From assembly GCF_900096895.1 (NCBI RefSeq), contig NZ_FMYO01000001.1, forward strand, positions 682,001 to 746,000: a stretch of 64,000 nucleotides of DNA. Direction: 5' to 3'. Each line of letters starts with the position of its first letter. Within the stretch, counting starts at the first letter, position 1. Source of the stretch: Acinetobacter kookii (GTDB taxonomy: Bacteria; Pseudomonadota; Gammaproteobacteria; Pseudomonadales; Moraxellaceae). Shown here piece after piece: positions 1 through 64,000 of the stretch. The notes under the pieces are model-generated. The model ran no database searches, was not told the origin of the DNA, and was given only the letters and a program-made list of their open reading frames with translations. Made by a program: the position numbers and the translations under genes.

Positions 1-28
1 TACTATTTAAAATGGTGCAATAAAAGAC

Positions 29-50
29 CCAGCGATAAGCTGGTTTTTTT
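29..50 (+). terminator. Rho-independent terminator
   Basis: A 5-bp stem (CCAGC/GCTGG) with a 5-nt loop is followed by seven Ts. It would end a plus-strand transcript entering from the left edge; its gene lies outside the window. Confidence 0.6.
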
Positions 51-100
51 ATGCCTGAATCATTCAATCATAGTAAACCAATAAAAAAGACAGAATAAAA

Positions 101-493
101 ATGAAACGATTTAAAATGCATTGCCGGCTGTATATCAGCCTGTTGATATTAATGAGCACAACCTTGACTCACGCAATAGAAGCTGTTGAAAATTCCCAAG
201 CCCAAGAGGTCTATGATTTATTTTCTGGTACCGTTCGCGAAAATCAGGGACAACTTGTTTTAAATCATTGTACTTTAGCGAAGTATTCCTATCCCCTTCA
301 TTTTAATCATCCGGAAGATGAAAAGCGGATTAGAAGTTTACTGCGACAAGATCCGTTCTTTTGGCTCAATCTCAGAGCAAGAGCGTATAGTGAAAACGAG
401 AAATTTCATTTGATGGTAGATGGGATAGCAGAAATTCATATCCAGGCAAGTTGCCATTTAAGCGATCTATTGTCTAATTCAGCTAAACTTTAG
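101..493 (+). CDS. Small secreted protein of unknown function
   Basis: I do not recognise a family. The 130-residue product starts with basic residues and a hydrophobic stretch (about residues 8-24) ending in THA, which fits a Sec signal peptide cut near residue 25 and places the protein in the periplasm. The mature part has two cysteines, in the motifs NHC and ASC, which could form a disulfide. It stands alone, after a terminator and convergent with the next gene. A second in-frame ATG five codons in is also possible. The export prediction is reasonable; the function is unknown. Confidence 0.6.
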   Translation: MKRFKMHCRLYISLLILMSTTLTHAIEAVENSQAQEVYDLFSGTVRENQGQLVLNHCTLAKYSYPLHFNHPEDEKRIRSLLRQDPFFWLNLRARAYSENEKFHLMVDGIAEIHIQASCHLSDLLSNSAKL

Positions 494-519
494 ACATAAA
501 CTAACAAATAGAGAGTGAC

Positions 520-834
520 TTACCACTCTCTATTCGATACCAGTTCTTCCATTTCAATATCCATATAACCGTGATCTTGCACCACCATCATCATGGCTTC
601 AGCAATATAATCGGCTGCGGTGTCATCCAGTGACGAGTCAAGATCTTCAAACTGCGGTTTCATCTTATTAATCAAAACCACTGTTTCGGCAGCATAATGA
701 TAAATTTCACCTTCAGATAAATCAGGTTTTTCTACCTTCTTTGCAAACTGTTTTATGGCCTGCTTGACTTCAGCCACAAGAATATCGGGATAATATTCAT
801 CATCAAACATCGGGAGAAGTAAATCTTCAAACAT
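520..834 (-). CDS. DUF5713 family protein
   Basis: Small acidic cytoplasmic protein. The N-terminal MFDDEYYPDILV motif and the C-terminal METDIEE-like segment ending in NREW resemble the DUF5713 family, whose function is not known. I chose the ATG at 834, giving 104 residues, because the family motif begins soon after it and a GAG lies about eight bases upstream. The frame stays open back to a GTG at 879, which would add 15 residues. It is convergent with the secreted-protein gene on its left and shares no operon. The family assignment is from memory of the conserved ends. Confidence 0.55.
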   Translation of the reverse strand: MFEDLLLPMFDDEYYPDILVAEVKQAIKQFAKKVEKPDLSEGEIYHYAAETVVLINKMKPQFEDLDSSLDDTAADYIAEAMMMVVQDHGYMDIEMEELVSNREW

Positions 835-879
835 ACAACACTCAAAAAAGACATGCATTAAAGCGAGCTTGTATAACAC

Positions 880-1275
880 AAAGCAACAAAATTACCAAAC
901 GCCACTATAGAAAGGCGATTTAACCCAGTTCTTTTTTATGCAAATTTCTTAAGGGCAATTAAATCAGATTGATGAGCTGCCCTATTGACAATGCTGAGTG
1001 GAAAACAAAATACACCGCAGCAAATGAGAAAAAAAATCATATCAAGCATTTTTAAAATATGAGCTAATTCTCTCTACGCCTTAATTGCTTGTTTTCATTA
1101 CAGTGCTGAATTTTTAGGTCTATAGCATTTTAAATAACACTTAAACCCATCCTACCCAAATAAATAAAGCCATGATTTATTTTTTAATTTTATGTAAAGG
1201 TTTGGTTGAGTTTTCGATTTATTCGATAGCATGACTAGGACTTAAATAAATTTCACTTTATAAAATAAAAACCTA
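880..1275. other. A/T-rich intergenic stretch with no recognisable feature
   Basis: About 400 bases lie between the DUF5713 gene and the insertion sequence. I see no plausible coding frame, no hairpin followed by a T-run and no repeat shared with the rest of the window. It probably contains the original promoter of the lipoprotein gene now separated from it by the insertion sequence. Confidence 0.5.
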
Positions 1276-2084
1276 GGGTCTGTCATCAATTAGCTTGAGA
1301 AAATCTAATCTGTCCTCATTATTTTTTCATGACTAAACACTATGCATTAAGAGATGATCAGTGGGAACAGATTAAGGATCTGTTGCCCAGACGAACGAGT
1401 ACTGTTGGAGTAACTGCCAAAGACAACAGGCTATTTGTTGAAGCAGTATTGTATCGGTATCGTTCAGGTATTCCATGGCGAGACTTACCAGAACGCTTTG
1501 GGGATTTTAGAGTCATGCACACTCGCTTTAGCCGTTGGGCTAAAGCAGGCGTATGGCAGAAAGTTTTTGAAGTTCTATCACATGAAAGTGATAATGAATA
1601 TGCCATGCTGGACTCAACCATTGTGCGCGCTCATCAACACAGTGCCGGAAAAAAAAGAACAGGCGATCGGACACAGTAAAGGTGGCTTAAGTACCAAAAT
1701 TCATGCCCGTACTGATGCTTTAGGCAACCCAACAGGATTTTATCTCACTGCCGGGCAGGCTCGACTTAAATGGCGCTGATGTGCTGCTGGACTTATCGTT
1801 AAGTCAGACTTGGCTCATGGATAAAGCCTACAATTCCAAGGATCGGGTGATTGATCCAATCCATAACATCAATGGTCAGATTGTGATGCCGTCCAAAAGT
1901 AACGCGATTGATCAGCGTGATTATGACCAACATCTTTATAAGGCAAGACATCTGATCGAGAATTTCTTCGCCAAGCTCAAGCAGTATCGAGGTATTGCTA
2001 CGCGCTATGATAAATTGGCTCAAAACTTCCTGTCAGCGATCTACCTTGCCTCAATCATGATATGGCTTAATTGATGACACGCCC
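1276..2084 (+). mobile_element. IS5-family insertion sequence (IS427-like), probably inactive
   Basis: An 809-bp element with terminal inverted repeats that match at 15 of 17 positions: GGGTCTGTCATCAATTA on the left and the complement of TAATTGATGACACGCCC on the right. It is flanked by a TA dinucleotide on both sides (1274-1275 and 2085-2086), as expected for a target duplication of this group. It carries one transposase split over three frames. The ends are well preserved, so the insertion looks fairly recent even though the transposase is broken. A name would need an ISfinder comparison. Confidence 0.9.
1329..2074 (+). pseudogene. IS5-family DDE transposase, frameshifted
   Basis: The reading passes through three frames. 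Frame one (1329-1679) holds the N-terminal domain of unknown function and the first catalytic Asp in MLDSTIVRAHQH. At a run of eight As (1649-1656) the frame changes to one containing GHSKGGLSTKIHA; this could be programmed slippage between orfA and orfB, as in many IS427-group elements, or loss of a single frame through one extra A. A second change near 1760 falls where relatives read GQAHDL; here the DNA reads as if two bases (AT of the His codon) were lost. The last frame carries the second Asp (LMDKAYN) and the Glu (HLIENFFAKLKQ). The second shift makes an active enzyme unlikely unless supplied in trans. Confidence 0.85.
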
Positions 2085-2105
2085 TAATTTCTACAGGGAA
2101 ATGTT

Positions 2106-2660
2106 ATGAAAGCTATTTTAGTTACATTTCTTGGAATCACATTCGCAGCCTGCTCTACCACCTCGACAAAAGATACTCAAAAAAATATGATTTCCGAACC
2201 TGAAGTCATAGCCGCACAGCAAGCCTGGTGTAAAGCTTTACTCGATATCAGTGCAAGCTATGATCAATACGGAAAACAGGCAGCAAATGACCTGGCCAGC
2301 AAGGTAATTGATGATGCATATTTTTATCAGAATGGCCCTGTTTTATTCAAACCCACATTAACCACAAATCCACACACCTTCAGAACCACAAAAGATGGAG
2401 CTTTGTCCTATTTCGTAGGCGGAAATCCCAATTTTCCCAATGACAAAGGTTTCGCACTCGGTGGCTGGCAAAAATGCGAAGTCGATAACGCAGCGATAAA
2501 TATATCGACTGACAGTGCAAGTACTTTATCTAAAGTTCACTTTACCAATAAGAATGGTGAAGTGACGACTGTAGACAAAAGCTGGAAATTTGTAAAAGAT
2601 AATGCAGGTAAATTACGAATAGTGGTTCACCATTCCTCACTTGAGCATCAAGGAAAGTAA
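2106..2660 (+). CDS. NTF2-like lipoprotein
   Basis: The 184-residue product begins with a short hydrophobic signal ending in FAAC, a lipobox with Cys16, so it is probably a lipoprotein. The mature domain contains AQQAWCKALLDI, DGALSYFVGG and the ending IVVHHSSL, typical of a periplasmic NTF2/SnoaL-like family that some genomes label phosphoribosyl-AMP cyclohydrolase without support. The ligand is unknown. The start codon lies only 21 bases past the right end of the insertion sequence, so only the ribosome-binding region (ACAGGGA) remains native; transcription must come from the insertion sequence or from further upstream. Confidence 0.65.
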   Translation: MKAILVTFLGITFAACSTTSTKDTQKNMISEPEVIAAQQAWCKALLDISASYDQYGKQAANDLASKVIDDAYFYQNGPVLFKPTLTTNPHTFRTTKDGALSYFVGGNPNFPNDKGFALGGWQKCEVDNAAINISTDSASTLSKVHFTNKNGEVTTVDKSWKFVKDNAGKLRIVVHHSSLEHQGK

Positions 2661-2674
2661 TGACCACTGCAAGC

Positions 2675-2705
2675 AAAAAAGCCCGATGCCGGATCGAGCT
2701 TTTTT
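2675..2705. terminator. Bidirectional terminator
   Basis: AAAAAAGC pairs with GCTTTTTT around an inner CGAT/ATCG stem. It sits between the converging lipoprotein and folP genes and can serve both. Confidence 0.75.
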
Positions 2706-2707
2706 AG

Positions 2708-3565
2708 TTAGATATCCAGATGAGTCATGGCCTGCCATACTTTAATGGCATCACTCATGGCTTTGACATCATGCGCTCGCACCATGCATGCACCCTGTTG
2801 AATACTGAATAAATGAGCAGCAACAGAACCCATAGCCCGATTTTGAGCATCTGCCCCACCCAGTGCTTCACCGATAAAGCGCTTCCGGGAAAGTGCAGAT
2901 AAAATGGGATATCCCATATCATTTAATTTATAAAACTCATTTAATAATTTTAGGTTTTGCTGAGCATTTTTGGCAAAACCAAAGCCTGGGTCAATCATGA
3001 TGTTTTCCGGCTTCACCCCTGCCTGTAATGCATCATTAACCCGTTGTTGCAGCTCTGCAATCACCTCAGCCGTTACATCATTATATTGATCTAGATTATT
3101 CATCGTGGTCGGCTCACCACGCATATGCATAATAATCACGGGAATATTCAATTCTGCTGCCGTTTCCAAAGCCTGGGGGCGAGTCAGCGCACGCACATCA
3201 TTCCAGATATGTGCCCCTGCTTTTACTGCAGCTTTAATCACTTCGGGCGCCGAGGTATCAATTGAAATAATGACCTCATGTTTAGTCAGCTCCTCTACCA
3301 CTGGTACCACGCGACGGATTTCTTCCTCGATGTCCACTACTGCTGCACCCGGACGTGTAGACTCCCCTCCAATATCAATCACGGTGGCGCCATCCGCAAT
3401 CATTTCCAGAGCTTTGGCTACCGCCTGATCTTTCGTATTATGCTTTCCACCATCACTAAAAGAATCCGGAGTAACGTTTAGAATTCCCATGACATGCGGC
3501 TGAGATAAGTCCAGCTTTAAATGACCAAAAGTCCAGATCTGTGGTCGTAAAGGCTTTAGCTGCAT
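2708..3565 (-). CDS. folP: Dihydropteroate synthase
   Basis: Condenses 6-hydroxymethyl-dihydropterin pyrophosphate with p-aminobenzoate to make dihydropteroate in the folate pathway; it is the target of sulfonamides. The 285-residue protein has the family motifs in order: MGILNVTPDSFSDGG (about 26-40), DIGGESTRPGA (64-74), MHMRGEP (146-152), DPGFGFAKN (192-200) and SRKRFIGE (226-233). Length is normal. In E. coli folP directly follows ftsH; here an acetyltransferase gene and the ftsH terminator lie between them, so folP probably has its own promoter. Confidence 0.96.
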   Translation of the reverse strand: MQLKPLRPQIWTFGHLKLDLSQPHVMGILNVTPDSFSDGGKHNTKDQAVAKALEMIADGATVIDIGGESTRPGAAVVDIEEEIRRVVPVVEELTKHEVIISIDTSAPEVIKAAVKAGAHIWNDVRALTRPQALETAAELNIPVIIMHMRGEPTTMNNLDQYNDVTAEVIAELQQRVNDALQAGVKPENIMIDPGFGFAKNAQQNLKLLNEFYKLNDMGYPILSALSRKRFIGEALGGADAQNRAMGSVAAHLFSIQQGACMVRAHDVKAMSDAIKVWQAMTHLDI

Positions 3566-3644
3566 GATTTAAATCCTAATTCACAATAACCTTCATATTG
3601 TCTTATGGATAGCTAAATAAAGCAAAGCTCAATCCGGACAAGAT

Positions 3645-4259
3645 CTAGATTTCGAAGTCGTTCTTGCCTGAATATTGCATCAGTTTGGATTGTAGTAGGG
3701 CTTTTACATCGACCCATTCACTTTTTAGAATGCTGTACATATAACTATCTCTTAGTGTTACGCCATCCTTGCGCAGCATATGACATCTGATGATTCCATC
3801 CCGTTTGGCACCAATACCTTCAATGGCTTTCTGGCTGGCAACATTTAGGTGATCCGTACGCAAACCAATCACCTGAGCATTTAAATGTTCAAAAGCATGT
3901 TGTAATAAAAGATATTTACAGACCCGGTTGACGTAAGTGCGTTGATAGCGTTTAGCATACCAGGTATAGCCAATTTCGAAACGCGGAATTTCAGGTTTGA
4001 TATCATGATAGCTGGTGGTTCCAATAGCACGGCCACAGTTTATATCGATGACCGCAAAAGCCATCCGTTCATCTTTAGCTTGCTGTTCAAATGCTTGTGT
4101 AAAATAGTTTCTTAAATTGTGCAAATAAGGTACCGAATTATATAAAACTTCTCCTAAATCACCTTCAGCACATGCTACTTCTAAATCTGCAAAATGTGCC
4201 CAAGTTAATGGCTCCAGAACAAGCTGATAAATCCGGGACTCTAAAACAGGTATATTCAT
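3645..4259 (-). CDS. GNAT family N-acetyltransferase (RimJ/RimL type)
   Basis: The 204-residue protein has the layout of RimJ/RimL-like acetyltransferases, which move an acetyl group from acetyl-CoA to an amine. Visible parts are the beta4 segment FEIGYTWYAKRYQRTYVN and the later segment LRTDHLNVASQKAIEGIGAKRDGI, where relatives have the typical NxxSxxxxxKxGF pattern. The glycines usual in the acetyl-CoA pyrophosphate loop are replaced (QRTYVN), so activity should not be assumed. It lies between ftsH and folP on the same strand, but the ftsH terminator precedes it. Substrate unknown. Confidence 0.75.
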   Translation of the reverse strand: MNIPVLESRIYQLVLEPLTWAHFADLEVACAEGDLGEVLYNSVPYLHNLRNYFTQAFEQQAKDERMAFAVIDINCGRAIGTTSYHDIKPEIPRFEIGYTWYAKRYQRTYVNRVCKYLLLQHAFEHLNAQVIGLRTDHLNVASQKAIEGIGAKRDGIIRCHMLRKDGVTLRDSYMYSILKSEWVDVKALLQSKLMQYSGKNDFEI

Positions 4260-4331
4260 TTTTGTTTTTTACTCATTGGTTTTATCCAAACACCATAGCA
4301 TCCAAGCCCAGGTCATAAAAATAATAAATAT

Positions 4332-4359
4332 AAAAAAACCACCCGAAGGTGGTTTTTTT
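4332..4359 (-). terminator. Terminator after ftsH
   Basis: A 12-bp stem (AAAAAAACCACC with its complement) closes on a CGAA tetraloop just past the ftsH stop. The A/T arms make it effective in either direction, but the gene it follows is on the minus strand. Confidence 0.85.
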
Positions 4360-4366
4360 AAAGATC

Positions 4367-6256
4367 TTAACTTGCTGGCAATGGTGGAGGTGTTGCAGGA
4401 CCATCTGTTGGTGTTACATCAATCACCGGATTTTCAGCAACATAAACTTTAGGTGGTTGTGGTTCACGACCTTCCATGATGTCACGGATTTGGTCACGAT
4501 CAATGGTTTCCCATTCCATCAACGCTTTTACCATTGCATGCGCAATCTCTTTGTTATTTTCCAAAATATTGCGAGCAACTTTATACTGCTCGTCCAGAAT
4601 CCGGCGAACTTCAGCATCCACCTGTTGCTGGGTTGCTTCAGAAATGGTACGGCTTCCTACATTTCCAAAGAAGCCGTTTTGGTTTTCATCTTCATAAACC
4701 ATCACGCCCATTTTGTCAGACATACCGTACTTGGTGACCATTGCACGTGCCATTTTGGTTGCACGCTCAAAGTCGTTGGAAGCACCAGTCGACATCTGGT
4801 TAATGAACACTTCTTCTGCAATACGACCACCGAATAAAATTGAAATTTCATTCAGCATTTTGTCTTTGTAATGACTAATTGCATCTTGTTCCGGCAACTG
4901 CCAGGTTACACCCAATGCCCAACCGCGCGGCATAATGGTCACCTTATGTACAGGGTCCGTACCCGGCAAGATTTCCGCCACAATGGCATGACCTGCTTCA
5001 TGATAAGCGGTAGCACGACGTTCTTCTTCACGAAGCACCATCGATTTACGTTCAGGACCCATATAGATCTTGTCTTTTGCATCCTCAAAGTCATGCATGT
5101 CGACGGTGTTCTTATTACGACGTGCAGCAAATAACGCTGCTTCGTTTACCAGGTTTGCCAATTGTGCACCAGAGAAACCAGGTGTACCACGAGCCAACAC
5201 TTTCACATCTACACCGGTGTGCGAAGGCAATTTTTTCAAATGTACATTCAGAATCTGTTCACGACCTTTAATGTCCGGCAAACCTACCATGACCTGACGG
5301 TCAAAACGGCCTGGACGAAGCAAGGCTTTATCCAGTACATCGGCACGGTTGGTTGCAGCAATGACGATAATGCCTTCATTGCCTTCGAAACCATCCATTT
5401 CTACCAGCATCTGGTTGAGTGTCTGTTCACGTTCATCATGACCGCCACCGGTACCTGAACCACGGTGACGACCGACCGCATCAATCTCATCAATAAAGAT
5501 GATACATGGTGCATGTCGTTTCGCCTGCTCAAACATGTCACGGACACGTGATGCACCGACACCCACAAACATTTCAACAAAGTCAGAACCGGAAATACTA
5601 AAAAACGGAACTTTGGCTTCACCCGCAATCGCTTTAGCCAGCAAGGTTTTACCCGTACCTGGAGGACCGACCATCAACACGCCTTTAGGAATACTTGCAC
5701 CCAGACGTTTAAATTTAGATGGATCTTTCAAGAAATCTACAATTTCAACAACTTCTTGTTTAGCTTCGTCACAGCCGGCAACATCGGTAAATGTCACTTT
5801 AATCTGGTCTTCTGACAGCATTTTGGCTTTTGATTTACCAAAGCTCATTGGACCACTTTTACCACCTGCACCACCACCCATGTTGCGCATAAAGAACATG
5901 AATAACAAAATGATCAAAAGTACAGGGAAGCTAGCGATAAGAAGTTGCATCAACAAACCTTGACGTTGGGGTGCAGTCCCTTCTACAACAACATTATGTT
6001 TAATGAGGTTTGGCATCAATTCCGGGTCTTGAACCGCAGGACGAATGCTTTCAAACTCTGAACCGTTTGTTTTTTCACCCCGAATTCTTTCGCCATCAAT
6101 GGTGACTTGCTTAATTTGACCAGCATTCACCGCTGAAACAAACTCTGAATAATTCATTGCTGTCGGTTGATTGCGGTCACTGATGTTACTGAAAATCAGA
6201 ATCAGTACACCCAGTATAACCAGCCACAATACGGCATTCTTGAAGAGATCGCTCAA
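4367..6256 (-). CDS. ftsH: ATP-dependent zinc metalloprotease FtsH
   Basis: Inner-membrane AAA+ protease that degrades misfolded membrane proteins and regulatory substrates such as LpxC and RpoH. Of 629 residues, two membrane segments (about 8-24 and 103-123) enclose a periplasmic domain. Walker A GPPGTGKT is at 197-204, Walker B IIFIDEID at 252-259, the arginine-finger region RPGRFDR near 314-320 and the zinc site HEAGH at 419-423, with the third ligand in SNDFERAT. Length is normal. It follows rlmE on the same strand with a 132-base gap, the conserved rlmE-ftsH order of gammaproteobacteria. Confidence 0.97.
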
Positions 6257-6388
6257 AGCTTTATTCCCATATCAATCTAATTTGATCATGCCCACAAATG
6301 GGTGACCTTAATTTAAGCTGAAGATCAGCTTTGCAATATTTTAAAAATGTACAAAATGCACAATTTTTAACGTCTTGGCAAGTAAACT

Positions 6389-7039
6389 TTATCTAGAAGC
6401 TTTCTTACGACCTTGCCCGATTAAAAATACTTCTTTAGAACGGGCACGTGAAGCAGCAGGTTTTGCTGTCTTCAATACATCGAAGTTATCTACAACTTGT
6501 TTACGGAATTCGTCAAATCCGGTGCCTTGGAAAACCTTGACTACAAATTGGCCTTTAGGTCCTAAAACCTTGTTGGCAAAATCTAGAGCCAGTTCACACA
6601 AGTAAATTTGGCGAGGTTGATCTACAGCCTTATTACCTGATGTATTGGGGGCCATATCCGAAATTACAACGTCTACAGTCCGTCCGTTTAAAATATTTAA
6701 CAATTTTTCAAAAACTTCTTCCTCACGGAAGTCGCCTTGCAGGAAGGTTACATCTGGCAATGCATCCATAGGTAAAATATCGGAGGCAATCAATAGGCCT
6801 TTATCGCCGACCAGTTTACCTGCAATCTGCGACCAGCTGCCGGGTGCTGCGCCCAGGTCAACGACGGTCATGCCCGGTTTAATAATTTTGTATTTTTCTT
6901 GAATTTCAAGAAGCTTATAAGCCGCACGCGCACGATAACCTTCCTTTTGGGCTTTCTTTACAAAAGGATCATCCAAATGCTCGCGCATCCACTCTCGACT
7001 ACTTTTTGACAACTTCTGGTTGGTAATGCGTGTCGCCAT
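6389..7039 (-). CDS. rlmE: 23S rRNA 2'-O-methyltransferase RlmE (FtsJ/RrmJ)
   Basis: Methylates the 2'-hydroxyl of U2552 (E. coli numbering) in 23S rRNA, a late step in 50S subunit maturation. The 216-residue protein has the S-adenosylmethionine motif [12 protein letters not shown], the acidic motif [10 protein letters not shown] and the catalytic Lys in FVVKVFQG. It is the first gene of an rlmE-ftsH pair and is divergent from yhbY, an arrangement also found in E. coli, where all three relate to ribosome assembly or protein quality. Confidence 0.96.
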
Positions 7040-7197
7040 AACTCTCTAAATAATAAAAAACTTCTAATATGTGATTGTACGTGAAAAACATATCCCTTGC
7101 AGTATACATCTGTATCTAAATCCGATCTTTGAAAGGTTTTTTTCAATAATTGAAATCGATTATTTCAACAGAATATAAAGCGTTTAAACTTGGCATT

Positions 7198-7206
7198 TGT
7201 TATACT
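7198..7206 (+). promoter_or_regulatory. Extended -10 promoter of yhbY
   Basis: TGTTATACT is an extended -10 element with no convincing -35 partner. It starts about 37 bases before the yhbY start codon. Confidence 0.45.
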
Positions 7207-7234
7207 AAGCCGTTTTTAAAATTAGGTTATCTTT

Positions 7235-7558
7235 ATGGCGGCTTTATCTATTCAGGAACGTAAACGTTTACGTCAAATCGGACATGCATTAAACCCGGTG
7301 GTTATGCTGGGCGATAAAGGTTTGACTGAAGCTGTAGTTGAAGAACTAAACCGCGCTTTAAACGATCACGAATTGATTAAAGTGAAAATCGTGGCTGAAG
7401 ATCGTGAAGAACGCGCCTCTTTAATCGAAGAGCTTTCAGCTCAAACTGGCGCTGAAGTTGTTCAAAAAATTGGTAAAATTGCGCTGATTTATAAAAAAGC
7501 GGCAAAACAGAATGCCAAATTATCCAACCTGGTTCGTCACGCTCATTTATCGAACTAA
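7235..7558 (+). CDS. yhbY: CRM-domain RNA-binding protein YhbY
   Basis: The 107-residue protein is a single CRM (chloroplast RNA splicing and ribosome maturation) domain. It binds RNA and associates with pre-50S particles in E. coli. The N-terminal motif RKRLRQIGHALNPVVMLGDKGLTEAVVEE, shown here in part, and the GAEVVQKIGKIALIYKK strand with its basic tail are typical. Length is slightly above the usual 97. It is divergent from rlmE and followed after nine bases by the DOMON-like gene, so the two may be cotranscribed. Confidence 0.92.
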   Translation: MAALSIQERKRLRQIGHALNPVVMLGDKGLTEAVVEELNRALNDHELIKVKIVAEDREERASLIEELSAQTGAEVVQKIGKIALIYKKAAKQNAKLSNLVRHAHLSN

Positions 7559-7567
7559 GCAGATTTC

Positions 7568-8107
7568 ATGGCAAGTTACGAACTTAGCGCCTTTGATCGT
7601 CGCTTTCAATCGATCTCCCTGGTTGCTGCGATTGAACAACAAAGCCCTTATACCTTGAATATTGGCTACTGGTTGCGCGACCCCAATCAGCTTATGCAAT
7701 GGCCTGAACTGGTTCCAGATTATCCGCGTCAGGATTTTTTATGGGAACACACCTGTTTTGAAATTTTTATAGGCGTGCAGGGAGAGGATTTCTATCGTGA
7801 AATCAACCTCTCTCCTTCCCAGGCTTGGCAGGCCTATCAGTTTGAAGAATATCGCTATCCGGAAGATATGCCACCTCAAGCCGCCGATGACATTGAACTC
7901 AACCAGCTCAAACGCACCCATTATGGTTTAAATGTAAGCCTGGACTTAACCGAGTTCATGTTAAAGCACAAATTACAATGGTCAGATTTGTTCTTGGGCT
8001 TAACTGCTGTACTTAAAACTTCGCAAGGCGAGCAATATTATGCAATGCAACACAGCAGTCCCAATGCAGACTTTCACAACAAGCGGGATTGGCTGCATCA
8101 GTTCTAA
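7568..8107 (+). CDS. DOMON-like domain protein
   Basis: The 179-residue protein has no signal peptide. The motifs LWEHTCFEIFIG, REINLSPSQAWQAYQF and the late segment SSPNADFHNKRDW match a DOMON-like family of unknown function found in many proteobacteria, related to heme- or sugar-binding beta-sandwiches. It starts nine bases after yhbY and ends in a strong terminator, so the two form a short transcription unit. The biochemical role is not known. Confidence 0.7.
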   Translation: MASYELSAFDRRFQSISLVAAIEQQSPYTLNIGYWLRDPNQLMQWPELVPDYPRQDFLWEHTCFEIFIGVQGEDFYREINLSPSQAWQAYQFEEYRYPEDMPPQAADDIELNQLKRTHYGLNVSLDLTEFMLKHKLQWSDLFLGLTAVLKTSQGEQYYAMQHSSPNADFHNKRDWLHQF

Positions 8108-8133
8108 GGCATAGCAAGCAATATTGAAGCAAT

Positions 8134-8164
8134 AAAAAAGTGAGGCAACGTACCTCACTTTTTT
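8134..8164. terminator. Bidirectional terminator
   Basis: A perfect 12-bp stem (AAAAAAGTGAGG and its complement) with a 7-base loop lies between the converging DOMON-like gene and the coiled-coil gene. Confidence 0.88.
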
Positions 8165-8244
8165 ATTTTTTCAAGGTGTCATTTAGGAAAACTGGCATAG
8201 CGCCCTTCCTCGCCCCTAGATCAGCAGATTTATCTAGCTCTCTA

Positions 8245-8718
8245 TCAGCTTTTTAAAGTAGGTTCATCTTCAGACTTCACTGAGACCTTTTTCCACACAT
8301 CTAAAGTATGTTCTTTAGAACGTTTTAAGGTTTCAGTCAGATGATCTTTATGTTTGACTGAAATTTGGCTGACATCTTCTTTTAACTCTTTACCCATTTT
8401 CGATAAGTCTTCAATGACTGCCGTCAATTCAGCTTTTACGAATTCTTTCAGCTCTGCCAAATCTTTCGGTGAAAAACTCAATTGCTTTTTAATGGCTTCA
8501 ATACGCTGAAAAAGGTCCTGTTTTAAACTTTGAATCTGCTCCTGAACATTTGCCTGTACCTCCTTCGCTTCAGTTTTTACGTTTTCAGTCGACTCAGTCA
8601 CTGCTTCTTTCACTTTCTGCTGTGCCTCTTTAGACGCGAGTTCCAATTTGTCCGCACCTTCTGCAACTACCTCTTTTAATGTAGTTTTTGCTTTTACCGG
8701 CTTTTGTTCTACTGTCAT
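8245..8718 (-). CDS. Lysine/glutamate-rich helical protein of unknown function
   Basis: The 157-residue product is almost entirely charged amphipathic helix, rich in Lys, Glu, Ala and Val, with no signal peptide or membrane segment. A middle stretch (ELKEFVKAELTAVIEDL) shows heptad spacing. The composition recalls phasins, apolipoprotein-like or late-embryogenesis-abundant-type proteins; I cannot choose between them. It stands alone, divergent from carA, with about 310 bases between. A good RBS-like purine tract (GGAAAAAG) precedes the start. Confidence 0.6.
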   Translation of the reverse strand: MTVEQKPVKAKTTLKEVVAEGADKLELASKEAQQKVKEAVTESTENVKTEAKEVQANVQEQIQSLKQDLFQRIEAIKKQLSFSPKDLAELKEFVKAELTAVIEDLSKMGKELKEDVSQISVKHKDHLTETLKRSKEHTLDVWKKVSVKSEDEPTLKS

Positions 8719-8893
8719 GATCTTTTTCCTAATAGTTATTACATGAGAAACCTAGCGTATTCGGTTTTGATAAAATTTAAGTTTTGATTTGTCAGACAAT
8801 TCTAATTTGCTTACATTTTATATACACAGATGCTCATACAGAGTTCTCAGCAAAAGACAAGGCATTTATCTTACATATTCCTAGTAAATTAAA

Positions 8894-8922
8894 TGGACTT
8901 TAAAAGGCTTTCTGCGTATAAT
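8894..8922 (+). promoter_or_regulatory. carA promoter
   Basis: TGGACT (8894-8899) and a perfect TATAAT (8917-8922) are separated by 17 bases. Transcription would start near 8929, leaving a leader of about 100 bases before carA. Confidence 0.75.
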
Positions 8923-8936
8923 GCCGTGTTAAGTTC

Positions 8937-9004
8937 AAGCGAGCAGACAGAGGGAGGGTAGGTTTTATAATAACCTTCCTTTTTTTTCGTCTACTCGCTT
9001 TTTT
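8937..9004 (+). promoter_or_regulatory. Attenuator-like leader hairpins of carAB
   Basis: Two nested stems can form in the leader. The inner one pairs AGGTT (8960-8964) with AACCT (8972-8976), extends with GG/CC, and is followed by eight or more Ts (8980-8987). The outer one pairs AAGCGAG (8937-8943) with CTCGCTT (8994-9000) and AGAC with GTCT, and ends in a run of six Ts (8999-9004). Both look like intrinsic terminators upstream of the carA start, so transcription of the operon is probably controlled by attenuation. No convincing leader peptide is seen. A leader attenuator for carAB has been described in Pseudomonas aeruginosa. Confidence 0.65.
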
Positions 9005-9030
9005 ACAGCCTAAATTTCAGGAGCTTTGGT

Positions 9031-10170
9031 TTGAGCACCCCAGCAATTTTAGCCCTTGCCGATGGTACTATTTTTAAAGGTACTTCAATTGGCGCATCGG
9101 GTAGTACGACTGGTGAAGTCGTTTTCAACACTGCCATGACTGGCTATCAAGAAATTTTGACTGACCCGAGTTATGCACAGCAACTTGTCACCCTCACTTA
9201 CCCACATATTGGCAATACAGGTTGTAACGAAGAAGACGCTGAGTCAGGTCGAATTCATAAAGTATGGGCCAACGGATTGATCATTCGTGACCTGCCTTTA
9301 TTGCATAGCAACTTCCGTGCTGAACAATCACTTGATGATTACCTTAAACAACACAATGTTGTCGCTATCGCAGACATTGATACCCGTAAGTTAACGCGTA
9401 TTCTGCGATCTAAAGGTGCACAAAATGGTTGTATCCTTGCTGGCGAAAACGTTACAGAAGAAGAAGCTTTAGCGAAAGCTCGTGCTTTTGGTGGTCTTAA
9501 TGGTTTAGACCTTGCAAAAGAATGCTGTGACCCTGAAGGTTTCGAATGGACGACCGGTTCTTGGGCACTTGGTAAAGGCTTCTCCCAACCAGAACTTAAA
9601 TTCCATGTTGTTGCATACGATTACGGTGTCAAAACCAACATCTTACGTATGCTTGCAGACCGCGGTTGTAAATTGACTGTTGTGCCTGCGCAAACTCCTG
9701 CTGCTGACGTACTTGCACTGAATCCGGATGGCGTGTTCTTATCGAACGGTCCTGGCGATCCAGCTGCATGTGATTACGCAATTGAAGCTGTAAAAACAAT
9801 TGTAGAAACAACAGAAATTCCAGTATTTGGTATCTGTTTAGGTCACCAGATTCTTGCACTTGCAAGCGGTGCCAAGACAGTGAAAATGCCTCACGGTCAC
9901 CATGGTGCCAACCATCCCGTACAAAATCTTGAAGATGGTACAGTGATGATTACTTCCCAAAACCACGGCTTCGCAGTAGATACAGATACGCTACCGGCTA
10001 ACTTGAAAGCAACGCACAAATCATTGTTCGACCAAACCTTACAAGGTATGCATCGCACAGACAAACCTGCGTTCAGCTTCCAGGGTCATCCTGAAGCAAG
10101 CCCTGGTCCACATGACTGCGCACCATTGTTCGATCATTTCATCGAACTTATCGAAGCATCTAAGAAGTAA
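9031..10170 (+). CDS. carA: Carbamoyl-phosphate synthase small subunit
   Basis: Glutamine amidotransferase subunit that releases ammonia from glutamine and channels it to CarB for carbamoyl phosphate, used for arginine and pyrimidines. The 379-residue protein has the N-terminal CarA domain ([14 protein letters not shown] near 39-51) and a class I amidotransferase domain with nucleophile Cys269 in FGICLGHQ and the HPE dyad in [13 protein letters not shown] near the end. The start is a TTG preceded by CAGGAG at a good distance. It is followed after 13 bases by carB. Confidence 0.97.
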
Positions 10171-10183
10171 TTAAGGAAGCATC

Positions 10184-13100
10184 ATGGCTAAACGTACAGA
10201 CATTAAAAGCATCTTAATTATTGGTGCTGGCCCGATTGTCATCGGTCAGGCATGTGAGTTTGACTACTCAGGTGCTCAAGCATGTAAAGCCCTTCGTGAA
10301 GAAGGCTACCGTGTTATTCTGGTGAACTCTAACCCAGCGACCATTATGACTGACCCTGCGATGGCAGACGCAACTTACATCGAGCCAATCACCTGGCAAA
10401 CTGTTGCAGCGATCATTGAAAAAGAACGCCCAGATGCTGTTCTTCCTACAATGGGCGGTCAAACAGCATTGAACTGTGCCCTTGCTCTTGATGAGCATGG
10501 AATTTTAGAAAAATTCAATGTTGAATTGATCGGTGCGACCAAAGAAGCCATCGAAAAAGCCGAAGACCGTAAACTGTTTGACCAAGCAATGCGTAAAATT
10601 GGTCTGGAATGTCCAAAAGCTGACGTTGCTGAGTCAATGGAACACGCGCTTGAAATTCAAGCCCGCTTTGGCTTCCCGGTCATTATCCGTCCGTCATTCA
10701 CTATGGGTGGTTCAGGCGGCGGTATCGCGTACAACCGCGAGGAATTCATTGAAATCTGTGAACGCGGTTTCGACCTTTCTCCAACCAAACAATTATTGAT
10801 CGATGAATCTTTAATTGGCTGGAAAGAATACGAAATGGAAGTTGTTCGTGACAAAAACGACAACTGTATCATTGTATGTACCATTGAAAACTTTGACCCA
10901 ATGGGCGTGCATACAGGTGACTCCATCACTGTTGCTCCTGCGCAAACATTGACGGATAAAGAATTCCAGTTACTTCGTAACGCTTCTTTAGCTGTTTTAC
11001 GTGAAATTGGTGTAGAAACTGGCGGTTCAAACGTTCAGTTCGGTATTAACCCGAAAGACGGCCGCATGGTTGTGATCGAGATGAACCCGCGTGTATCACG
11101 TTCATCTGCATTGGCATCAAAAGCAACTGGTTTCCCGATTGCGAAAATCGCTGCGAAACTGGCTGTGGGTTATACCCTTGATGAGTTGAAAAACGACATC
11201 ACTGGCGGTACAACTCCAGCATCATTCGAACCTGCAATTGACTACGTTGTAACGAAGATTCCTCGTTTTAACTTTGAGAAGTTCCCTCAAGCTGACGCTA
11301 CACTTACAACTCAGATGAAATCTGTAGGTGAAGTAATGGCGATTGGCCGTAACTTCCAGGAGTCTGTATCTAAAGCACTTCGTGGTCTTGAAGTGGGTGC
11401 AACTGGCTTTGATGAAAAAATCGAAGTCGGCACTGAAGGCGCGCGTGAGAAGATTCTTCAAGAACTTCGCGTTCCAGGTCCAGAGCGTATCTGGTATGTG
11501 GCTGACGCATTCCGTCACGGTTTCTCTTTAGAAGATGTATTCCAGGCGACCAAAATCGACCGTTGGTTCTTGATTCAAATCGAAGACATCATCAAAACTG
11601 AAAACCAAATCAAAACTTTAGGTTTTGGTGACTTGAATGCGGACAATATCCGTTCATTCAAACGCAAAGGTTTATCTGACCTTCGCATTGCGAACCTGAT
11701 GGGCATTTCGCAAAAGCAATTCCGTAAACACCGTTGGAACCTGGGCGTAACCCCAGTGTACAAACGTGTAGATACATGCGCTGCAGAATTCGAATCTGAT
11801 ACAGCTTACATGTATTCAACTTACGATGAAGAGTGTGAAGCGAATCCGTCTACTAAAGACAAGATTATGGTGATCGGTGGCGGTCCTAACCGTATTGGTC
11901 AAGGTATCGAATTCGATTACTGCTGTGTACACGCGGCCCTTGCAATGCGTGAAGACGGTTACGAAACCATCATGGTGAACTGTAACCCTGAAACTGTTTC
12001 GACGGATTATGACACTTCAGATCGTTTGTACTTCGAACCGATTACGCTTGAAGATGTACTTGAAATCGTACGTATCGAGAAGCCTAAAGGCATTATCGTT
12101 CAGTACGGTGGTCAAACTCCGCTGAAACTGGCTCGTGCTTTAGAAGAAGCGGGTGCGCCAATTATCGGTACATCGCCTGACGCAATTGACCGTGCAGAAG
12201 ACCGTGAACGTTTCCAACAAATGATTCAACGTCTGCAACTTCGTCAACCAAACAACAGCATCGTAAAATCTGCTGAAGAAGGTATGGCTGAAGCAGCGAA
12301 AGTTGGCTACCCGCTTGTGGTACGTCCTTCTTACGTTCTTGGCGGTCGTGCGATGGAAATCGTATACAACGACGAAGAATTGAAACGCTACTTACGTGAT
12401 GCGGTTCAGGCATCGAACGAAGCGCCTGTACTTCTTGACCGCTTCCTGGATGATGCAATCGAAGTTGACGTAGACTGCGTATCTGACGGTAAAGACGTTG
12501 TGATTGGCGGTATCATGCAGCACATTGAACAAGCCGGCATTCACTCTGGTGACTCAGCATGTTCGATTCCTCCGTATTCGTTATCTGATGAAATTCAAGA
12601 TGAAATGCGTCGTCAAACCATCGCAATGGCAAAAGAACTTGGCGTTGTAGGTTTAATGAACGTACAGTTTGCGGTTAAAGGTACAGACGTTTACATCCTG
12701 GAAGTGAACCCGCGTGCATCACGTACAGTTCCATTCGTTTCCAAGTGTATCGGTGAATCTTTAGCGAAAGTTGCTGCACGTTGTATGGCAGGCCAATCTC
12801 TAGAATCGCAAGGTTTCACTTCAGAGATTATTCCTGAACACTTCTCCGTAAAAGAAGCAGTGTTCCCATTCAACAAATTCCCTGGTGTTGATCCAATCCT
12901 TGGGCCTGAGATGAAATCTACAGGTGAAGTGATGGGTGTTGGTAAAACATTCGGTGAAGCATTCTACAAAGCTGTACTTGGCGCGAATGAACGCTTACCT
13001 GGCCTTCCAACCGAAGGTGAAGTGAAGCATGCATTCATCTCTGTTCGTGACTCTGACAAGCCTCGCGCTGCAGGTATTGCGAAGCAGTTAGCTGGTTTCG

Positions 13101-13414
13101 GCTTCAAGATTCTTGCAACTGGCGGCACGTATGACGTGATTAAAGCAGCAGGTATTGAATGTGAACGTGTGAATAAAGTAACTGAAGGCCGTCCAAATAT
13201 TGTTGACCGCTTGAAAAATGGCGAGATTCACCTCATTATCAATACAACTGAAGGCAAACAAGCTCAGCAGGATTCATTCTCGATCCGCCGCTCTGCGCTT
13301 CAAGGTAAGGTGTATCACACAACAACTTTGAATGGTGCAGATGCTGTATGCCAAGCTTTAGCAATTAAATTGCCGATGGATGTTTACCGCTTGCAAGACC
13401 TTACCAAAGGTTAA
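10184..13414 (+). CDS. carB: Carbamoyl-phosphate synthase large subunit
   Basis: Synthesises carbamoyl phosphate from bicarbonate, ammonia and two ATP. The 1076-residue protein has two homologous ATP-grasp halves, each opening with a nucleotide-type loop ([18 protein letters not shown] near 13-30 and [16 protein letters not shown] near 565) and each containing the NVQFG/NVQFA metal-site region, then a C-terminal MGS-like regulatory domain ([10 protein letters not shown] near 983). Full length, no disruption. It is cotranscribed with carA and ends in a strong terminator. Confidence 0.98.
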
Positions 13415-13431
13415 TTAAGTTACCGAGAAGT

Positions 13432-13461
13432 CCCGTCACCTCTCGGTGGCGGGCTTTTTTT
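13432..13461 (+). terminator. carAB terminator
   Basis: A 9-bp GC-rich stem (CCCGTCACC with GGTGGCGGG, one wobble) with a TCTC loop is followed by CTTTTTTT just after the carB stop. Confidence 0.9.
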
Positions 13462-13509
13462 ATTTATAAACCACCTGTATTTTTTTTAATTTAACTTAGA
13501 GGGACAACA

Positions 13510-13986
13510 ATGCAACGTTATCCTATGACTCCTGAAGGCAAGATTGCCTTGGAGAAAGAATTACATCAACTAAAAAGTATTGACCGTCCGCGTATTACTG
13601 CCGCAATTGCGGAAGCACGCGAACATGGGGACTTGAAAGAAAATGCAGAGTACCACGCAGCGCGTGAACAGCAAGGTTTTTGTGAAGGCCGTATTCAGGA
13701 CATTGAAGGTAAACTCGGTGCTTGCCAGGTAATTGATGTAAAAACACTTGAGCAAAACGGTCGTGTGGTTTTTGGGGTAACCGTAACGATTGAAAATATC
13801 GACACTGAAGAACAAAAGACTTATAAAATTGTTGGCGATGATGAAGCCGACTTTAAGATCAACAAGATTTCAGTGAACTCTCCGATCGCACGTGGCCTGT
13901 TGGGTAAAAACGAAGGCGACGAAGTGAAAATCGTAACACCGCAAGGCGAAGTTGAATACGAAATTGTGAAAGTTGAATACATCTAA
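13510..13986 (+). CDS. greA: Transcription elongation factor GreA
   Basis: Rescues backtracked RNA polymerase by stimulating cleavage of the 3' end of the nascent RNA. The 158-residue protein has the N-terminal coiled-coil with the acidic tip region ([20 protein letters not shown], near 36-55) and a C-terminal FKBP-like domain with [17 protein letters not shown] strong RBS (AGAGGGA) precedes the ATG. It follows carB as in many proteobacteria, but a terminator separates them, so it is probably transcribed on its own. Confidence 0.97.
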
Positions 13987-14017
13987 TAAGTTTTAAATAG
14001 ATATTTCAGGCTTTAAG

Positions 14018-14040
14018 ACCCCTCGATTGAGGGGTTTTTT
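14018..14040 (+). terminator. greA terminator
   Basis: ACCCCTC pairs with GAGGGGT across a GATT loop and is followed by a T-run. Confidence 0.88.
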
Positions 14041-14073
14041 ATACCCAGACAATTGATTATCAACACCCCTGCT

Positions 14074-14661
14074 CTATCCTTCTTTTAAGAATCCGGATGC
14101 AAAGAGTTGGAAGGCATGTAATGCTTCTGGCAATACCTGCTCAGGATGCTCGCTAGAAGCCACCCAAAGTGCTGCATTCATGGCTGCCCCATTTAAAAAT
14201 ACGGCTGCCGCTTCAGAATCCACTGCTTTAATTCGGTCTGCTGCCAATAACTGTTCTACGCATTCACGGGTAGACTGCAAGCATTTGTTTTGACTTGGCC
14301 AATGTGCAGGATCACCCAGTACTGCAGGCCCGTCGCGTAATACAATCCGCTGAAACTCAGGATTCAAGGCATTTTCAATATAGGTTTGCCCTTCAAGCAT
14401 CAACCCTTCCCAAAGATCTTCAGGTTGCTCCAAATGCTGCTGGGCAGATGAAGCCATTTCTGAATCAATTTGATCGACCACAGCAGCAAACAAGCCGCGT
14501 TTATCTCCAAAATGATGGTACAGCGCACCACGGGTCAGCCCTGCTTCTGCCGTGAGTTTATCCATTGAGGTGTCTGCATAGCCATATTCAGCAAAGGCAC
14601 GGCGCGCGACTTCTATGAGTTTTTTGCGGGTTTCCGCCATTTTTTGTTCACGAACAGACAT
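14074..14661 (-). CDS. TetR family transcriptional repressor
   Basis: The 195-residue protein has an N-terminal TetR helix-turn-helix (AFAEYGYADTSMDKLTAEAG followed by LTRGALYHHFGDKRGLF, about residues 18-56) and a variable ligand-binding C-terminal domain with GPAVLGDPAHW. It is divergent from a RidA-family gene, and the shared intergenic region contains two copies of a palindrome that overlap the likely promoters. It therefore probably represses both itself and the RidA-like gene, with relief by an unknown small molecule. Confidence 0.9.
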   Translation of the reverse strand: MSVREQKMAETRKKLIEVARRAFAEYGYADTSMDKLTAEAGLTRGALYHHFGDKRGLFAAVVDQIDSEMASSAQQHLEQPEDLWEGLMLEGQTYIENALNPEFQRIVLRDGPAVLGDPAHWPSQNKCLQSTRECVEQLLAADRIKAVDSEAAAVFLNGAAMNAALWVASSEHPEQVLPEALHAFQLFASGFLKEG

Positions 14662-14692
14662 TGTTTTGATTACCTCATCATCACAAAAATTT

Positions 14693-14721
14693 TAATTGAC
14701 ATACGGACCGTATGTCAATTA
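14693..14721. promoter_or_regulatory. TetR operator 1 overlapping divergent promoters
   Basis: A 29-bp palindrome centred on 14707 with core ACATACG-GAC-CGTATGT. Each arm supplies a TTGACA: on the plus strand TTGACA (14696-14701) is 18 bases from TATGTT (14720-14725), and on the minus strand a mirror TTGACA (14718-14713) points to an A/T-rich -10. One bound repressor could block both directions. Confidence 0.82.
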
Positions 14722-14726
14722 TGTTT

Positions 14727-14743
14727 ACATACGAGGCGTATGT
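14727..14743. promoter_or_regulatory. TetR operator 2
   Basis: ACATACG-AGG-CGTATGT has the same arms as operator 1. The two centres are 28 bases apart and this copy lies over the expected start of the plus-strand transcript. Confidence 0.78.
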
Positions 14744-14800
14744 GAAAAGCAAAGCTGCTTTTAACTCTACTTTTAAACCAGATATTGAATGAGAATAAAC

Positions 14801-15211
14801 ATGACTAGAACTGCAATATTTCCCCAAGACCGCCATGCCCTGTATGAACAGCATGGCTACTCTGCAGCCATTAAATCGGAAAATTTACTCTTTGTATCAG
14901 GTCAGGTTGGTAGCCGTGAGGATGGCAGTCCTGAACCTGACTTTGAGAAACAGGTGAAATTGGCATTTCAGAATCTTAACCATACACTCGCTGCGGCTGG
15001 TTGTACTTTCGATGATATTGTCGATGTCACCACCTTTCATACCAACCCTGAACAGCAATTTGAAGTCATCATGAAAGTTAAAAATCAGGTGTTTACGCAA
15101 AAGCCTTATCCAAACTGGACAGCAATTGGTGTAAATTGGCTTGCAGGTTTTGATTTTGAAATTAAAGTCATTGCACGTATTCCAGGCCTTCCTGCAAACA
15201 CTTCAGCCTAG
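14801..15211 (+). CDS. RidA family protein
   Basis: Member of the RidA/YjgF/Rid family of small trimeric proteins, some of which hydrolyse reactive enamine/imine intermediates. The 136-residue form starting at the second ATG fits relatives that begin with RTAIFPQDRHALYEQHGYS; the first ATG at 14789 adds four residues. Typical parts are LLFVSGQVG, a variable middle and NWTAIGVNWLAGFDFEIKVIARIP. The Arg of RidA proper, which binds the carboxylate of the substrate, is not found at the usual place (NWTAIGVNWL instead of the RSCVEVARLP-type segment), so it may belong to another Rid subgroup. Probably repressed by the divergent TetR protein. Confidence 0.82.
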   Translation: MTRTAIFPQDRHALYEQHGYSAAIKSENLLFVSGQVGSREDGSPEPDFEKQVKLAFQNLNHTLAAAGCTFDDIVDVTTFHTNPEQQFEVIMKVKNQVFTQKPYPNWTAIGVNWLAGFDFEIKVIARIPGLPANTSA

Positions 15212-15295
15212 CGATTTATTTTTTGATAGGGATGAAGGACGCACGACATCAACTCAATTGGTTATAATGCCTTATTCCTTTAAGTTGTACTTTTT

Positions 15296-15934
15296 ATGTC
15301 TGAAAAGTTAATTAATTCCCCTGTGAATCACTGGTGTGAATTCGAATTCATCTCGAAAACGGTGAAGAATCCAAACATTCATATCAAGGGCAATTACAGC
15401 TATTACTCAGCTTATTGGGATCAGGGTTTTGAACGTTGTGTGGTGCGTTACCTGCATGACAAGCCTGCCACGCCAGACAAGCCAATTGATCAGCTTTATA
15501 TCGGCAACTTTGTCTGTTTTGGCGCTGAATGCGTAATTATGATGGGTGGCAACCAATTACACCGTACCGACTGGATTTCAGCGTTTCCGTTCGATACCCG
15601 TAGTTTTGTGCCTGCCGGCGATACCATTATTGGCGATGGCTGCTGGATTGGCTCACGTGCCATGATTATGCAAGGCGTTAAGCTGGGTGAAGGTTCAGTT
15701 GTGGCAACAGGTGCAGTGGTCACAAAAGACGTGCCGCCTTATGCAGTAGTTGGTGGCGTACCTGCGAAAATTATTAAATACCGCTTTCCACAGGAAGATA
15801 TCGAAAAACTGCTTTCACTTAAACTCTATGATTTAGATGAAAAGCAGTTTTTAAAGATGCGTGAGCAGTTGCAGACTGAGGATATTGACTTATTAAGAGC
15901 ATTTTTGAAAAATCAAATTCCTCCGAATATATAG
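15296..15934 (+). CDS. CatB-like (Vat-type) O-acetyltransferase
   Basis: The 212-residue protein is a left-handed beta-helix acetyltransferase of the xenobiotic class. It contains YSYYSAYW near 28-36, IGNFVCFGAECVIMMGGNQLHRTDWISAFPF with the likely catalytic His (motif split: GGNQLHRTDWISAFPF), and hexapeptide repeats such as IGDGCWIGSRAMIMQGVKLG and VVTKDVPPYAVVGGVPAKII in part. Relatives acetylate chloramphenicol, streptogramins or sugars; resistance cannot be inferred from sequence. Its 3' end overlaps the KAP gene on the other strand by 22 bases. Confidence 0.85.
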   Translation: MSEKLINSPVNHWCEFEFISKTVKNPNIHIKGNYSYYSAYWDQGFERCVVRYLHDKPATPDKPIDQLYIGNFVCFGAECVIMMGGNQLHRTDWISAFPFDTRSFVPAGDTIIGDGCWIGSRAMIMQGVKLGEGSVVATGAVVTKDVPPYAVVGGVPAKIIKYRFPQEDIEKLLSLKLYDLDEKQFLKMREQLQTEDIDLLRAFLKNQIPPNI

Positions 15935-17331
15935 TTCTTCCAACCACTATGAAAATCTTTATTATCAGTTGGTCTAAGGTTTCGGACTGATACAACGCTA
16001 AACCTTTTCTGTGAGTTAACCAACTGCTCATAATATTCAACTAATTGAATAAAAATTAAGATTCCAAGTTCGTCTTGAAAGAAATTTGCTTTTCTCATTA
16101 ATACTGTAAGAGGACTATCAGCTCTATAATTTTCTCCATGGTATTTTTCAAAATCACCTTTGTGCAATTCAACATAATTATTCATTTGCTCTAATAAAAT
16201 TTTAAGTAACTCCAAAGAAGTATTACTTTTTAAGAGAAATGCAGGATTTAATAAAAACATTATTAATAGCTGATTTTTATTACTATCAAAACTAGTCGAA
16301 TAGAGTAATGCAAACTGACTTGCTAACTTCAAAATTGCTCTCTTTGATAATTTTTTTTCTTTCACATAGAAGTCTATAAGTTCTATGCAACCATTAAGAT
16401 CTTGATCGTTTAAATCTATTCCTAAATTTTTAAATGTACTATGTATATTTATTTTAAAATGATCCATTAAGCCAGGAGCTAATGAATTTAATCCCACTGT
16501 AAAATCAATAAACTTATCTAAATACTCTTCACCAATCTTTTCATCATACCCATAGTTATGACATACGACTTTTGAAAATTGAGCCTTATCCATAACTAAA
16601 ACAAATACAATCTTAGGAATATCAAAGAAATGTTTAATTCTTTCAATTAAACGAATCGCAAAGTCAGGACGACAACGGTCAAGTTCATCGATTATAAAAA
16701 CTAAAGGTTTTTCTAATTGAGCAGCAAGTTCGGCTAGTTCTTTTTTAAAATCTTGAATTGTTTGCTTTTCTATATGATGATTTTCAATTTTCTTTTCTAT
16801 TTGTTCTTTTACTTTAACTGATATTTCATCACTGACTGTATCGAAAACTTCTTTCCCCTCTTTATATACTTCTTGCCAAGCTTCTCCTACCCCACCAAGC
16901 CCGATCCAATGCAGTCCCGCTTTGGCAGCTATCACTGGCAGAATTGCAGCTAATGAAATTAAAACTGAGGCAGTCTTTGAATTAAAGTCATTAACCTCTT
17001 CAATACCAATTTCATCAGAATTCTTAAAAGCTTGGCTAATCTCTGCTGCAATTGTTAAAAAAGGATCATCCAAAAAATCATTCGCAAAAGCATCCAAATA
17101 AATCACATTATGATTTGTATCATCTAAATGTTTAGCCCAATGCCGAACAAACCACGTTTTCCCTTCACCCCACCGTGCATCTAAAGCCAATACAGCTCCG
17201 CATTGCAACCGATCTACATAGTTTGTGAGTTGAATACCAAGACGTTTTCTATCCCAAAGATCACCTTCCCAAGCTTCAAAGTCGTTTTCAAAATTATCAC
17301 GTTGCCAATTTAACTGATCTGTTTCATTCAT
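15913..17331 (-). CDS. KAP family P-loop NTPase
   Basis: The 472-residue protein has a Walker A in DARWGEGKTW (51-60), a Walker B in LVFIIDELDRCRPDF (210-224) and a hydrophobic stretch between them (about 121-147), the layout of KAP P-loop NTPases, which have membrane insertions in the NTPase domain. Several antiphage systems contain KAP ATPases, for example QatA. No qatBCD-type partners are present here; the gene stands alone. It is visibly richer in A/T than its neighbours and has rare-looking AT-rich codons, which suggests recent transfer. The role is not known. Confidence 0.82.
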   Translation of the reverse strand: MNETDQLNWQRDNFENDFEAWEGDLWDRKRLGIQLTNYVDRLQCGAVLALDARWGEGKTWFVRHWAKHLDDTNHNVIYLDAFANDFLDDPFLTIAAEISQAFKNSDEIGIEEVNDFNSKTASVLISLAAILPVIAAKAGLHWIGLGGVGEAWQEVYKEGKEVFDTVSDEISVKVKEQIEKKIENHHIEKQTIQDFKKELAELAAQLEKPLVFIIDELDRCRPDFAIRLIERIKHFFDIPKIVFVLVMDKAQFSKVVCHNYGYDEKIGEEYLDKFIDFTVGLNSLAPGLMDHFKINIHSTFKNLGIDLNDQDLNGCIELIDFYVKEKKLSKRAILKLASQFALLYSTSFDSNKNQLLIMFLLNPAFLLKSNTSLELLKILLEQMNNYVELHKGDFEKYHGENYRADSPLTVLMRKANFFQDELGILIFIQLVEYYEQLVNSQKRFSVVSVRNLRPTDNKDFHSGWKNYIFGGI

Positions 17332-17654
17332 TTTTTAATTCATTATTAATAAGTTACTACACTTATAATAGGACAATTTTAAAGAACTGTTCATATCTAT
17401 TTTTACATATAGTTGCAAATAAAAAATATGCTTACAATTTCCTCAGACTTTAGTTTTAAGCCCGCTAGTTTTCAAACAAAATCATGATAGATTAAATTAT
17501 AAAATTGTTTTTGGGATTAAATTATCCCTATGAAATTACTAGGTTTTATTTTAATAGAAATACAGCTAGTATCAAATTTCAAACGCTTTTATTGAACAAA
17601 AAATCATAGTCTTGATGTGATACGTTTTAGTAAGGATTATAAGGAGAAATACAC
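17332..17654. other. Intergenic region between KAP NTPase and uspA
   Basis: Very A/T-rich. A possible uspA promoter is TTGAAC (17592-17597) with TGTGAT (17616-17621). I see no terminator, repeat or coding frame otherwise. Confidence 0.4.
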
Positions 17655-18095
17655 ATGTCTTATCAAAATATTTTAGTACCAGTTGACGGTTCAGAAACAG
17701 CTTATGCTGCAGTAGCTAAAGCAGCTGAATTTGCAAAAGCATTTGGCAGCAAAATCACCGTAGTTCAAGTTTTGGCACTTGACCCCTACATTGCAGCAGA
17801 ATACATTTCTGCCAATCAAACCAACGACTTGATTGAACGTGCACGTAATGCAGTTGTTGAGTCTCTTGCTGCAACAAAGGCAAAATTCAACGAACAAGGT
17901 CTTGAAGTGGAAACTAAACTTCTTGAAGGACAAGTCATTCATCGTGAAATTGTGAGAGCTGCTGAAGACAGCCATGCCGATTTAATCATTATTGGTTCAC
18001 ATGGCCGTACAGGTCTGAAAAAACTGTTCCTGGGTAGCGTGGCTCAGAGTGTACTCGGAGAATCACATATTCCTGTACTGATTGTCCGCGAATAA
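17655..18095 (+). CDS. Universal stress protein UspA family
   Basis: The 146-residue single-domain protein has the UspA fold: N-terminal ILVPVDGSETAYAA, LIIIGSHGRTGLKKLFLGSV with the ATP-binding pattern G-2x-G-9x-G-S, and the ending HIPVLIVRE. It is thus of the ATP-binding type. Such proteins are induced in growth arrest or stress, and A. baumannii UspA has been linked to oxidative-stress tolerance, though orthology here is not shown. A strong AAGGAG lies ten bases before the ATG. Monocistronic. Confidence 0.92.
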   Translation: MSYQNILVPVDGSETAYAAVAKAAEFAKAFGSKITVVQVLALDPYIAAEYISANQTNDLIERARNAVVESLAATKAKFNEQGLEVETKLLEGQVIHREIVRAAEDSHADLIIIGSHGRTGLKKLFLGSVAQSVLGESHIPVLIVRE

Positions 18096-18107
18096 TATCC
18101 CCTTATA

Positions 18108-18140
18108 TTTCCCATCTTTATCTAAACTAAAGGTGGGAAA
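18108..18140 (+). terminator. Hairpin after uspA
   Basis: TTTCCCATCTTTA pairs with TAAAGGTGGGAAA (one wobble) across a 7-base loop. The T-run that follows is short, so it may terminate weakly or protect the mRNA 3' end. Confidence 0.55.
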
Positions 18141-18168
18141 ATTTGATTCCCATAATGCCCATCTTTTA

Positions 18169-18504
18169 TCAACTGTTGTTCCACTGATATTGTTTTAGAT
18201 TAATTTTATCTCCAATCACCATTACCCCCTCTGCCAGTAATTTTACGCGCTGGATATTTTCACCCTGATCATCCAGTTTGCCTAGACTAATTTTTCCTTG
18301 AGAATTGATGACTCTATGCCAGGGAATTTCCGCCTTTGCATCCAGATGCTTTAGTACATAACCCACTAAACGTGCATGTTTGGGCAAGCCCGCCAGCTTG
18401 GCAATTTGCCCGTATGAAGCCACTTTTCCATATGGAATTAAGGCAACCACTTGCAGAATTTGGCGCGCTAACTCATCCGTAGAACGACTTGAATATTCTG
18501 GCAT
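18169..18504 (-). CDS. Alkyltransferase-like protein (MGMT family, catalytic Cys absent)
   Basis: The 111-residue protein consists only of the DNA-binding domain of O6-alkylguanine DNA alkyltransferases: IPYGKVASYGQIAKLAG (helix-turn-helix, near 23-39), RLVGYVLKH and IPWHRVINSQGKIS. The active-site PCHR is replaced by PWHR. This is the hallmark of alkyltransferase-like (ATL) proteins, which bind O6-alkylguanine without repairing it and hand lesions to nucleotide excision repair in studied examples. It has its own small unit downstream of the antiporter gene on the same strand. Confidence 0.9.
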   Translation of the reverse strand: MPEYSSRSTDELARQILQVVALIPYGKVASYGQIAKLAGLPKHARLVGYVLKHLDAKAEIPWHRVINSQGKISLGKLDDQGENIQRVKLLAEGVMVIGDKINLKQYQWNNS

Positions 18505-18544
18505 ATCAGGTCCTTAAATCATCTCATTGAAACTTTCGAGCCAT

Positions 18545-18570
18545 AAAAAAGCCCGTTATGAGCTTCTTTT
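18545..18570 (-). terminator. Terminator after the antiporter gene
   Basis: Read on the minus strand, AAAAGAAGC can pair with GCTTTTTT with a bulge across a loop of about nine bases. The stem is weak, so some read-through into the ATL gene is possible. Confidence 0.5.
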
Positions 18571-18585
18571 ATCCGTGTTTTAGGC

Positions 18586-20085
18586 TTAGAAATTATCCGG
18601 ACTTTCCAAACGCTTCACGACCTGTACTTTCTCTGGATTATGCATGACTGCAACACCATCTTCGGCTTTTTCATCAATTAAGGCATCCGGGTTATATACG
18701 GTAATGGTTTCATTGCCGTTGGCATCTTCACCGACAATATACTGGAAACCTTTACGGTTCATTTTATGGCACATGCGTTGATACCACCCTTTAAACCCTG
18801 CGGTTTCTTCATTCGGGTTGTAGTAAAAGGCATTCATGACCGCAGGTAAACCCAGTCCGCAAACTACGCCGGAAAGTAAAACGGCAATAAAGGTATAGCC
18901 TACCAGGATACTGCTGTACTCACTGAGTTCAGGAATATTTGCGACTGCCAGAATCAAGGCAAGCGAGATTCCGCCACGTACCCCGCCCCAAGATAAAATG
19001 GCCAGACTTCCGTTATAGCTTTTGTTTCGAAAACTAGGGAAAAAGGCAAATGACAGATAATTTGCGGCAAAACGTGAAGCATGCAGAATAAAGAACGCCA
19101 CAATACCGCCCAGAATCAGGCTGATGCTTAAATCCAGAATAAACAGTTCCAGGCCAATCAAGGTAAACAAGAAGGAATTGATAATTCCTTCAACGGTATG
19201 CCAGAAATGGTTGACCTCACGAATTTCACGTTCCTGTAAAATTTCCTTCCACTTGTTCCCCACCACCAATCCGCCAATCACACAGGCAATGGGTGCAGAG
19301 GCATGGGCAAATAAAGCCACCAAATATGAACCACAGGCCAGCAATGCCGTGGTTAAAATCAAAGATTCCATTTCGTGTTTGCCACGAAGCAATCTTAAAA
19401 TGCCCAGACCAAAGCCCCAGCCAATAATCACGGCAACCACAATCTCGTAAAGCAAGGTTTGCAAAGTACCTATAATGGTAAAATGTTCACCCTGCAATAC
19501 ATACAACAATGTCATGAATAAGGCGATACACATGGCATCATTAAACAGCGACTCACCTTCCAGCTTGACCATCAGGTGATGCGGCGCACGTACTGAACTG
19601 AGAACGCCTTTAATCCCGATTGGGTCCGTTGCCCCCAAGGCAGCGCCTAACAGTAAAAGTACCAGTAAATCGACATGCTTACCGGTCAGGAATTGATAGC
19701 CATATAAAGTGACACCAAAAAAGACCGCACAAAGCACCAGTGCAATACTGGCCAAGATACTGATCGGCTTCCAGTGGCTTTTTAAATCGGACACTTTAAA
19801 TTTCAAAGCGGAAGATGTCAGAATAAAACAGATCACGCCATTAATTAAAAAGTCATAGAAATCAATATGACGGACCGCTTCTTCAATATTATGAATATTA
19901 ATGGTAATAAACTGGTTACCATTGAGCAGGCTGGCTCCCCACTGCAAAATAAAAACGAAAATTGCCGAAACAATCGGTACACCTATCGCCTGCGGGAAAC
20001 CTAAAATACGCTTATTAAAAATAGTCGTTGCAATTGAAAGCGCAAAAATAACTGTAAAGACTTGAAGAAAAAAGAAATTTCCCAT
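18586..20085 (-). CDS. Na+/H+ antiporter, CPA1 type
   Basis: The 499-residue protein has about 12 hydrophobic segments over residues 1-400, then a cytoplasmic tail of about 90 residues. Motifs GATDPIGIKGVLSSV (about 153-167) and EGESLFNDAMCIALF (about 176-190, containing the FND of the ion site) place it with NhaP/NHE-type cation:proton antiporters, used for pH and sodium control. LSWGGVRGGISLAL near residue 365 is also typical. No partner genes. Ion preference cannot be judged. Confidence 0.88.
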   Translation of the reverse strand: MGNFFFLQVFTVIFALSIATTIFNKRILGFPQAIGVPIVSAIFVFILQWGASLLNGNQFITINIHNIEEAVRHIDFYDFLINGVICFILTSSALKFKVSDLKSHWKPISILASIALVLCAVFFGVTLYGYQFLTGKHVDLLVLLLLGAALGATDPIGIKGVLSSVRAPHHLMVKLEGESLFNDAMCIALFMTLLYVLQGEHFTIIGTLQTLLYEIVVAVIIGWGFGLGILRLLRGKHEMESLILTTALLACGSYLVALFAHASAPIACVIGGLVVGNKWKEILQEREIREVNHFWHTVEGIINSFLFTLIGLELFILDLSISLILGGIVAFFILHASRFAANYLSFAFFPSFRNKSYNGSLAILSWGGVRGGISLALILAVANIPELSEYSSILVGYTFIAVLLSGVVCGLGLPAVMNAFYYNPNEETAGFKGWYQRMCHKMNRKGFQYIVGEDANGNETITVYNPDALIDEKAEDGVAVMHNPEKVQVVKRLESPDNF

Positions 20086-20321
20086 TAAAGTTCCAATTTG
20101 AGCTATTCATTGGAATAAAGCGAATGCGTCCGACCATTTCCAAGTAAATATTTAATTCAATAACATTTATTCACCGAATGAGTTTAACCATTTTTTCAGC
20201 GCTCTACAAAATAGTTAAGTTTTTTTACATATTTTTAGCAATGATTTAACATAGTCCAAGATCGGTCTATTTCGCATCCCCCGTTTCTTTTATTTTTCTC
20301 CCTATTCAGTTGAATTCAAGC

Positions 20322-20879
20322 ATGCATCAAACAGTTAAAACCATATTTCGGCTTTTTTTTGCAGGGATCATTTTTCTGATTACCGTGGCTTTATTTTTAA
20401 GTGTTTTTTCAAAAAGCCAGGAAATTCTGCAAGCCGATCAAGCTTTTCAGCAAGCAAAACAGATTTCACTCACCTCCACACCTGACAAACAACTGGTTCT
20501 GGTTTCCAATAACCAACGCCCGGATCAGGCTATTTATATTGTGATTGCCCAGAATGGTTATATTGCCAAGTTAAACTGCCAGCATTATCTGCAAGATATT
20601 TGTACCGATGCATATAACCAGTCCCATACCCGACAAATCCGGCAATTAGACCTATTAAAAATTGGTCAACAACATTATATCCAGCAAGTCAGTTATCAAG
20701 ATAGCCTGACCCGGAAGCAGCAGCAGTGGTCTTATTCCAAACCGCAAATTCAGCAATTTTATCAGGCTGACATTTCAGATTTAAAATACCACCTGTTTAG
20801 CATGACCCTGTTTGCATTGGCAGCCCTGTATGTATCGATTCGAATTATCCGAAACTTTAAAAAATTTATGCATGGTTAA
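20322..20879 (+). CDS. Membrane-anchored protein of unknown function
   Basis: The product of about 185 residues has one hydrophobic segment near the N-terminus (residues 9-27) and one near the C-terminus (about 158-176), with a soluble Gln-rich domain of about 125 residues between them, probably in the periplasm. I recognise no domain. The frame could begin at a TTG at 20310, but the ATG at 20322 is preferred because it places the positive residues correctly before the first membrane segment. Convergent with the metallopeptidase gene. Confidence 0.6.
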   Translation: MHQTVKTIFRLFFAGIIFLITVALFLSVFSKSQEILQADQAFQQAKQISLTSTPDKQLVLVSNNQRPDQAIYIVIAQNGYIAKLNCQHYLQDICTDAYNQSHTRQIRQLDLLKIGQQHYIQQVSYQDSLTRKQQQWSYSKPQIQQFYQADISDLKYHLFSMTLFALAALYVSIRIIRNFKKFMHG

Positions 20880-20881
20880 CA

Positions 20882-20910
20882 AAAAAAGAGGATTTAATAT
20901 CCTCTTTTTT
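20882..20910. terminator. Bidirectional terminator
   Basis: A 12-bp perfect stem (AAAAAAGAGGAT and its complement) with a 5-base loop between converging genes. Confidence 0.88.
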
Positions 20911-20926
20911 AATACTTCATTTCCAT

Positions 20927-21832
20927 TTAAATGGCTTGATTGAAAGTATCACAATCGTTGATATTCCCTGATTTCAAACCGGTTTCAAACCATTTCATGC
21001 GCTGCTGGCTGCTGCCATGGGTAAAGCTATCGGGTACTACCTGTCCGGTCGCACGTTTCTGTAAATAGTCATCACCAATTTTATGCGCTGCATCCATGGC
21101 TTCTTCAATATCGCCCTGCTCCAGGAACTGGGTTCGTTGCTGGTTGTGATGCGCCCAAATCCCGGCAAAACAGTCTGCCTGTAATTCCTGACGCACGGAA
21201 AGCTGATTGCCTTGCACTTCGCTCGACTGGACACGGGCTTTTTGCACTTGGGCTGAAATACCCAGTAGCGTCTGTAAATGATGGCCTACTTCATGTGCCA
21301 CCACATAGGCCTGGGCAAAATCACCTGCCTGATCCTGGCGGGACAATTCTGTGCTGTTTTGCTCACCGGATATGCCCATCTGCTGACGCATATCCTTAAA
21401 GAAAGCTGTATCGATATACACTTTCTGGTCTGAAGGGCAATAGAAAGGTCCCATGGCAGATTGTGCGGTACCGCAGCCCGAATCCACGATGCCATTAAAC
21501 ATCACCAGTTTGGGTGCGACATACTGCGCATTAAGCTGCTGCTGAAACACTTGCGACCAGGTATCTTCGGTATCCGCCAATACGGTACCGACAAAATCCA
21601 TGGCTTCCTGCTGTTCCGGGGTTGGATTCTCCAGACCTCTGGTTTCAGCCGGCTGTGACTGTGATGTCACCTGCTTAGTGGCCTGATAAGCCTGTTGAGG
21701 ATCGACTCCAAAAAACTTCCAGGCCACAAAAGCCACCACTAGGCCTAAAATACTGATGCCACCTGCTTTAGCTCCGGCTCCACCACGACGGTCTTCCACA
21801 TTGGTACTGATACGACGTCCTTTCCAGCGCAT
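20927..21832 (-). CDS. ypfJ: Neutral zinc metallopeptidase, YpfJ family
   Basis: The 301-residue protein starts with the family motif MRWKGRRISTNVEDRRG, has one membrane segment (about 25-41) and then a periplasmic peptidase domain with the zinc motif HEVGHHLQ (about 180-187) and the downstream QADCFAGIWAH segment that supplies the third ligand. The C-terminal TFTHGSSQQRMKWFETG motif (in part DSFTHGSSQQR) is typical. The substrate is unknown. The next minus-strand gene upstream is the DUF808 gene, 49 bases away, so they may share a transcript. Confidence 0.9.
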   Translation of the reverse strand: MRWKGRRISTNVEDRRGGAGAKAGGISILGLVVAFVAWKFFGVDPQQAYQATKQVTSQSQPAETRGLENPTPEQQEAMDFVGTVLADTEDTWSQVFQQQLNAQYVAPKLVMFNGIVDSGCGTAQSAMGPFYCPSDQKVYIDTAFFKDMRQQMGISGEQNSTELSRQDQAGDFAQAYVVAHEVGHHLQTLLGISAQVQKARVQSSEVQGNQLSVRQELQADCFAGIWAHHNQQRTQFLEQGDIEEAMDAAHKIGDDYLQKRATGQVVPDSFTHGSSQQRMKWFETGLKSGNINDCDTFNQAI

Positions 21833-21881
21833 AGTGAGATTCCTTATAGTTTGCTTTCAGCTTATCTAGCCAGCCTTGGGA

Positions 21882-22808
21882 TTATGCCTGCTTTGATTTC
21901 GGCCTCATCTTTTGAATGATTGCAATCACAATGAACACCAATAAGCCGGCGACAAAACCAATCGCCAGATTAATTAAAGTCGGAGTCACTGCACCAATAA
22001 TATTGCCCATTGCAGGAAGGTGTTGTACATAATCGACAGAATCTTCGGTGAAATGATGAAACCATGGAATGGTATGGGCAATAATCCCGCCACCCACCAG
22101 GAACATGGCAATGGTTCCGACAATGGTCAAAGTTTTCATTAGTTTAGGAGCAAAAGCCAGCAAACCGCGTCCGACACTTTGCTTGAAACTCGATGCCTGG
22201 TCGGTGAGGTACAATCCCAGATCATCAATTTTGACAATCATGGCAACAAAGCCATACACCCCAACCGTCATGAAAATTGCAATCGCGGAAAGCACCATGA
22301 CTTTGGTACCGAAAGCAGCCGTCGCAACTGTGCCCAGTGAAATGACCACAATTTCAGCAGACAAAATAAAATCGGTACGGATCGCACCTTTGATTTTTTC
22401 TTTCTCAAACTTAGCCAAATCGCTTTCAATGGCATTGAATTCAGCTTCAGCCGCTTCCTGAGTCGTGGCTTTTTTATGCTGCAAACTGTGCAGTACTTTT
22501 TCTACCCCTTCATAACATAGAAACAGACCGCCAATCATTAATAAGGGATTGATCAGCCACGGCGCGACCACACTAATCAGCAAGGCCAGAGGCACGAGAA
22601 TCAGTTTATTCACAAAAGAACCTTTGGCCACGCCCCACACCACAGGCAGTTCCCGTTCCGCACGTACGCCACTCACCTGTTGGGCATTGAGTGCCAGATC
22701 ATCACCCAACACCCCTGCGGTTTTTTTTGCCGCCATTTTGCTCATGACCGCAACGTCGTCTAAAACAGTCGCAATATCATCTAATAATATTAATAAGCTG
22801 CTCGCCAT
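21882..22808 (-). CDS. DUF808 family inner-membrane protein (YedI-like)
   Basis: The 308-residue protein begins with the family motif [20 protein letters not shown] and continues with [20 protein letters not shown] (in part) and about six membrane segments between residues 70 and 300. The family is common in proteobacteria and has no established function. It lies upstream of the ypfJ-like gene on the same strand and is divergent from trpS. Confidence 0.88.
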
Positions 22809-22919
22809 TCTTGTTATCCCTAAAGTCTCTATCTTGCATTTTAAAGATAAATATTTAAAAAAACTGTATCAACATCATTAAATTGTTCTTATTTTTTCAA
22901 TGATCTGTTTTTATAGTGC

Positions 22920-22949
22920 CTGACATTCAAAAACATTATGCCGTACAAT
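22920..22949 (+). promoter_or_regulatory. trpS promoter
   Basis: CTGACA (22920-22925) and TACAAT (22944-22949) with an 18-base spacer. The expected leader of about 50 bases shows no attenuator. Confidence 0.6.
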
Positions 22950-23006
22950 AGCGCAATACATCAGCATATAAGTATGTAGTGTTCACTACTTTGGAATAGA
23001 GAGATA

Positions 23007-24020
23007 ATGAGTAATCAAGACAATCGTCCTGTTATTTTGACTGGCGACCGCCCAACCGGACAACTTCATTTAGGTCATTTTGTGGGTTCTTTACGTTCAC
23101 GCGTAGGTTTACAGGATTCTCACCATCAACATCTCCTTCTTGCTGATGCTCAAGCGTTAACCGACAATGCCGATAACTTTGAAAAAGTACGTCGCAACAT
23201 TATTGAAGTGGCAACCGATTACCTGGCGGTGGGCATTGACCCAACCAAAACGACGATTTGTGTTCAGTCTTGCTTGCCGGCATTGAATGAACTGACCATG
23301 CTGTATCTCAACTTTGTCACTGTGTCCCGTCTGGAACGCAACCCGACCATTAAGTCTGAAATTCAGATGCGTGGCTTCGAGCGTGATATTCCGGCAGGTT
23401 TCCTGTGCTATCCGGTTGCACAAGCCGCTGACATTACCGCGTTCAAAGCAACAGTCGTTCCGGTAGGTGAAGACCAGATTCCAATGATCGAACAGACCAA
23501 CGAAGTCGTGCGCCGTTTAAACCGCCAGATCGGTCACGAGATTTTACCTGAATGCAAGGCCCTGCTTTCAAATGTCGGTCGTTTACCTGGCTTTGATGGT
23601 AAAGCTAAAATGTCGAAGTCTTTAGGCAATACCATTGTGCTGGATGCTTCTGACAAGGACATCAAAAAAGCCGTGAATGCCATGTATACCGACCCAAATC
23701 ACTTGCGTATTGAAGATCCGGGCCAGGTGGAAGGCAACGTGGTATTTACCTATTTAGATGCTTTCGATACCAATAAAGAAGAACTGGAAGAGTTAAAAGC
23801 ACATTATCGTCGTGGCGGTTTAGGCGATGGCACCGTGAAAAAACGCCTGGAAAGCATTTTAAAAGAGCTGATCGGCCCTATTCGTGAACGTCGTATGGAA
23901 TTACAGAAAGACCCAGACTACATCATGGATATCTTGAAAACGGGTACGGATAAGTGCCGTGACATTACCCAGCAAACCCTGGACGAAATCAAATCAGGTT
24001 TGGGTATGTTCCATTTCTAA
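23007..24020 (+). CDS. trpS: Tryptophanyl-tRNA synthetase
   Basis: Charges tRNA-Trp. The 337-residue class I synthetase has HLGHF (21-25) as its HIGH motif, the substrate-binding region PVGEDQIPMIEQTNEVVRR in part and KMSKS at 201-205. Length is typical of the bacterial enzyme. RBS GAGA is found close before the ATG. Transcribed alone and closed by a terminator. Confidence 0.97.
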   Translation: MSNQDNRPVILTGDRPTGQLHLGHFVGSLRSRVGLQDSHHQHLLLADAQALTDNADNFEKVRRNIIEVATDYLAVGIDPTKTTICVQSCLPALNELTMLYLNFVTVSRLERNPTIKSEIQMRGFERDIPAGFLCYPVAQAADITAFKATVVPVGEDQIPMIEQTNEVVRRLNRQIGHEILPECKALLSNVGRLPGFDGKAKMSKSLGNTIVLDASDKDIKKAVNAMYTDPNHLRIEDPGQVEGNVVFTYLDAFDTNKEELEELKAHYRRGGLGDGTVKKRLESILKELIGPIRERRMELQKDPDYIMDILKTGTDKCRDITQQTLDEIKSGLGMFHF

Positions 24021-24033
24021 AGCCTGATTCATG

Positions 24034-24063
24034 AAAAGCCTTTCGTTGTTGAAGGGCTTTTTT
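24034..24063 (+). terminator. trpS terminator
   Basis: AAAAGCCTTTC pairs with GAAGGGCTTTT (one wobble) across a GTTGTT loop, then a T-run. Confidence 0.88.
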
Positions 24064-24099
24064 ATAGATGATAAATGTGCAACATGTCACACTTACTCA

Positions 24100-24277
24100 T
24101 GGTTATTAACCTGAATTAACACAACTTTACTCAAAACATCATGAAATGACTCTGCGTTCATTTTATTATGATTCCAATGCTTAGAGCTGTCATAGTTCTA
24201 ACATTCTCCTTAACCGAACTGTGCAAACAGATTCGTTGTTCTACGCAATGATCACCCCAATCATTGCGTATTTTTTT
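24100..24277 (+). ncRNA. aar: Probable small RNA downstream of trpS (Aar candidate)
   Basis: No ORF lies between the trpS terminator and lysS, yet there is a second, perfect plus-strand terminator at 24242-24277, which implies a separate non-coding transcript. In A. baylyi the small RNA Aar, about 180 nt and linked to amino-acid metabolism, was reported just downstream of trpS. Position, strand and length agree, but I cannot compare sequences. The 5' end is a guess; a later start near 24170 (TATTAT/TATGAT at 24164-24172) is also possible. Confidence 0.5.
24242..24277 (+). terminator. Terminator of the candidate small RNA
   Basis: An 11-bp perfect stem (TACGCAATGAT and its complement) with a CACCCCA loop is followed by seven Ts. 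No gene other than the proposed small RNA explains it. Confidence 0.9.
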
Positions 24278-24312
24278 GCCTGATTTCAGGTAAGCATGAG
24301 TTTCTATCCATA

Positions 24313-24339
24313 AAAAAACCCGCATGAAGCGGGTTTTTT
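24313..24339. terminator. lysS terminator
   Basis: AAAAAACCCGC and its complement close on ATGAA, just past the lysS stop on the minus strand. Confidence 0.88.
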
Positions 24340-24351
24340 CACATTCACAAC

Positions 24352-25881
24352 TTATGCATGTTTATGACGCATATGCGGGAACAAAATCACGTCACGGATA
24401 CTTGGTGCATTGGCAAAGATCATGACTAAACGGTCAATACCAATCCCCTCACCTGCTGTAGGAGGAAGCCCGTATTCAAGCGCTTCAATAAAGTCTGCAT
24501 CATAGTGCATGGCTTCATCATCACCGGCATCTTTTTCAGCCACCTGCGCCTGGAAACGCTCTGCCTGGTCAATCGGGTCATTCAATTCCGAGAAACCATT
24601 GGCCAGCTCACGGCCACCAATGAAGAATTCAAAACGGTCCGTAATATGCGGATTTTCATCATTACGACGCGCCAATGGAGAAGTTTCCGCTGGATATTCG
24701 GTAATGAATGTCGGTTGACGCAGTTTGGTTTCAACGGTTTCTTCAAAGACGATGGTTTGAAGTTTACCCAGGCCAAAACCAGGTTTCACCTGTTCTTTCA
24801 GTTCTTCCTGAATAAATTTAGCCAGGAATTCACGGTCAGAGACATTTTCAGGCGTGAATTGCGGGTTATGCTCAAGAATGGCATCGAACATGGAAATTTT
24901 CTTGAATGGACCTTTGAAGCTATACACTTCATCACCATAAGGAACGTCAGTTGTACCCAGGATGTCTAGCGCCAGTTTCTCAAGCATATTTTCAGTTAAA
25001 GCCATCAAGTCTTTATAGTCTGCATACGCCTGATAGAATTCGATCATGGTGAATTCCGGGTTATGGCGGGTCGAAACCCCTTCGTTACGGAAGTTACGGT
25101 TAATCTCGAATACACGCTCAAAACCGCCAACCACCAAACGTTTCAGGTATAGTTCAGGTGCAATACGCAAGAACAATGGCATGTCCAATGCATTATGATG
25201 GGTTTCAAATGGACGCGCAGACGCACCGCCTGGAATTACATGCATCATTGGCGTTTCCACTTCCATGAAACGCTCATTGCTTAAATAGGCACGAATTCCT
25301 GAAACCACTTTGGCACGAATTTCAAACGTTTTACGGGTTTCTTCGTTAACGATCAGGTCAAGATAACGTTTACGGTACTTCACTTCAGTATCGGTCAAGC
25401 CATGGAACTTGTCTGGAAGCGGGCGCAGTGACTTAGTTAAAAGTTCAAATTTTTCAATATGGACATACAAATCACCTTTACCGGAACGGCCGATGTAGCC
25501 TTCAACGGCAATGATGTCACCCAGGTCTAAGCTCTTGATAGTTTCCAGTACTTCAGGTGCCAGTTCTTTACGTGCAACATACAGCTGGATACGGCCAGTC
25601 ATGTCCTGAATCACGATGAATGAACCGCGGTTCAACATTACGCGGCCTGCAACTTTTACATAAACCTTTTCGCCAGCTTCAATTTCTTCTTTAGATTTTT
25701 CAGCGAATTGCAATTGTAAATCTTGTGCATAGTGCTCACGCTTAAACGCGTTTGGCCATGGGCTAATACCAGTTTCTTTTGCTTGGTCTTGAATCTGCTT
25801 TAACTTGGCATGACGCTGTGCAATTAAATCGTTTTCGGAAATGTGTTGTTCAGAAGTCGATTGAGCGTTATGTTGCGTCAT
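24352..25881 (-). CDS. lysS: Lysyl-tRNA synthetase, class II
   Basis: Charges tRNA-Lys. The 509-residue protein has an N-terminal OB-fold anticodon-binding domain (about 60-180, with [17 protein letters not shown] in part) and a class II catalytic domain with motif 2 [20 protein letters not shown] and motif 3 [13 protein letters not shown]. The ATG at 25881 is chosen because GAGGCAG lies just before it and MTQHNAQ fits relatives; an upstream ATG at 25917 would add 12 residues. Single-gene unit. Confidence 0.96.
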
Positions 25882-26005
25882 CTCTGCCTCAAATATGTGT
25901 AAAAACGGAAGTTGCATAGCATAGCAGATTTAGTACAAATTTCGAATGACTTATTACCCTACAAATGCACGGATTTGCTAAAACAGCTTGCTTTATTTTA
26001 TCTGG

Positions 26006-26443
26006 CTAAGCTTCGGCAAGCTGTTTGACAATCTCAAAGCCTTTTTTAAACCCGTTTTCCATCATTTCCCGATATTCCTGAGAAGTATCCACTTCCACGC
26101 TGAGTCTGGTTTTTCCATCTACCTGCTCCAGAACATATTTCTCTAAAGCACCCTTCCATTTTTTAACTTCTTCACTATGCAAATCTTCAACACCCTTACG
26201 AAGCATACCTAAATGTTTAAAGATCACCACTTTCAACTCTTCCAGCTGCTCAATGGTAGCGACCATGCCATTATTGTCAGCATCCAGGAACAAGGTTTTA
26301 CCGTTGACTTTCCAATCCGAACGAATGATGGAACCGGGAGAAAAATAATACGTCCATTGACTATAACTCTCCGGCTCCCATAACACCTGCCATACTTTTT
26401 GGGGTGTGGCTGCAATTAAAATTTCATAGCTTAATTTTTCCAT
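26006..26443 (-). CDS. SRPBCC/AHSA1-like protein
   Basis: The 145-residue protein resembles Activator-of-Hsp90-ATPase-homolog/START-like SRPBCC proteins: it opens with EILIAATPQKVWQVLWEPESYSQW, contains a FLDADNNGMVATI strand and ends in a long amphipathic helix (FKKGFEIVKQLAEA). These helix-grip proteins bind hydrophobic ligands; the ligand here is unknown. It stands alone, downstream of nothing obvious and followed by lysS on the same strand after 124 bases. Confidence 0.75.
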   Translation of the reverse strand: MEKLSYEILIAATPQKVWQVLWEPESYSQWTYYFSPGSIIRSDWKVNGKTLFLDADNNGMVATIEQLEELKVVIFKHLGMLRKGVEDLHSEEVKKWKGALEKYVLEQVDGKTRLSVEVDTSQEYREMMENGFKKGFEIVKQLAEA

Positions 26444-26738
26444 AGCGTCGTCAACTCAGAAATATGCTCTCCACAAAAGTAGCGAAACTATTTTTTACAT
26501 CCTAGCCAGATTTTGTTATTGAATACCGATTTGAACAATTAATAACACCAAGTATTTGTTTTTAATTAACAATTTATTTTGTAATTGAGTTTATTTGATT
26601 GATCTGAAATACATCTTAGACCAAAAGCTAACTTCTTTATACAGCCAACTGACTTACAATGAACACAAGAAAATAGTTGAAAAGTAATCTATTTAACTGT
26701 TTCTATCTTTGTGAATAAAGAAAGTATGAACTAAAAAA

Positions 26739-27245
26739 ATGACGACATGCCCTTTAAAAATCCTGTTTTTACATGGACTCGATTCTTCGCGTGAATCGAC
26801 CAGATTCCATGCGATTGACGCCGATCATAAATATTGTATCGATGTAGATTATCGCAACCTGAATTTCCAAACCGTTGCTAATTTTTACCGGGAAACTATT
26901 GCCAAAATTCAACCGGAAATCCTGATTGGCCATAGCTTGGGTGCCTATTGGGCCCTGAAAATGTCAGCGCTCTGTAAAATTCCGGCGATTATTGCCAATC
27001 CCAGCCTGAGTCCAGACTTTCGTACAGATTATCCGCCTATTAGTGAAGATGATCTGGAACATGATATTGCACAAATTGCCTATCTGGAATTAGGCGATGA
27101 AGAACTGGATATGTATGCGGTTCAACAGCAACTTGAACCCTATATGCAGGTTCAGACCGTCGAAGGTGGGCATCATCGTTTAGCCAGTCCGGAAAATATC
27201 AATGGCCTGCTCCAGCATATGCAGACACATTTTTTGAAAAAATAA
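26739..27245 (+). CDS. YqiA/YcfP family alpha/beta hydrolase
   Basis: The 168-residue protein is a short esterase-type alpha/beta hydrolase: ILFLHGLDSSRESTRF near the N-terminus, nucleophile Ser in LIGHSLGAYWA (about 62-72) and the C-terminal His in VEGGHHRLASPENI. Length and motifs suit the UPF0227/YqiA group, of which E. coli YqiA shows esterase activity. Convergent with apt across a shared terminator. Confidence 0.78.
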   Translation: MTTCPLKILFLHGLDSSRESTRFHAIDADHKYCIDVDYRNLNFQTVANFYRETIAKIQPEILIGHSLGAYWALKMSALCKIPAIIANPSLSPDFRTDYPPISEDDLEHDIAQIAYLELGDEELDMYAVQQQLEPYMQVQTVEGGHHRLASPENINGLLQHMQTHFLKK

Positions 27246-27274
27246 AAAAGCCTTGGAATAACCAAGGCTTTTTT
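27244..27274. terminator. Bidirectional terminator
   Basis: A 13-bp perfect stem (AAAAAAGCCTTGG and its complement) with an AATAA loop between converging genes. Confidence 0.9.
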
Positions 27275-27288
27275 TTCAAAGGGCTTAA

Positions 27289-27831
27289 TCAAGCAACAGC
27301 TTGTTCCGGCTGTGATTTGTTATCTAGCACAGACCAAATGTCCAAGCCCAGGTCATTATGCAAATCTGGCAAGTCCAGAAAAACACTTACCCCTAAAACC
27401 TCATGCTTGCATTTATTCACCAACTGTTTGACTGCTTTTAGCGTACCGCCAGTGGCTAGCACATCATCCACAATAATGATTTTTTGCGGTTGAACGTCAG
27501 CTGACATTTCCAGACGGTCCATACCGTATTCCAGGCTATAACCGACGCCAACAACCGGCGGCGGTAATTTTCCTGCTTTACGAACCAGCAATAAACCTTT
27601 ACCCAAACGTTGTGCCAACAGGCTTGCCAACACAAAACCGCGTGCTTCAACTGCAACAAAACTGTCGACTTCTGCCAATTTTTCAGCAGGAATACTGGCA
27701 ATTAAAGCTTCAGTTAATAACTCAATATTTCCCATAAATAATGGAGTCAGGTCAAAAAAGCAGATACCTGGTTTTGGGAAATCCTGGACAGTACGAATGT
27801 TAGACCACAAAGTTGTAGACAGATTGCTCAT
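27289..27831 (-). CDS. apt: Adenine phosphoribosyltransferase
   Basis: Salvages adenine to AMP using PRPP. The 180-residue protein has AVEARGFVLASLLAQRLGK (about 59-77), the flexible-loop segment LPPPVVGVGYSLEYG and the PRPP-binding motif IIIVDDVLATGGTLKA (about 118-133). Length is typical. Monocistronic. Confidence 0.95.
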   Translation of the reverse strand: MSNLSTTLWSNIRTVQDFPKPGICFFDLTPLFMGNIELLTEALIASIPAEKLAEVDSFVAVEARGFVLASLLAQRLGKGLLLVRKAGKLPPPVVGVGYSLEYGMDRLEMSADVQPQKIIIVDDVLATGGTLKAVKQLVNKCKHEVLGVSVFLDLPDLHNDLGLDIWSVLDNKSQPEQAVA

Positions 27832-28350
27832 GGGAGAAAAGTATTTAAAAAAGAATGAGTGAATTTTAACGCTTTATTAGGCCCATGACCAGTAATCGCT
27901 TACTTTTAAGGCACAATAAAAATAGTCACAAAATTATAACTTACTGATTTATTGGGTTAATTTTTTAAATAAATAATAGGTATAGATTTATCTAATCTTA
28001 GAATAACAAACACAGTCATTTTTTTCTGCACGACCTTAGTCTAAAGAGGAATGACCTGCTTTCAAAAGGCGATAGCCAAAACCTTGTTTTTAGCAAAATT
28101 TTAAACTTCATGATGAACTTATATGGATTAACTTCTGCCTCTTTCCCTGTTTTAAAGACAAGTTTTGTCCTCATAAGCAATTCTGGTTTCAATTTCTGCC
28201 TTTAAACTCCGATATTCGCTTTACATTGACGATAGAACTGCGTAAAAATTTGCTTGAATATGTACATCGAAAATCATATCGATAAAGTCACACGGTATAT
28301 GGAATTTTACTGATCGCACATTTTTGAAAGTCAGTATTTTGGAGAGTCAA
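27832..28350. other. Long intergenic region upstream of rubA
   Basis: About 520 A/T-rich bases hold the apt and rubA promoters. TTGACG (28226-28231) and TTGAAT (28254-28259) are possible -35 elements for rubA, but neither has a good -10 at the usual distance. No terminator, repeat or coding frame is convincing. Confidence 0.4.
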
Positions 28351-28515
28351 ATGAAGAAGTATCAATGCATCGTTTGTGGATGGATTTATGACGAAGCTGA
28401 AGGTTGGCCACAAGATGGTATTGTCGCGGGTACCAAATGGGAAGATATCCCGGATGACTGGACCTGCCCGGACTGTGGTGTATCAAAAGTTGATTTTGAA
28501 ATGGTAGAAGTCTGA
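28351..28515 (+). CDS. rubA: Rubredoxin
   Basis: Electron carrier that passes electrons from rubredoxin reductase to a membrane alkane hydroxylase. The 54-residue protein binds one iron with four cysteines: CIVC (6-9) and CPDC (39-42). It has the single-domain form used in alkane oxidation. The ATG at 28351 is preferred to an upstream TTG because GGAG lies eight bases before it and MKKYQC is the family start. In A. baylyi rubA and rubB are required for growth on alkanes and are expressed constitutively at low level. Confidence 0.96.
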
Positions 28516-28584
28516 TTATTGATAGCAAAGACCATAGTGAATGGTCTTTTTTTACGTCTTATAGAAACCCGTCTGGAGAATAAT

Positions 28585-29763
28585 ATGCATCCTATCGTCA
28601 TCATTGGTTCTGGTATGGCCGGCTATACCGCAGCACGTGAATTTCGCAAGCTTAATCCCGAACATGAGCTGGTCATGATCTGTGCAGATGATGCGGTAAA
28701 CTATGCCAAACCGACGCTTTCCAATGCTTTAGCTGGAAAAAAGGCACCTGAACAAATTGCCTTGGGTGATGCAGCTAAAATGGCAACCCAACTGAATATG
28801 CGTATTGAAGCACATACCTGGGTAAAAGAAATTCAAGCGGCCCAGCATCAGCTTGTTTTAGAAAAAAACGGACAACAAACAATTCAGCCTTATGCCAAGT
28901 TGGTGCTTGCGGTGGGTGCTCATCCTGTTCGCGTAGCCATTGCAGGCGATGGCAGTGATGATATTCATGTCGTCAATAATTTAGAAGACTACAAGGCATT
29001 CCGTAAGAACCTGGATCAGCATCACGATAAACGTGTGGTGATTTTAGGTGCCGGTCTGATTGGCTGTGAATTTGCCAATGATTTGCAAAACACAGACCAT
29101 CAAGTGACTGTGATTGATTTGGCTCCTCAACCTTTGGGACGCTTGTTACCTACCCATGTTGCAACGTCTTTCCAGGAAAAACTTGAAGATACCGGCATTC
29201 ACTTCGTTTTGGGTACTACGGTTGAAAAAGTCATCAAAGTGGAAAAAGGTGATTATCTAATCACGTTAGCCAATGGCCAGTCTGTGGTTGCCGACGTTGT
29301 GCTTTCTGCGATTGGTTTACACCCAAATCTGGAGTTGGCCAAAACCGCTGACATTCATTGTAGTCGCGGTATTTTGACCAATAGTCATCTGGAAACCAAC
29401 CAGGCAGATATTTATGCCATTGGAGACTGTGCCGAGGTTAATGGTTTATTGTTGCCTTATGTCATGCCAATCATGCAACAGGCACGCGCGTTAGCGAAAA
29501 CCCTGAACGGTGAAAAAACCCATGTGCATTACCCGGCAATGCCAGTTGCAGTCAAAACCCCTGCTGCACCGCTGACAGTACTTCCAGCACCTGTGGATGT
29601 TGATGTAAACTGGGAGACAGAAGAACTTGAAGATGGCATGATTGCCAAAGCTTTGGATAGCGAAAATACATTACGTGGTTTTGTCTTGTTGGGACCAAGT
29701 GCTGCCAAACAGCGTTTGAGCCTTACTAAACTGGTACCAGACTTGCTTCCTGCTGCGGTTTAA
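28585..29763 (+). CDS. rubB: Rubredoxin-NAD(+) reductase
   Basis: FAD enzyme that reduces rubredoxin with NADH. The 392-residue protein has the FAD loop IVIIGSGMAGYTAA (about 4-17), the NAD loop VVILGAGLIGCEFA (about 151-164) and the second FAD motif DIYAIGDCAEV (about 276-286), with a C-terminal dimer domain. The ATG at 28585 follows TGGAGAAT; longer frames reaching back towards rubA have no RBS. It lies 69 bases downstream of rubA in the same operon. Confidence 0.95.
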   Translation: MHPIVIIGSGMAGYTAAREFRKLNPEHELVMICADDAVNYAKPTLSNALAGKKAPEQIALGDAAKMATQLNMRIEAHTWVKEIQAAQHQLVLEKNGQQTIQPYAKLVLAVGAHPVRVAIAGDGSDDIHVVNNLEDYKAFRKNLDQHHDKRVVILGAGLIGCEFANDLQNTDHQVTVIDLAPQPLGRLLPTHVATSFQEKLEDTGIHFVLGTTVEKVIKVEKGDYLITLANGQSVVADVVLSAIGLHPNLELAKTADIHCSRGILTNSHLETNQADIYAIGDCAEVNGLLLPYVMPIMQQARALAKTLNGEKTHVHYPAMPVAVKTPAAPLTVLPAPVDVDVNWETEELEDGMIAKALDSENTLRGFVLLGPSAAKQRLSLTKLVPDLLPAAV

Positions 29764-29776
29764 GGTTTTAACACCT

Positions 29777-29807
29777 AGGACATTTTTTCAGCAAAATGTC
29801 CTTTTTT
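29777..29807 (+). terminator. Terminator-like hairpin inside the rub operon
   Basis: AGGACATTTT pairs perfectly with AAAATGTCCT across a TTCAGC loop and is followed by six Ts, between rubB and estB. It would reduce expression of estB and oxyR relative to rubAB. Confidence 0.75.
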
Positions 29808-29819
29808 AGGAAAACAATA

Positions 29820-30764
29820 ATGAATAGCGCACTTAATTTTACGGGTTCTCCCTATACATCTTTTATGCATGAAACCAAAGTCAATTTAGGCAATGGCGTT
29901 GAACTTCATGTGGAAATGGGGGGAGATCCTGAACATCCAGCCATCATGCTGATTATGGGTTTAGGTGCGCAAATGTTGTTTTGGCCTGATTTTTTCTGCA
30001 AGTCGCTGATTGACCAAGGTTATCGCGTGATTCGTTTTGACAACCGCGATATTGGTCTGTCTTCCAAAATCCGTCACTCGGGTCCCCGTCTCAACACCCT
30101 GAAATTGATGGGACGTTTTGCCTTGGGCTTACAAAATCAAGGTGCGCCATATGACTTATATGATATGGCAGAAGATGCGGCACTACTGATTGAGCGTTTG
30201 GGACTGGAAAAAGTCTCGGTGATTGGTGCTTCCATGGGGGGCATGATTGCGCAGATTCTGGCAGCCAAGCATCCACAAAAAGTCAGTAATTTAGGTCTGA
30301 TGTTTACCAGTAACAATCAGCCGCTGTTACCGCCGCCTTTTCCTAAACAGCTGCTTAGCCTGATTGGCAGACCGGAATCAACGGATGAAGAAGGCATTGT
30401 CAACCATAGCGTAAAGGTGTTTAACATTATTGGTTCTCCAGGATATATCAATCAACTGGAAATTATTCAGACTGCACGCAAATTATATCAACGAAGTTAT
30501 TACCCAGCGGGTGTACTTCAACAGTTTTTAGCAATATTATGTACAGGTTCTTTGCTACAATTGGGTAAGCAAATTCAGCAACCTACCCTTGTGGTACATG
30601 GCTCTCGTGATCGTTTATTGCCACCGAGTCATGGCAAAGCAGTTGCAAAGGCAATTACTGATGCGAAGTTTGAATTAATTGATGGAATGGGGCATGATAT
30701 CCCACCGCATTTTATTCCATATCTAAGCGGATTATTTGCTGATCACTTTAAATCAAAACATTAG
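29820..30764 (+). CDS. estB: Alpha/beta hydrolase (EstB-like esterase)
   Basis: The 314-residue protein has the alpha/beta-hydrolase triad: oxyanion region LIMGLGAQMLFWPD, nucleophile Ser in IGASMGGMIAQ, Asp in HGSRDRLLPP and His in GMGHDIPPHF. In A. baylyi an esterase gene, estB, sits between rubB and oxyR, and this gene has the same place. I chose the ATG at 29820, after AGGA; an ATG at 29796 lies inside the terminator hairpin. Substrate unknown, perhaps esters met during growth on hydrocarbons. Confidence 0.88.
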   Translation: MNSALNFTGSPYTSFMHETKVNLGNGVELHVEMGGDPEHPAIMLIMGLGAQMLFWPDFFCKSLIDQGYRVIRFDNRDIGLSSKIRHSGPRLNTLKLMGRFALGLQNQGAPYDLYDMAEDAALLIERLGLEKVSVIGASMGGMIAQILAAKHPQKVSNLGLMFTSNNQPLLPPPFPKQLLSLIGRPESTDEEGIVNHSVKVFNIIGSPGYINQLEIIQTARKLYQRSYYPAGVLQQFLAILCTGSLLQLGKQIQQPTLVVHGSRDRLLPPSHGKAVAKAITDAKFELIDGMGHDIPPHFIPYLSGLFADHFKSKH

Positions 30765-30770
30765 GACACT

Positions 30771-31676
30771 ATGGCTGCATTACCCTCTTTAAGACAGCTG
30801 TCATACCTCGTTACACTGTCTGAAACGCTGCATTTTACTGAAGCTGCGCGCCGTTCATTTGTGACCCAGTCAACTTTGTCAGGCGGGATCATGGAGTTAG
30901 AGCGCTTGCTAGGTGGAGTACTTGTTGAACGCGATCGCCAAAATGTGCGTTTAACTCCGCTTGGCGAACAGGTTGTTGCCCGAGCCCGTGTTCTATTGGC
31001 AGATGCACAAGACTTGATGCGTTTAAGTCGTGAAATGAGCGAACCCTTAACAGGTGATTTACATTTAGGGATTATTCCTACAATTGCGCCTTTTATTTTG
31101 TCTCAGCTTCTGGATGAAGTGCATAAGCAGCTTCCTAAAATTCAGCTGCACTTGCACGAAGCGCAAAGTGAAAAGATTGTCGAAAAACTCGAACACGGCA
31201 ATCTGGACATGATCGTGTTGGCCTTACCATTTGACACGCGTGGCTTAAAAGTTGCCGAAATTGCAAAAGAAAACCTGTATCTGGTTTACCATAAAGCGGA
31301 TCAGAATGCCCAGAATGCCCGCAGTTTGGATGATCTGGATTTATCTCGCTTAGTGTTACTTGAAGAAGGTCATTGCTTACGCAACCATGTATTAAGTGCC
31401 TGCCCAATTGGTGAACGTAAAAATGATCATCGCTTAAAAGCAAGTTCATTGCCGACACTGGTCGAAATGGTTTCTTCAGACTTGGGCTTTACCCTGCTTC
31501 CTGAGATTGCCATTCATACTCATATGATTAAAGCCAATTCCGATTTAGTGGTTAAATCTATCGAGGAAGCGCCAAGTCGTACGCTTGCCTTGTTGACCCG
31601 TAAAAGCACACCATTGCAAAGCGAGTTTGATGTACTGCTGCAAATTTTGCAAAAGATCACCCAGGATCTTCATTAA
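30771..31676 (+). CDS. oxyR: Hydrogen peroxide-sensing regulator OxyR
   Basis: LysR-type activator of peroxide defence. The 301-residue protein has an N-terminal winged helix-turn-helix (about 5-64; TEAARRSFVTQSTLSGGI in the recognition region) and a sensor domain whose redox pair is Cys202 and Cys211, in the spacing C-x8-C and context EEGHCLRNHVLSAC that match E. coli Cys199/Cys208. It follows estB by six bases, so it is probably translationally linked to it. The operon order equals that published for A. baylyi. Confidence 0.96.
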   Translation: MAALPSLRQLSYLVTLSETLHFTEAARRSFVTQSTLSGGIMELERLLGGVLVERDRQNVRLTPLGEQVVARARVLLADAQDLMRLSREMSEPLTGDLHLGIIPTIAPFILSQLLDEVHKQLPKIQLHLHEAQSEKIVEKLEHGNLDMIVLALPFDTRGLKVAEIAKENLYLVYHKADQNAQNARSLDDLDLSRLVLLEEGHCLRNHVLSACPIGERKNDHRLKASSLPTLVEMVSSDLGFTLLPEIAIHTHMIKANSDLVVKSIEEAPSRTLALLTRKSTPLQSEFDVLLQILQKITQDLH

Positions 31677-31691
31677 AAGATTCAACTTATT

Positions 31692-31716
31692 AAAAGGAGC
31701 AGCTGCTCCTTTTTTT
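31692..31716. terminator. oxyR operon terminator
   Basis: A perfect 22-bp palindrome with core AGGAGCAGCTGCTCCT followed by seven Ts. Confidence 0.85.
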
Positions 31717-31770
31717 ATGCTTAATGGAACTATTCAGGCTCATTTTTCTAATGAAATGCCTGATTTTTTC

Positions 31771-31918
31771 ATAAAAAAAGGTTTACCACCCGGATAAACC
31801 TTGTTTGAAGCAAATGGAAAAACTCTCATATGTGGATGAACGAAAAACCCTTCTTCAAAAATTGCTCACTTCTGAATTGCAAAACCACTCGAAGCAAGCT
31901 TATTTTATTCAACTATTC
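31771..31918 (-). ncRNA. Candidate small RNA, unit 1
   Basis: On the minus strand a TATAAA -10 (31930-31925) would start an RNA near 31918 that ends at a terminator: GGTTTA-TCCGGGTGG-TAAACC and seven Ts (31800-31773). Length about 147 nt, no ORF with an RBS. The same layout recurs exactly 204 bp to the right. The conserved loop (CCGGGTGG against CTGGGTGG) sits on stems of different sequence, as expected for selection on structure. Family not recognised. Confidence 0.55.
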
Positions 31919-31924
31919 CAGTAC

Positions 31925-31953
31925 TTTATATCCCTGATAATAGGTATTTTTTG
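31925..31953 (-). promoter_or_regulatory. Shared promoter-like element, copy 1
   Basis: Minus strand AATACCTATTATCAGGGATA followed by TAAA. Copy 2 has AATACCTAATTATAGGGATA and TAAA. The TATAAA end is a good -10; the upstream ATACCTA/TAGGGAT half-sites form an imperfect dyad in place of a -35, so an activator may be needed. Confidence 0.5.
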
Positions 31954-31973
31954 TTTCATTCTAAAAATAAAGG

Positions 31974-32122
31974 TAAAAAAATAGCTTATCCACCCAGATA
32001 AGCCATGTAAGGTAAAATATTTCTATTACTATGATTGTAATAAAAATATTGTAGCCCTTGGAGTTGAAATAGTCTTGCCGGATCACCCAAACAAAAAGTG
32101 TTATTATGCTATAGCGTTAAAA
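31974..32122 (-). ncRNA. Candidate small RNA, unit 2
   Basis: A second minus-strand unit of about 148 nt. The -10 TATAAA (32134-32129) follows the same upstream element as unit 1, and the terminator is GCTTAT-CTGGGTGG-ATAAGC, then TATTTTTTT (32003-31975). The interior differs from unit 1, so the two RNAs share ends but not their middle parts. Confidence 0.55.
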
Positions 32123-32126
32123 TCGG

Positions 32127-32156
32127 TTTTTATATCCCTATAATTAGGTATTTTTC
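32127..32156 (-). promoter_or_regulatory. Shared promoter-like element, copy 2
   Basis: Second copy of the element described at 31925-31953, offset by 204 bp, the same offset as the two terminators. Confidence 0.5.
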
Positions 32157-32371
32157 ATTATTTATAAGCATGAATAAGCTTTAAATAAAAGCAAAGAAAA
32201 TAAACTACAAGAAAAATCATAATAAAATAATTTTTGTTTAAATATGCTTTATTGTACAGATACTTAAATTTACTATAATTTTATAAATTCACTAGTTTCA
32301 GGGATAGCAGTTTCCTCGTTTTTATCACAAAGTAACAAGATAAAATATAAAACCAATGTGAGTACCACCTT

Positions 32372-33001
32372 GTGGGTGAACTAATATTACCTGTTCCTAT
32401 CATGATGATAGAGGATCAACCTCTTTGTAATCAGCCATTAGAAATGATTCTCATGAGATTGGGTTATCCGAAAGAATTAATGATGAGCACCCAAAATCTA
32501 GCCGAAGCTGAAACGTGGTTGCAGCAGCATTTGCCCAACCTGATTTTTATTGATGTGGCAGTGCACACTACAGCAAAGCTTGGATTTATAAAAAATTTAA
32601 AACACATCCATCCCGATAGCTATGTGATTGCAATCTTAGCCCAACAGCAGACCACATTACTCTTCAATGCCATTCAGTCTGGTGCACAAGGATATGTTTT
32701 TCATCATCATACGGAAGCAGAAATGCTCAATCATATTAAAAGTACCCTACGTGGAGGAGCTCCCATCCATCACGATTTAGCCCAATATATTTTGTCTCAT
32801 CCAACTAAAGGTATTGAAAATAAATCCGGGCTCGAAGAAAACCCTACGCTCAGCCTAACAGCGATTGAATCTGAAATTTTAAATCTGGTCGCAGCCGGTT
32901 TAAATTCACAGCAAGTGGCAGATCAAACCCATATTCCACTGTATAAAATTGAAGGCAATATTAAAAATATCTACAGAAAAATTGCCAGTTTAGACTCTTA
33001 A
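32372..33001 (+). CDS. Atypical LuxR-type response regulator
   Basis: The 209-residue protein has a receiver-like domain (about 7-130) and a C-terminal LuxR/NarL helix-turn-helix (about 158-205, LTAIESEILNLVAAGLNSQQ then VADQTHIPLYKIEGNI). The acidic pair (ED, 14-15) and the phospho-acceptor position (Asp61 in LIFIDVAV) remain, but the switch Thr/Ser and the conserved Lys are missing (VIAILAQ and GYVFHHH). The start is GTG at 32372; the ATG at 32402 would remove the first beta strand. No kinase gene is nearby. Targets unknown. Confidence 0.8.
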   Translation: MGELILPVPIMMIEDQPLCNQPLEMILMRLGYPKELMMSTQNLAEAETWLQQHLPNLIFIDVAVHTTAKLGFIKNLKHIHPDSYVIAILAQQQTTLLFNAIQSGAQGYVFHHHTEAEMLNHIKSTLRGGAPIHHDLAQYILSHPTKGIENKSGLEENPTLSLTAIESEILNLVAAGLNSQQVADQTHIPLYKIEGNIKNIYRKIASLDS

Positions 33002-33022
33002 CTTTTCAATTTAGGATGATTG

Positions 33023-33105
33023 ATCCGGAATAATTGATGAGTAAATCAATCACCTCAAGGAGTCCGAGGACTTATTGAGGTGATATGAAGGACACTGTTC
33101 CGGAT
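33023..33105. repeat. Long nested inverted repeat between converging genes
   Basis: Three sets of arms are nested: ATCCGGAA/TTCCGGAT (33023-33030 and 33098-33105), ATCACCTCAA/TTGAGGTGAT (33049-33058 and 33075-33084) and AGTCC/GGACT (33061-33065 and 33068-33072). The inner part can form a stem of about 15 bp. No T-run follows, so it is not a standard terminator. It lies between the response regulator and ppk and reaches the ppk stop codon. Confidence 0.75.
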
Positions 33106-35186
33106 TATTTGATCAGCTCTAATAATATCCGCTGTGCATTATGTGCTTCTTGCCCTTCAGCAACCTGTGCACGTAACCAGGTACCATCACTTTGCAGTAA
33201 CCACGCTTGCTGGTTATCCTTTAAATAATTCAGCAAACCTTGCTGGTAAATGCGTTTTTTCAATGCCGCATCTTCAATCGGGAAGCAGGCTTCGACACGA
33301 TTGAACAGGTTTCGGTCCATCCAGTCTGCACTTGAACAGTAAATCCGGCTCTCTCCTCCGTTCAAGAAGTAATAGACACGGGTATGCTCTAGGAAACGTC
33401 CTACAATGGAACGGACCCGAATATTTTCAGATAGGCCCGGCAAACCGGGACGCAGGCAGCAGATCGAGCGGATAATCAGATCAATTTGTACGCCGGCTTG
33501 AGAGGCTTCATATAATTTATTGATCAGTTGCATTTCCGTTAAGGCATTCACCTTGACAATAATTTGCGCAGGTTTACCGGCTTTGGCATTGGCAATTTCA
33601 TCATCAATGAAATTAATCAGCTGGGCATGCAGGGTGAAAGGTGCATGCAATAACTTTTTCAGTTTTGCCATTTTCCCCATACCGGTTAATTCCTGGAAAA
33701 TGCGGTGCACATCTTCACAAAGCTCTTTGTCCGTGGTCAGCAAACCATAGTCGGTATAAATACGAGCATTGCCGGCATGGTAGTTGCCGGTACCCAAATG
33801 TACATAACGCACCAGCTTGTTGTTTTCACGGCGTACCACCAGAATCATTTTGGCATGCGTCTTATAACCGACAATGCCATACACCACCACTGCTCCGGCT
33901 TCTTGCAGCACATTCGCGACAGCAATGTTGGATTCTTCATCAAAACGGGCACGCAGTTCAATTACCGCCGTCACTTCCTTGCCGTTGCGCGCCGCTTCAG
34001 CCAAGACCTGAACAATTTCAGAGTCCGGACCACTTCGGTATAACGTTTGCTTGATGGCTAAAACTTGCGGATCACGTGCAGCTTCACGCAGTAAATTAAT
34101 GACCGGGGCAAAAGACTCAAACGGATGATGGAGTAAAATATCCTGCTTCTGCATGGCAGAAAAAATATTTTCAGATTTTTTCAGCACTTTCGGAATCACC
34201 GGCGTATGCGAATCATAACGTAAATGCGGGCGCTTAAAATTGGACAACAATCGCGCCAAGTTAACCGGGCCATCGACCTTGTACAGTTGCTCTTCTTCCA
34301 GATCGAACTCATCCAGCAAATAGTCATAGATATGTTTCGGGCAATTATGGGTCACTTCCAGACGTACCGCACGACCAAAACGACGCGAATTCAGTTCCCC
34401 TTTCAGGGCTTTGGCCAAGTCTTCCACATCTTCGTTTAAGGCCAGATCGGCATTTCGGGTCACGCGGAACTGGTAACAGCCGGTTGCCGTCATGCCCGGG
34501 AACAGGTCTGAAACATGTTCATGAATAATGGCAGACAACATCACATGATGCTCTTTCCCCCCGGTGAGTTCATCCGGCAAACGCACGACACGGGGCAATG
34601 AACGCGGTGCAGGCACTACAGCCAGATCAATCTGACGGCCAAAAGCATCTTTACCTTCCAGGGTCACAATAAAGTTGAGGCTTTTGTTGACCAGACGCGG
34701 GAACGGATGTGCCGGATCAAGGCTGATCGGTGTCAGTACCGGCGCCACCTGCTCCTGAAAATACTTTTTCACCCAGGCTGACTGTGCAGGTGTCAGTTCG
34801 CCACGGCGCAAGAAACAGATATCTTCTTCACGCAATTTAGGCAAAATTTGTTCATTTAAAATGCGGTACTGACGCTCAATTGCCTCATGCGTGGTTTTGG
34901 AAATGATCTCCAGCACCTGTTTAGGGGTTAAACCGTCCGGGCTATGGCTTTCATTGCCTAAATCCAGTTGCTCCATCATCCCCGCAACACGAATTTCAAA
35001 AAATTCATCCAGATTACGGGAAAAAATAAGCAGAAAATTCATTCGCTCAAGCAAAGGATGCAAAGGATCGACCGCTTGCTCCAACACGCGCAAATGGAAG
35101 TCGAGAATAGAAAGCTCACGATTAATGTAGCGATCATTATATGCGTATTCTATTTGCGTCGGAGTCGTATTAGCAGCCGTATTCAT
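33105..35186 (-). CDS. ppk: Polyphosphate kinase
   Basis: Makes inorganic polyphosphate from ATP. The 693-residue PPK1 has the N-terminal domain opening [20 protein letters not shown] (in part), a head domain, and the catalytic half with [30 protein letters not shown] in part (phospho-accepting His) and the later His in HTRVYYF. Length is normal. It has no ppx partner next to it. In A. baylyi ppk and mtgA also lie near the rub operon. Confidence 0.96.
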
Positions 35187-35259
35187 ACCTAACCTGTAAT
35201 TGTTCGAAAGTAGCCTGTATCTTCACAAGTATGCTTCAAATTTATGACAATTTCATAAA

Positions 35260-35285
35260 AAAAAGCCCAAATCACTGGGCTTTTT
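35260..35285 (-). terminator. mtgA terminator
   Basis: AAAAAGCCCA pairs with TGGGCTTTTT across a 6-base loop just past the mtgA stop. Confidence 0.82.
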
Positions 35286-35301
35286 GAAAATAAATCTTAA
35301 A

Positions 35302-35976
35302 TTAGGGAATATGGCTATAACGCATATATTTTTGAATCATCCGCTTGCGATATTGCAGCTTTCTATCTTGTTGATGATCTTGATAATATTTAGGGTTGGG
35401 CAAAATGGCTGCTAGAAATGCGGCCTGTTCACGACTCAGGCTTCGCGCACTTTTACCAAAGTAATGCTGGGTGGCTGCTTCTATGCCATAAATATTGTCG
35501 CCAAATTCTACCGAGTTGAGATAGACTTCCAGAATGCGCTGTTTTGACCACATCCGTTCCATCATCCAGGTGGCAACCGCTTCCTGCCCTTTACGCAGGA
35601 AAGAGCGTTTATTGTATAAAAACAGGTTCTTGGCCAGTTGCTGGGAAATGGTAGAACCGCCGGCTACCACCTTACCCTTGTCTTTGTTGCGTTCCAGGGC
35701 GAATTGCATGCCCTCCCAGTCAAAACCTTTATGCTGCAAAAACTTTCCGTCTTCCGCGGCAACCACGGCATGTTTCATATAATTGCTGATCCGATCATAA
35801 TCACGCCAATCATGTTTAATCGGTTTCGAAGGTTCAGACCAGTAATCCAGACGCATCATCATGGTGGTGTCCACCGGATGGGTGCGCCACCATAGCAAAC
35901 TTGAAAAAATCCACAGTTGAACCAGAAGCACCAGACTGACAAGTATTAACAAACTACGAACAATAAAAGCTTTCAT
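35302..35976 (-). CDS. mtgA: Monofunctional biosynthetic peptidoglycan transglycosylase
   Basis: Polymerises lipid II into glycan strands. The 224-residue protein has one N-terminal membrane anchor (about 9-29) and a GT51 domain with the catalytic Glu motif [18 protein letters not shown] (about 70-87), [15 protein letters not shown] (about 106-120) and the [11 protein letters not shown]-like segment [16 protein letters not shown]. No transpeptidase domain follows, so it is the monofunctional type. Separated from ppk by a terminator and divergent from a rhomboid gene. Confidence 0.95.
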
Positions 35977-36055
35977 GTCAGTGAGTTACTCCAAAAATCT
36001 GTTTTTTTCGTGCTAAGCTGGATGCTGAATATAGCAAAGATTATAAAAGAATAGC

Positions 36056-36868
36056 ATGGCCGAACTTTCTCCCCCTTCCATTCAAAGCAAACCTGAAGTT
36101 CATCTGTGGTGGCTGACGGCAGTTTTTATTGCCATCAATGTCGGTTTATTTCTCTGGCAAGTCCTGAGCGGAGTCAATATTACGGCTCCCAGTCTGGTCG
36201 ATGCGATTCATTGGGGTGCTGATTATGCACCTTTAACCTTTTTAGAGGAACCCACTCGCCTGTTTACCAGCATGTTTTTTCATTTTGGCCTGATTCATTT
36301 AATGCTGAACATGTGGGCGCTGTATATTTTTGGCAGTGTGGCCGAACAGCTTTTAGGCCGGTTTTATTATCTGGGACTTTATATTCTTGCCGGTCTGATG
36401 GGCAGTTTACTGAGCGGTTTCCTCGATATTCAGAATAGCTTTGAACTCTTGCAAAGCAATGACCCGACACTTCTTCCTACCGTCAGTGCCGGTGCATCCG
36501 GTGCCGTGATGGGTATAGGCAGTGCATTGACGGTTTTAGCGCTACTCCCCTCATTACCGAAACAGCGCTTTATTCTAGATAAAAAAAGCCTACTGATGAT
36601 TATGGGGATTAACCTGCTGATTGGCTTTACCATTGCCGGAATTAACAATGCCGCACATATTGGCGGCATGTTGATGGGTGCGGTGCTAACAATAATCTGG
36701 TATGCGGGACAACGAATACATAAACCCAGGTTGGCTTTTGTTGCAGGCATGACGGTAGGCATCATCAGCTGTTATCTGTTGTATGCCTACTGCATGCAAC
36801 AAGTGCAGATTCTGGAACCGGTCTGGCGGCAAATATTGGCCGCCATGCGGGCACAACTGCATTTTTAG
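36056..36868 (+). CDS. Rhomboid family intramembrane serine protease
   Basis: The 270-residue protein has about seven hydrophobic segments. Catalytic residues are Ser in SAGASGAVMG (about 143-152) and His in NNAAHIGGMLMG (about 198-209), with the HFGLIHLMLNMWALY loop (about 76-90) that precedes them. Rhomboids cut membrane proteins within or next to membrane helices; the substrate is unknown. It is convergent with the FtsX-like permease gene and is the first of two rhomboids in the window. Confidence 0.9.
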   Translation: MAELSPPSIQSKPEVHLWWLTAVFIAINVGLFLWQVLSGVNITAPSLVDAIHWGADYAPLTFLEEPTRLFTSMFFHFGLIHLMLNMWALYIFGSVAEQLLGRFYYLGLYILAGLMGSLLSGFLDIQNSFELLQSNDPTLLPTVSAGASGAVMGIGSALTVLALLPSLPKQRFILDKKSLLMIMGINLLIGFTIAGINNAAHIGGMLMGAVLTIIWYAGQRIHKPRLAFVAGMTVGIISCYLLYAYCMQQVQILEPVWRQILAAMRAQLHF

Positions 36869-36890
36869 ATTTTCCAGTTTAGAGAGCAAT

Positions 36891-39371
36891 CTATTGATTC
36901 ATCTCTCGCAAACTTTGCAGTGGCGGAATATCACAGAGATAACTTAAACGATAACGACCAATCAGCGCACACAGTAGCGTCATGAGTATGGGTAAAATCA
37001 TCCAGATTTGCCAGTGGGCCTGAATCAGCAGATTCATTTTATAACTGGCAATGGCACTGATCACTTCGGCAAACAGGCAAGATACAATTCCTGCCATGAA
37101 TCCCATAAAGCCAATTTCCAGGGTCATCATCTGCTTGAGCTTTTGCTTGGAACTGCCGAATGAACGCAGCAAAGCCACTTCACGTTTGCGTTCATCCATC
37201 AACAGGTTTAAACAGGCAATTAACACCAGAACCCCCGAAACACTGACCAACAGCGCCAGAATGGTGATAATTTGCACCAGCACCTTCACCAGGCGTTTGA
37301 CCTCATCCAGAATCAGGCTGACATCAATAAAAACGGTGTTGGAAAATTGCTGAATTACCGACACCATCTGGTTTTTATCCTGTTCCGGCACGTAAAAACT
37401 GCCTAAATAGCTGCCGGCATTTTCATCCATGGTGTTGGGCGCAAAAATAAAGAAAAAATTCGGACTGAAACTTTCCCATTCCACACTGCGCAAGTTCACC
37501 ACCTTGGCCTGAATCTGGCCTTCAGGCAGGCTAAAGGTGAGCCGATCGCCGATTTTAATGCCCAGTTCTGCTGCGGTTTTGGCTTCAACCGACACCTCAC
37601 CGGGATGTTTCAAGGCGGCCGTGCCCTGCAGGATAATATTGTCCACCGGATATTCTGTGGTCTGGGTTAAATTCAGTTCACGGCGTAAAGAATTGTTGCT
37701 TTTGACCAGATCTGCCGCAAAAGGCTGATCGTTCTTTGCGACTAGGCGACCACGAATATTGGGATATAAGGGCGTACTTGGCCAGCCGTGTTGTTTCATC
37801 TGAGCTTTGAAAGCAGGCATATCAAACGGCGGCAGACCATACACAAACTGGTTGGGAGTGCCTTCCGGCAATTGCTGTTGCCAACGCTCCAGCAAATCGG
37901 TCCGCAACACGGTCAACACCGTCATCAGACTCAGGCCCAGTGCCAGAGCGGTAATTTGAAAAGCGGTTTGATACGGCACCCGCACATAGGCTGAAATTGC
38001 CCCTTTCAGGTTTTTGATGAACTTTAAACAGCCCCAGATCATTAAATAGAGGATGGTACACAGCAGTACAATCGCCCCCATCACCCAGGCAGTCAGCACA
38101 AGATTTTCAGTCAGCACAATACTGAACAGTGCCAAGCTGGCTGTGCCCATCACCAACATCCAGAGCATTGACTGTACCGATTTTTCCTGTTGGCGAATGA
38201 CCCGAATCGGCGGAGTATTGAGTAATTGCCACAGACTGGGAACAATGAATCCCAATAGCACCACAGCACTGGTCAGCATGGCAACCGGTAATGGACCCAG
38301 CAGCATTTCCCCGGCAGAAAACTCCATCTGCAAATTTGGAATCAGTTGCAGCATCAGTTGCAGCAAACCATAGCCCAGTGCGATTCCAGCCAGACTGCCA
38401 ATCGCTATAGCAATCATTAAGACCACAGCCAGCAAACTGAGATAGGCATTGAGAATCTGCCCTCGTGTCGCACCAATGCAACGCATCAATGCAATATTGT
38501 CCTGATTTTGTTGTACATAACGCTGGCTGGTCAGGGCAATTGCAATCCCGCACAGCAAAATGGTCAAGATATTGCTCAGTTGCAGGAAAGTATCCAGATT
38601 GGCAATCGGCTTCATTAAACGGGTATTGCCTTCGCTGGCATTTCTTAACCTGAGGCTATTTTGATCATCAGCAGTTTGTACCTCATCGGCTGTTTTAGAT
38701 GAATTACCTTGCTGAGACTTCTTGAAATTTTGCTCAAACTGCCTGGTCTGCTGAGGGTCTCCTGCCATCAACAACCGGTACTCGGCACGGCTGCCCACCT
38801 GAATGGCATTGGTTTTGGCTACGTCGCTGCGGGAAATCATCACCGTTGGCGAAAAGCCGGAAAAGCCCAGTTCCTGATTGGAATCATGCTCAATTTTTGC
38901 CGTAATCTTAAACTGCGCATCGGCAATATTGACTGTATCTCCCACTTTAACCTGCAATAAATCCATGGCACGTGGACTCATCCAGACCTCGCCAGGCTGG
39001 ATGGTTTGTGCCTGTGGCAGGACCCGCAGCTCCCCGCGCAAGGGAAATGCCTGATCGATGGCTTTCACATTCACCATGACAAACTGATCCCGGGTATGAG
39101 CCATTGAACTGAATGCAGTGACTTGGGATTGTTGCAGTTTTAATTGTCTGGCCTGATTCTGCCACTTTTGTTCCAGCGGCTGATTGTCGGTCAGCACCAG
39201 GTCTGCTGCCAGCATTTCTGCGGCCTGGAGCGCCACAGCATTTTGAATCTGTTCATTGCTAAATTTCAGCGCAGTGGTGGCACTAATCGCCAGGGTCAAG
39301 GCAATGATCAGCAGATAAACACCGCTGCTTTTAAAGCTTTGCGTCAGCAGTGGCCGAAATAATCGATTCAT
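36891..39371 (-). CDS. FtsX-like ABC transporter permease (YbbP-like)
   Basis: The 826-residue protein has an N-terminal membrane segment, a large periplasmic domain (MacB-like, about 45-255), then membrane clusters at about 265-410 and 425-500, a second periplasmic part and a C-terminal group of three helices with the FtsX motif region RKREVALLRSFGSSKQKL. It pairs with the ATPase encoded immediately upstream; start ATG 39371 overlaps the ATPase stop and has GAGAGGA before it. The pair is next to tesA as in E. coli ybbA-ybbP. Substrate unknown. Confidence 0.88.
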   Translation of the reverse strand: MNRLFRPLLTQSFKSSGVYLLIIALTLAISATTALKFSNEQIQNAVALQAAEMLAADLVLTDNQPLEQKWQNQARQLKLQQSQVTAFSSMAHTRDQFVMVNVKAIDQAFPLRGELRVLPQAQTIQPGEVWMSPRAMDLLQVKVGDTVNIADAQFKITAKIEHDSNQELGFSGFSPTVMISRSDVAKTNAIQVGSRAEYRLLMAGDPQQTRQFEQNFKKSQQGNSSKTADEVQTADDQNSLRLRNASEGNTRLMKPIANLDTFLQLSNILTILLCGIAIALTSQRYVQQNQDNIALMRCIGATRGQILNAYLSLLAVVLMIAIAIGSLAGIALGYGLLQLMLQLIPNLQMEFSAGEMLLGPLPVAMLTSAVVLLGFIVPSLWQLLNTPPIRVIRQQEKSVQSMLWMLVMGTASLALFSIVLTENLVLTAWVMGAIVLLCTILYLMIWGCLKFIKNLKGAISAYVRVPYQTAFQITALALGLSLMTVLTVLRTDLLERWQQQLPEGTPNQFVYGLPPFDMPAFKAQMKQHGWPSTPLYPNIRGRLVAKNDQPFAADLVKSNNSLRRELNLTQTTEYPVDNIILQGTAALKHPGEVSVEAKTAAELGIKIGDRLTFSLPEGQIQAKVVNLRSVEWESFSPNFFFIFAPNTMDENAGSYLGSFYVPEQDKNQMVSVIQQFSNTVFIDVSLILDEVKRLVKVLVQIITILALLVSVSGVLVLIACLNLLMDERKREVALLRSFGSSKQKLKQMMTLEIGFMGFMAGIVSCLFAEVISAIASYKMNLLIQAHWQIWMILPILMTLLCALIGRYRLSYLCDIPPLQSLREMNQ

Positions 39372-39372
39372 T

Positions 39373-40101
39373 TCAGTCCTCTCCCAAGCCATGTTCGATC
39401 AAATGGCCATCGCGCAACTCAAAATGCCGCTGGCATTGCTGGGCCAATGTTGAATCATGGGTCACCAGCACCAGCGTGGTGCCAAATTCACGATTCAGCT
39501 GAAACAGCAGCTGTTCAATTTCCTTGGCGGTTTGTGCATCCAGATTACCGGTCGGTTCATCGGCAAAAATAATTTGCGGGTCGCTAATTAAGGCACGGGC
39601 AATCGCCACCCGTTGCTGCTCCCCCCCCGACAAGACTTTGGGTGTCTGCTGGGCCTGACGTTCCAGACCGACTTTCTTCAGCAAAGCCAAAGCCTTTTTT
39701 TCAGCTGCAGCAAAGTTAAAATTCTGCTTTAAGCGTAGCGGCAACATCACATTTTCCACCGCCGTTAAGTGCGGTAACAGCTGAAAGGACTGAAATACAA
39801 AACCAATATTTTTTAAGCGCACCAGCGCTCGCTGTTCTTCATTCAATTCGGTAATCGATTGCCCACAGACCTGCAATTTTCCTGAACTGGCCTGATCCAG
39901 CGTCGCCAGAATACCCAGCAGGGTCGATTTACCTGAACCGGATCGTCCGGTAATTGCTACCTGTTCACCACGGTGAATATCAAAGCTGAGATTTTCAAAA
40001 ATGCTGAGTTCTTTTTGGGCAAATTTGATCTTTTGGCTAAGCTGCTGTGCAGAGATAATCACTTGTGGCATGATGGAATGGTCGCTATTAACGTGGGTCA
40101 T
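39373..40101 (-). CDS. ABC transporter ATP-binding protein (YbbA-like)
   Basis: The 242-residue ATPase of the LolD/MacB type has Walker [10 protein letters not shown] (about 53-61), Q-loop [13 protein letters not shown], signature [15 protein letters not shown] and Walker [14 protein letters not shown]. The start at 40101 has AGGG six bases upstream; a later ATG at 40071 has none. It is divergent from tesA with only 11 bases between start codons, so their promoters and RBS regions overlap. Confidence 0.93.
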
Positions 40102-40112
40102 AAAATCCCTAT

Positions 40113-40742
40113 ATGCAAAATCGCAATCTGAAAACTCTTGTATTGCCTTGCTTGGCCATGCTCAGTCTGGGTCTTACTCCAGTCATGGCATCTGCTAAAA
40201 CCATTATGATTGTGGGTGACAGTATTAGTGCGGGTTATGGCATACAGGCACAGCAAGGCTGGGTAGCGTTATTACAGAAACGTCTAGACCAACAGTATCC
40301 GAAACAGCATAAAGTGGTCAATGCCAGTGTCAGTGGTGAAACCACCAGTGGCGCCGTGGCACGCCTACCCAAATTGCTGCAAACCTATAAGCCGCATATT
40401 GTGGTGATTGAACTGGGCGGGAATGATGGTTTACGCGGTCAGCCACCGCTCTTGATTCAAAAAAACCTGGCGACTTTAGTGCAGCATAGTCAAAAAGCGA
40501 AAGCCAAAGTCATTATATTTGGAATGAAAATTCCGCCCAATTACGGCACTGCTTATAGCAAAGCTTTTGAAAAGAATTACAAGATTGTCAGTCAGCAGCA
40601 TAATGTGAAATTGCTGCCATTTTTTTTAGAAGGTGTGGCTGGCAAGAAAAGCCTGATGCAAGCCGATCTGGTTCATCCCAATGCCTCTGCTCAAAGCATC
40701 TTGCTGAACAATGCTTATCCCTATATAAAAGGCGCTTTATAA
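40113..40742 (+). CDS. tesA: Periplasmic acyl-CoA thioesterase I / lysophospholipase (TesA-like)
   Basis: SGNH/GDSL hydrolase. The 209-residue precursor has a signal peptide (about 1-28, ending ASA), block I IMIVGDSISAGYG with Ser37, block III GGNDGLRG and block V DLVHPN with the catalytic Asp and His. E. coli TesA acts on acyl-CoA and lysophospholipids in the periplasm. The neighbouring ABC exporter is the same pair found beside tesA in E. coli. The stop codon lies inside its terminator. Confidence 0.93.
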   Translation: MQNRNLKTLVLPCLAMLSLGLTPVMASAKTIMIVGDSISAGYGIQAQQGWVALLQKRLDQQYPKQHKVVNASVSGETTSGAVARLPKLLQTYKPHIVVIELGGNDGLRGQPPLLIQKNLATLVQHSQKAKAKVIIFGMKIPPNYGTAYSKAFEKNYKIVSQQHNVKLLPFFLEGVAGKKSLMQADLVHPNASAQSILLNNAYPYIKGAL

Positions 40743-40752
40743 AGCGCCTTTT
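40727..40752. terminator. tesA terminator, overlapping the stop codon
   Basis: AAAAGGCGCTTT and its perfect complement AAAGCGCCTTTT are separated by two bases; the last codons and stop of tesA form part of the stem. Confidence 0.8.
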
Positions 40753-40778
40753 ATAAATCCTGACTTTTGACTTTTAAC

Positions 40779-41393
40779 TTAAAAATCAAAGAAAGTGACT
40801 TCACCCGTTTCAAGCGAGTACTCTGCGCCCACTACTTTTAACTTGCCTTGGGCAATCAAATTTTCCAATACCGCAGAACCGTGACGCAACTGGTTTACGG
40901 ATGCAAAAACGTTGGAACGTACGGCATGTTTGGACAGTTTATCCAAGTCATCTTTGAGTTCGGTTTGCATTAAAATTTCAACTGAAGGACGTACCCGGTT
41001 AACAATCGACATCAAGTTGGCTGATGGCGGAGCTGCTGGATTGGTCAATGCCTCAATGGTGGAATGAATGGCGCCACAATGGGTATGCCCCAAAACAATC
41101 ACTACAGGACAGCCAAAACTGTCCGCCGCAAATTCAACACTACCGACTTGTGATGGCGCAACAATATTGCCGGCTACACGAATCACAAATAAGTCACCTA
41201 GCCCCTGGTCAAAAACCATTTCAGCCGGTACACGTGAGTCTGAACAGCCTAATACAATTGCAAACGGTTCCTGGCTTTCTGCCATTTCTGCACGTTGCTG
41301 GTGAGACAAAAGTTTAGAATGCGTCGTTTCACCATTTACAAAACGCTGGTTCCCTTTTTTTAAACGATCTAAAGCTTCTTCTGCTGTTAGCAT
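40779..41393 (-). CDS. Beta-class carbonic anhydrase
   Basis: Interconverts CO2 and bicarbonate. The product of 204 residues has the zinc ligands in VLGCSDSRVPAE (Cys, with the Asp-Arg dyad) and GHTHCGAI (His and Cys), and the FVIRVAGNIV strand. I chose the ATG at 41393 because MLTAEEALDRLKKGNQRFV fits the family start; an upstream start at 41435 adds 14 residues. Monocistronic. Confidence 0.92.
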   Translation of the reverse strand: MLTAEEALDRLKKGNQRFVNGETTHSKLLSHQQRAEMAESQEPFAIVLGCSDSRVPAEMVFDQGLGDLFVIRVAGNIVAPSQVGSVEFAADSFGCPVVIVLGHTHCGAIHSTIEALTNPAAPPSANLMSIVNRVRPSVEILMQTELKDDLDKLSKHAVRSNVFASVNQLRHGSAVLENLIAQGKLKVVGAEYSLETGEVTFFDF

Positions 41394-41701
41394 GCTGGTC
41401 TTCCAATGTTTTAAGTTGGAACATTTTAATGCCATGAAAACCGAAAGTCACTTGCAAAAAATCATAGCTGTGCAGTTTCTGACTGCGTTACAAAATATTT
41501 TTATTGGGTCCAAAAAAAGACACAGTTCACATTTTAAATCTTTCCAGTTACCGGGTTCAAAAAACAATTCAGTGACATTTCTTTAATAATATTTACAATA
41601 AACTACAGACATTTAAAAAAATTAGATGCTGTCTGAAATTAGATAATTTTTATTCTTGACCTATAAATATTATCGGCATGAGTCTTCAAGGATGATCATC
41701 A
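41394..41701. other. Intergenic region, carbonic anhydrase to lipase
   Basis: About 300 bases of divergent promoter space. I see no repeat, terminator or coding frame with an RBS; a possible -10 TATAAT-like box (TATAAA, 41661-41666) lies upstream of the lipase gene. Confidence 0.35.
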
Positions 41702-42730
41702 ATGACACAGCCTGGTTCAAATTTTTCTCGATTTGTACGCAACCTCTGTCTTGTTACAGCCTGCTGTTTTACAGGCATGGCTGTGGCTCAAAGCACCAAA
41801 CCGAATACAGAAAAAATAAATTTGCAAAACTATCTGGTTCAGGAACGCAATGAAGCCGGGTTGAAAGCCAGAACCATTCAAGTCGGTGAGATTAGCTGGG
41901 CTTACAATGAAGGAGGATCACGGCAAAAACCGACCATTCTGCTGATTCATGGTTTAGCCGGGAATCGGGACAACTGGAACCGGGTGGCCCATTTTTTAAC
42001 GCCTTACTATCATGTCATCATTCCCGACTTGCCCAATAATGGTGAAACCAGAACACCTGAAAACTTTGATGCTTCCGTACCCAATGTGACAGAAAGCCTG
42101 CGCCGTTTTGTTGAAGCCATTGATGTAGAAGACAAACTGAATGTGGCCGGCCATTCCCTGGGCGGATCGATTGCCACTGTCTATGCATCGCAATATCCGT
42201 TTGATACGCAAAGCCTGTTTCTGCTCAATAGCGCAGGTATTTATACCCAGGCCAAGACCCGCTATTCCAAAGATCCGGTGACCCTGAAACAGCTGATCGT
42301 GTCTAAACCTGGCGATCTGGAACAGGTGATGCATCGGGTCATGCAAAATCCACCCAGCTTACCCAACGCCGTGAAATCTGCCCAGGAAAACTACCTGATT
42401 ACCCAAGCAGCAAAAAATGGCAAGCTGATCGATCAGCTGGTGGCACTGAACCGTATTTATACGCCAGAATCCTTTGCCCGTCTTACCCGAACGGTAGAAG
42501 CCCCTACCCTGATTCTTTGGGGCAAACAGGACAAAATTATTAATGTTGAAGTGGCAAATGAGTTAAAATCTTTATTGAAACGCGCTGAGGCTCCTGTCAT
42601 TCTTAATAATGTAGGACACATGCCCATTTTGGAAGCAGAGCAGGAAGTGGCGGCATATTATTTACCCTTTCTTGCCAAGACCCAAAAAATGAAAAACCCG
42701 CTGGCAGATAAGCTTATTCCACTCAATTAA
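41702..42730 (+). CDS. Exported alpha/beta hydrolase (lipase-like)
   Basis: The 342-residue precursor has an export signal (about 1-32, NLCLVTACCFTGMAVAQS), then an alpha/beta hydrolase with LLIHGLAGNRDNWNRVA, nucleophile Ser in VAGHSLGGSIATVYA, Asp in LWGKQDKIINVE and His in NNVGHMPILEAE. The signal also contains a possible lipobox (LVTAC), so the protein could be a lipoprotein. Similar Acinetobacter proteins are annotated as triacylglycerol lipases; substrate not shown. Followed after 17 bases by an unknown gene in a likely operon. Confidence 0.8.
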   Translation: MTQPGSNFSRFVRNLCLVTACCFTGMAVAQSTKPNTEKINLQNYLVQERNEAGLKARTIQVGEISWAYNEGGSRQKPTILLIHGLAGNRDNWNRVAHFLTPYYHVIIPDLPNNGETRTPENFDASVPNVTESLRRFVEAIDVEDKLNVAGHSLGGSIATVYASQYPFDTQSLFLLNSAGIYTQAKTRYSKDPVTLKQLIVSKPGDLEQVMHRVMQNPPSLPNAVKSAQENYLITQAAKNGKLIDQLVALNRIYTPESFARLTRTVEAPTLILWGKQDKIINVEVANELKSLLKRAEAPVILNNVGHMPILEAEQEVAAYYLPFLAKTQKMKNPLADKLIPLN

Positions 42731-42747
42731 TTTTTCCCCGAGACAGT

Positions 42748-43758
42748 ATGCAAAAACATCCGATGATTGAGCAGTTAATTGAAGCTCATCTTGACTTTTT
42801 AGACCAAGAGTTTTCACATACTGCAACGATTCAAACTGAATTCCTGAATTTTTATCAGTGGTTTAGAAAACAGCCGCTGCAACAGATCTGGTCCTTTGAG
42901 CAAATCAATGCACTGTTGCAAAAGCAGGTTTTAGCCACCCCCGCGAGCAGCTTTTTAATTGAGCAGATTACGGAGCATCTGCGTTTTGCCCTGGTTCATC
43001 CGCTCAACGAGAGCACTAAAATAGCCGATGTCATTCCAGTTTTAACCATCGACAAAATTGCCCAATATGTCGCGAGCAAAAGTGCTCACCGCCAGCGCTT
43101 GATTAAAACGGTGGTCAATAATCCTGCCTTTTCCGCCATGATTAGCCAGCTCATTCAGCACTCCATTCAGGACTATGTGGATAATTCGGTCATGGCCAAA
43201 CGGGTTCCTGGCGTGTCCCGTTTTATGAAAATGGGCAAATCGGTGTTGGAAACCGTGACCGATTCAAATCTGGATGAAACCGTTGCACATTATTTGCAGA
43301 AGAATATTTTAAAACTGAGCCAAATGAGTGAGCATGTTTTAAATCAGCATTTTGATGACGAAAAGCTCTATCATTTTCAGGCCAACCTCTGGCATAAAAT
43401 CAAGGATATGCCTTTAACGGTACTGAAAAATTATATTGAAGTTCAGGATCTCGGTAACACGGTGAATTTAGGCCATGAAATCTGGGATCACATCCGCCAA
43501 ACAGATTACCTGAAACAGCAGGTTCATGATGGGGTCTATGCCTGGTACATTCGCAACCAGGAACGCCCATTTGACTTATTGTTACGTGACCTGAATATTG
43601 ATGAAGCCTTGATCCAACACGAATTGCAGCAGTTGCTGGCGCCTGTCGTGCAAAAACTGGTTTCATCTGCATATTTACGTGAACGTGCCAGAGCCTATTT
43701 AGAGAAATTCTATTATGCTGAAACGGCACAGAAAATTTTAAACCTTGAGGCCTCATAA
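42748..43758 (+). CDS. Unknown cytoplasmic protein in operon with the lipase-like gene
   Basis: I do not recognise the 336-residue protein. It is mostly helical by composition, has no signal peptide or membrane helix, and contains one weak internal repeat of hydrophobic/charged helices (for example MISQLIQHSIQDYVDNSVM and ADLWHKIKDMPLTVL-like segments). It begins 17 bases after the hydrolase gene, which suggests a joint role. A stretch around residues 140-180 (VPGVSRFMKMGKSVLE) is Gly/Lys-rich but is not a P-loop. Confidence 0.65.
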   Translation: MQKHPMIEQLIEAHLDFLDQEFSHTATIQTEFLNFYQWFRKQPLQQIWSFEQINALLQKQVLATPASSFLIEQITEHLRFALVHPLNESTKIADVIPVLTIDKIAQYVASKSAHRQRLIKTVVNNPAFSAMISQLIQHSIQDYVDNSVMAKRVPGVSRFMKMGKSVLETVTDSNLDETVAHYLQKNILKLSQMSEHVLNQHFDDEKLYHFQANLWHKIKDMPLTVLKNYIEVQDLGNTVNLGHEIWDHIRQTDYLKQQVHDGVYAWYIRNQERPFDLLLRDLNIDEALIQHELQQLLAPVVQKLVSSAYLRERARAYLEKFYYAETAQKILNLEAS

Positions 43759-43770
43759 GACCGATATATA

Positions 43771-43793
43771 AAAAGCCACATCATGCGGCTTTC
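43771..43793. terminator. Hairpin downstream of the lipase operon
   Basis: AAAGCC pairs with GGCTTT with an imperfect inner stem; followed by TTC. Weak. Confidence 0.45.
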
Positions 43794-43805
43794 TTGCTTC
43801 TTATA

Positions 43806-43832
43806 AAAAAACCTCCGTAATGGAGGTTTTTT
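43806..43832. terminator. Bidirectional terminator
   Basis: AAAAAACCTCC and its complement with a GTAAT loop, between the lipase operon and nfuA. Confidence 0.88.
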
Positions 43833-43848
43833 CTTAAATCATTTGCGC

Positions 43849-44487
43849 TTATTTAAAATAAGCACCTTCGGTGTTGCTATGATCCGTTTGGTCAACTACA
43901 CGCATCAATTCAGGAACATGCTGTTTCAAGGTAGTTTCTACACCCTGCTTCAAGGTCAGGTCGATAGACGAACAGCCTTGGCAACCGCCACCAAATTTCA
44001 GTACCGCAGTTAAACCGTGTTCTTCATCTTCCACCACTTCAACCAGTGCACAGTTACCACCATGGCCTGCAAGTCCCGGGTTAATTTCAGACTGAAGTAC
44101 ATAGGTAATGCGCTCTTCTACCGAGGCATCCGGACCTACACGCGGCACTTTAGAATTTGGCGCACGGAATGTCAGCTGACCACCAAAACGGTCTTTATTG
44201 TAGTCAATCACGGCATCCAGCAAATACGGAATGGATGGAGTATCAATAAATGCCGGAAAATCCGGGTAATCCTGTTTATAGTCAGTTGGAACAACTTCGT
44301 CAGGTGCACTATATGCCATACAACATTCAGCACGTGGCGTACCAGGATTTTCCACAAAAACACGCACCCCAATACCTGGCGTATTTTGCTTTTCTAACAA
44401 ATCCTTTAAATACTCTTGAGCAGTCGGAGTAATCAATAAGTTTGGAATCTCTTCTGCAACTGCAGTGCTGGTGTTCTCAGTCGACAT
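43849..44487 (-). CDS. nfuA: Fe-S biogenesis protein NfuA
   Basis: Carries [4Fe-4S] clusters to target enzymes, especially under oxidative stress or iron limitation. The 212-residue protein has an N-terminal degenerate A-type scaffold domain (about 18-110) and a C-terminal Nfu domain with the ligand pair in GGGCQGCSS. Length is slightly above the E. coli protein (191). Divergent from the second rhomboid gene. Confidence 0.94.
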   Translation of the reverse strand: MSTENTSTAVAEEIPNLLITPTAQEYLKDLLEKQNTPGIGVRVFVENPGTPRAECCMAYSAPDEVVPTDYKQDYPDFPAFIDTPSIPYLLDAVIDYNKDRFGGQLTFRAPNSKVPRVGPDASVEERITYVLQSEINPGLAGHGGNCALVEVVEDEEHGLTAVLKFGGGCQGCSSIDLTLKQGVETTLKQHVPELMRVVDQTDHSNTEGAYFK

Positions 44488-44645
44488 AACAATTTTTCCT
44501 CAAGCTGAAGTGTCCATTTTAACTGAAGATGTGGGGTAATTTCATAAATTCAACTAAAATTGTCGGATTTATTGTGAAAGTTCCACTTAAGCTGCCATTT
44601 AATGGCATTATGAACAATAGATTTTGAAATGTAGAACTTGCTTTT

Positions 44646-45263
44646 ATGTTGGATTTACCTTTTAACCATACTGTTACCCTGATTCTTATTACCGTTATTA
44701 TCTCGCTGGTTGCCTTTTCCAACCAGAAAGTCATGAGCCGACTCATTTTCTGGCCGCCGGCAATGCAGCGTGGACAATATGATCGCTTTATTACCCATGG
44801 TTTTGTGCATGCAGACGGGACTCATCTGCTGTTCAACATGATTACCCTGTTCTTTTTTGGCAGCGTGATTGAAAGTTTTTATCGGCAATATATGTACGAT
44901 TTGGGCTTTGTGCTGTTTTATCTGGGTGGCCTGATTTTTGCCATTTTACCAAGCTATCTAAAGCATCGTAATGATCATCGCTGGGCCAGTTTAGGGGCTT
45001 CTGGTGCAGTGTCTGCCGTGCTGTTTGCCTATATTCTGTTTGAACCGTGGAAATTGATCTTTGTGTTCTTTATTCCTGTGCCTGCGATTATTTTTGCCGT
45101 GCTGTATGTGGCTTATAGCGTCTGGTCAGGCAAACGCGGCAATTCCAACATCAACCATAGTGCGCATTTATGGGGAGCGGCGTATGGGGTAATAATGACG
45201 ATTATTATTGAACCCCGCCTTATTGGCCACTTTTTGAATAAACTGATGCAAGTGCCTTTTTAA
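44646..45263 (+). CDS. Rhomboid family intramembrane serine protease (short form)
   Basis: The 205-residue protein has six membrane segments. The loop HGFVHADGTHLLFNMITLFF (about 56-75) precedes the nucleophile Ser in LGASGAVSAVLF (about 117-128); the His is in NHSAHLWGAAYG (about 172-183). It is a compact rhomboid without extra domains. A second rhomboid lies about 8 kb to the left. Substrate unknown. Confidence 0.9.
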   Translation: MLDLPFNHTVTLILITVIISLVAFSNQKVMSRLIFWPPAMQRGQYDRFITHGFVHADGTHLLFNMITLFFFGSVIESFYRQYMYDLGFVLFYLGGLIFAILPSYLKHRNDHRWASLGASGAVSAVLFAYILFEPWKLIFVFFIPVPAIIFAVLYVAYSVWSGKRGNSNINHSAHLWGAAYGVIMTIIIEPRLIGHFLNKLMQVPF

Positions 45264-45284
45264 GGTATTTTTCAGAATAGGAAC

Positions 45285-45325
45285 ACCCAGTATTTAGGCT
45301 TTAAAAACACTTCACTGGGTTTTTT
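45285..45325 (+). terminator. Terminator of the second rhomboid gene
   Basis: ACCCAGT pairs with ACTGGGT across a 22-base loop and is followed by TTTTT. Confidence 0.65.
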
Positions 45326-45356
45326 CAATAAAGAACATTCGAATATTTAAAAAATT

Positions 45357-45379
45357 AAGGAGCTTAATGCTCCTTTTTT
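45357..45379 (+). terminator. Second terminator after the rhomboid gene
   Basis: AAGGAGC pairs with GCTCCTT across TTAAT and is followed by a T-run. Confidence 0.75.
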
Positions 45380-45499
45380 GCTGCGTATATTCAATAAAGA
45401 TTTACATAATTTTGTCATTAAATGCTACCCCACAAATCATTTTGGCATAGATAATGTAGACATCTGTATATAAATGCGCAAAAAAAAGAGATCTTTTGC

Positions 45500-47050
45500 A
45501 TGTCCACTTCATTAAATGGTCTTCAATTCCCTATCAATCCCCACAGCAAAAAAGCCAGTACCACCCAAACAGGCAAAGAAATTATTGCTGAAGCCCTGTC
45601 TATAGTCGACAATAAGTCATCCATGGATGCACTTGCCGAAAAAAATTGGCGCAAGCACTATCCGATCTATTTCAAGGCCTTGGTAGAACACGGTATTCGC
45701 ACCATCAACAATTCCATTACCATTGCCAAACAAGGCTTGCATAAAGCCCATCATAGCTTTGATTTTTATCGAGATGGTCAACGCTATTTATTGAAAGACA
45801 TCATGAAAGATGTCGATACCGCCACCTTGTATACCATTCAGCTCAAAGGCGAAAGTGATATTGCACCAGAATGGTATGTTCCCTATAAAGGACAAAAGCT
45901 AAAAGGTCAGGCTTTACTGGATCAAATCCAGATCTGGCAAGATGCAGGCATTATCGAATGCAGCCATGCGGATGCCTTGCGTAGCGCACAGGCCCATCCG
46001 GAATGGTTTGATCTTTCAGACCGTACCATGGTGCTATTTGGTGCAGGGTCTGAAGCCGGTCCGCTCACCTGGCTGGCACGCTGGAAAGCCAATATTATTG
46101 CCGTAGACTTACCCAATACCCGGGTGTGGGACAGAATCCTCAACACCATTCAGCAAGGCAACGCCACCCTGTATGCCCCTTGCACGGAAAAACTGGCAGA
46201 AGATACCTCAAGCACGGTACTGAAAGAAAAATTAGGCGCCGATTTACTCACCCAAACACCTGAAATTGCCCACTGGTTAAGCCAAAGTGAACATCAGCTT
46301 GATTTGGCGGCTATTGCCTATCTCGATGGTGAAAAACATGTTCGTGTTGCCATGGCCATGGATAGCATCATGGAATATGTCAGTGAGCAAAAATCGGACA
46401 CCAGTTTAATGTTCATGTGCACGCCAACCGATGTCTATGCCATTCCGAAGGAAGTGGTCGAAGCGTCTTATGACAAGTTCCAGTGCCGTTCCAAAGTCCG
46501 TCAGCTTCTGAGTAAAGGCATTTCAACCGTTACCGCCCAGCGTTTTTTCCAGCAGAATCTACACACGCTCATTTCTTCCGACAATGGTCAGGAATATGGC
46601 ATTGCGGACTGTCTGGTGGTCGAGCAAGGTCCAAACTATGCTTTGGCCAAACGGATCCAGCAGTGGCGTGCCACACTGGCGCGACATTATGGACAACGGG
46701 TCAGCATTAATATTGCGCCGTCTACCACAACCCATTCAGTGACCAAAAATCCGTTATTAAAAGCCGCCTTCAGTGGTGCCAGCCTGTTCGACGTGGAATC
46801 GTTTAGTCCAGAAACCACCAATGCCTTAATGGCTGCGTTATGGATTTATGACCTGCGTCATCCTGAATCGGTTGCAAACCCGGAAACCCATCTGGATCAT
46901 CCGCTAGAACTGATGATGAAAGGTGCCAACCATGGCGGATTGTGGCGTGTGCCTTATTTGGCCCGCACCGCTTTGCCTTTTGCCGCACTGTATGGCTTTG
47001 CCAACCAAAAATTGCCGATTAAGAAGGTGCTACGCAAGATAAAGAAATAA
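45500..47050 (+). CDS. Unknown 516-residue protein with a Rossmann-like segment
   Basis: I recognise no named family. A central segment, TMVLFGAGSEAGPLTWLARW followed by KANIIAVDLPN (about 175-206), looks like a dinucleotide-binding beta-alpha-beta unit with GAGSEAG in place of GxGxxG and an acidic residue ending the second strand. The ending KKVLRKIKK is basic. No signal peptide; soluble overall. It stands alone between two terminators. The long, undisturbed frame and normal base use show that it is a real gene; an oxidoreductase-like role is only a guess. Confidence 0.75.
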   Translation: MSTSLNGLQFPINPHSKKASTTQTGKEIIAEALSIVDNKSSMDALAEKNWRKHYPIYFKALVEHGIRTINNSITIAKQGLHKAHHSFDFYRDGQRYLLKDIMKDVDTATLYTIQLKGESDIAPEWYVPYKGQKLKGQALLDQIQIWQDAGIIECSHADALRSAQAHPEWFDLSDRTMVLFGAGSEAGPLTWLARWKANIIAVDLPNTRVWDRILNTIQQGNATLYAPCTEKLAEDTSSTVLKEKLGADLLTQTPEIAHWLSQSEHQLDLAAIAYLDGEKHVRVAMAMDSIMEYVSEQKSDTSLMFMCTPTDVYAIPKEVVEASYDKFQCRSKVRQLLSKGISTVTAQRFFQQNLHTLISSDNGQEYGIADCLVVEQGPNYALAKRIQQWRATLARHYGQRVSINIAPSTTTHSVTKNPLLKAAFSGASLFDVESFSPETTNALMAALWIYDLRHPESVANPETHLDHPLELMMKGANHGGLWRVPYLARTALPFAALYGFANQKLPIKKVLRKIKK

Positions 47051-47187
47051 TCACAAGGCTTCCCCCTCTTCTTTAGGAAGATGAGAAATATAGCTTTAAA
47101 CCAAAGTGCAAGTGAAGGTCAAACAAAGACAAATGAAGGATATATGCAGTTTGATTTTCTTTTCATAACAAAGCACTGAAAGACATA

Positions 47188-47215
47188 AAAAAACGCTGCG
47201 AAAGCAGCGTTTTTT
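47188..47215. terminator. Terminator of the phosphate transporter gene
   Basis: AAAAAACGCTGC and its complement close on a GAAA tetraloop just past the minus-strand gene. Confidence 0.88.
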
Positions 47216-47230
47216 GTTTCTAACAGACGT

Positions 47231-48850
47231 CTAAACGAACTGTAAGAATAGCCAGTACAAACCACCAGATAAACAGATGGTCGCTGGTAAAGTGAAGATC
47301 CATGCCGATAAAATGGTACGCACCATTTGCAAATTCAAGCCTGACTTATTGGCTACCATGGTACCTGCAACGGCACTGTTCAAAACGTGTGTTGTCGATA
47401 CAGGCATACCCAAACCATCTGCTGCAGCAATCGTTGTCATTGCAACAAGTTCGGCTGACATGCCCTGACCATAAGTCATATGGTTTTTACCAATACGCTC
47501 ACCTACAGTCACCACAATACGCTTCCAGCCCACCATCGTACCCAGACCTAATGCCAGGGCAACAGCCACTTTTACCCAGGTAGGAATATACTGAAGGAAT
47601 GAATCCAGGTTTTTACGATATTCTTTAACCAACTTGCTTTGATCTTTTGACATCTCAGGAAGCTGCTCAGCTTTATCTAAACGCTTAAACGCAGTCGTGC
47701 TGAGATACATATCATTGCGGATCGCAGAAACTTCAGCCTCTGGAATATTGTGAATATCACCATATTTGGCAACACGGTCACCCAGATGATCGGTCAGGCT
47801 CGCTAAAGCTGGAACCACTTCAGGGGTCACTTCTTTAGTTTGAATATACTTGGTAATCACAGCACGTGCCTGAGCATCCGCAATATTTTCATGCTGCGGA
47901 TAAATAGCAGTAGCGGTTTGCTGAGACAATTGCTCAAAAGACTGAATATGTGCATTGTCTAAATTCTTGTTTAAAGAATAAGCCAATGGTACACAACCAA
48001 TCAAAATCAGCATAATCAAGCCCATGCCCTTTTGACCGTCATTTGAACCATGCGCGAAACTCACACCGGTACACGTGAAAATCAAAATCGCACGAATTAA
48101 AGGTGGCGGCGGCTTATTCCCTTCAGGCGGATGAAAGAGCTCCAACTGTTTACGAAAGATCTTTTTCACCAGTAAAAACAGGACAGCAGCAAAAGCAAAA
48201 CCGATCAGTGGAGAAAATAGCAGTGCCTTACCCACTTTCATCACCTGCTCCATATCTACGCCGCTTGCGCCAGCGCCTGAGTGCAGGATGTAGTTCATAA
48301 TACCCACACCTAAAATCGAACCGATTAAGGTATGTGAGCTTGATGCCGGAATACCCAAAAACCAGGTACCCAAATTCCAGAGAATCGCAGCGATCAGCAT
48401 GGCAAAAACCATGGCAAAGCCTGCGCCTGAACCGACATTCATAATCAGTTCTACAGGTAATAAAGCAATAATGCCGTAAGCAACAGCACCACTTGCCACC
48501 ATCACCCCAAGGAAATTACAGAAACCTGCCCACATTACGGCAACAGGGGCAGATAAGGCATTGGTATAAATAACAGTTGCGACTGCATTGGCCGTGTCAT
48601 GAAAACCATTAACAAATTCAAAGCCTAAAGCAATTAATAAAGCAGTCGCTAAAAGAATAACGGAATATAAACTTAATGCTGGCACATGCGCCAAATCGGT
48701 TGAAAGCTGAAAACCGATATACACCAAAGTTGAAATAATAACCGTGAGAAACACCGGCATAAAAAATTTCGGTGTAGCAACATGCACATTCGTCGATTTC
48801 GCTGGTGCTGATGGCACCTGATCTTGGACGGGAGGAATACTAGAATTCAT
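47231..48850 (-). CDS. pit: PiT family inorganic phosphate transporter
   Basis: Low-affinity phosphate (metal-phosphate):cation symporter. The 539-residue protein has two homologous membrane halves with the family signatures GFEFVNGFHDTANAVATVIYTNAL in part (N-terminal half) and GVSFAHGSNDGQKGMGLIML in part (second half), separated by a cytoplasmic insert of about 130 residues. A conserved GMPVSTTHVLNSAVAGTM segment lies near the end. Longer than average but typical for pseudomonad and Acinetobacter PiT proteins. Monocistronic. Confidence 0.93.
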   Translation of the reverse strand: MNSSIPPVQDQVPSAPAKSTNVHVATPKFFMPVFLTVIISTLVYIGFQLSTDLAHVPALSLYSVILLATALLIALGFEFVNGFHDTANAVATVIYTNALSAPVAVMWAGFCNFLGVMVASGAVAYGIIALLPVELIMNVGSGAGFAMVFAMLIAAILWNLGTWFLGIPASSSHTLIGSILGVGIMNYILHSGAGASGVDMEQVMKVGKALLFSPLIGFAFAAVLFLLVKKIFRKQLELFHPPEGNKPPPPLIRAILIFTCTGVSFAHGSNDGQKGMGLIMLILIGCVPLAYSLNKNLDNAHIQSFEQLSQQTATAIYPQHENIADAQARAVITKYIQTKEVTPEVVPALASLTDHLGDRVAKYGDIHNIPEAEVSAIRNDMYLSTTAFKRLDKAEQLPEMSKDQSKLVKEYRKNLDSFLQYIPTWVKVAVALALGLGTMVGWKRIVVTVGERIGKNHMTYGQGMSAELVAMTTIAAADGLGMPVSTTHVLNSAVAGTMVANKSGLNLQMVRTILSAWIFTLPATICLSGGLYWLFLQFV

Positions 48851-49317
48851 GCAGACGGTTCAAAGGGATAATAAAATCCCCTTATTGTTCAATTTAATTG
48901 TGACAATTATATGACAAAGAGCTGTCATATAAAGCAGTTTTTCATACTTTATTTGGCACCTTCCTCGCTAAAAACCCGAGAATAGCAGTCAACTTAAACA
49001 ATTAAAATCATATACTTATAATAAAACCTCAGTCATTTCCCAGGCTACTTTAGCCATTTCCCATAATGTTACAAAGCATGAAATATAAGACCGCCGGACA
49101 TGCGAATACGGCAAGCTCAGTCAGCTTGAAGCATATTCATTACAACTTGATGAAGGATTTATTACAGAACAATCAACAGGCTAGTTTAAATTTAACTCGA
49201 CTATTTATTCGGCAAGCCCATCATGGCGCTTAGTAAATAAACTGAATATCAGAAAAAATGAACTGATTTCTGCTAACATATATGCCGATTTTATATTCCA
49301 TCGGATTGGGGTTATTT
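48851..49317. other. Intergenic region upstream of metH
   Basis: About 470 bases between divergent pit and metH. I looked for a cobalamin or S-adenosyl-type riboswitch and found none. Possible promoter elements are A/T-rich and ambiguous; nothing else is clear. Confidence 0.4.
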
Positions 49318-53007
<3,690 letters not shown>

Positions 53008-53023
53008 TTAGTTTGAAGTCAAT

Positions 53024-53053
53024 AAAAATCCCCTCTAGTGAGGGGATTTTTTT
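53024..53053 (+). terminator. metH terminator
   Basis: CCCCTC pairs with GAGGGG across TAGT, flanked by A-rich and T-rich arms. Confidence 0.88.
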
Positions 53054-53068
53054 GTTTTAGTATTTTGG

Positions 53069-53166
53069 AATCCCCCTAAATCCCCCTTTGCAAAGGGGGA
53101 CTTTCGCGTATCAATTGAATTACGTGACAGCTCCTCCCTTTTTTAAAGGGAGGTTGGGAGGGATTA
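53069..53166 (+). repeat. Palindromic repeat, copy A
   Basis: Starts AATCCCCCTAAATCCCCCTT, contains the hairpin CCCCCTTTGCAAAGGGGG, a spacer with TCAATTGAATTACGTGAC, the hairpin CCTCCC/GGGAGG and ends GGGAGGGATTA. It matches copies B and C. It lies after metH and 62 bases before the TIGR02391 gene. Confidence 0.85.
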
Positions 53167-53228
53167 AATTGCTATAAATAAAGTAAATATTTAAAATACT
53201 TAAACCCATGAAAATTTAAGATTGAGCA

Positions 53229-54059
53229 ATGGCAATAATAAAAAATTTTGATCTAGCAAGCCTGGAAACTATATGCAAAATCTTAGGCGAAACTAACATA
53301 GGGCTTTCAGGTACTGAAATAACTAAATATTTATCTGAATGTGGGATTACTGATCCTCAAATAAATTCTACGAAGTGGAAACGGCTATATGACGCTTTGA
53401 GCTTTAAACAGAATGAGGACCGTTGTGCTAATAATGTTTGTGCTTTCATTCTGCATGTTATGCGCCCTTCTAGACACGTTCAAAAACAAGAATGGTTTGA
53501 AAATATAAGATCTCAGCTAAATTATGTGTTGTCATTTGAAGGATTAGAAATAACGGAAAGCGGCGAACTCAAACCAGCTAATAAAGTAAAAAATTTTTCT
53601 GAAGCTGAAGAACGTGCACAAAACTTAAGAAGATCTTTACTAGATCGAAAAATTCACCCAGATGTCTTATTCTTTTGTAAGGCTGAATTATTAGTAGATA
53701 ATTACTTTCATACTGTTTTTGAAGCAACAAAGAGTATTGCAGAAAAAATTAGAATTAAAACTAATTTAACAACAGATGGTGCTGAATTAGTTGATCAAGC
53801 TTTTTCTTATAAAGATAAGATTCCTTACTTAGCCTTAAGTAGTTTGAGTACAGAAAGTCAAAGAAGCGAACAGAAAGGATTTATGAACTTACTAAAAGGT
53901 GTATTTGGAACTTTCAGGAACACTACCGCTCATGCACCCAAAATTACATGGAATATTGAAGAACAAGATGCTTTAGATATTTTATCAACAGTATCTTTAA
54001 TTCATCGAAAACTAGATAAAGCTGTTGAAGCAAGAAAAATATATGAAGGAAGTTTTTAA
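53229..54059 (+). CDS. TIGR02391 family protein (HEPN-like)
   Basis: The 276-residue protein matches the TIGR02391 (Hypoth_ymh) family in its C-terminal third: GFMNLLKGVFGTFRNTTAHAP (in two parts, about 217-237) and ALDILSTVSLIHRKLDKA (about 247-264). The FRNTTAHAP segment has the R-N-x-x-A-H pattern of HEPN-type RNases. Relatives occur on islands, some beside defence genes, but no function is proven. The N-terminal half is not recognised. The gene is A/T-rich and bounded by inverted repeat copies A and B; its stop codon touches copy B. Confidence 0.8.
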   Translation: MAIIKNFDLASLETICKILGETNIGLSGTEITKYLSECGITDPQINSTKWKRLYDALSFKQNEDRCANNVCAFILHVMRPSRHVQKQEWFENIRSQLNYVLSFEGLEITESGELKPANKVKNFSEAEERAQNLRRSLLDRKIHPDVLFFCKAELLVDNYFHTVFEATKSIAEKIRIKTNLTTDGAELVDQAFSYKDKIPYLALSSLSTESQRSEQKGFMNLLKGVFGTFRNTTAHAPKITWNIEEQDALDILSTVSLIHRKLDKAVEARKIYEGSF

Positions 54060-54178
54060 TCCCACCTAACCTCCCTTTAAAAAAGGGAGGAACAACATTA
54101 ATCCAAATCCATCATAAGATTCACGGCAAGTCCCCCTTTCTAAAAGGTGAGAAACTACGTTTCGCAAGAGGGGGATTT
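54058..54178 (-). repeat. Palindromic repeat, copy B (inverted)
   Basis: On the minus strand it reads AAATCCCCCTCTTGCGAAAC and onward with AAAGGGGGACTT, a diverged spacer and TTCCTCCC...GGGAGGTTAGGTGGGATT. It is inverted relative to A and C. It contains the last eight codons and stop of the DUF559 gene and abuts the stop of the TIGR02391 gene. Confidence 0.8.
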
Positions 54179-54529
54179 GTTCTGAATAACTTGAAAAATT
54201 TGCTCAACCACAACATCAAACTGCCCCATTACCTGCCCATTATCAAACCTCAGCACTCTTAATTCTAGCTGAGCCAAAGCTTCATCTCGAACTTGATCTG
54301 CTTCTAATCCTTCTTCTGTATAGTGCTGACTGCCATCACACTCAATCACTAAATTGGCTGCTGGGCAGTAAAAATCTACGATGTAATTTAAGATTGGTTT
54401 CTGCCTATAAAACTGCAAACCTAAAATTTGTTTGTCACGCAGTTTTGACCAAAGTAATTTCTCAGCTTCGGTCATATTGTTGCGTAAGTCACGCGAGGCT
54501 TGTTTTAAGTTCTTATTGTAGGCTTTCAT
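54155..54529 (-). CDS. DUF559 domain protein (Vsr-like endonuclease fold)
   Basis: The 124-residue protein has the DUF559 arrangement: basic N-terminus with ARDLRNNMTEAEKLLWSKLR-like segment (here ASRDLRNNMTEAEKLLWSKL), LGLQFYRQKPILNYIVDFYC, LVIECDGSQHY and a VLRFDNGQVM strand. The D...E.DG-x-QH arrangement resembles the PD-(D/E)xK/Vsr nuclease core, so nuclease activity is plausible but unproven. Its final residues (NKSPSCET) are encoded within repeat copy B, which shows that the repeat supplies its stop codon. Copy C lies just upstream. Confidence 0.8.
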   Translation of the reverse strand: MKAYNKNLKQASRDLRNNMTEAEKLLWSKLRDKQILGLQFYRQKPILNYIVDFYCPAANLVIECDGSQHYTEEGLEADQVRDEALAQLELRVLRFDNGQVMGQFDVVVEQIFQVIQNKSPSCET

Positions 54530-54546
54530 TTTTATTCTCTCTTTAT

Positions 54547-54680
54547 AATCCCCCTAAATCCCCCTTTTTCAAAGGGGGACTTTCGGCTATCAATTGGATT
54601 ACGTGACAACTCCTCCCTGAACAAGTTTTAAAGCACTGCTTTAAAACGAAGTGTAAGAAAGGGAGGTCGGGCGGGATTTA
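54547..54680 (+). repeat. Palindromic repeat, copy C
   Basis: Same start and order as copy A (AATCCCCCTAAATCCCCCTT, TATCAATTGGATTACGTGAC, CCTCCC...GGGAGG, GCGGGATT). The second hairpin carries a 41-base insert that itself contains the palindrome GTTTTAAAG/CTTTAAAAC. Confidence 0.85.
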
Positions 54681-54754
54681 ATCTAGTAAAATTGTTCCCA
54701 ATAATCGCCCTTTTCTACCCCATCAATCCCAAATCAATAACTATAGGTGTTCCA

Positions 54755-54829
54755 ATGAAGAAACCCATGAACGGTGCGGAAAACATCGTGATTGAAATGT
54801 GCATCAGACTATTATCCAGACACCATTAA
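54755..54829 (+). pseudogene. Possible remnant of a thiamine-diphosphate enzyme gene (acetolactate synthase-like)
   Basis: A 24-codon frame starts MKKPMNGAEN, which resembles the start of acetolactate synthase large-subunit-like proteins, and continues IVIEMCI, which resembles the end of the same proteins. This looks like the two ends of a gene joined by a large internal deletion. The evidence is short and the call tentative. Confidence 0.3.
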
Positions 54830-54841
54830 AGAATAAAAACC

Positions 54842-56050
54842 TTAAACAGCGGGCTTTAAGTTGAGCTCCAGATAATGCCGTACCTGATTGCGTCCCTGCT
54901 GTTTGGCCAAATACAAAGCCCGGTCTGCCATACGAATGGTCTGTTCTTTTTTGGTATTTACTTCAGAAAGAGCGACCCCAAAACTTGCACTGGTTTTTAG
55001 AATTTCCCCGGTTTCCAGTTCGAATTCTTCCTGTTCAATAATTTTTCGGCAGCGTTCTGCAATCTCGATGGCTTGCTGCAAGTTTTGATCCTTTAAAATC
55101 AAGATAAACTCTTCACCACCAAAACGCCCCACCACATCCTGTATTCTTGTTGTGGTACATAATATTGTCGCCACACGCTGCAAAACCGCATCTCCGGTTT
55201 CATGACCATAATCATCATTAATTTTTTTAAAATAGTCCAAATCCAGCAACACCACGGCATAAGTCACTTTTTTCTTATTTTCCAAAGTACTCAGCTGTTC
55301 ACCAATATAACGACGATTAAAGACATTGGTCAGCGCATCGGTCTGGCTCATTTTTTTAATTTTCATTTCACGCCGGCGCCACTGCGACAGCAAAATTTCA
55401 AAAAACAAAATCGAAGTGAGCAAGATAGGAAGATAGACCTCAGCCATACTTTTGATCCAGAACGGATTAAGGTAAAACTCGCTATGCGTCAGGTTATCAC
55501 TGAACACAGGCGCATAACGGATAAATCCATTAAAAGTTAAATAGCTGATAATCACGGTAAAAATAGAAGCAAACATGGCAATGCCATAGATTATTTTACG
55601 TGAATAAAATACCAGGCCAATCAGCACAATATTGACGAAACCGGCAATGGTTGCAGGGCTATACATTCCCACGGTATAGCCTGCATAAATCATCACCGTC
55701 CCAAAAAAAATCGGTGAAAAATAAGCAATAAATTGACGGAATTTTGCATTGTGTTTATATCTGTGGCTGAGCACAATCATGCCGATAAAAATGATTAAGG
55801 TGACAACGACCGTAGTAAATCGGACGAAAAAAAAGTCGTGATTAATCCAGACCCGATTGTCTTCTGAATAGTAACTCAACAGATACCATTTAATCGCGCT
55901 GACCTGGCAAAATGCTCCAAAAAAGCAGAGCAATATGCCCTTGTCAAAATTGGACCAGTTAATAATTAAATTATCGGATTCAAATAGATGAAATTTGAAT
56001 CTGCCCCAATAATGAAAAATCAGCCTGGATATTTTTCTAAAAAATTTCAT
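54842..56050 (-). CDS. Membrane-bound diguanylate cyclase (GGDEF)
   Basis: Makes cyclic di-GMP from two GTP. The 402-residue protein has about six membrane segments (residues 30-225) as an unknown sensor domain and a C-terminal GGDEF domain (about 235-395) with the active GGEEF motif in VVGRFGGEEFILIL. The inhibitory I-site RxxD (RIQD) is present exactly five residues upstream, so product inhibition is expected. Monocistronic. The pga polysaccharide genes, known c-di-GMP effectors in E. coli, are 6 kb away, without a shown link. Confidence 0.92.
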   Translation of the reverse strand: MKFFRKISRLIFHYWGRFKFHLFESDNLIINWSNFDKGILLCFFGAFCQVSAIKWYLLSYYSEDNRVWINHDFFFVRFTTVVVTLIIFIGMIVLSHRYKHNAKFRQFIAYFSPIFFGTVMIYAGYTVGMYSPATIAGFVNIVLIGLVFYSRKIIYGIAMFASIFTVIISYLTFNGFIRYAPVFSDNLTHSEFYLNPFWIKSMAEVYLPILLTSILFFEILLSQWRRREMKIKKMSQTDALTNVFNRRYIGEQLSTLENKKKVTYAVVLLDLDYFKKINDDYGHETGDAVLQRVATILCTTTRIQDVVGRFGGEEFILILKDQNLQQAIEIAERCRKIIEQEEFELETGEILKTSASFGVALSEVNTKKEQTIRMADRALYLAKQQGRNQVRHYLELNLKPAV

Positions 56051-56135
56051 GTTTTTTATGAATATCTTTATAATTTATAAGTTTTTTTATTACTTTAATA
56101 TTATATCCATAGTATAAAAATTAAACAATGCGTTC

Positions 56136-56615
56136 TTATATCCTCTCGACAAACAGTATCCCATCAAGGTGGTCCACTTCATGCTGTACAATTCGGGCAG
56201 GAAAACCGCTCAAGCTCATTTCTACCGCTACACCCTCCAAAGTAAAATAACGCAGCTGAATGGTTTGGGCGCGAGCGATTTGTCCCCGTTCATCCGGCAC
56301 ACTTAAACAGCCCTCTTCCCCCAAAACCGTCAGTTCAGATTTTTCTAGAATTTCAGGATTGACCATCACCAGTGCATCCATTTCAGGTGCATCGGGATAA
56401 CGCGGGTTTGGACAGGAGGCCACGATAATCACCCGCTTTGACACATAAACCTGAGGTGCCGCAATTCCCACCCCGTTACGTTCCAGCATGGTGGCATGCA
56501 TGGCGGCTGCTAGTTCCTTTAACCATGGGCTATTCAGCTCAGCTTGTGCAACTTCTGACGCTGTTACGGTCAAAATGCGTTCACCACGCTGTGCTACAGG
56601 TAAAATGCTGCTCAT
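56136..56615 (-). CDS. def: Peptide deformylase
   Basis: Removes the formyl group from the N-terminal Met of new proteins. The 159-residue protein has all three motifs: GVGIAAPQ (about 49-56), EEGCLSVP (about 99-106) and QHEVDHLDG (about 143-151) with the metal-binding Cys and two His and the catalytic Glu. It is not next to fmt, so it is probably the second (auxiliary) deformylase of Acinetobacter rather than the fmt-linked one. Confidence 0.9.
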   Translation of the reverse strand: MSSILPVAQRGERILTVTASEVAQAELNSPWLKELAAAMHATMLERNGVGIAAPQVYVSKRVIIVASCPNPRYPDAPEMDALVMVNPEILEKSELTVLGEEGCLSVPDERGQIARAQTIQLRYFTLEGVAVEMSLSGFPARIVQHEVDHLDGILFVERI

Positions 56616-56833
56616 CTATTCATTCCTCACTGGGCAATCACACTCAGCTTAATTTTTTTTATTAAACCATGTGTATAAATTTTAACGCTAAGCAAGCATA
56701 CTCTATATTTAGTTTTTAAGACTTGCATTGCACATTTTAGAATATGCTGCATGAGGCTTGTTCACTATATCTTTTAAGACCATTTTAATTTGACTTGCAT
56801 ATCATTCACTAAATTTCTTGACCAATAAAAAAT

Positions 56834-57037
56834 ATGACAACTGCCCAACTTCTGCTCGGTGTGCTTTTTAGTTCTATAGGCTTAGGCTATTTTTTATATG
56901 GAAAAAAGCAAAAAGCCCTTGTGCCTTGGATTTGTGGCTTGGTTCTGATGATTTTCCCTTATTTTATAGAAAGTACCGGCCTATTGACCACTATCGGTAT
57001 CTTGCTCTCTATTGCACCTTACTTTATCCGGCTTTAA
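56834..57037 (+). CDS. Small two-helix membrane protein
   Basis: The 67-residue product has two hydrophobic segments (about 5-21 and 31-62) around the basic turn YGKKQKALVPW. I recognise no named family, though the GKKQ turn is common in small inner-membrane proteins of this kind. No operon partner. An upstream RBS is weak. Confidence 0.55.
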   Translation: MTTAQLLLGVLFSSIGLGYFLYGKKQKALVPWICGLVLMIFPYFIESTGLLTTIGILLSIAPYFIRL

Positions 57038-57225
57038 TTGAGGGACAGATCAGGTTTATGTATAAAATGAAAATGCCTTGGGTTTTGAACGTCCCGATGC
57101 GTTTAATCAATAAAGCCAGCTATTCTCATGCAAAGGCTTGATTCATATGATTACAAGTTGACTGGCAGACTGTATGAGAACAGGCAATATAATTTTATAG
57201 CGTTATTTGGCTATAGATGAGTACA

Positions 57226-57253
57226 AAAAAGCCCTTCGTTTGAAGGGCTTTTT
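57226..57253. terminator. Terminator of the DUF2505 gene
   Basis: AAAAAGCCCTTC and its complement close on GTTT just past the minus-strand gene. Confidence 0.88.
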
Positions 57254-57258
57254 ATGGA

Positions 57259-57756
57259 TTAAGCTGCTAAATTTTTCTTTAATTCATCTTCAACAATCTG
57301 GATTTCCAGCTGACTGAATTTACGAATTTCAGTTTCAGCATGTTTTTCCAGCATACCTGAAATTAAAGGAATTTTTATCTTGACCTGCCAATTCAGACTG
57401 ATGTGAATTTGCTGTTCATCCCCCGTGACCAAACGTTCACAGTTTGCTTCTAAAGGCACATTTGCCCCTAATTTTATGCTTGAAGTTAAAGCGGCCAAAT
57501 CTGTGATATCGGTACGCTTGACTCGAAATGCATCTTTAAAGAATTTTTTTGCTATATCCGGAATATTGATATCCAGATTATAAGCACGGCGTAAAGTGTA
57601 AATATCTCCACTCATTTTAGATTCAATAATTTCCAGTTTTTCACCCGGTATACGTCTGCATACTGCCTCATGCAAGGCCGTATTTGCTACAAGTCGCTTG
57701 AACTGATCAAGTGAAACACCCTGAATTGTAGAATTCACAGTAAAATGATGTGCCAT
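57259..57756 (-). CDS. DUF2505 family protein
   Basis: The 165-residue protein fits DUF2505, a START/SRPBCC-like family of unknown function: N-terminal strand HHFTVNSTIQGVSLDQFKRL, RRAYNLDINIPDIAKKFF and a long C-terminal helix (EIRKFSQLEIQIVEDELKK). Soluble, no signal. The next minus-strand gene upstream is 137 bases away, so it is probably separate. Confidence 0.75.
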   Translation of the reverse strand: MAHHFTVNSTIQGVSLDQFKRLVANTALHEAVCRRIPGEKLEIIESKMSGDIYTLRRAYNLDINIPDIAKKFFKDAFRVKRTDITDLAALTSSIKLGANVPLEANCERLVTGDEQQIHISLNWQVKIKIPLISGMLEKHAETEIRKFSQLEIQIVEDELKKNLAA

Positions 57757-57893
57757 CTTTTATAATCCCTTATTTTTCTAGTGGTTATTTTGAATAATTT
57801 TAAACCATTCAATCATCACTGATCTAGCCTATTTTGTATAGCTGTTTATTTAATTTAATTTTTAATAGGCTGTCATTGACCATCTATACCACA

Positions 57894-58169
57894 CTATTCC
57901 GCATAGATGCCAGAGTGAACCGTCGTTTTCTCGCCACAGGAAATACGGAGAAAATGCCTCCGATATTCAATGATGACATCAAACTGTTCGGCCCCATCAT
58001 CCAGCCCTGTCGCGGTCCAGCTCGTGCCTTGCGGAAAATCCTGCAACCAGTCCGCCTTATAAAAGTCAGAAACAGAATCAAAATTGATATATTTTTCCGG
58101 TTCGGCTTGAATTCGGCCCGCCAGTTCATCAAACCTGTGCAGCTGGTATTCAGCAAAGTCGATCAGCAT
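57894..58169 (-). CDS. Small unknown protein cotranscribed with pnuC
   Basis: The 91-residue product is not recognised. It is Trp/Asp/Glu-rich and soluble (for example YKADWLQDF, TSWTATGLDDGAEQFDVIIE). I chose this frame because an AAGGAG lies six bases before the ATG and because it starts 17 bases after the pnuC stop; a long frame on the other strand is its shadow. Linkage suggests a role with nicotinamide riboside/NMN uptake or NAD salvage, which the sequence does not test. Confidence 0.65.
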   Translation of the reverse strand: MLIDFAEYQLHRFDELAGRIQAEPEKYINFDSVSDFYKADWLQDFPQGTSWTATGLDDGAEQFDVIIEYRRHFLRISCGEKTTVHSGIYAE

Positions 58170-58186
58170 CCCTCTCTCCTTGGTGC

Positions 58187-58783
58187 TTAAACCCCTTTAA
58201 ACTGAGTCAAGACCTGTTTCTTTTTCACCTGTTCCCACTGCCACCAGCCAAACGCAGCGAGTCCCACAAAAGCGGCATACAAACCGGCAGTTAAGAACAG
58301 GTCTTTATAAATGAACATGCCGACATAAACAATATCGACAAAAATCCACAGCACCCAGGTCGCAATATGTTTACGACTGGTCCAATAGGTGGCCAACAGA
58401 CTGAATGCAGCCAATTGTGAATCCAGCATGGGCACAGCAGCATCGGTAAAATGCTTCAGCGTTAAACCGAAAATTAAACCGCCAGTTGCGGCCAGCAGCA
58501 TCTGGAAGATCACTGTTTTTGTGGCGATCGGCTCAATCCGAATTTCATGATCTTGCTGCTTGCCTTGCAGCCAGTGATAGAAACCGTAAAAGTTCACCAC
58601 GATGAAAAAGAACTGCAATACGGTTTCGCCATAAAGCTTAAATTTATAAAAAAGATAGGCATACAAGACAAAAGCAACAAAGTTAAACCACCAGCACCAC
58701 ATATTGCGTTTAATGGTGAGTGTCACCCCAATCAGGCTAATAATAACTGCAATAATTTCTAAAGGTGACATGGCAATCATCAA
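58187..58783 (-). CDS. pnuC: Nicotinamide riboside transporter PnuC
   Basis: Imports nicotinamide riboside for NAD synthesis. The 198-residue protein has seven membrane segments and family motifs WCWWFNFVAFVLYAYLFYK (about 30-48), FYGFYHWLQG (about 65-74) and RKHIATWVLWIFVDIVYVGM in part, containing the conserved W..W-N/D helix. The start at 58783 has no strong RBS; the ATG at 58771 is also possible. No NAD riboswitch is visible upstream. Confidence 0.9.
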   Translation of the reverse strand: MMIAMSPLEIIAVIISLIGVTLTIKRNMWCWWFNFVAFVLYAYLFYKFKLYGETVLQFFFIVVNFYGFYHWLQGKQQDHEIRIEPIATKTVIFQMLLAATGGLIFGLTLKHFTDAAVPMLDSQLAAFSLLATYWTSRKHIATWVLWIFVDIVYVGMFIYKDLFLTAGLYAAFVGLAAFGWWQWEQVKKKQVLTQFKGV

Positions 58784-58991
58784 CCAGCTAAAAGGTGTTG
58801 CTATTATGAAAAAAATGGCCTTGAACGCAAGATAAATTATCCCTATTTTTCTAAAGGCTTGCCCATCCCCACGGTACTTTTAGCTTCGCATTGTGCAATT
58901 GCAACAGAATTTAAAAATTAGGCTGCACAGGTTTGACTGTTGTCTCACAAACACTTAAAACTTAGAAAACAGTCTATCTGGAAAAATAAGC

Positions 58992-59777
58992 ATGTCACAA
59001 CAACAAGGAAAAGTCAGCCGGGAAATCCGCGGGTCTCTGTTCCTGGTTGGCCTAGACCGGGCTGCCAAAAGAAATGCCTTTGATAGCCATATGATTCATG
59101 AGCTGTCACTGGCCTTGACTGAATATGAAGATAACCCGGAGTTACGTTGTGCGGTCATTTTTGCCCACGGTGACCATTTTACTGCCGGGCTGGATTTGGT
59201 TGAATTACAACCCAAACTGCAAACAGGCATATTTGATTTTGATCATGCGCAAATTAACCCCTGGGGCACCAGTTCAAGAGCACGAAAAAAACCGGTGATT
59301 GTTGCCGTACAAGGGATTTGTTATACCGCAGGCATAGAGCTGATGCTGAATGCCGATATGACTATTGCGCAGGACAATTGCCAGTTCGCGCAAATGGAAG
59401 TGCAGCGTGGCATTTTACCCTTTGGCGGTGCAACTGTTCGTTTTATACAGGCCGCAGGCTGGTCCAAAGCCATGCGCTATTTACTGACCGGCGATAGTTT
59501 TGATGCAGCAACAGCACTGGATTTAAACCTGATTACTGAAATTACCCCTGAACCGCCACTGCAACGTGCGATTGAACTGGCGGAACATATTGCCCGGGCT
59601 GCTCCGCTGGCAGTTCAGGCAACCCTGGCTTCTGCCAAAGAAGCTGCTGAACAGGGAGCAGAAAATGCGTTTGCCCATTTACCTCAGCATCTGGCTGCAT
59701 TGCTTAAAACCCAGGATGTACAAGAAGGTGTCATGGCGATGCTGCAACGTCGCGCGCCTGAATTTAAAGGTCGATAA
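58992..59777 (+). CDS. Crotonase/enoyl-CoA hydratase family protein
   Basis: The 261-residue protein has the crotonase fold: oxyanion-hole segments IFAHGDHFTAGLDLVEL (about 55-71) and VQGICYTAGIELMLNADM (about 105-122) and the helix ALDLNLITEITP. The second catalytic Glu usual in hydratases is not obvious (ILPFGGATVRF), so it may be an isomerase, hydrolase or inactive member. Conserved in Acinetobacter as a lone gene. Substrate unknown. Confidence 0.88.
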   Translation: MSQQQGKVSREIRGSLFLVGLDRAAKRNAFDSHMIHELSLALTEYEDNPELRCAVIFAHGDHFTAGLDLVELQPKLQTGIFDFDHAQINPWGTSSRARKKPVIVAVQGICYTAGIELMLNADMTIAQDNCQFAQMEVQRGILPFGGATVRFIQAAGWSKAMRYLLTGDSFDAATALDLNLITEITPEPPLQRAIELAEHIARAAPLAVQATLASAKEAAEQGAENAFAHLPQHLAALLKTQDVQEGVMAMLQRRAPEFKGR

Positions 59778-59994
59778 TTCAAGTCGATAATTCAACCGCC
59801 AACAGTCTAAATGCAATAACAACACGAGTTTGCCATGCTACTGCTACACCACAAGCAGAAGTTATGAAGTTATAAAGCAGCGATTTTAGTCTCAGTTCAG
59901 CTGCCTTTTCAGCGATATCAGCAGCAGTATAAAAAGCATATAACGTACTTGAGTTTTCACTCGGGCATACTCAATTCAAGGACAGCCGCTTCAA

Positions 59995-60477
59995 TCAGGC
60001 ACGACTATGCTGTTCCTTGAATTCACATTTATGCTCACAACCGAAACGGTCAATATGGGTATAAAACACCCCATAACGTCCAACATAATATTCTAAGGAC
60101 TGGTCATAAAAGGTCCAGTAAATCGACCATTCACCCAAGTCCAGCTTATGAATCCGGGTTTGGGCTTTGGCAGGCAATTTTCTTAAGATACCTTCTTGCA
60201 GCACAATGGCCTGACTTAAATTACGTTCGGTCAGATGACGTTCAAAAAACATCTGGCAGACATCATCAAACAGCTGTTGTTCATATTCTTCTACTTCATC
60301 GACCCTGGCTTCGGTTTTGGACAGGGGCTGTGCGGAGGTCGCTTCAAATTTGATTAAATCGGCGAGTTGCTTAATTCTGAATTGCTGAGCTTGTTGATTA
60401 ATCTGAATTTTAAAAAATATTTTCCAAAGGACAATCAGTCCAATGAAAAGACATAACCCCAAGAGTATTTTCAGCAT
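59995..60477 (-). CDS. Membrane-anchored protein of unknown function
   Basis: The 160-residue product starts with one membrane helix (about 2-21) followed by an acidic cytoplasmic or periplasmic domain; no family is recognised. The region AQTRIHKLDLGEWSIYWTFYD, in part, is compact and Trp-rich, and the C-terminus is FKEQHSRA. It stands alone, with 217 bases of plain sequence between it and the crotonase gene. Confidence 0.6.
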   Translation of the reverse strand: MLKILLGLCLFIGLIVLWKIFFKIQINQQAQQFRIKQLADLIKFEATSAQPLSKTEARVDEVEEYEQQLFDDVCQMFFERHLTERNLSQAIVLQEGILRKLPAKAQTRIHKLDLGEWSIYWTFYDQSLEYYVGRYGVFYTHIDRFGCEHKCEFKEQHSRA

Positions 60478-60594
60478 AGCGTCACTCTCATGAATAAATA
60501 ATTATTATTTTTATATTATATAAACAATTTGAATAAAAATTATACGATTTTTAAAATTTTATGGTATAAAAAAGAATGCCAAGGAATTTTGCTC

Positions 60595-60735
60595 ATGTTC
60601 CCTCTCTCATCTGCTCCACATACGCTTGTCACTTGCCTCGCTTTGGACCTTCAGGTCAACAAGGCCAGTTCACGACGTGCAGTATTTTTACATGAGGTGC
60701 CTTGGAATCTGTACCCTGATGATGATTTAGAATAA
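60595..60735 (+). CDS. Small 46-residue protein
   Basis: Starts MFPLSSAPHTLVTCLALDLQ and ends VPWNLYPDDDLE. An AAGGA lies nine bases before the ATG and a terminator follows, so it looks like a real small gene. A longer frame from 60529 has no RBS. Function unknown; the length and isolation also allow a regulatory leader peptide. Confidence 0.5.
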   Translation: MFPLSSAPHTLVTCLALDLQVNKASSRRAVFLHEVPWNLYPDDDLE

Positions 60736-60757
60736 ATCACTAATCCCCAAATACCCC

Positions 60758-60786
60758 AAGGTCGCCTCAACAGCGGCCTTTTTTAT
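60758..60786 (+). terminator. Terminator after the 46-residue gene
   Basis: AAGGTCGC pairs with GCGGCCTT (one wobble) across CTCAACA, followed by TTTTATT. Confidence 0.82.
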
Positions 60787-60810
60787 TGCCTAAAAACAAG
60801 GAAAAAGCCA

Positions 60811-61761
60811 ATGAATCATCCGATCAATAAAAATGGATTCCCCTCGCCACTGTCCGAACCGGTTGTAGCCCCTTTTAGCCGAACCTCACGCTTCGCTACA
60901 GCCGGTCAATTTGCTACTGTTGTGCTGATCTGGTCACTGACACCGCTTGCAGCCGTCTGGACAGTACATGAAATTCATTGGGCGTGGGGTTTATTTATCC
61001 GGTTTAGTCTGGCCATTCCTATTGCCCTGGCCTGTCAGGCCTACTTCAAGGTCAAAGTCCCCTTGCACCCGCAAGCCTTGCTAAGTTATGCCGCGGGTGC
61101 ACTCGGCCTGTTTGCCTCCATGGCCTTCTGCTATATGGGCGCGTCCAGGGTGCCTTCCACGGTAATTTCAATCATCTATGGCAGCGCTCCCTTCGTTTCT
61201 GGTTTAGTGGCGATTTATATTTTTCGCAGTGAAAAGTTGAGTGCCTATCAATGGCTGGGCTTGCTATTCGGCATGCTGGGCCTATATTTCGCACTGGGCT
61301 TAAACGCGCCAAACCTGTTATTGGATAGATTTGGCATAGGTTTGGAAATTGTAGCCATGCTTTTGTATGTACTTTCTGCATTTGCTGTGCGCGCGGTTGC
61401 TGCACCTATTCATCCGATCAGTCAGATGACTGGTGCCACCATCATGTCATGGCTGGGTTATTGTAGCTTGCTGCCCTTTTTCTGGTCAGAAATGCCTGAC
61501 CAGCTGCCTTCATTACAAGCCCATATAGCCCTGATTTATAGTGCGGTTTTTTCATCTGTGCTGGCGATGGTTTTTTATTATCAGCTGCTGAATAAGGTCA
61601 ATCCCACTACCCTGATGCTGATTACCATCATGACTCCAGTATTGGCCTCGCTGTGGGGCACATGGCTCAATAACGAAATGCTCAGTTCGCATTTTATCTG
61701 GGGGCTGCTGTTACTGTGTACGGGTTTAGCCTGCTATGCTTTGCGCGTACCGGACAAATAG
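60811..61761 (+). CDS. DMT superfamily transporter (EamA domains)
   Basis: The 316-residue protein has ten membrane segments in two EamA halves (about 30-160 and 170-310), each with the family pattern such as VIISIIYGSAPFVSGLVAIY-type helix 4 (here VISIIYGSAPFVSGLVAIYI in part) and PVLASLWGTWLNNE. Such proteins export or import small metabolites; the substrate is not predictable. The N-terminus has a 30-residue soluble extension (NKNGFPSPLSEP). It follows a terminator, so it has its own promoter. Confidence 0.85.
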   Translation: MNHPINKNGFPSPLSEPVVAPFSRTSRFATAGQFATVVLIWSLTPLAAVWTVHEIHWAWGLFIRFSLAIPIALACQAYFKVKVPLHPQALLSYAAGALGLFASMAFCYMGASRVPSTVISIIYGSAPFVSGLVAIYIFRSEKLSAYQWLGLLFGMLGLYFALGLNAPNLLLDRFGIGLEIVAMLLYVLSAFAVRAVAAPIHPISQMTGATIMSWLGYCSLLPFFWSEMPDQLPSLQAHIALIYSAVFSSVLAMVFYYQLLNKVNPTTLMLITIMTPVLASLWGTWLNNEMLSSHFIWGLLLLCTGLACYALRVPDK

Positions 61762-61781
61762 CCGATAAAAATAAAAACAGA

Positions 61782-61812
61782 AAATCCCGGGCCAGATGCC
61801 GACCCGGGATTT
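61782..61812. terminator. Bidirectional terminator between DMT gene and pgaD
   Basis: A perfect 10-bp stem AAATCCCGGG/CCCGGGATTT with an 11-base loop; on the minus strand TTTTCTGTTTTT follows, closing the pga operon. Confidence 0.8.
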
Positions 61813-61842
61813 GCTTGATTCTGGATACAGATAAAAAATCTT

Positions 61843-62256
61843 TTATTCGATATGAATGATTTTGCCGTGCTCGTCATGATGCACCACACTGACCTTTTGC
61901 TGACGCCCCTGTTCAATTACTTCAACAGCCAAACCAAAATGCTGTCCATAATCGGAAATGTTTTTGGCAGAACTTGTCTGCACTGTTTTTGAAGGTACAA
62001 AATTCGACCATAACCACAAGGCCACAGCACAGGCCAATAACGCACTCACCCCATGTTCAATACCCAAGCCAAAAGCCGAAAAAAGCTGATGAAACAGGTG
62101 TTGCTTTTGCAGGCTGACAATTCCCAGCACAATCAATAACGGTCGCCATAGCAACAGCCACACCGCCCACATCATGGCGGTAGAGGTATGCGATGCATAA
62201 CGCTTATGCCACGGCAAGCAATGACGTAAATCAATAATTAAAGGATTATTTTTCAT
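61843..62256 (-). CDS. pgaD: Poly-beta-1,6-GlcNAc synthesis protein PgaD
   Basis: Small membrane partner of the PgaC synthase; in E. coli the PgaC-PgaD pair is activated by c-di-GMP. The 137-residue protein has two membrane segments (about 24-46 and 65-84) and a C-terminal cytoplasmic tail (SSAKNISDYGQHFGLAVEVI). It overlaps pgaC by 11 bases, indicating translational coupling. Last gene of the operon. Confidence 0.88.
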   Translation of the reverse strand: MKNNPLIIDLRHCLPWHKRYASHTSTAMMWAVWLLLWRPLLIVLGIVSLQKQHLFHQLFSAFGLGIEHGVSALLACAVALWLWSNFVPSKTVQTSSAKNISDYGQHFGLAVEVIEQGRQQKVSVVHHDEHGKIIHIE

Positions 62257-63538
62257 GGATCACTTGCTCATTATTGGAGGTTGAATGACGCATACCCCGG
62301 TCTGGGCTGATCCAGCGTGCGCGCTGGCCGTTGCCGCGCAACAAAACTTTAGGGAAGGCCACAATACTGGCCGTCAGGGTGATCAGCCAGAACACAAAGG
62401 GATACCAGATCATCCAGAAGTAATTTTTGCCCAGCGAGGGTTCATAACGGCTGTCCATCCATTTGCTGATTGCAAACTGCAGCAGGCAGGTCACACCCAA
62501 CAGCATGCCGGTGCCATAAGGTAAAAATGGTGAACTGATACCCGATATGCCCAGTGGAACCACAAAATGGATTAACCAGAGCATGGCCATAAACAGCATC
62601 AAATAAGACCACACCAAGGTCAGAACCAGTTCACACAGCAGCGGCCATAAAAAATTCAGTTTCGGTTGAAACAGCACATCTATATTTTTAAGCAGCACCT
62701 GTGCCCCGCCCATGGCCCAGCGCAAGCGCTGTTTCCACAGGCCCTTAAAGGTTTCCGGCATTAAAATCCAGACCAGGGCATTCGGTTCAAAGTGAATATT
62801 CCAGCCCGCACGTTGCAGCTTCCAGGTAATGTCGATATCTTCAGTCAGCATGTCAGGTGACCAGTAGCCGACTTCATGCACGGCACTTTTACGAAAGGCA
62901 GTAATCACGCCAGAAACGGTAAACAGCCGACCAAAGCTGCGTTGTGCCCGTTTAATCATGCCGACAATGGAAGAAAATTCTCCCACCTGAATACGTCCAA
63001 TCAACGTCGAACGGGTACGAATCCGTGGATTACCGGTGACCGCGGCTACGGTCTTATCTTGCAGAAAATGCCGTAGCATCCAGGTGGCGGCGTGCCGATC
63101 AAGCAAGGCATCACCATCAATGCCGAGCAAATATTCTGCATCGGTGAGCAGGCTTCCCGCCTGTAGTGCCATGGCCTTGCCCTGATTATGCGCCAGATGC
63201 ACCACACGCAATTTTTCGTGCTGATCTGCCAGACGGTTTAACACGGCCGCGGTGTTATCGGAACTGCCATCATTGATTGCAATCACTTCAAAGTTTGGAT
63301 AATCCAGTGCCAGCGCATGACTGAGTGTTTCTTCCGCATTATCCCCTTCGTTAAAACAAGGCACCAGCACTGCCACCTTGGGATATTCAGGTAAAGCTTC
63401 AGGCTGTTGATACGGCGGATCCTGTCGCTCTTTCCAATAGAAAATCAGTGCACCGATCATCCATAAATACGACATGAATAATGGATAATAAAAAACAAAG
63501 TGCAATGCAGAATGCCAAAAATGCTGCAGCGTTGACAT
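62246..63538 (-). CDS. pgaC: Poly-beta-1,6-N-acetylglucosamine synthase PgaC
   Basis: Inner-membrane processive GT2 synthase making the PNAG exopolysaccharide. The 430-residue protein has membrane helices at both ends (about 10-32 and, in the C-terminal part, about 305-400), the nucleotide-sugar motif AINDGSSDN (about 94-102), the DxD equivalent GIDGDALLD (about 136-144), TEDIDITWKLQRAGW (about 231-245) and the QxxRW motif in KQRLRWAMGG. Follows pgaB after 11 bases and overlaps pgaD. In Acinetobacter PNAG supports biofilm formation. Confidence 0.95.
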   Translation of the reverse strand: MSTLQHFWHSALHFVFYYPLFMSYLWMIGALIFYWKERQDPPYQQPEALPEYPKVAVLVPCFNEGDNAEETLSHALALDYPNFEVIAINDGSSDNTAAVLNRLADQHEKLRVVHLAHNQGKAMALQAGSLLTDAEYLLGIDGDALLDRHAATWMLRHFLQDKTVAAVTGNPRIRTRSTLIGRIQVGEFSSIVGMIKRAQRSFGRLFTVSGVITAFRKSAVHEVGYWSPDMLTEDIDITWKLQRAGWNIHFEPNALVWILMPETFKGLWKQRLRWAMGGAQVLLKNIDVLFQPKLNFLWPLLCELVLTLVWSYLMLFMAMLWLIHFVVPLGISGISSPFLPYGTGMLLGVTCLLQFAISKWMDSRYEPSLGKNYFWMIWYPFVFWLITLTASIVAFPKVLLRGNGQRARWISPDRGMRHSTSNNEQVIHEK

Positions 63539-63549
63539 ATGGAATTCCT

Positions 63550-64000
63550 TTAAGGAATAAGTTTGCTGGATTTCATTTCAAAGGCTTTGCGTAACACGCC
63601 TGTATCTGGATAGTCCTGAATCGGATCATCTGGATAATACGCTTCATGCATCACCCCCTGGGTATATAAAGACTCAATGGTTCTGGCCATTTCATCGGAA
63701 GGGACGCGTTGATTGGTTCGCCAGTTCACCGACTGCAATTCAAACACGGTTTTCTTCATGCCATTCGGATATTGCTTCACGCGATTGACAATGTCCCGGT
63801 AAAAAGCATCCTGATCTGTGGCTTGCTCCATATACGGCATCGCCATGATCGCAGTGAAGTCATAACGGTTAATCGACTGTTCCAGGGACTGTGAATACCA
63901 GTTTTCTGCATAGGGTTTCAGGGCAACCTGTGCATACAAGTTGCGTGCAGTCAGCAAGAAGGGATGATACTGACGGACTTCCTGTGCCAGTTGCATGGCA
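63550..64000 (-). CDS. pgaB: Poly-beta-1,6-GlcNAc N-deacetylase PgaB, C-terminal part
   Basis: The reading frame enters from the right edge and covers about 150 residues of the C-terminal domain: TARNLYAQVALKPYAENWYSQ, YDFTAIMAMPYME, VPSDEMARTIESLYTQGVMHEAYYPDD in part. This matches the glycoside hydrolase-like C-terminal domain of PgaB, which binds and cleaves partly deacetylated PNAG before export; the deacetylase domain lies outside the window. Cotranscribed with pgaC and pgaD. Confidence 0.9.
   Translation of the reverse strand, partial: AMQLAQEVRQYHPFLLTARNLYAQVALKPYAENWYSQSLEQSINRYDFTAIMAMPYMEQATDQDAFYRDIVNRVKQYPNGMKKTVFELQSVNWRTNQRVPSDEMARTIESLYTQGVMHEAYYPDDPIQDYPDTGVLRKAFEMKSSKLIP

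Follow-up and report, generated by a model that had tools for sequence, protein, structure and literature searches.

The window, that is, the whole 64,000-nucleotide stretch of the Acinetobacter kookii genome analysed here, contains two short intergenic units on the minus strand (Table 1). They lie between a LysR-type regulator gene, which we take to be oxyR, and RR1, a gene for a degenerate response regulator that is itself followed by the polyphosphate kinase gene ppk1. The oxyR-like gene converges on the units and RR1 points away from them, so that the units are not leaders of a downstream gene. Direct reading of the sequence confirmed the head-to-tail arrangement described in an earlier note on this DNA, with a period of 204 bp from element to element and from terminator loop to terminator loop. 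From the start of the upstream element to the end of the T-run, unit 1 spans 175 nt and unit 2 spans 177 nt. The length of about 148 nt first given for the units is replaced by predicted RNAs of 123 and 125 nt, counted from a conserved -10 hexamer. A search of the source genome with a model of the RNA body (R2, below) shows these to be its only two full units. Elsewhere in the window, positions 24105-24288 (plus strand) match the small RNA (sRNA) Aar in Rfam (RF02375, 121.6 bits), in keeping with Acinetobacter.

Table 1. Features of the oxyR-ppk1 interval, in window coordinates, with the basis on which each was assigned
Feature	Coordinates	Strand	Basis
oxyR-like LysR-type regulator gene	30771..31676	+	Pfam (LysR-type regulator); convergent neighbour, synteny anchor
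Predicted sRNA 1, about 123 nt	31773..31895	-	Start predicted from the -10, end at the T-run
Unit 1 terminator hairpin GGTTTATC..GGTAAACC	31780..31800	-	Followed by T7 (31773-31779); covariation of the aligned stem
Unit 1 predicted -10 hexamer TAAAAT	31902..31907	-	Conserved TAnnnT spacing
Unit 1 upstream element, dyad ATACCTA..TCAGGGAT, NarL 7-2-7 type (predicted)	31925..31947	-	Pattern match; dyad centre test; genus-wide link to response-regulator genes
Predicted sRNA 2, about 125 nt	31975..32099	-	Start predicted from the -10, end at the T-run
Unit 2 terminator hairpin GGCTTATC..GATAAGCT	31983..32004	-	Followed by T7 (31975-31981); covariation of the aligned stem
Unit 2 predicted -10 hexamer TAGCAT	32106..32111	-	Conserved TAnnnT spacing
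Unit 2 upstream element	32129..32151	-	Pattern match; dyad centre test
Degenerate third element copy, upstream of the RR1 gene	32288..32310	+	Element-matrix score 13.0 (99% shuffle level, 12.3)
RR1, orphan degenerate NarL-type response regulator (receiver and shortened LuxR-type helix-turn-helix (HTH)), 209 aa	32372..33001	+	Pfam; alignment with RR2
Polyphosphate kinase gene ppk1	33105..35186	-	Synteny anchor

The comparison set comprised 173 Acinetobacter genomes. Orthologs of unit 1 are present in G110, G107 and G011 (and in part in G105), and orthologs of unit 2 in G105, G110, G107, G042 and G108. That both units have orthologs in other species upholds the earlier proposal of tandem small-RNA-like genes with diverged middles. 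The close orthologs sit in the oxyR-ppk1 interval, where the unit of G127 is degenerate; in G160 no recognisable unit was found in this interval or by the R2 search. An RNAalifold consensus of 11 close units gave zero pairs, so a sequence-only model (R1) was used first and then a model with a hand-given terminator stem (R2). R1 located further units; its weaker matches were not counted; these include G155 (E 4.2e-4), G113:C18 (0.0086) and, in the source genome, a partial match at G000:C5:663753 (0.0036). R2, which describes the RNA body without the upstream element, has matches in 32 of the 173 genomes at E <=0.05. Without G071, whose match has no element, and G126 and G158, which are unchecked, about 29 species are left.

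The upstream element lies outside the R2 model. We checked 12 matches that had not gone into building this model, leaving out second matches of G109, G151, G024 and G071 and the matches of G126, G158 and G127 (a second G087 unit was read by eye only). The element starts 47-49 nt before the body in 11 of the 12, the exception being G071, and scores above the 99% level in eight; TAnnnT stands at the corresponding place in nine of the 11 new bodies that carry the element. The check proposed in the earlier note, a model search of other Acinetobacter genomes together with the element-terminator spacing, was therefore positive.

Homology places 19 more distant units at two syntenic loci. Nine are at the oxyR locus, flanked by oxyR, ppk1 and an RR1-like gene that shares 30-37% identity with the window RR1, and ten are beside wzi, with cysD also within the stretch read in eight of the ten. 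Tandem pairs recur in G119 and G087. These data bear on the idea of a mobile or repeat element of the MITE type in place of RNA genes. Tandem copies with conserved ends and variable middles are what such an element would leave, but the source genome holds just two full units (plus the one partial R1 match), the positions in other species are fixed and syntenic, and promoter and terminator geometry is conserved. We rejected this explanation as extremely improbable.

Several species show damage at the locus. In G105, about 2.5 kb of inserted, insertion-sequence-like DNA breaks the unit 1 element and splits the pair (by eye). Between ppk1 and unit 2 of the same species (L085) there is an RR1 remnant and then short tandem repeats (TTTGGTTA), also read by eye, and the decay of the locus is apparently recent. 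G107 has an intact unit 1, but its unit 2 carries a deletion and ends in a weaker terminator, and its RR1 is truncated. In G161 an insertion-sequence-like stretch splits the single unit of the species across two contigs (L093, L138; by eye); this unit was included in the first alignment, and its element in the nine-element matrix described below, but it is not in the 11- and 20-unit alignments.

The window units and seven loci of relatives gave no match at the Rfam gathering score. Matches obtained at permissive thresholds (for example, STnc40 and rli43) were far below that score and were discarded. No description of these RNAs was found in the literature searched, from which subscription papers mostly fell outside and which included the available portions of PMC11472050 and PMC12802169.

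Each window unit ends in a predicted intrinsic terminator. The two stems, GGTTTA/TAAACC and GCTTAT/ATAAGC, have different letters, both pair, and each is followed by 7 T. The terminator pattern by itself is no rarer than chance: the window contains two against 0.82 expected, and at least two occurred in 24 of 100 shuffled sequences. Across species, all 20 aligned units end in 5-9 T after a terminator hairpin (weak in a few), and 91.9% of cells in the aligned stem are paired, against 33-53% in slid controls. The number of paired cells, the 15 two-sided cells and the covariation score were each reached by none of 500 shuffles. The number of pairs with a two-sided change (four of eight) was reached by 52 of the 500, and the number of pair types by 97. 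The units were aligned by sequence, with the structure assigned manually after the window unit, and this gives covariation some advantage. As judged from this alignment, the terminator stem covaries, and the difference between the window units can thus be read as one of several compensatory changes. Of the two earlier claims made for the terminators, that of stems that differ yet pair is borne out; that of a conserved loop, CYGGGTGG, is not. The loop is common to both window units and nearly so in G105 but is absent from the other orthologs read. It changes among orthologs and is therefore not the conserved part.

In the distant relatives the predicted fold consists of a 5' hairpin, a linker, a second hairpin and the terminator. 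The 5' hairpin goes beyond shuffles (p <=0.033) in nine distant units and in the unit of G101. It does not in ten of the 11 close units (p 0.57 and 0.45 for the window units).

The covarying terminator stem also weighs against reading the units as genes for short peptides instead of regulatory RNAs. Some units do contain closed frames of up to 34 codons, and an element of the same kind precedes short open frames in two other genomes (by eye). The longest closed frame, however, varies from 5 to 34 codons across the 20 units, and the peptides differ save between near relatives. We consider a coding function very improbable and set it aside on these variable frames and peptides together with the terminator covariation.

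The second shared part is the upstream element. A 23-mer pattern of it, allowing up to three mismatches, occurs twice in the window, where shuffles give an expectation of 0.02. The symmetry of the element was examined on 26 copies, chosen by us from the units and from regulator upstream regions. The centre at 9.5 gave 156 of 234 complementary cells and the next best centre 102 of 234. This peak defines two inverted heptamers 2 bp apart (7-2-7). The heptamer TACCTAT of unit 1 fits the NarL consensus TACYYMT given in the available portion of PMC4886647. NarL sites with the 7-2-7 layout include some at about -40 to -49 of activated promoters (PMC4549865, consulted in part).

A hexamer of the form TAnnnT starts exactly 40 nt past the first base of the element in all 11 close units, a set that leaves out the unit of G127 because its element and terminator are degenerate; the runner-up position is found in four of 11. 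With this hexamer set at -12 to -7, the dyad centre falls at about -43.5 from the predicted start. The element had been called promoter-like. It is indeed shared by the two units and repeated 204 bp apart, but it is not a complete promoter: by its sequence it is an operator-like dyad of the NarL 7-2-7 type, upstream of the -10, and as such a predicted site.

A dyad beside a promoter can also repress, and the RNAs would then be made constitutively until shut off. NarL represses frdA in this way through a 7-2-7 site near the start (PMC4549865, in part). Against this, the centre at about -43.5 matches the activated 7-2-7 sites reported at napF (-40 to -49) and yeaR (-38 to -47) in the same partly available source, and the element appears to occupy the place of a -35. 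Repression therefore seems to us quite unlikely, and activation is the reading retained below.

Other copies of the element were observed outside the units. One in the source genome, ATACCTATTTTCAGGGATG at G000:C5:340315 (plus strand; about position 3016 of L095), has TTTAAT at the -10 distance and lies near genes that are presumably thiE-like and hemL-like; no terminator-ended unit was seen behind it by eye. Similar sites are present in G042 (C27) and G011 (C56). In two species (L089, about 2932, plus strand; L098, about 3021, counted on the minus strand) an element precedes a frame of about 27-32 codons whose product, translated by eye, is hydrophobic and membrane-like. At two further loci, L100 and L103, a response-regulator gene and a divergent gene for a likely surface protein are each preceded by an element. 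The product was tested in one of these two species, and the L100 stretch gave a weak match to the YadA head repeat, below the Pfam cut-off. The position before a likely surface-protein gene in two species hints at a surface-related response.

In the earlier note the loop and the element, and not any protein, seemed to be the conserved units. That no protein is involved is not supported, since the element was found upstream of a family of NarL-type response-regulator genes. Sites of the same kind were first seen before such genes and then tested with a matrix built from nine sRNA-unit elements alone, with the 99% shuffle level as cut-off. In the upstream regions of the best 72 regulators among the matches listed, 54 exceed this level (0.7 expected) and 18 are below it; in 51 of the 54 the site lies between -105 and -65 on the coding strand.

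The association extends to whole genomes. Element-plus-hexamer sites (up to two mismatches) average 2.99 in the 95 genomes with a regulator homolog among the matches listed and 0.58 in the 78 without, and the reversed pattern averages 1.52 and 1.08, respectively (one-sided rank test for sites with and without a homolog, p 1.6e-18, the species not being independent). A regulator homolog among the matches listed is present in 28 of the 29 accepted RNA genomes compared with 95 of 173 overall (p 1e-7, again with species that are not independent). On this association between sequences, the element belongs to the NarL-type response-regulator family.

The source genome contains two homologs of this family. 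RR2 (G000:C14) has receiver and LuxR-type HTH domains, its own upstream element and, directly downstream, a histidine-kinase-like gene. The window RR1 shares 37% with it. In the close-group species RR1 is 56-76% identical to that of the window, against 94-98% for the OxyR-like and PPK proteins. Which receiver residues matter is known from the receiver family. None of seven aligned RR1 proteins keeps the lysine of the GYVLK stretch of RR2, and two have lost the aspartate region. At the C-terminal end of the HTH, the sequence of the final 20 or so RR2 residues is kept in none of the seven. It is with its last helix that NarL forms a dimer on DNA (PMC4549865, in part), and this makes RR2 the likelier activator.

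Of 30 genomes examined, 26 have an RR2-type gene, that of G160 with a single in-frame stop. No such gene was found at that level in G024, G107 or G108, and in G105, which has also lost RR1, it is split into two pieces that contain stops. In G024 the RNA and an element-like site occur with no close regulator, and G108 has RR1 and an intact unit with no RR2. These two species are exceptions to the simple rule.

It may be asked whether the regulator of the sRNA genes is the local orphan RR1 rather than RR2, the locus then being a self-contained module of a regulator and divergent sRNAs. RR1 adjoins the units in the oxyR-locus group. G108 has an intact unit and RR1 with RR2 missing, and in G105 the absence of RR1 is accompanied by a broken unit 1 element. 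RR2 is broken in G105 as well, however, and no RR1 match was found at the wzi locus, where 10 loci were read for as much as about 1.5 kb to either side. The loss of the HTH end in all seven RR1 proteins, and of receiver residues in several, also argues against it, given the role of the last helix in NarL (PMC4549865, in part). We regard RR1 as an unlikely regulator and RR2 as the preferred one.

The bodies of the two window units are unrelated by alignment (z = 0.4), as the earlier note had stated for their interiors. Their 5' halves are likewise unrelated (z -0.4), with weak similarity in some cross-species pairs. Every one of the 24 comparisons between unit 1 and unit 2 was positive, with z from 0.1 to 3.3. 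G101 has one unit only, and this is similar to units of either kind (z 3.8-5.2 and 2.1-4.6). Exchange between tandem copies is possible in G101. Because the units have near-equal lengths, identical promoter geometry and this cross-unit similarity, their sequences fit a duplication followed by divergence.

Starting from the units, their promoter geometry and synteny, the terminator covariation and the association of element and regulator, all features of the sequence, we consider it probable that the pair are tandem sibling sRNA genes with their own promoters and terminators, activated by a NarL-type regulator (most likely RR2), which act by base pairing and have diverged after duplication. We infer transcription, binding by RR2, activation rather than repression, and pairing with mRNA. 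Minus-strand transcription of each unit would start at a promoter of its own (-10 TAnnnT) and stop at its intrinsic terminator. The shared element would serve as a 7-2-7 site, centred at about -43.5, for a NarL-type regulator, most likely RR2, and the adjacent degenerate orphan RR1 might take part alongside it. When the kinase senses its signal, the levels of the two RNAs would rise together. Both would act on mRNAs by base pairing, with a regulator in common and bodies that have drifted apart.

Targets were sought in 12 genomes using the complement of the hairpin loop (seven genomes, 35 sites) or of the linker (five genomes, 36 sites) as a seed. No convincing shared mRNA target emerged from the 60 of 71 sites read, at 30 loci per seed, some of them the sRNA genes themselves. 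Homologous frames recur in two groups (L305/L318/L324 and L316/L325/L328/L330), with the site inside the frame. Feedback on regulator leaders was assessed with 25 sRNA-leader pairs, which gave no excess pairing (mean z -0.03 and 0.15).

Several known systems have parts of this arrangement. In Vibrio the response regulator LuxO activates several related sRNAs (Qrr), one of which adjoins its gene; LuxO is sigma-54 dependent, whereas the window site is of NarL type. GacA, a NarL-type response regulator, also activates several sRNAs (CsrB/RsmZ). These RNAs carry many GGA motifs; the 20 aligned units have only 0-2 GGA each. Further parallels come from Listeria, which belongs to a different phylum from Acinetobacter, and from the streptococcal csRNAs, where organisms, regulator class and sequence all differ from those of the window units. 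The csRNAs resemble the pair as an sRNA family within one two-component regulon, CiaRH (PMC3091779, in part). The five copies of LhrC in Listeria similarly depend on one two-component system, LisRK, but LhrC is one multicopy sRNA with CU-rich sites (PMC4132741, in the portion available) and the window bodies differ.

The closest likeness is to OmrA/OmrB. These too are two tandem sRNA genes with shared ends and different middles, and they are under one two-component system, EnvZ-OmpR (PMC4211561, in part); for the window pair a single such regulator is predicted only. From the same partly available source, OmrA/OmrB vary in copy number and the two genes can be separated by an insertion element, much as about 2.5 kb of inserted DNA splits the pair in G105. 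There are also clear differences. The window units have no Rfam match, their predicted RNAs are longer (123-125 nt compared with 82-88 nt), their site is of NarL rather than OmpR type and, unlike OmrA/OmrB, the siblings have no conserved 5' segment, their bodies having diverged beyond recognition. By this analogy, the best-supported reading is that the window pair would work like OmrA/OmrB without being a member of that RNA family.

A broader, and in our view doubtful, extension is a genus-wide circuit headed by a canonical NarL-type regulator. This would drive sibling sRNAs that evolve fast and, in the divergent direction next to them, RR1, a decaying orphan copy of the regulator without the dimerisation helix and often without the phosphorylation residues. 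RR1 would act as a pseudo-regulator tuning sRNA output, and the components would be gained, duplicated and lost together.

The units define a probable Acinetobacter sRNA family without an Rfam entry, found in about 29 of 173 species, with a likely operator and a likely two-component regulator. The element provides a site that can be scanned for in defining a regulon. Since the copies keep their promoter and terminator and change their bodies, the units also offer a natural series for following how sibling sRNAs may diverge after duplication, a question raised for OmrA/OmrB (PMC4211561, in the portion available).
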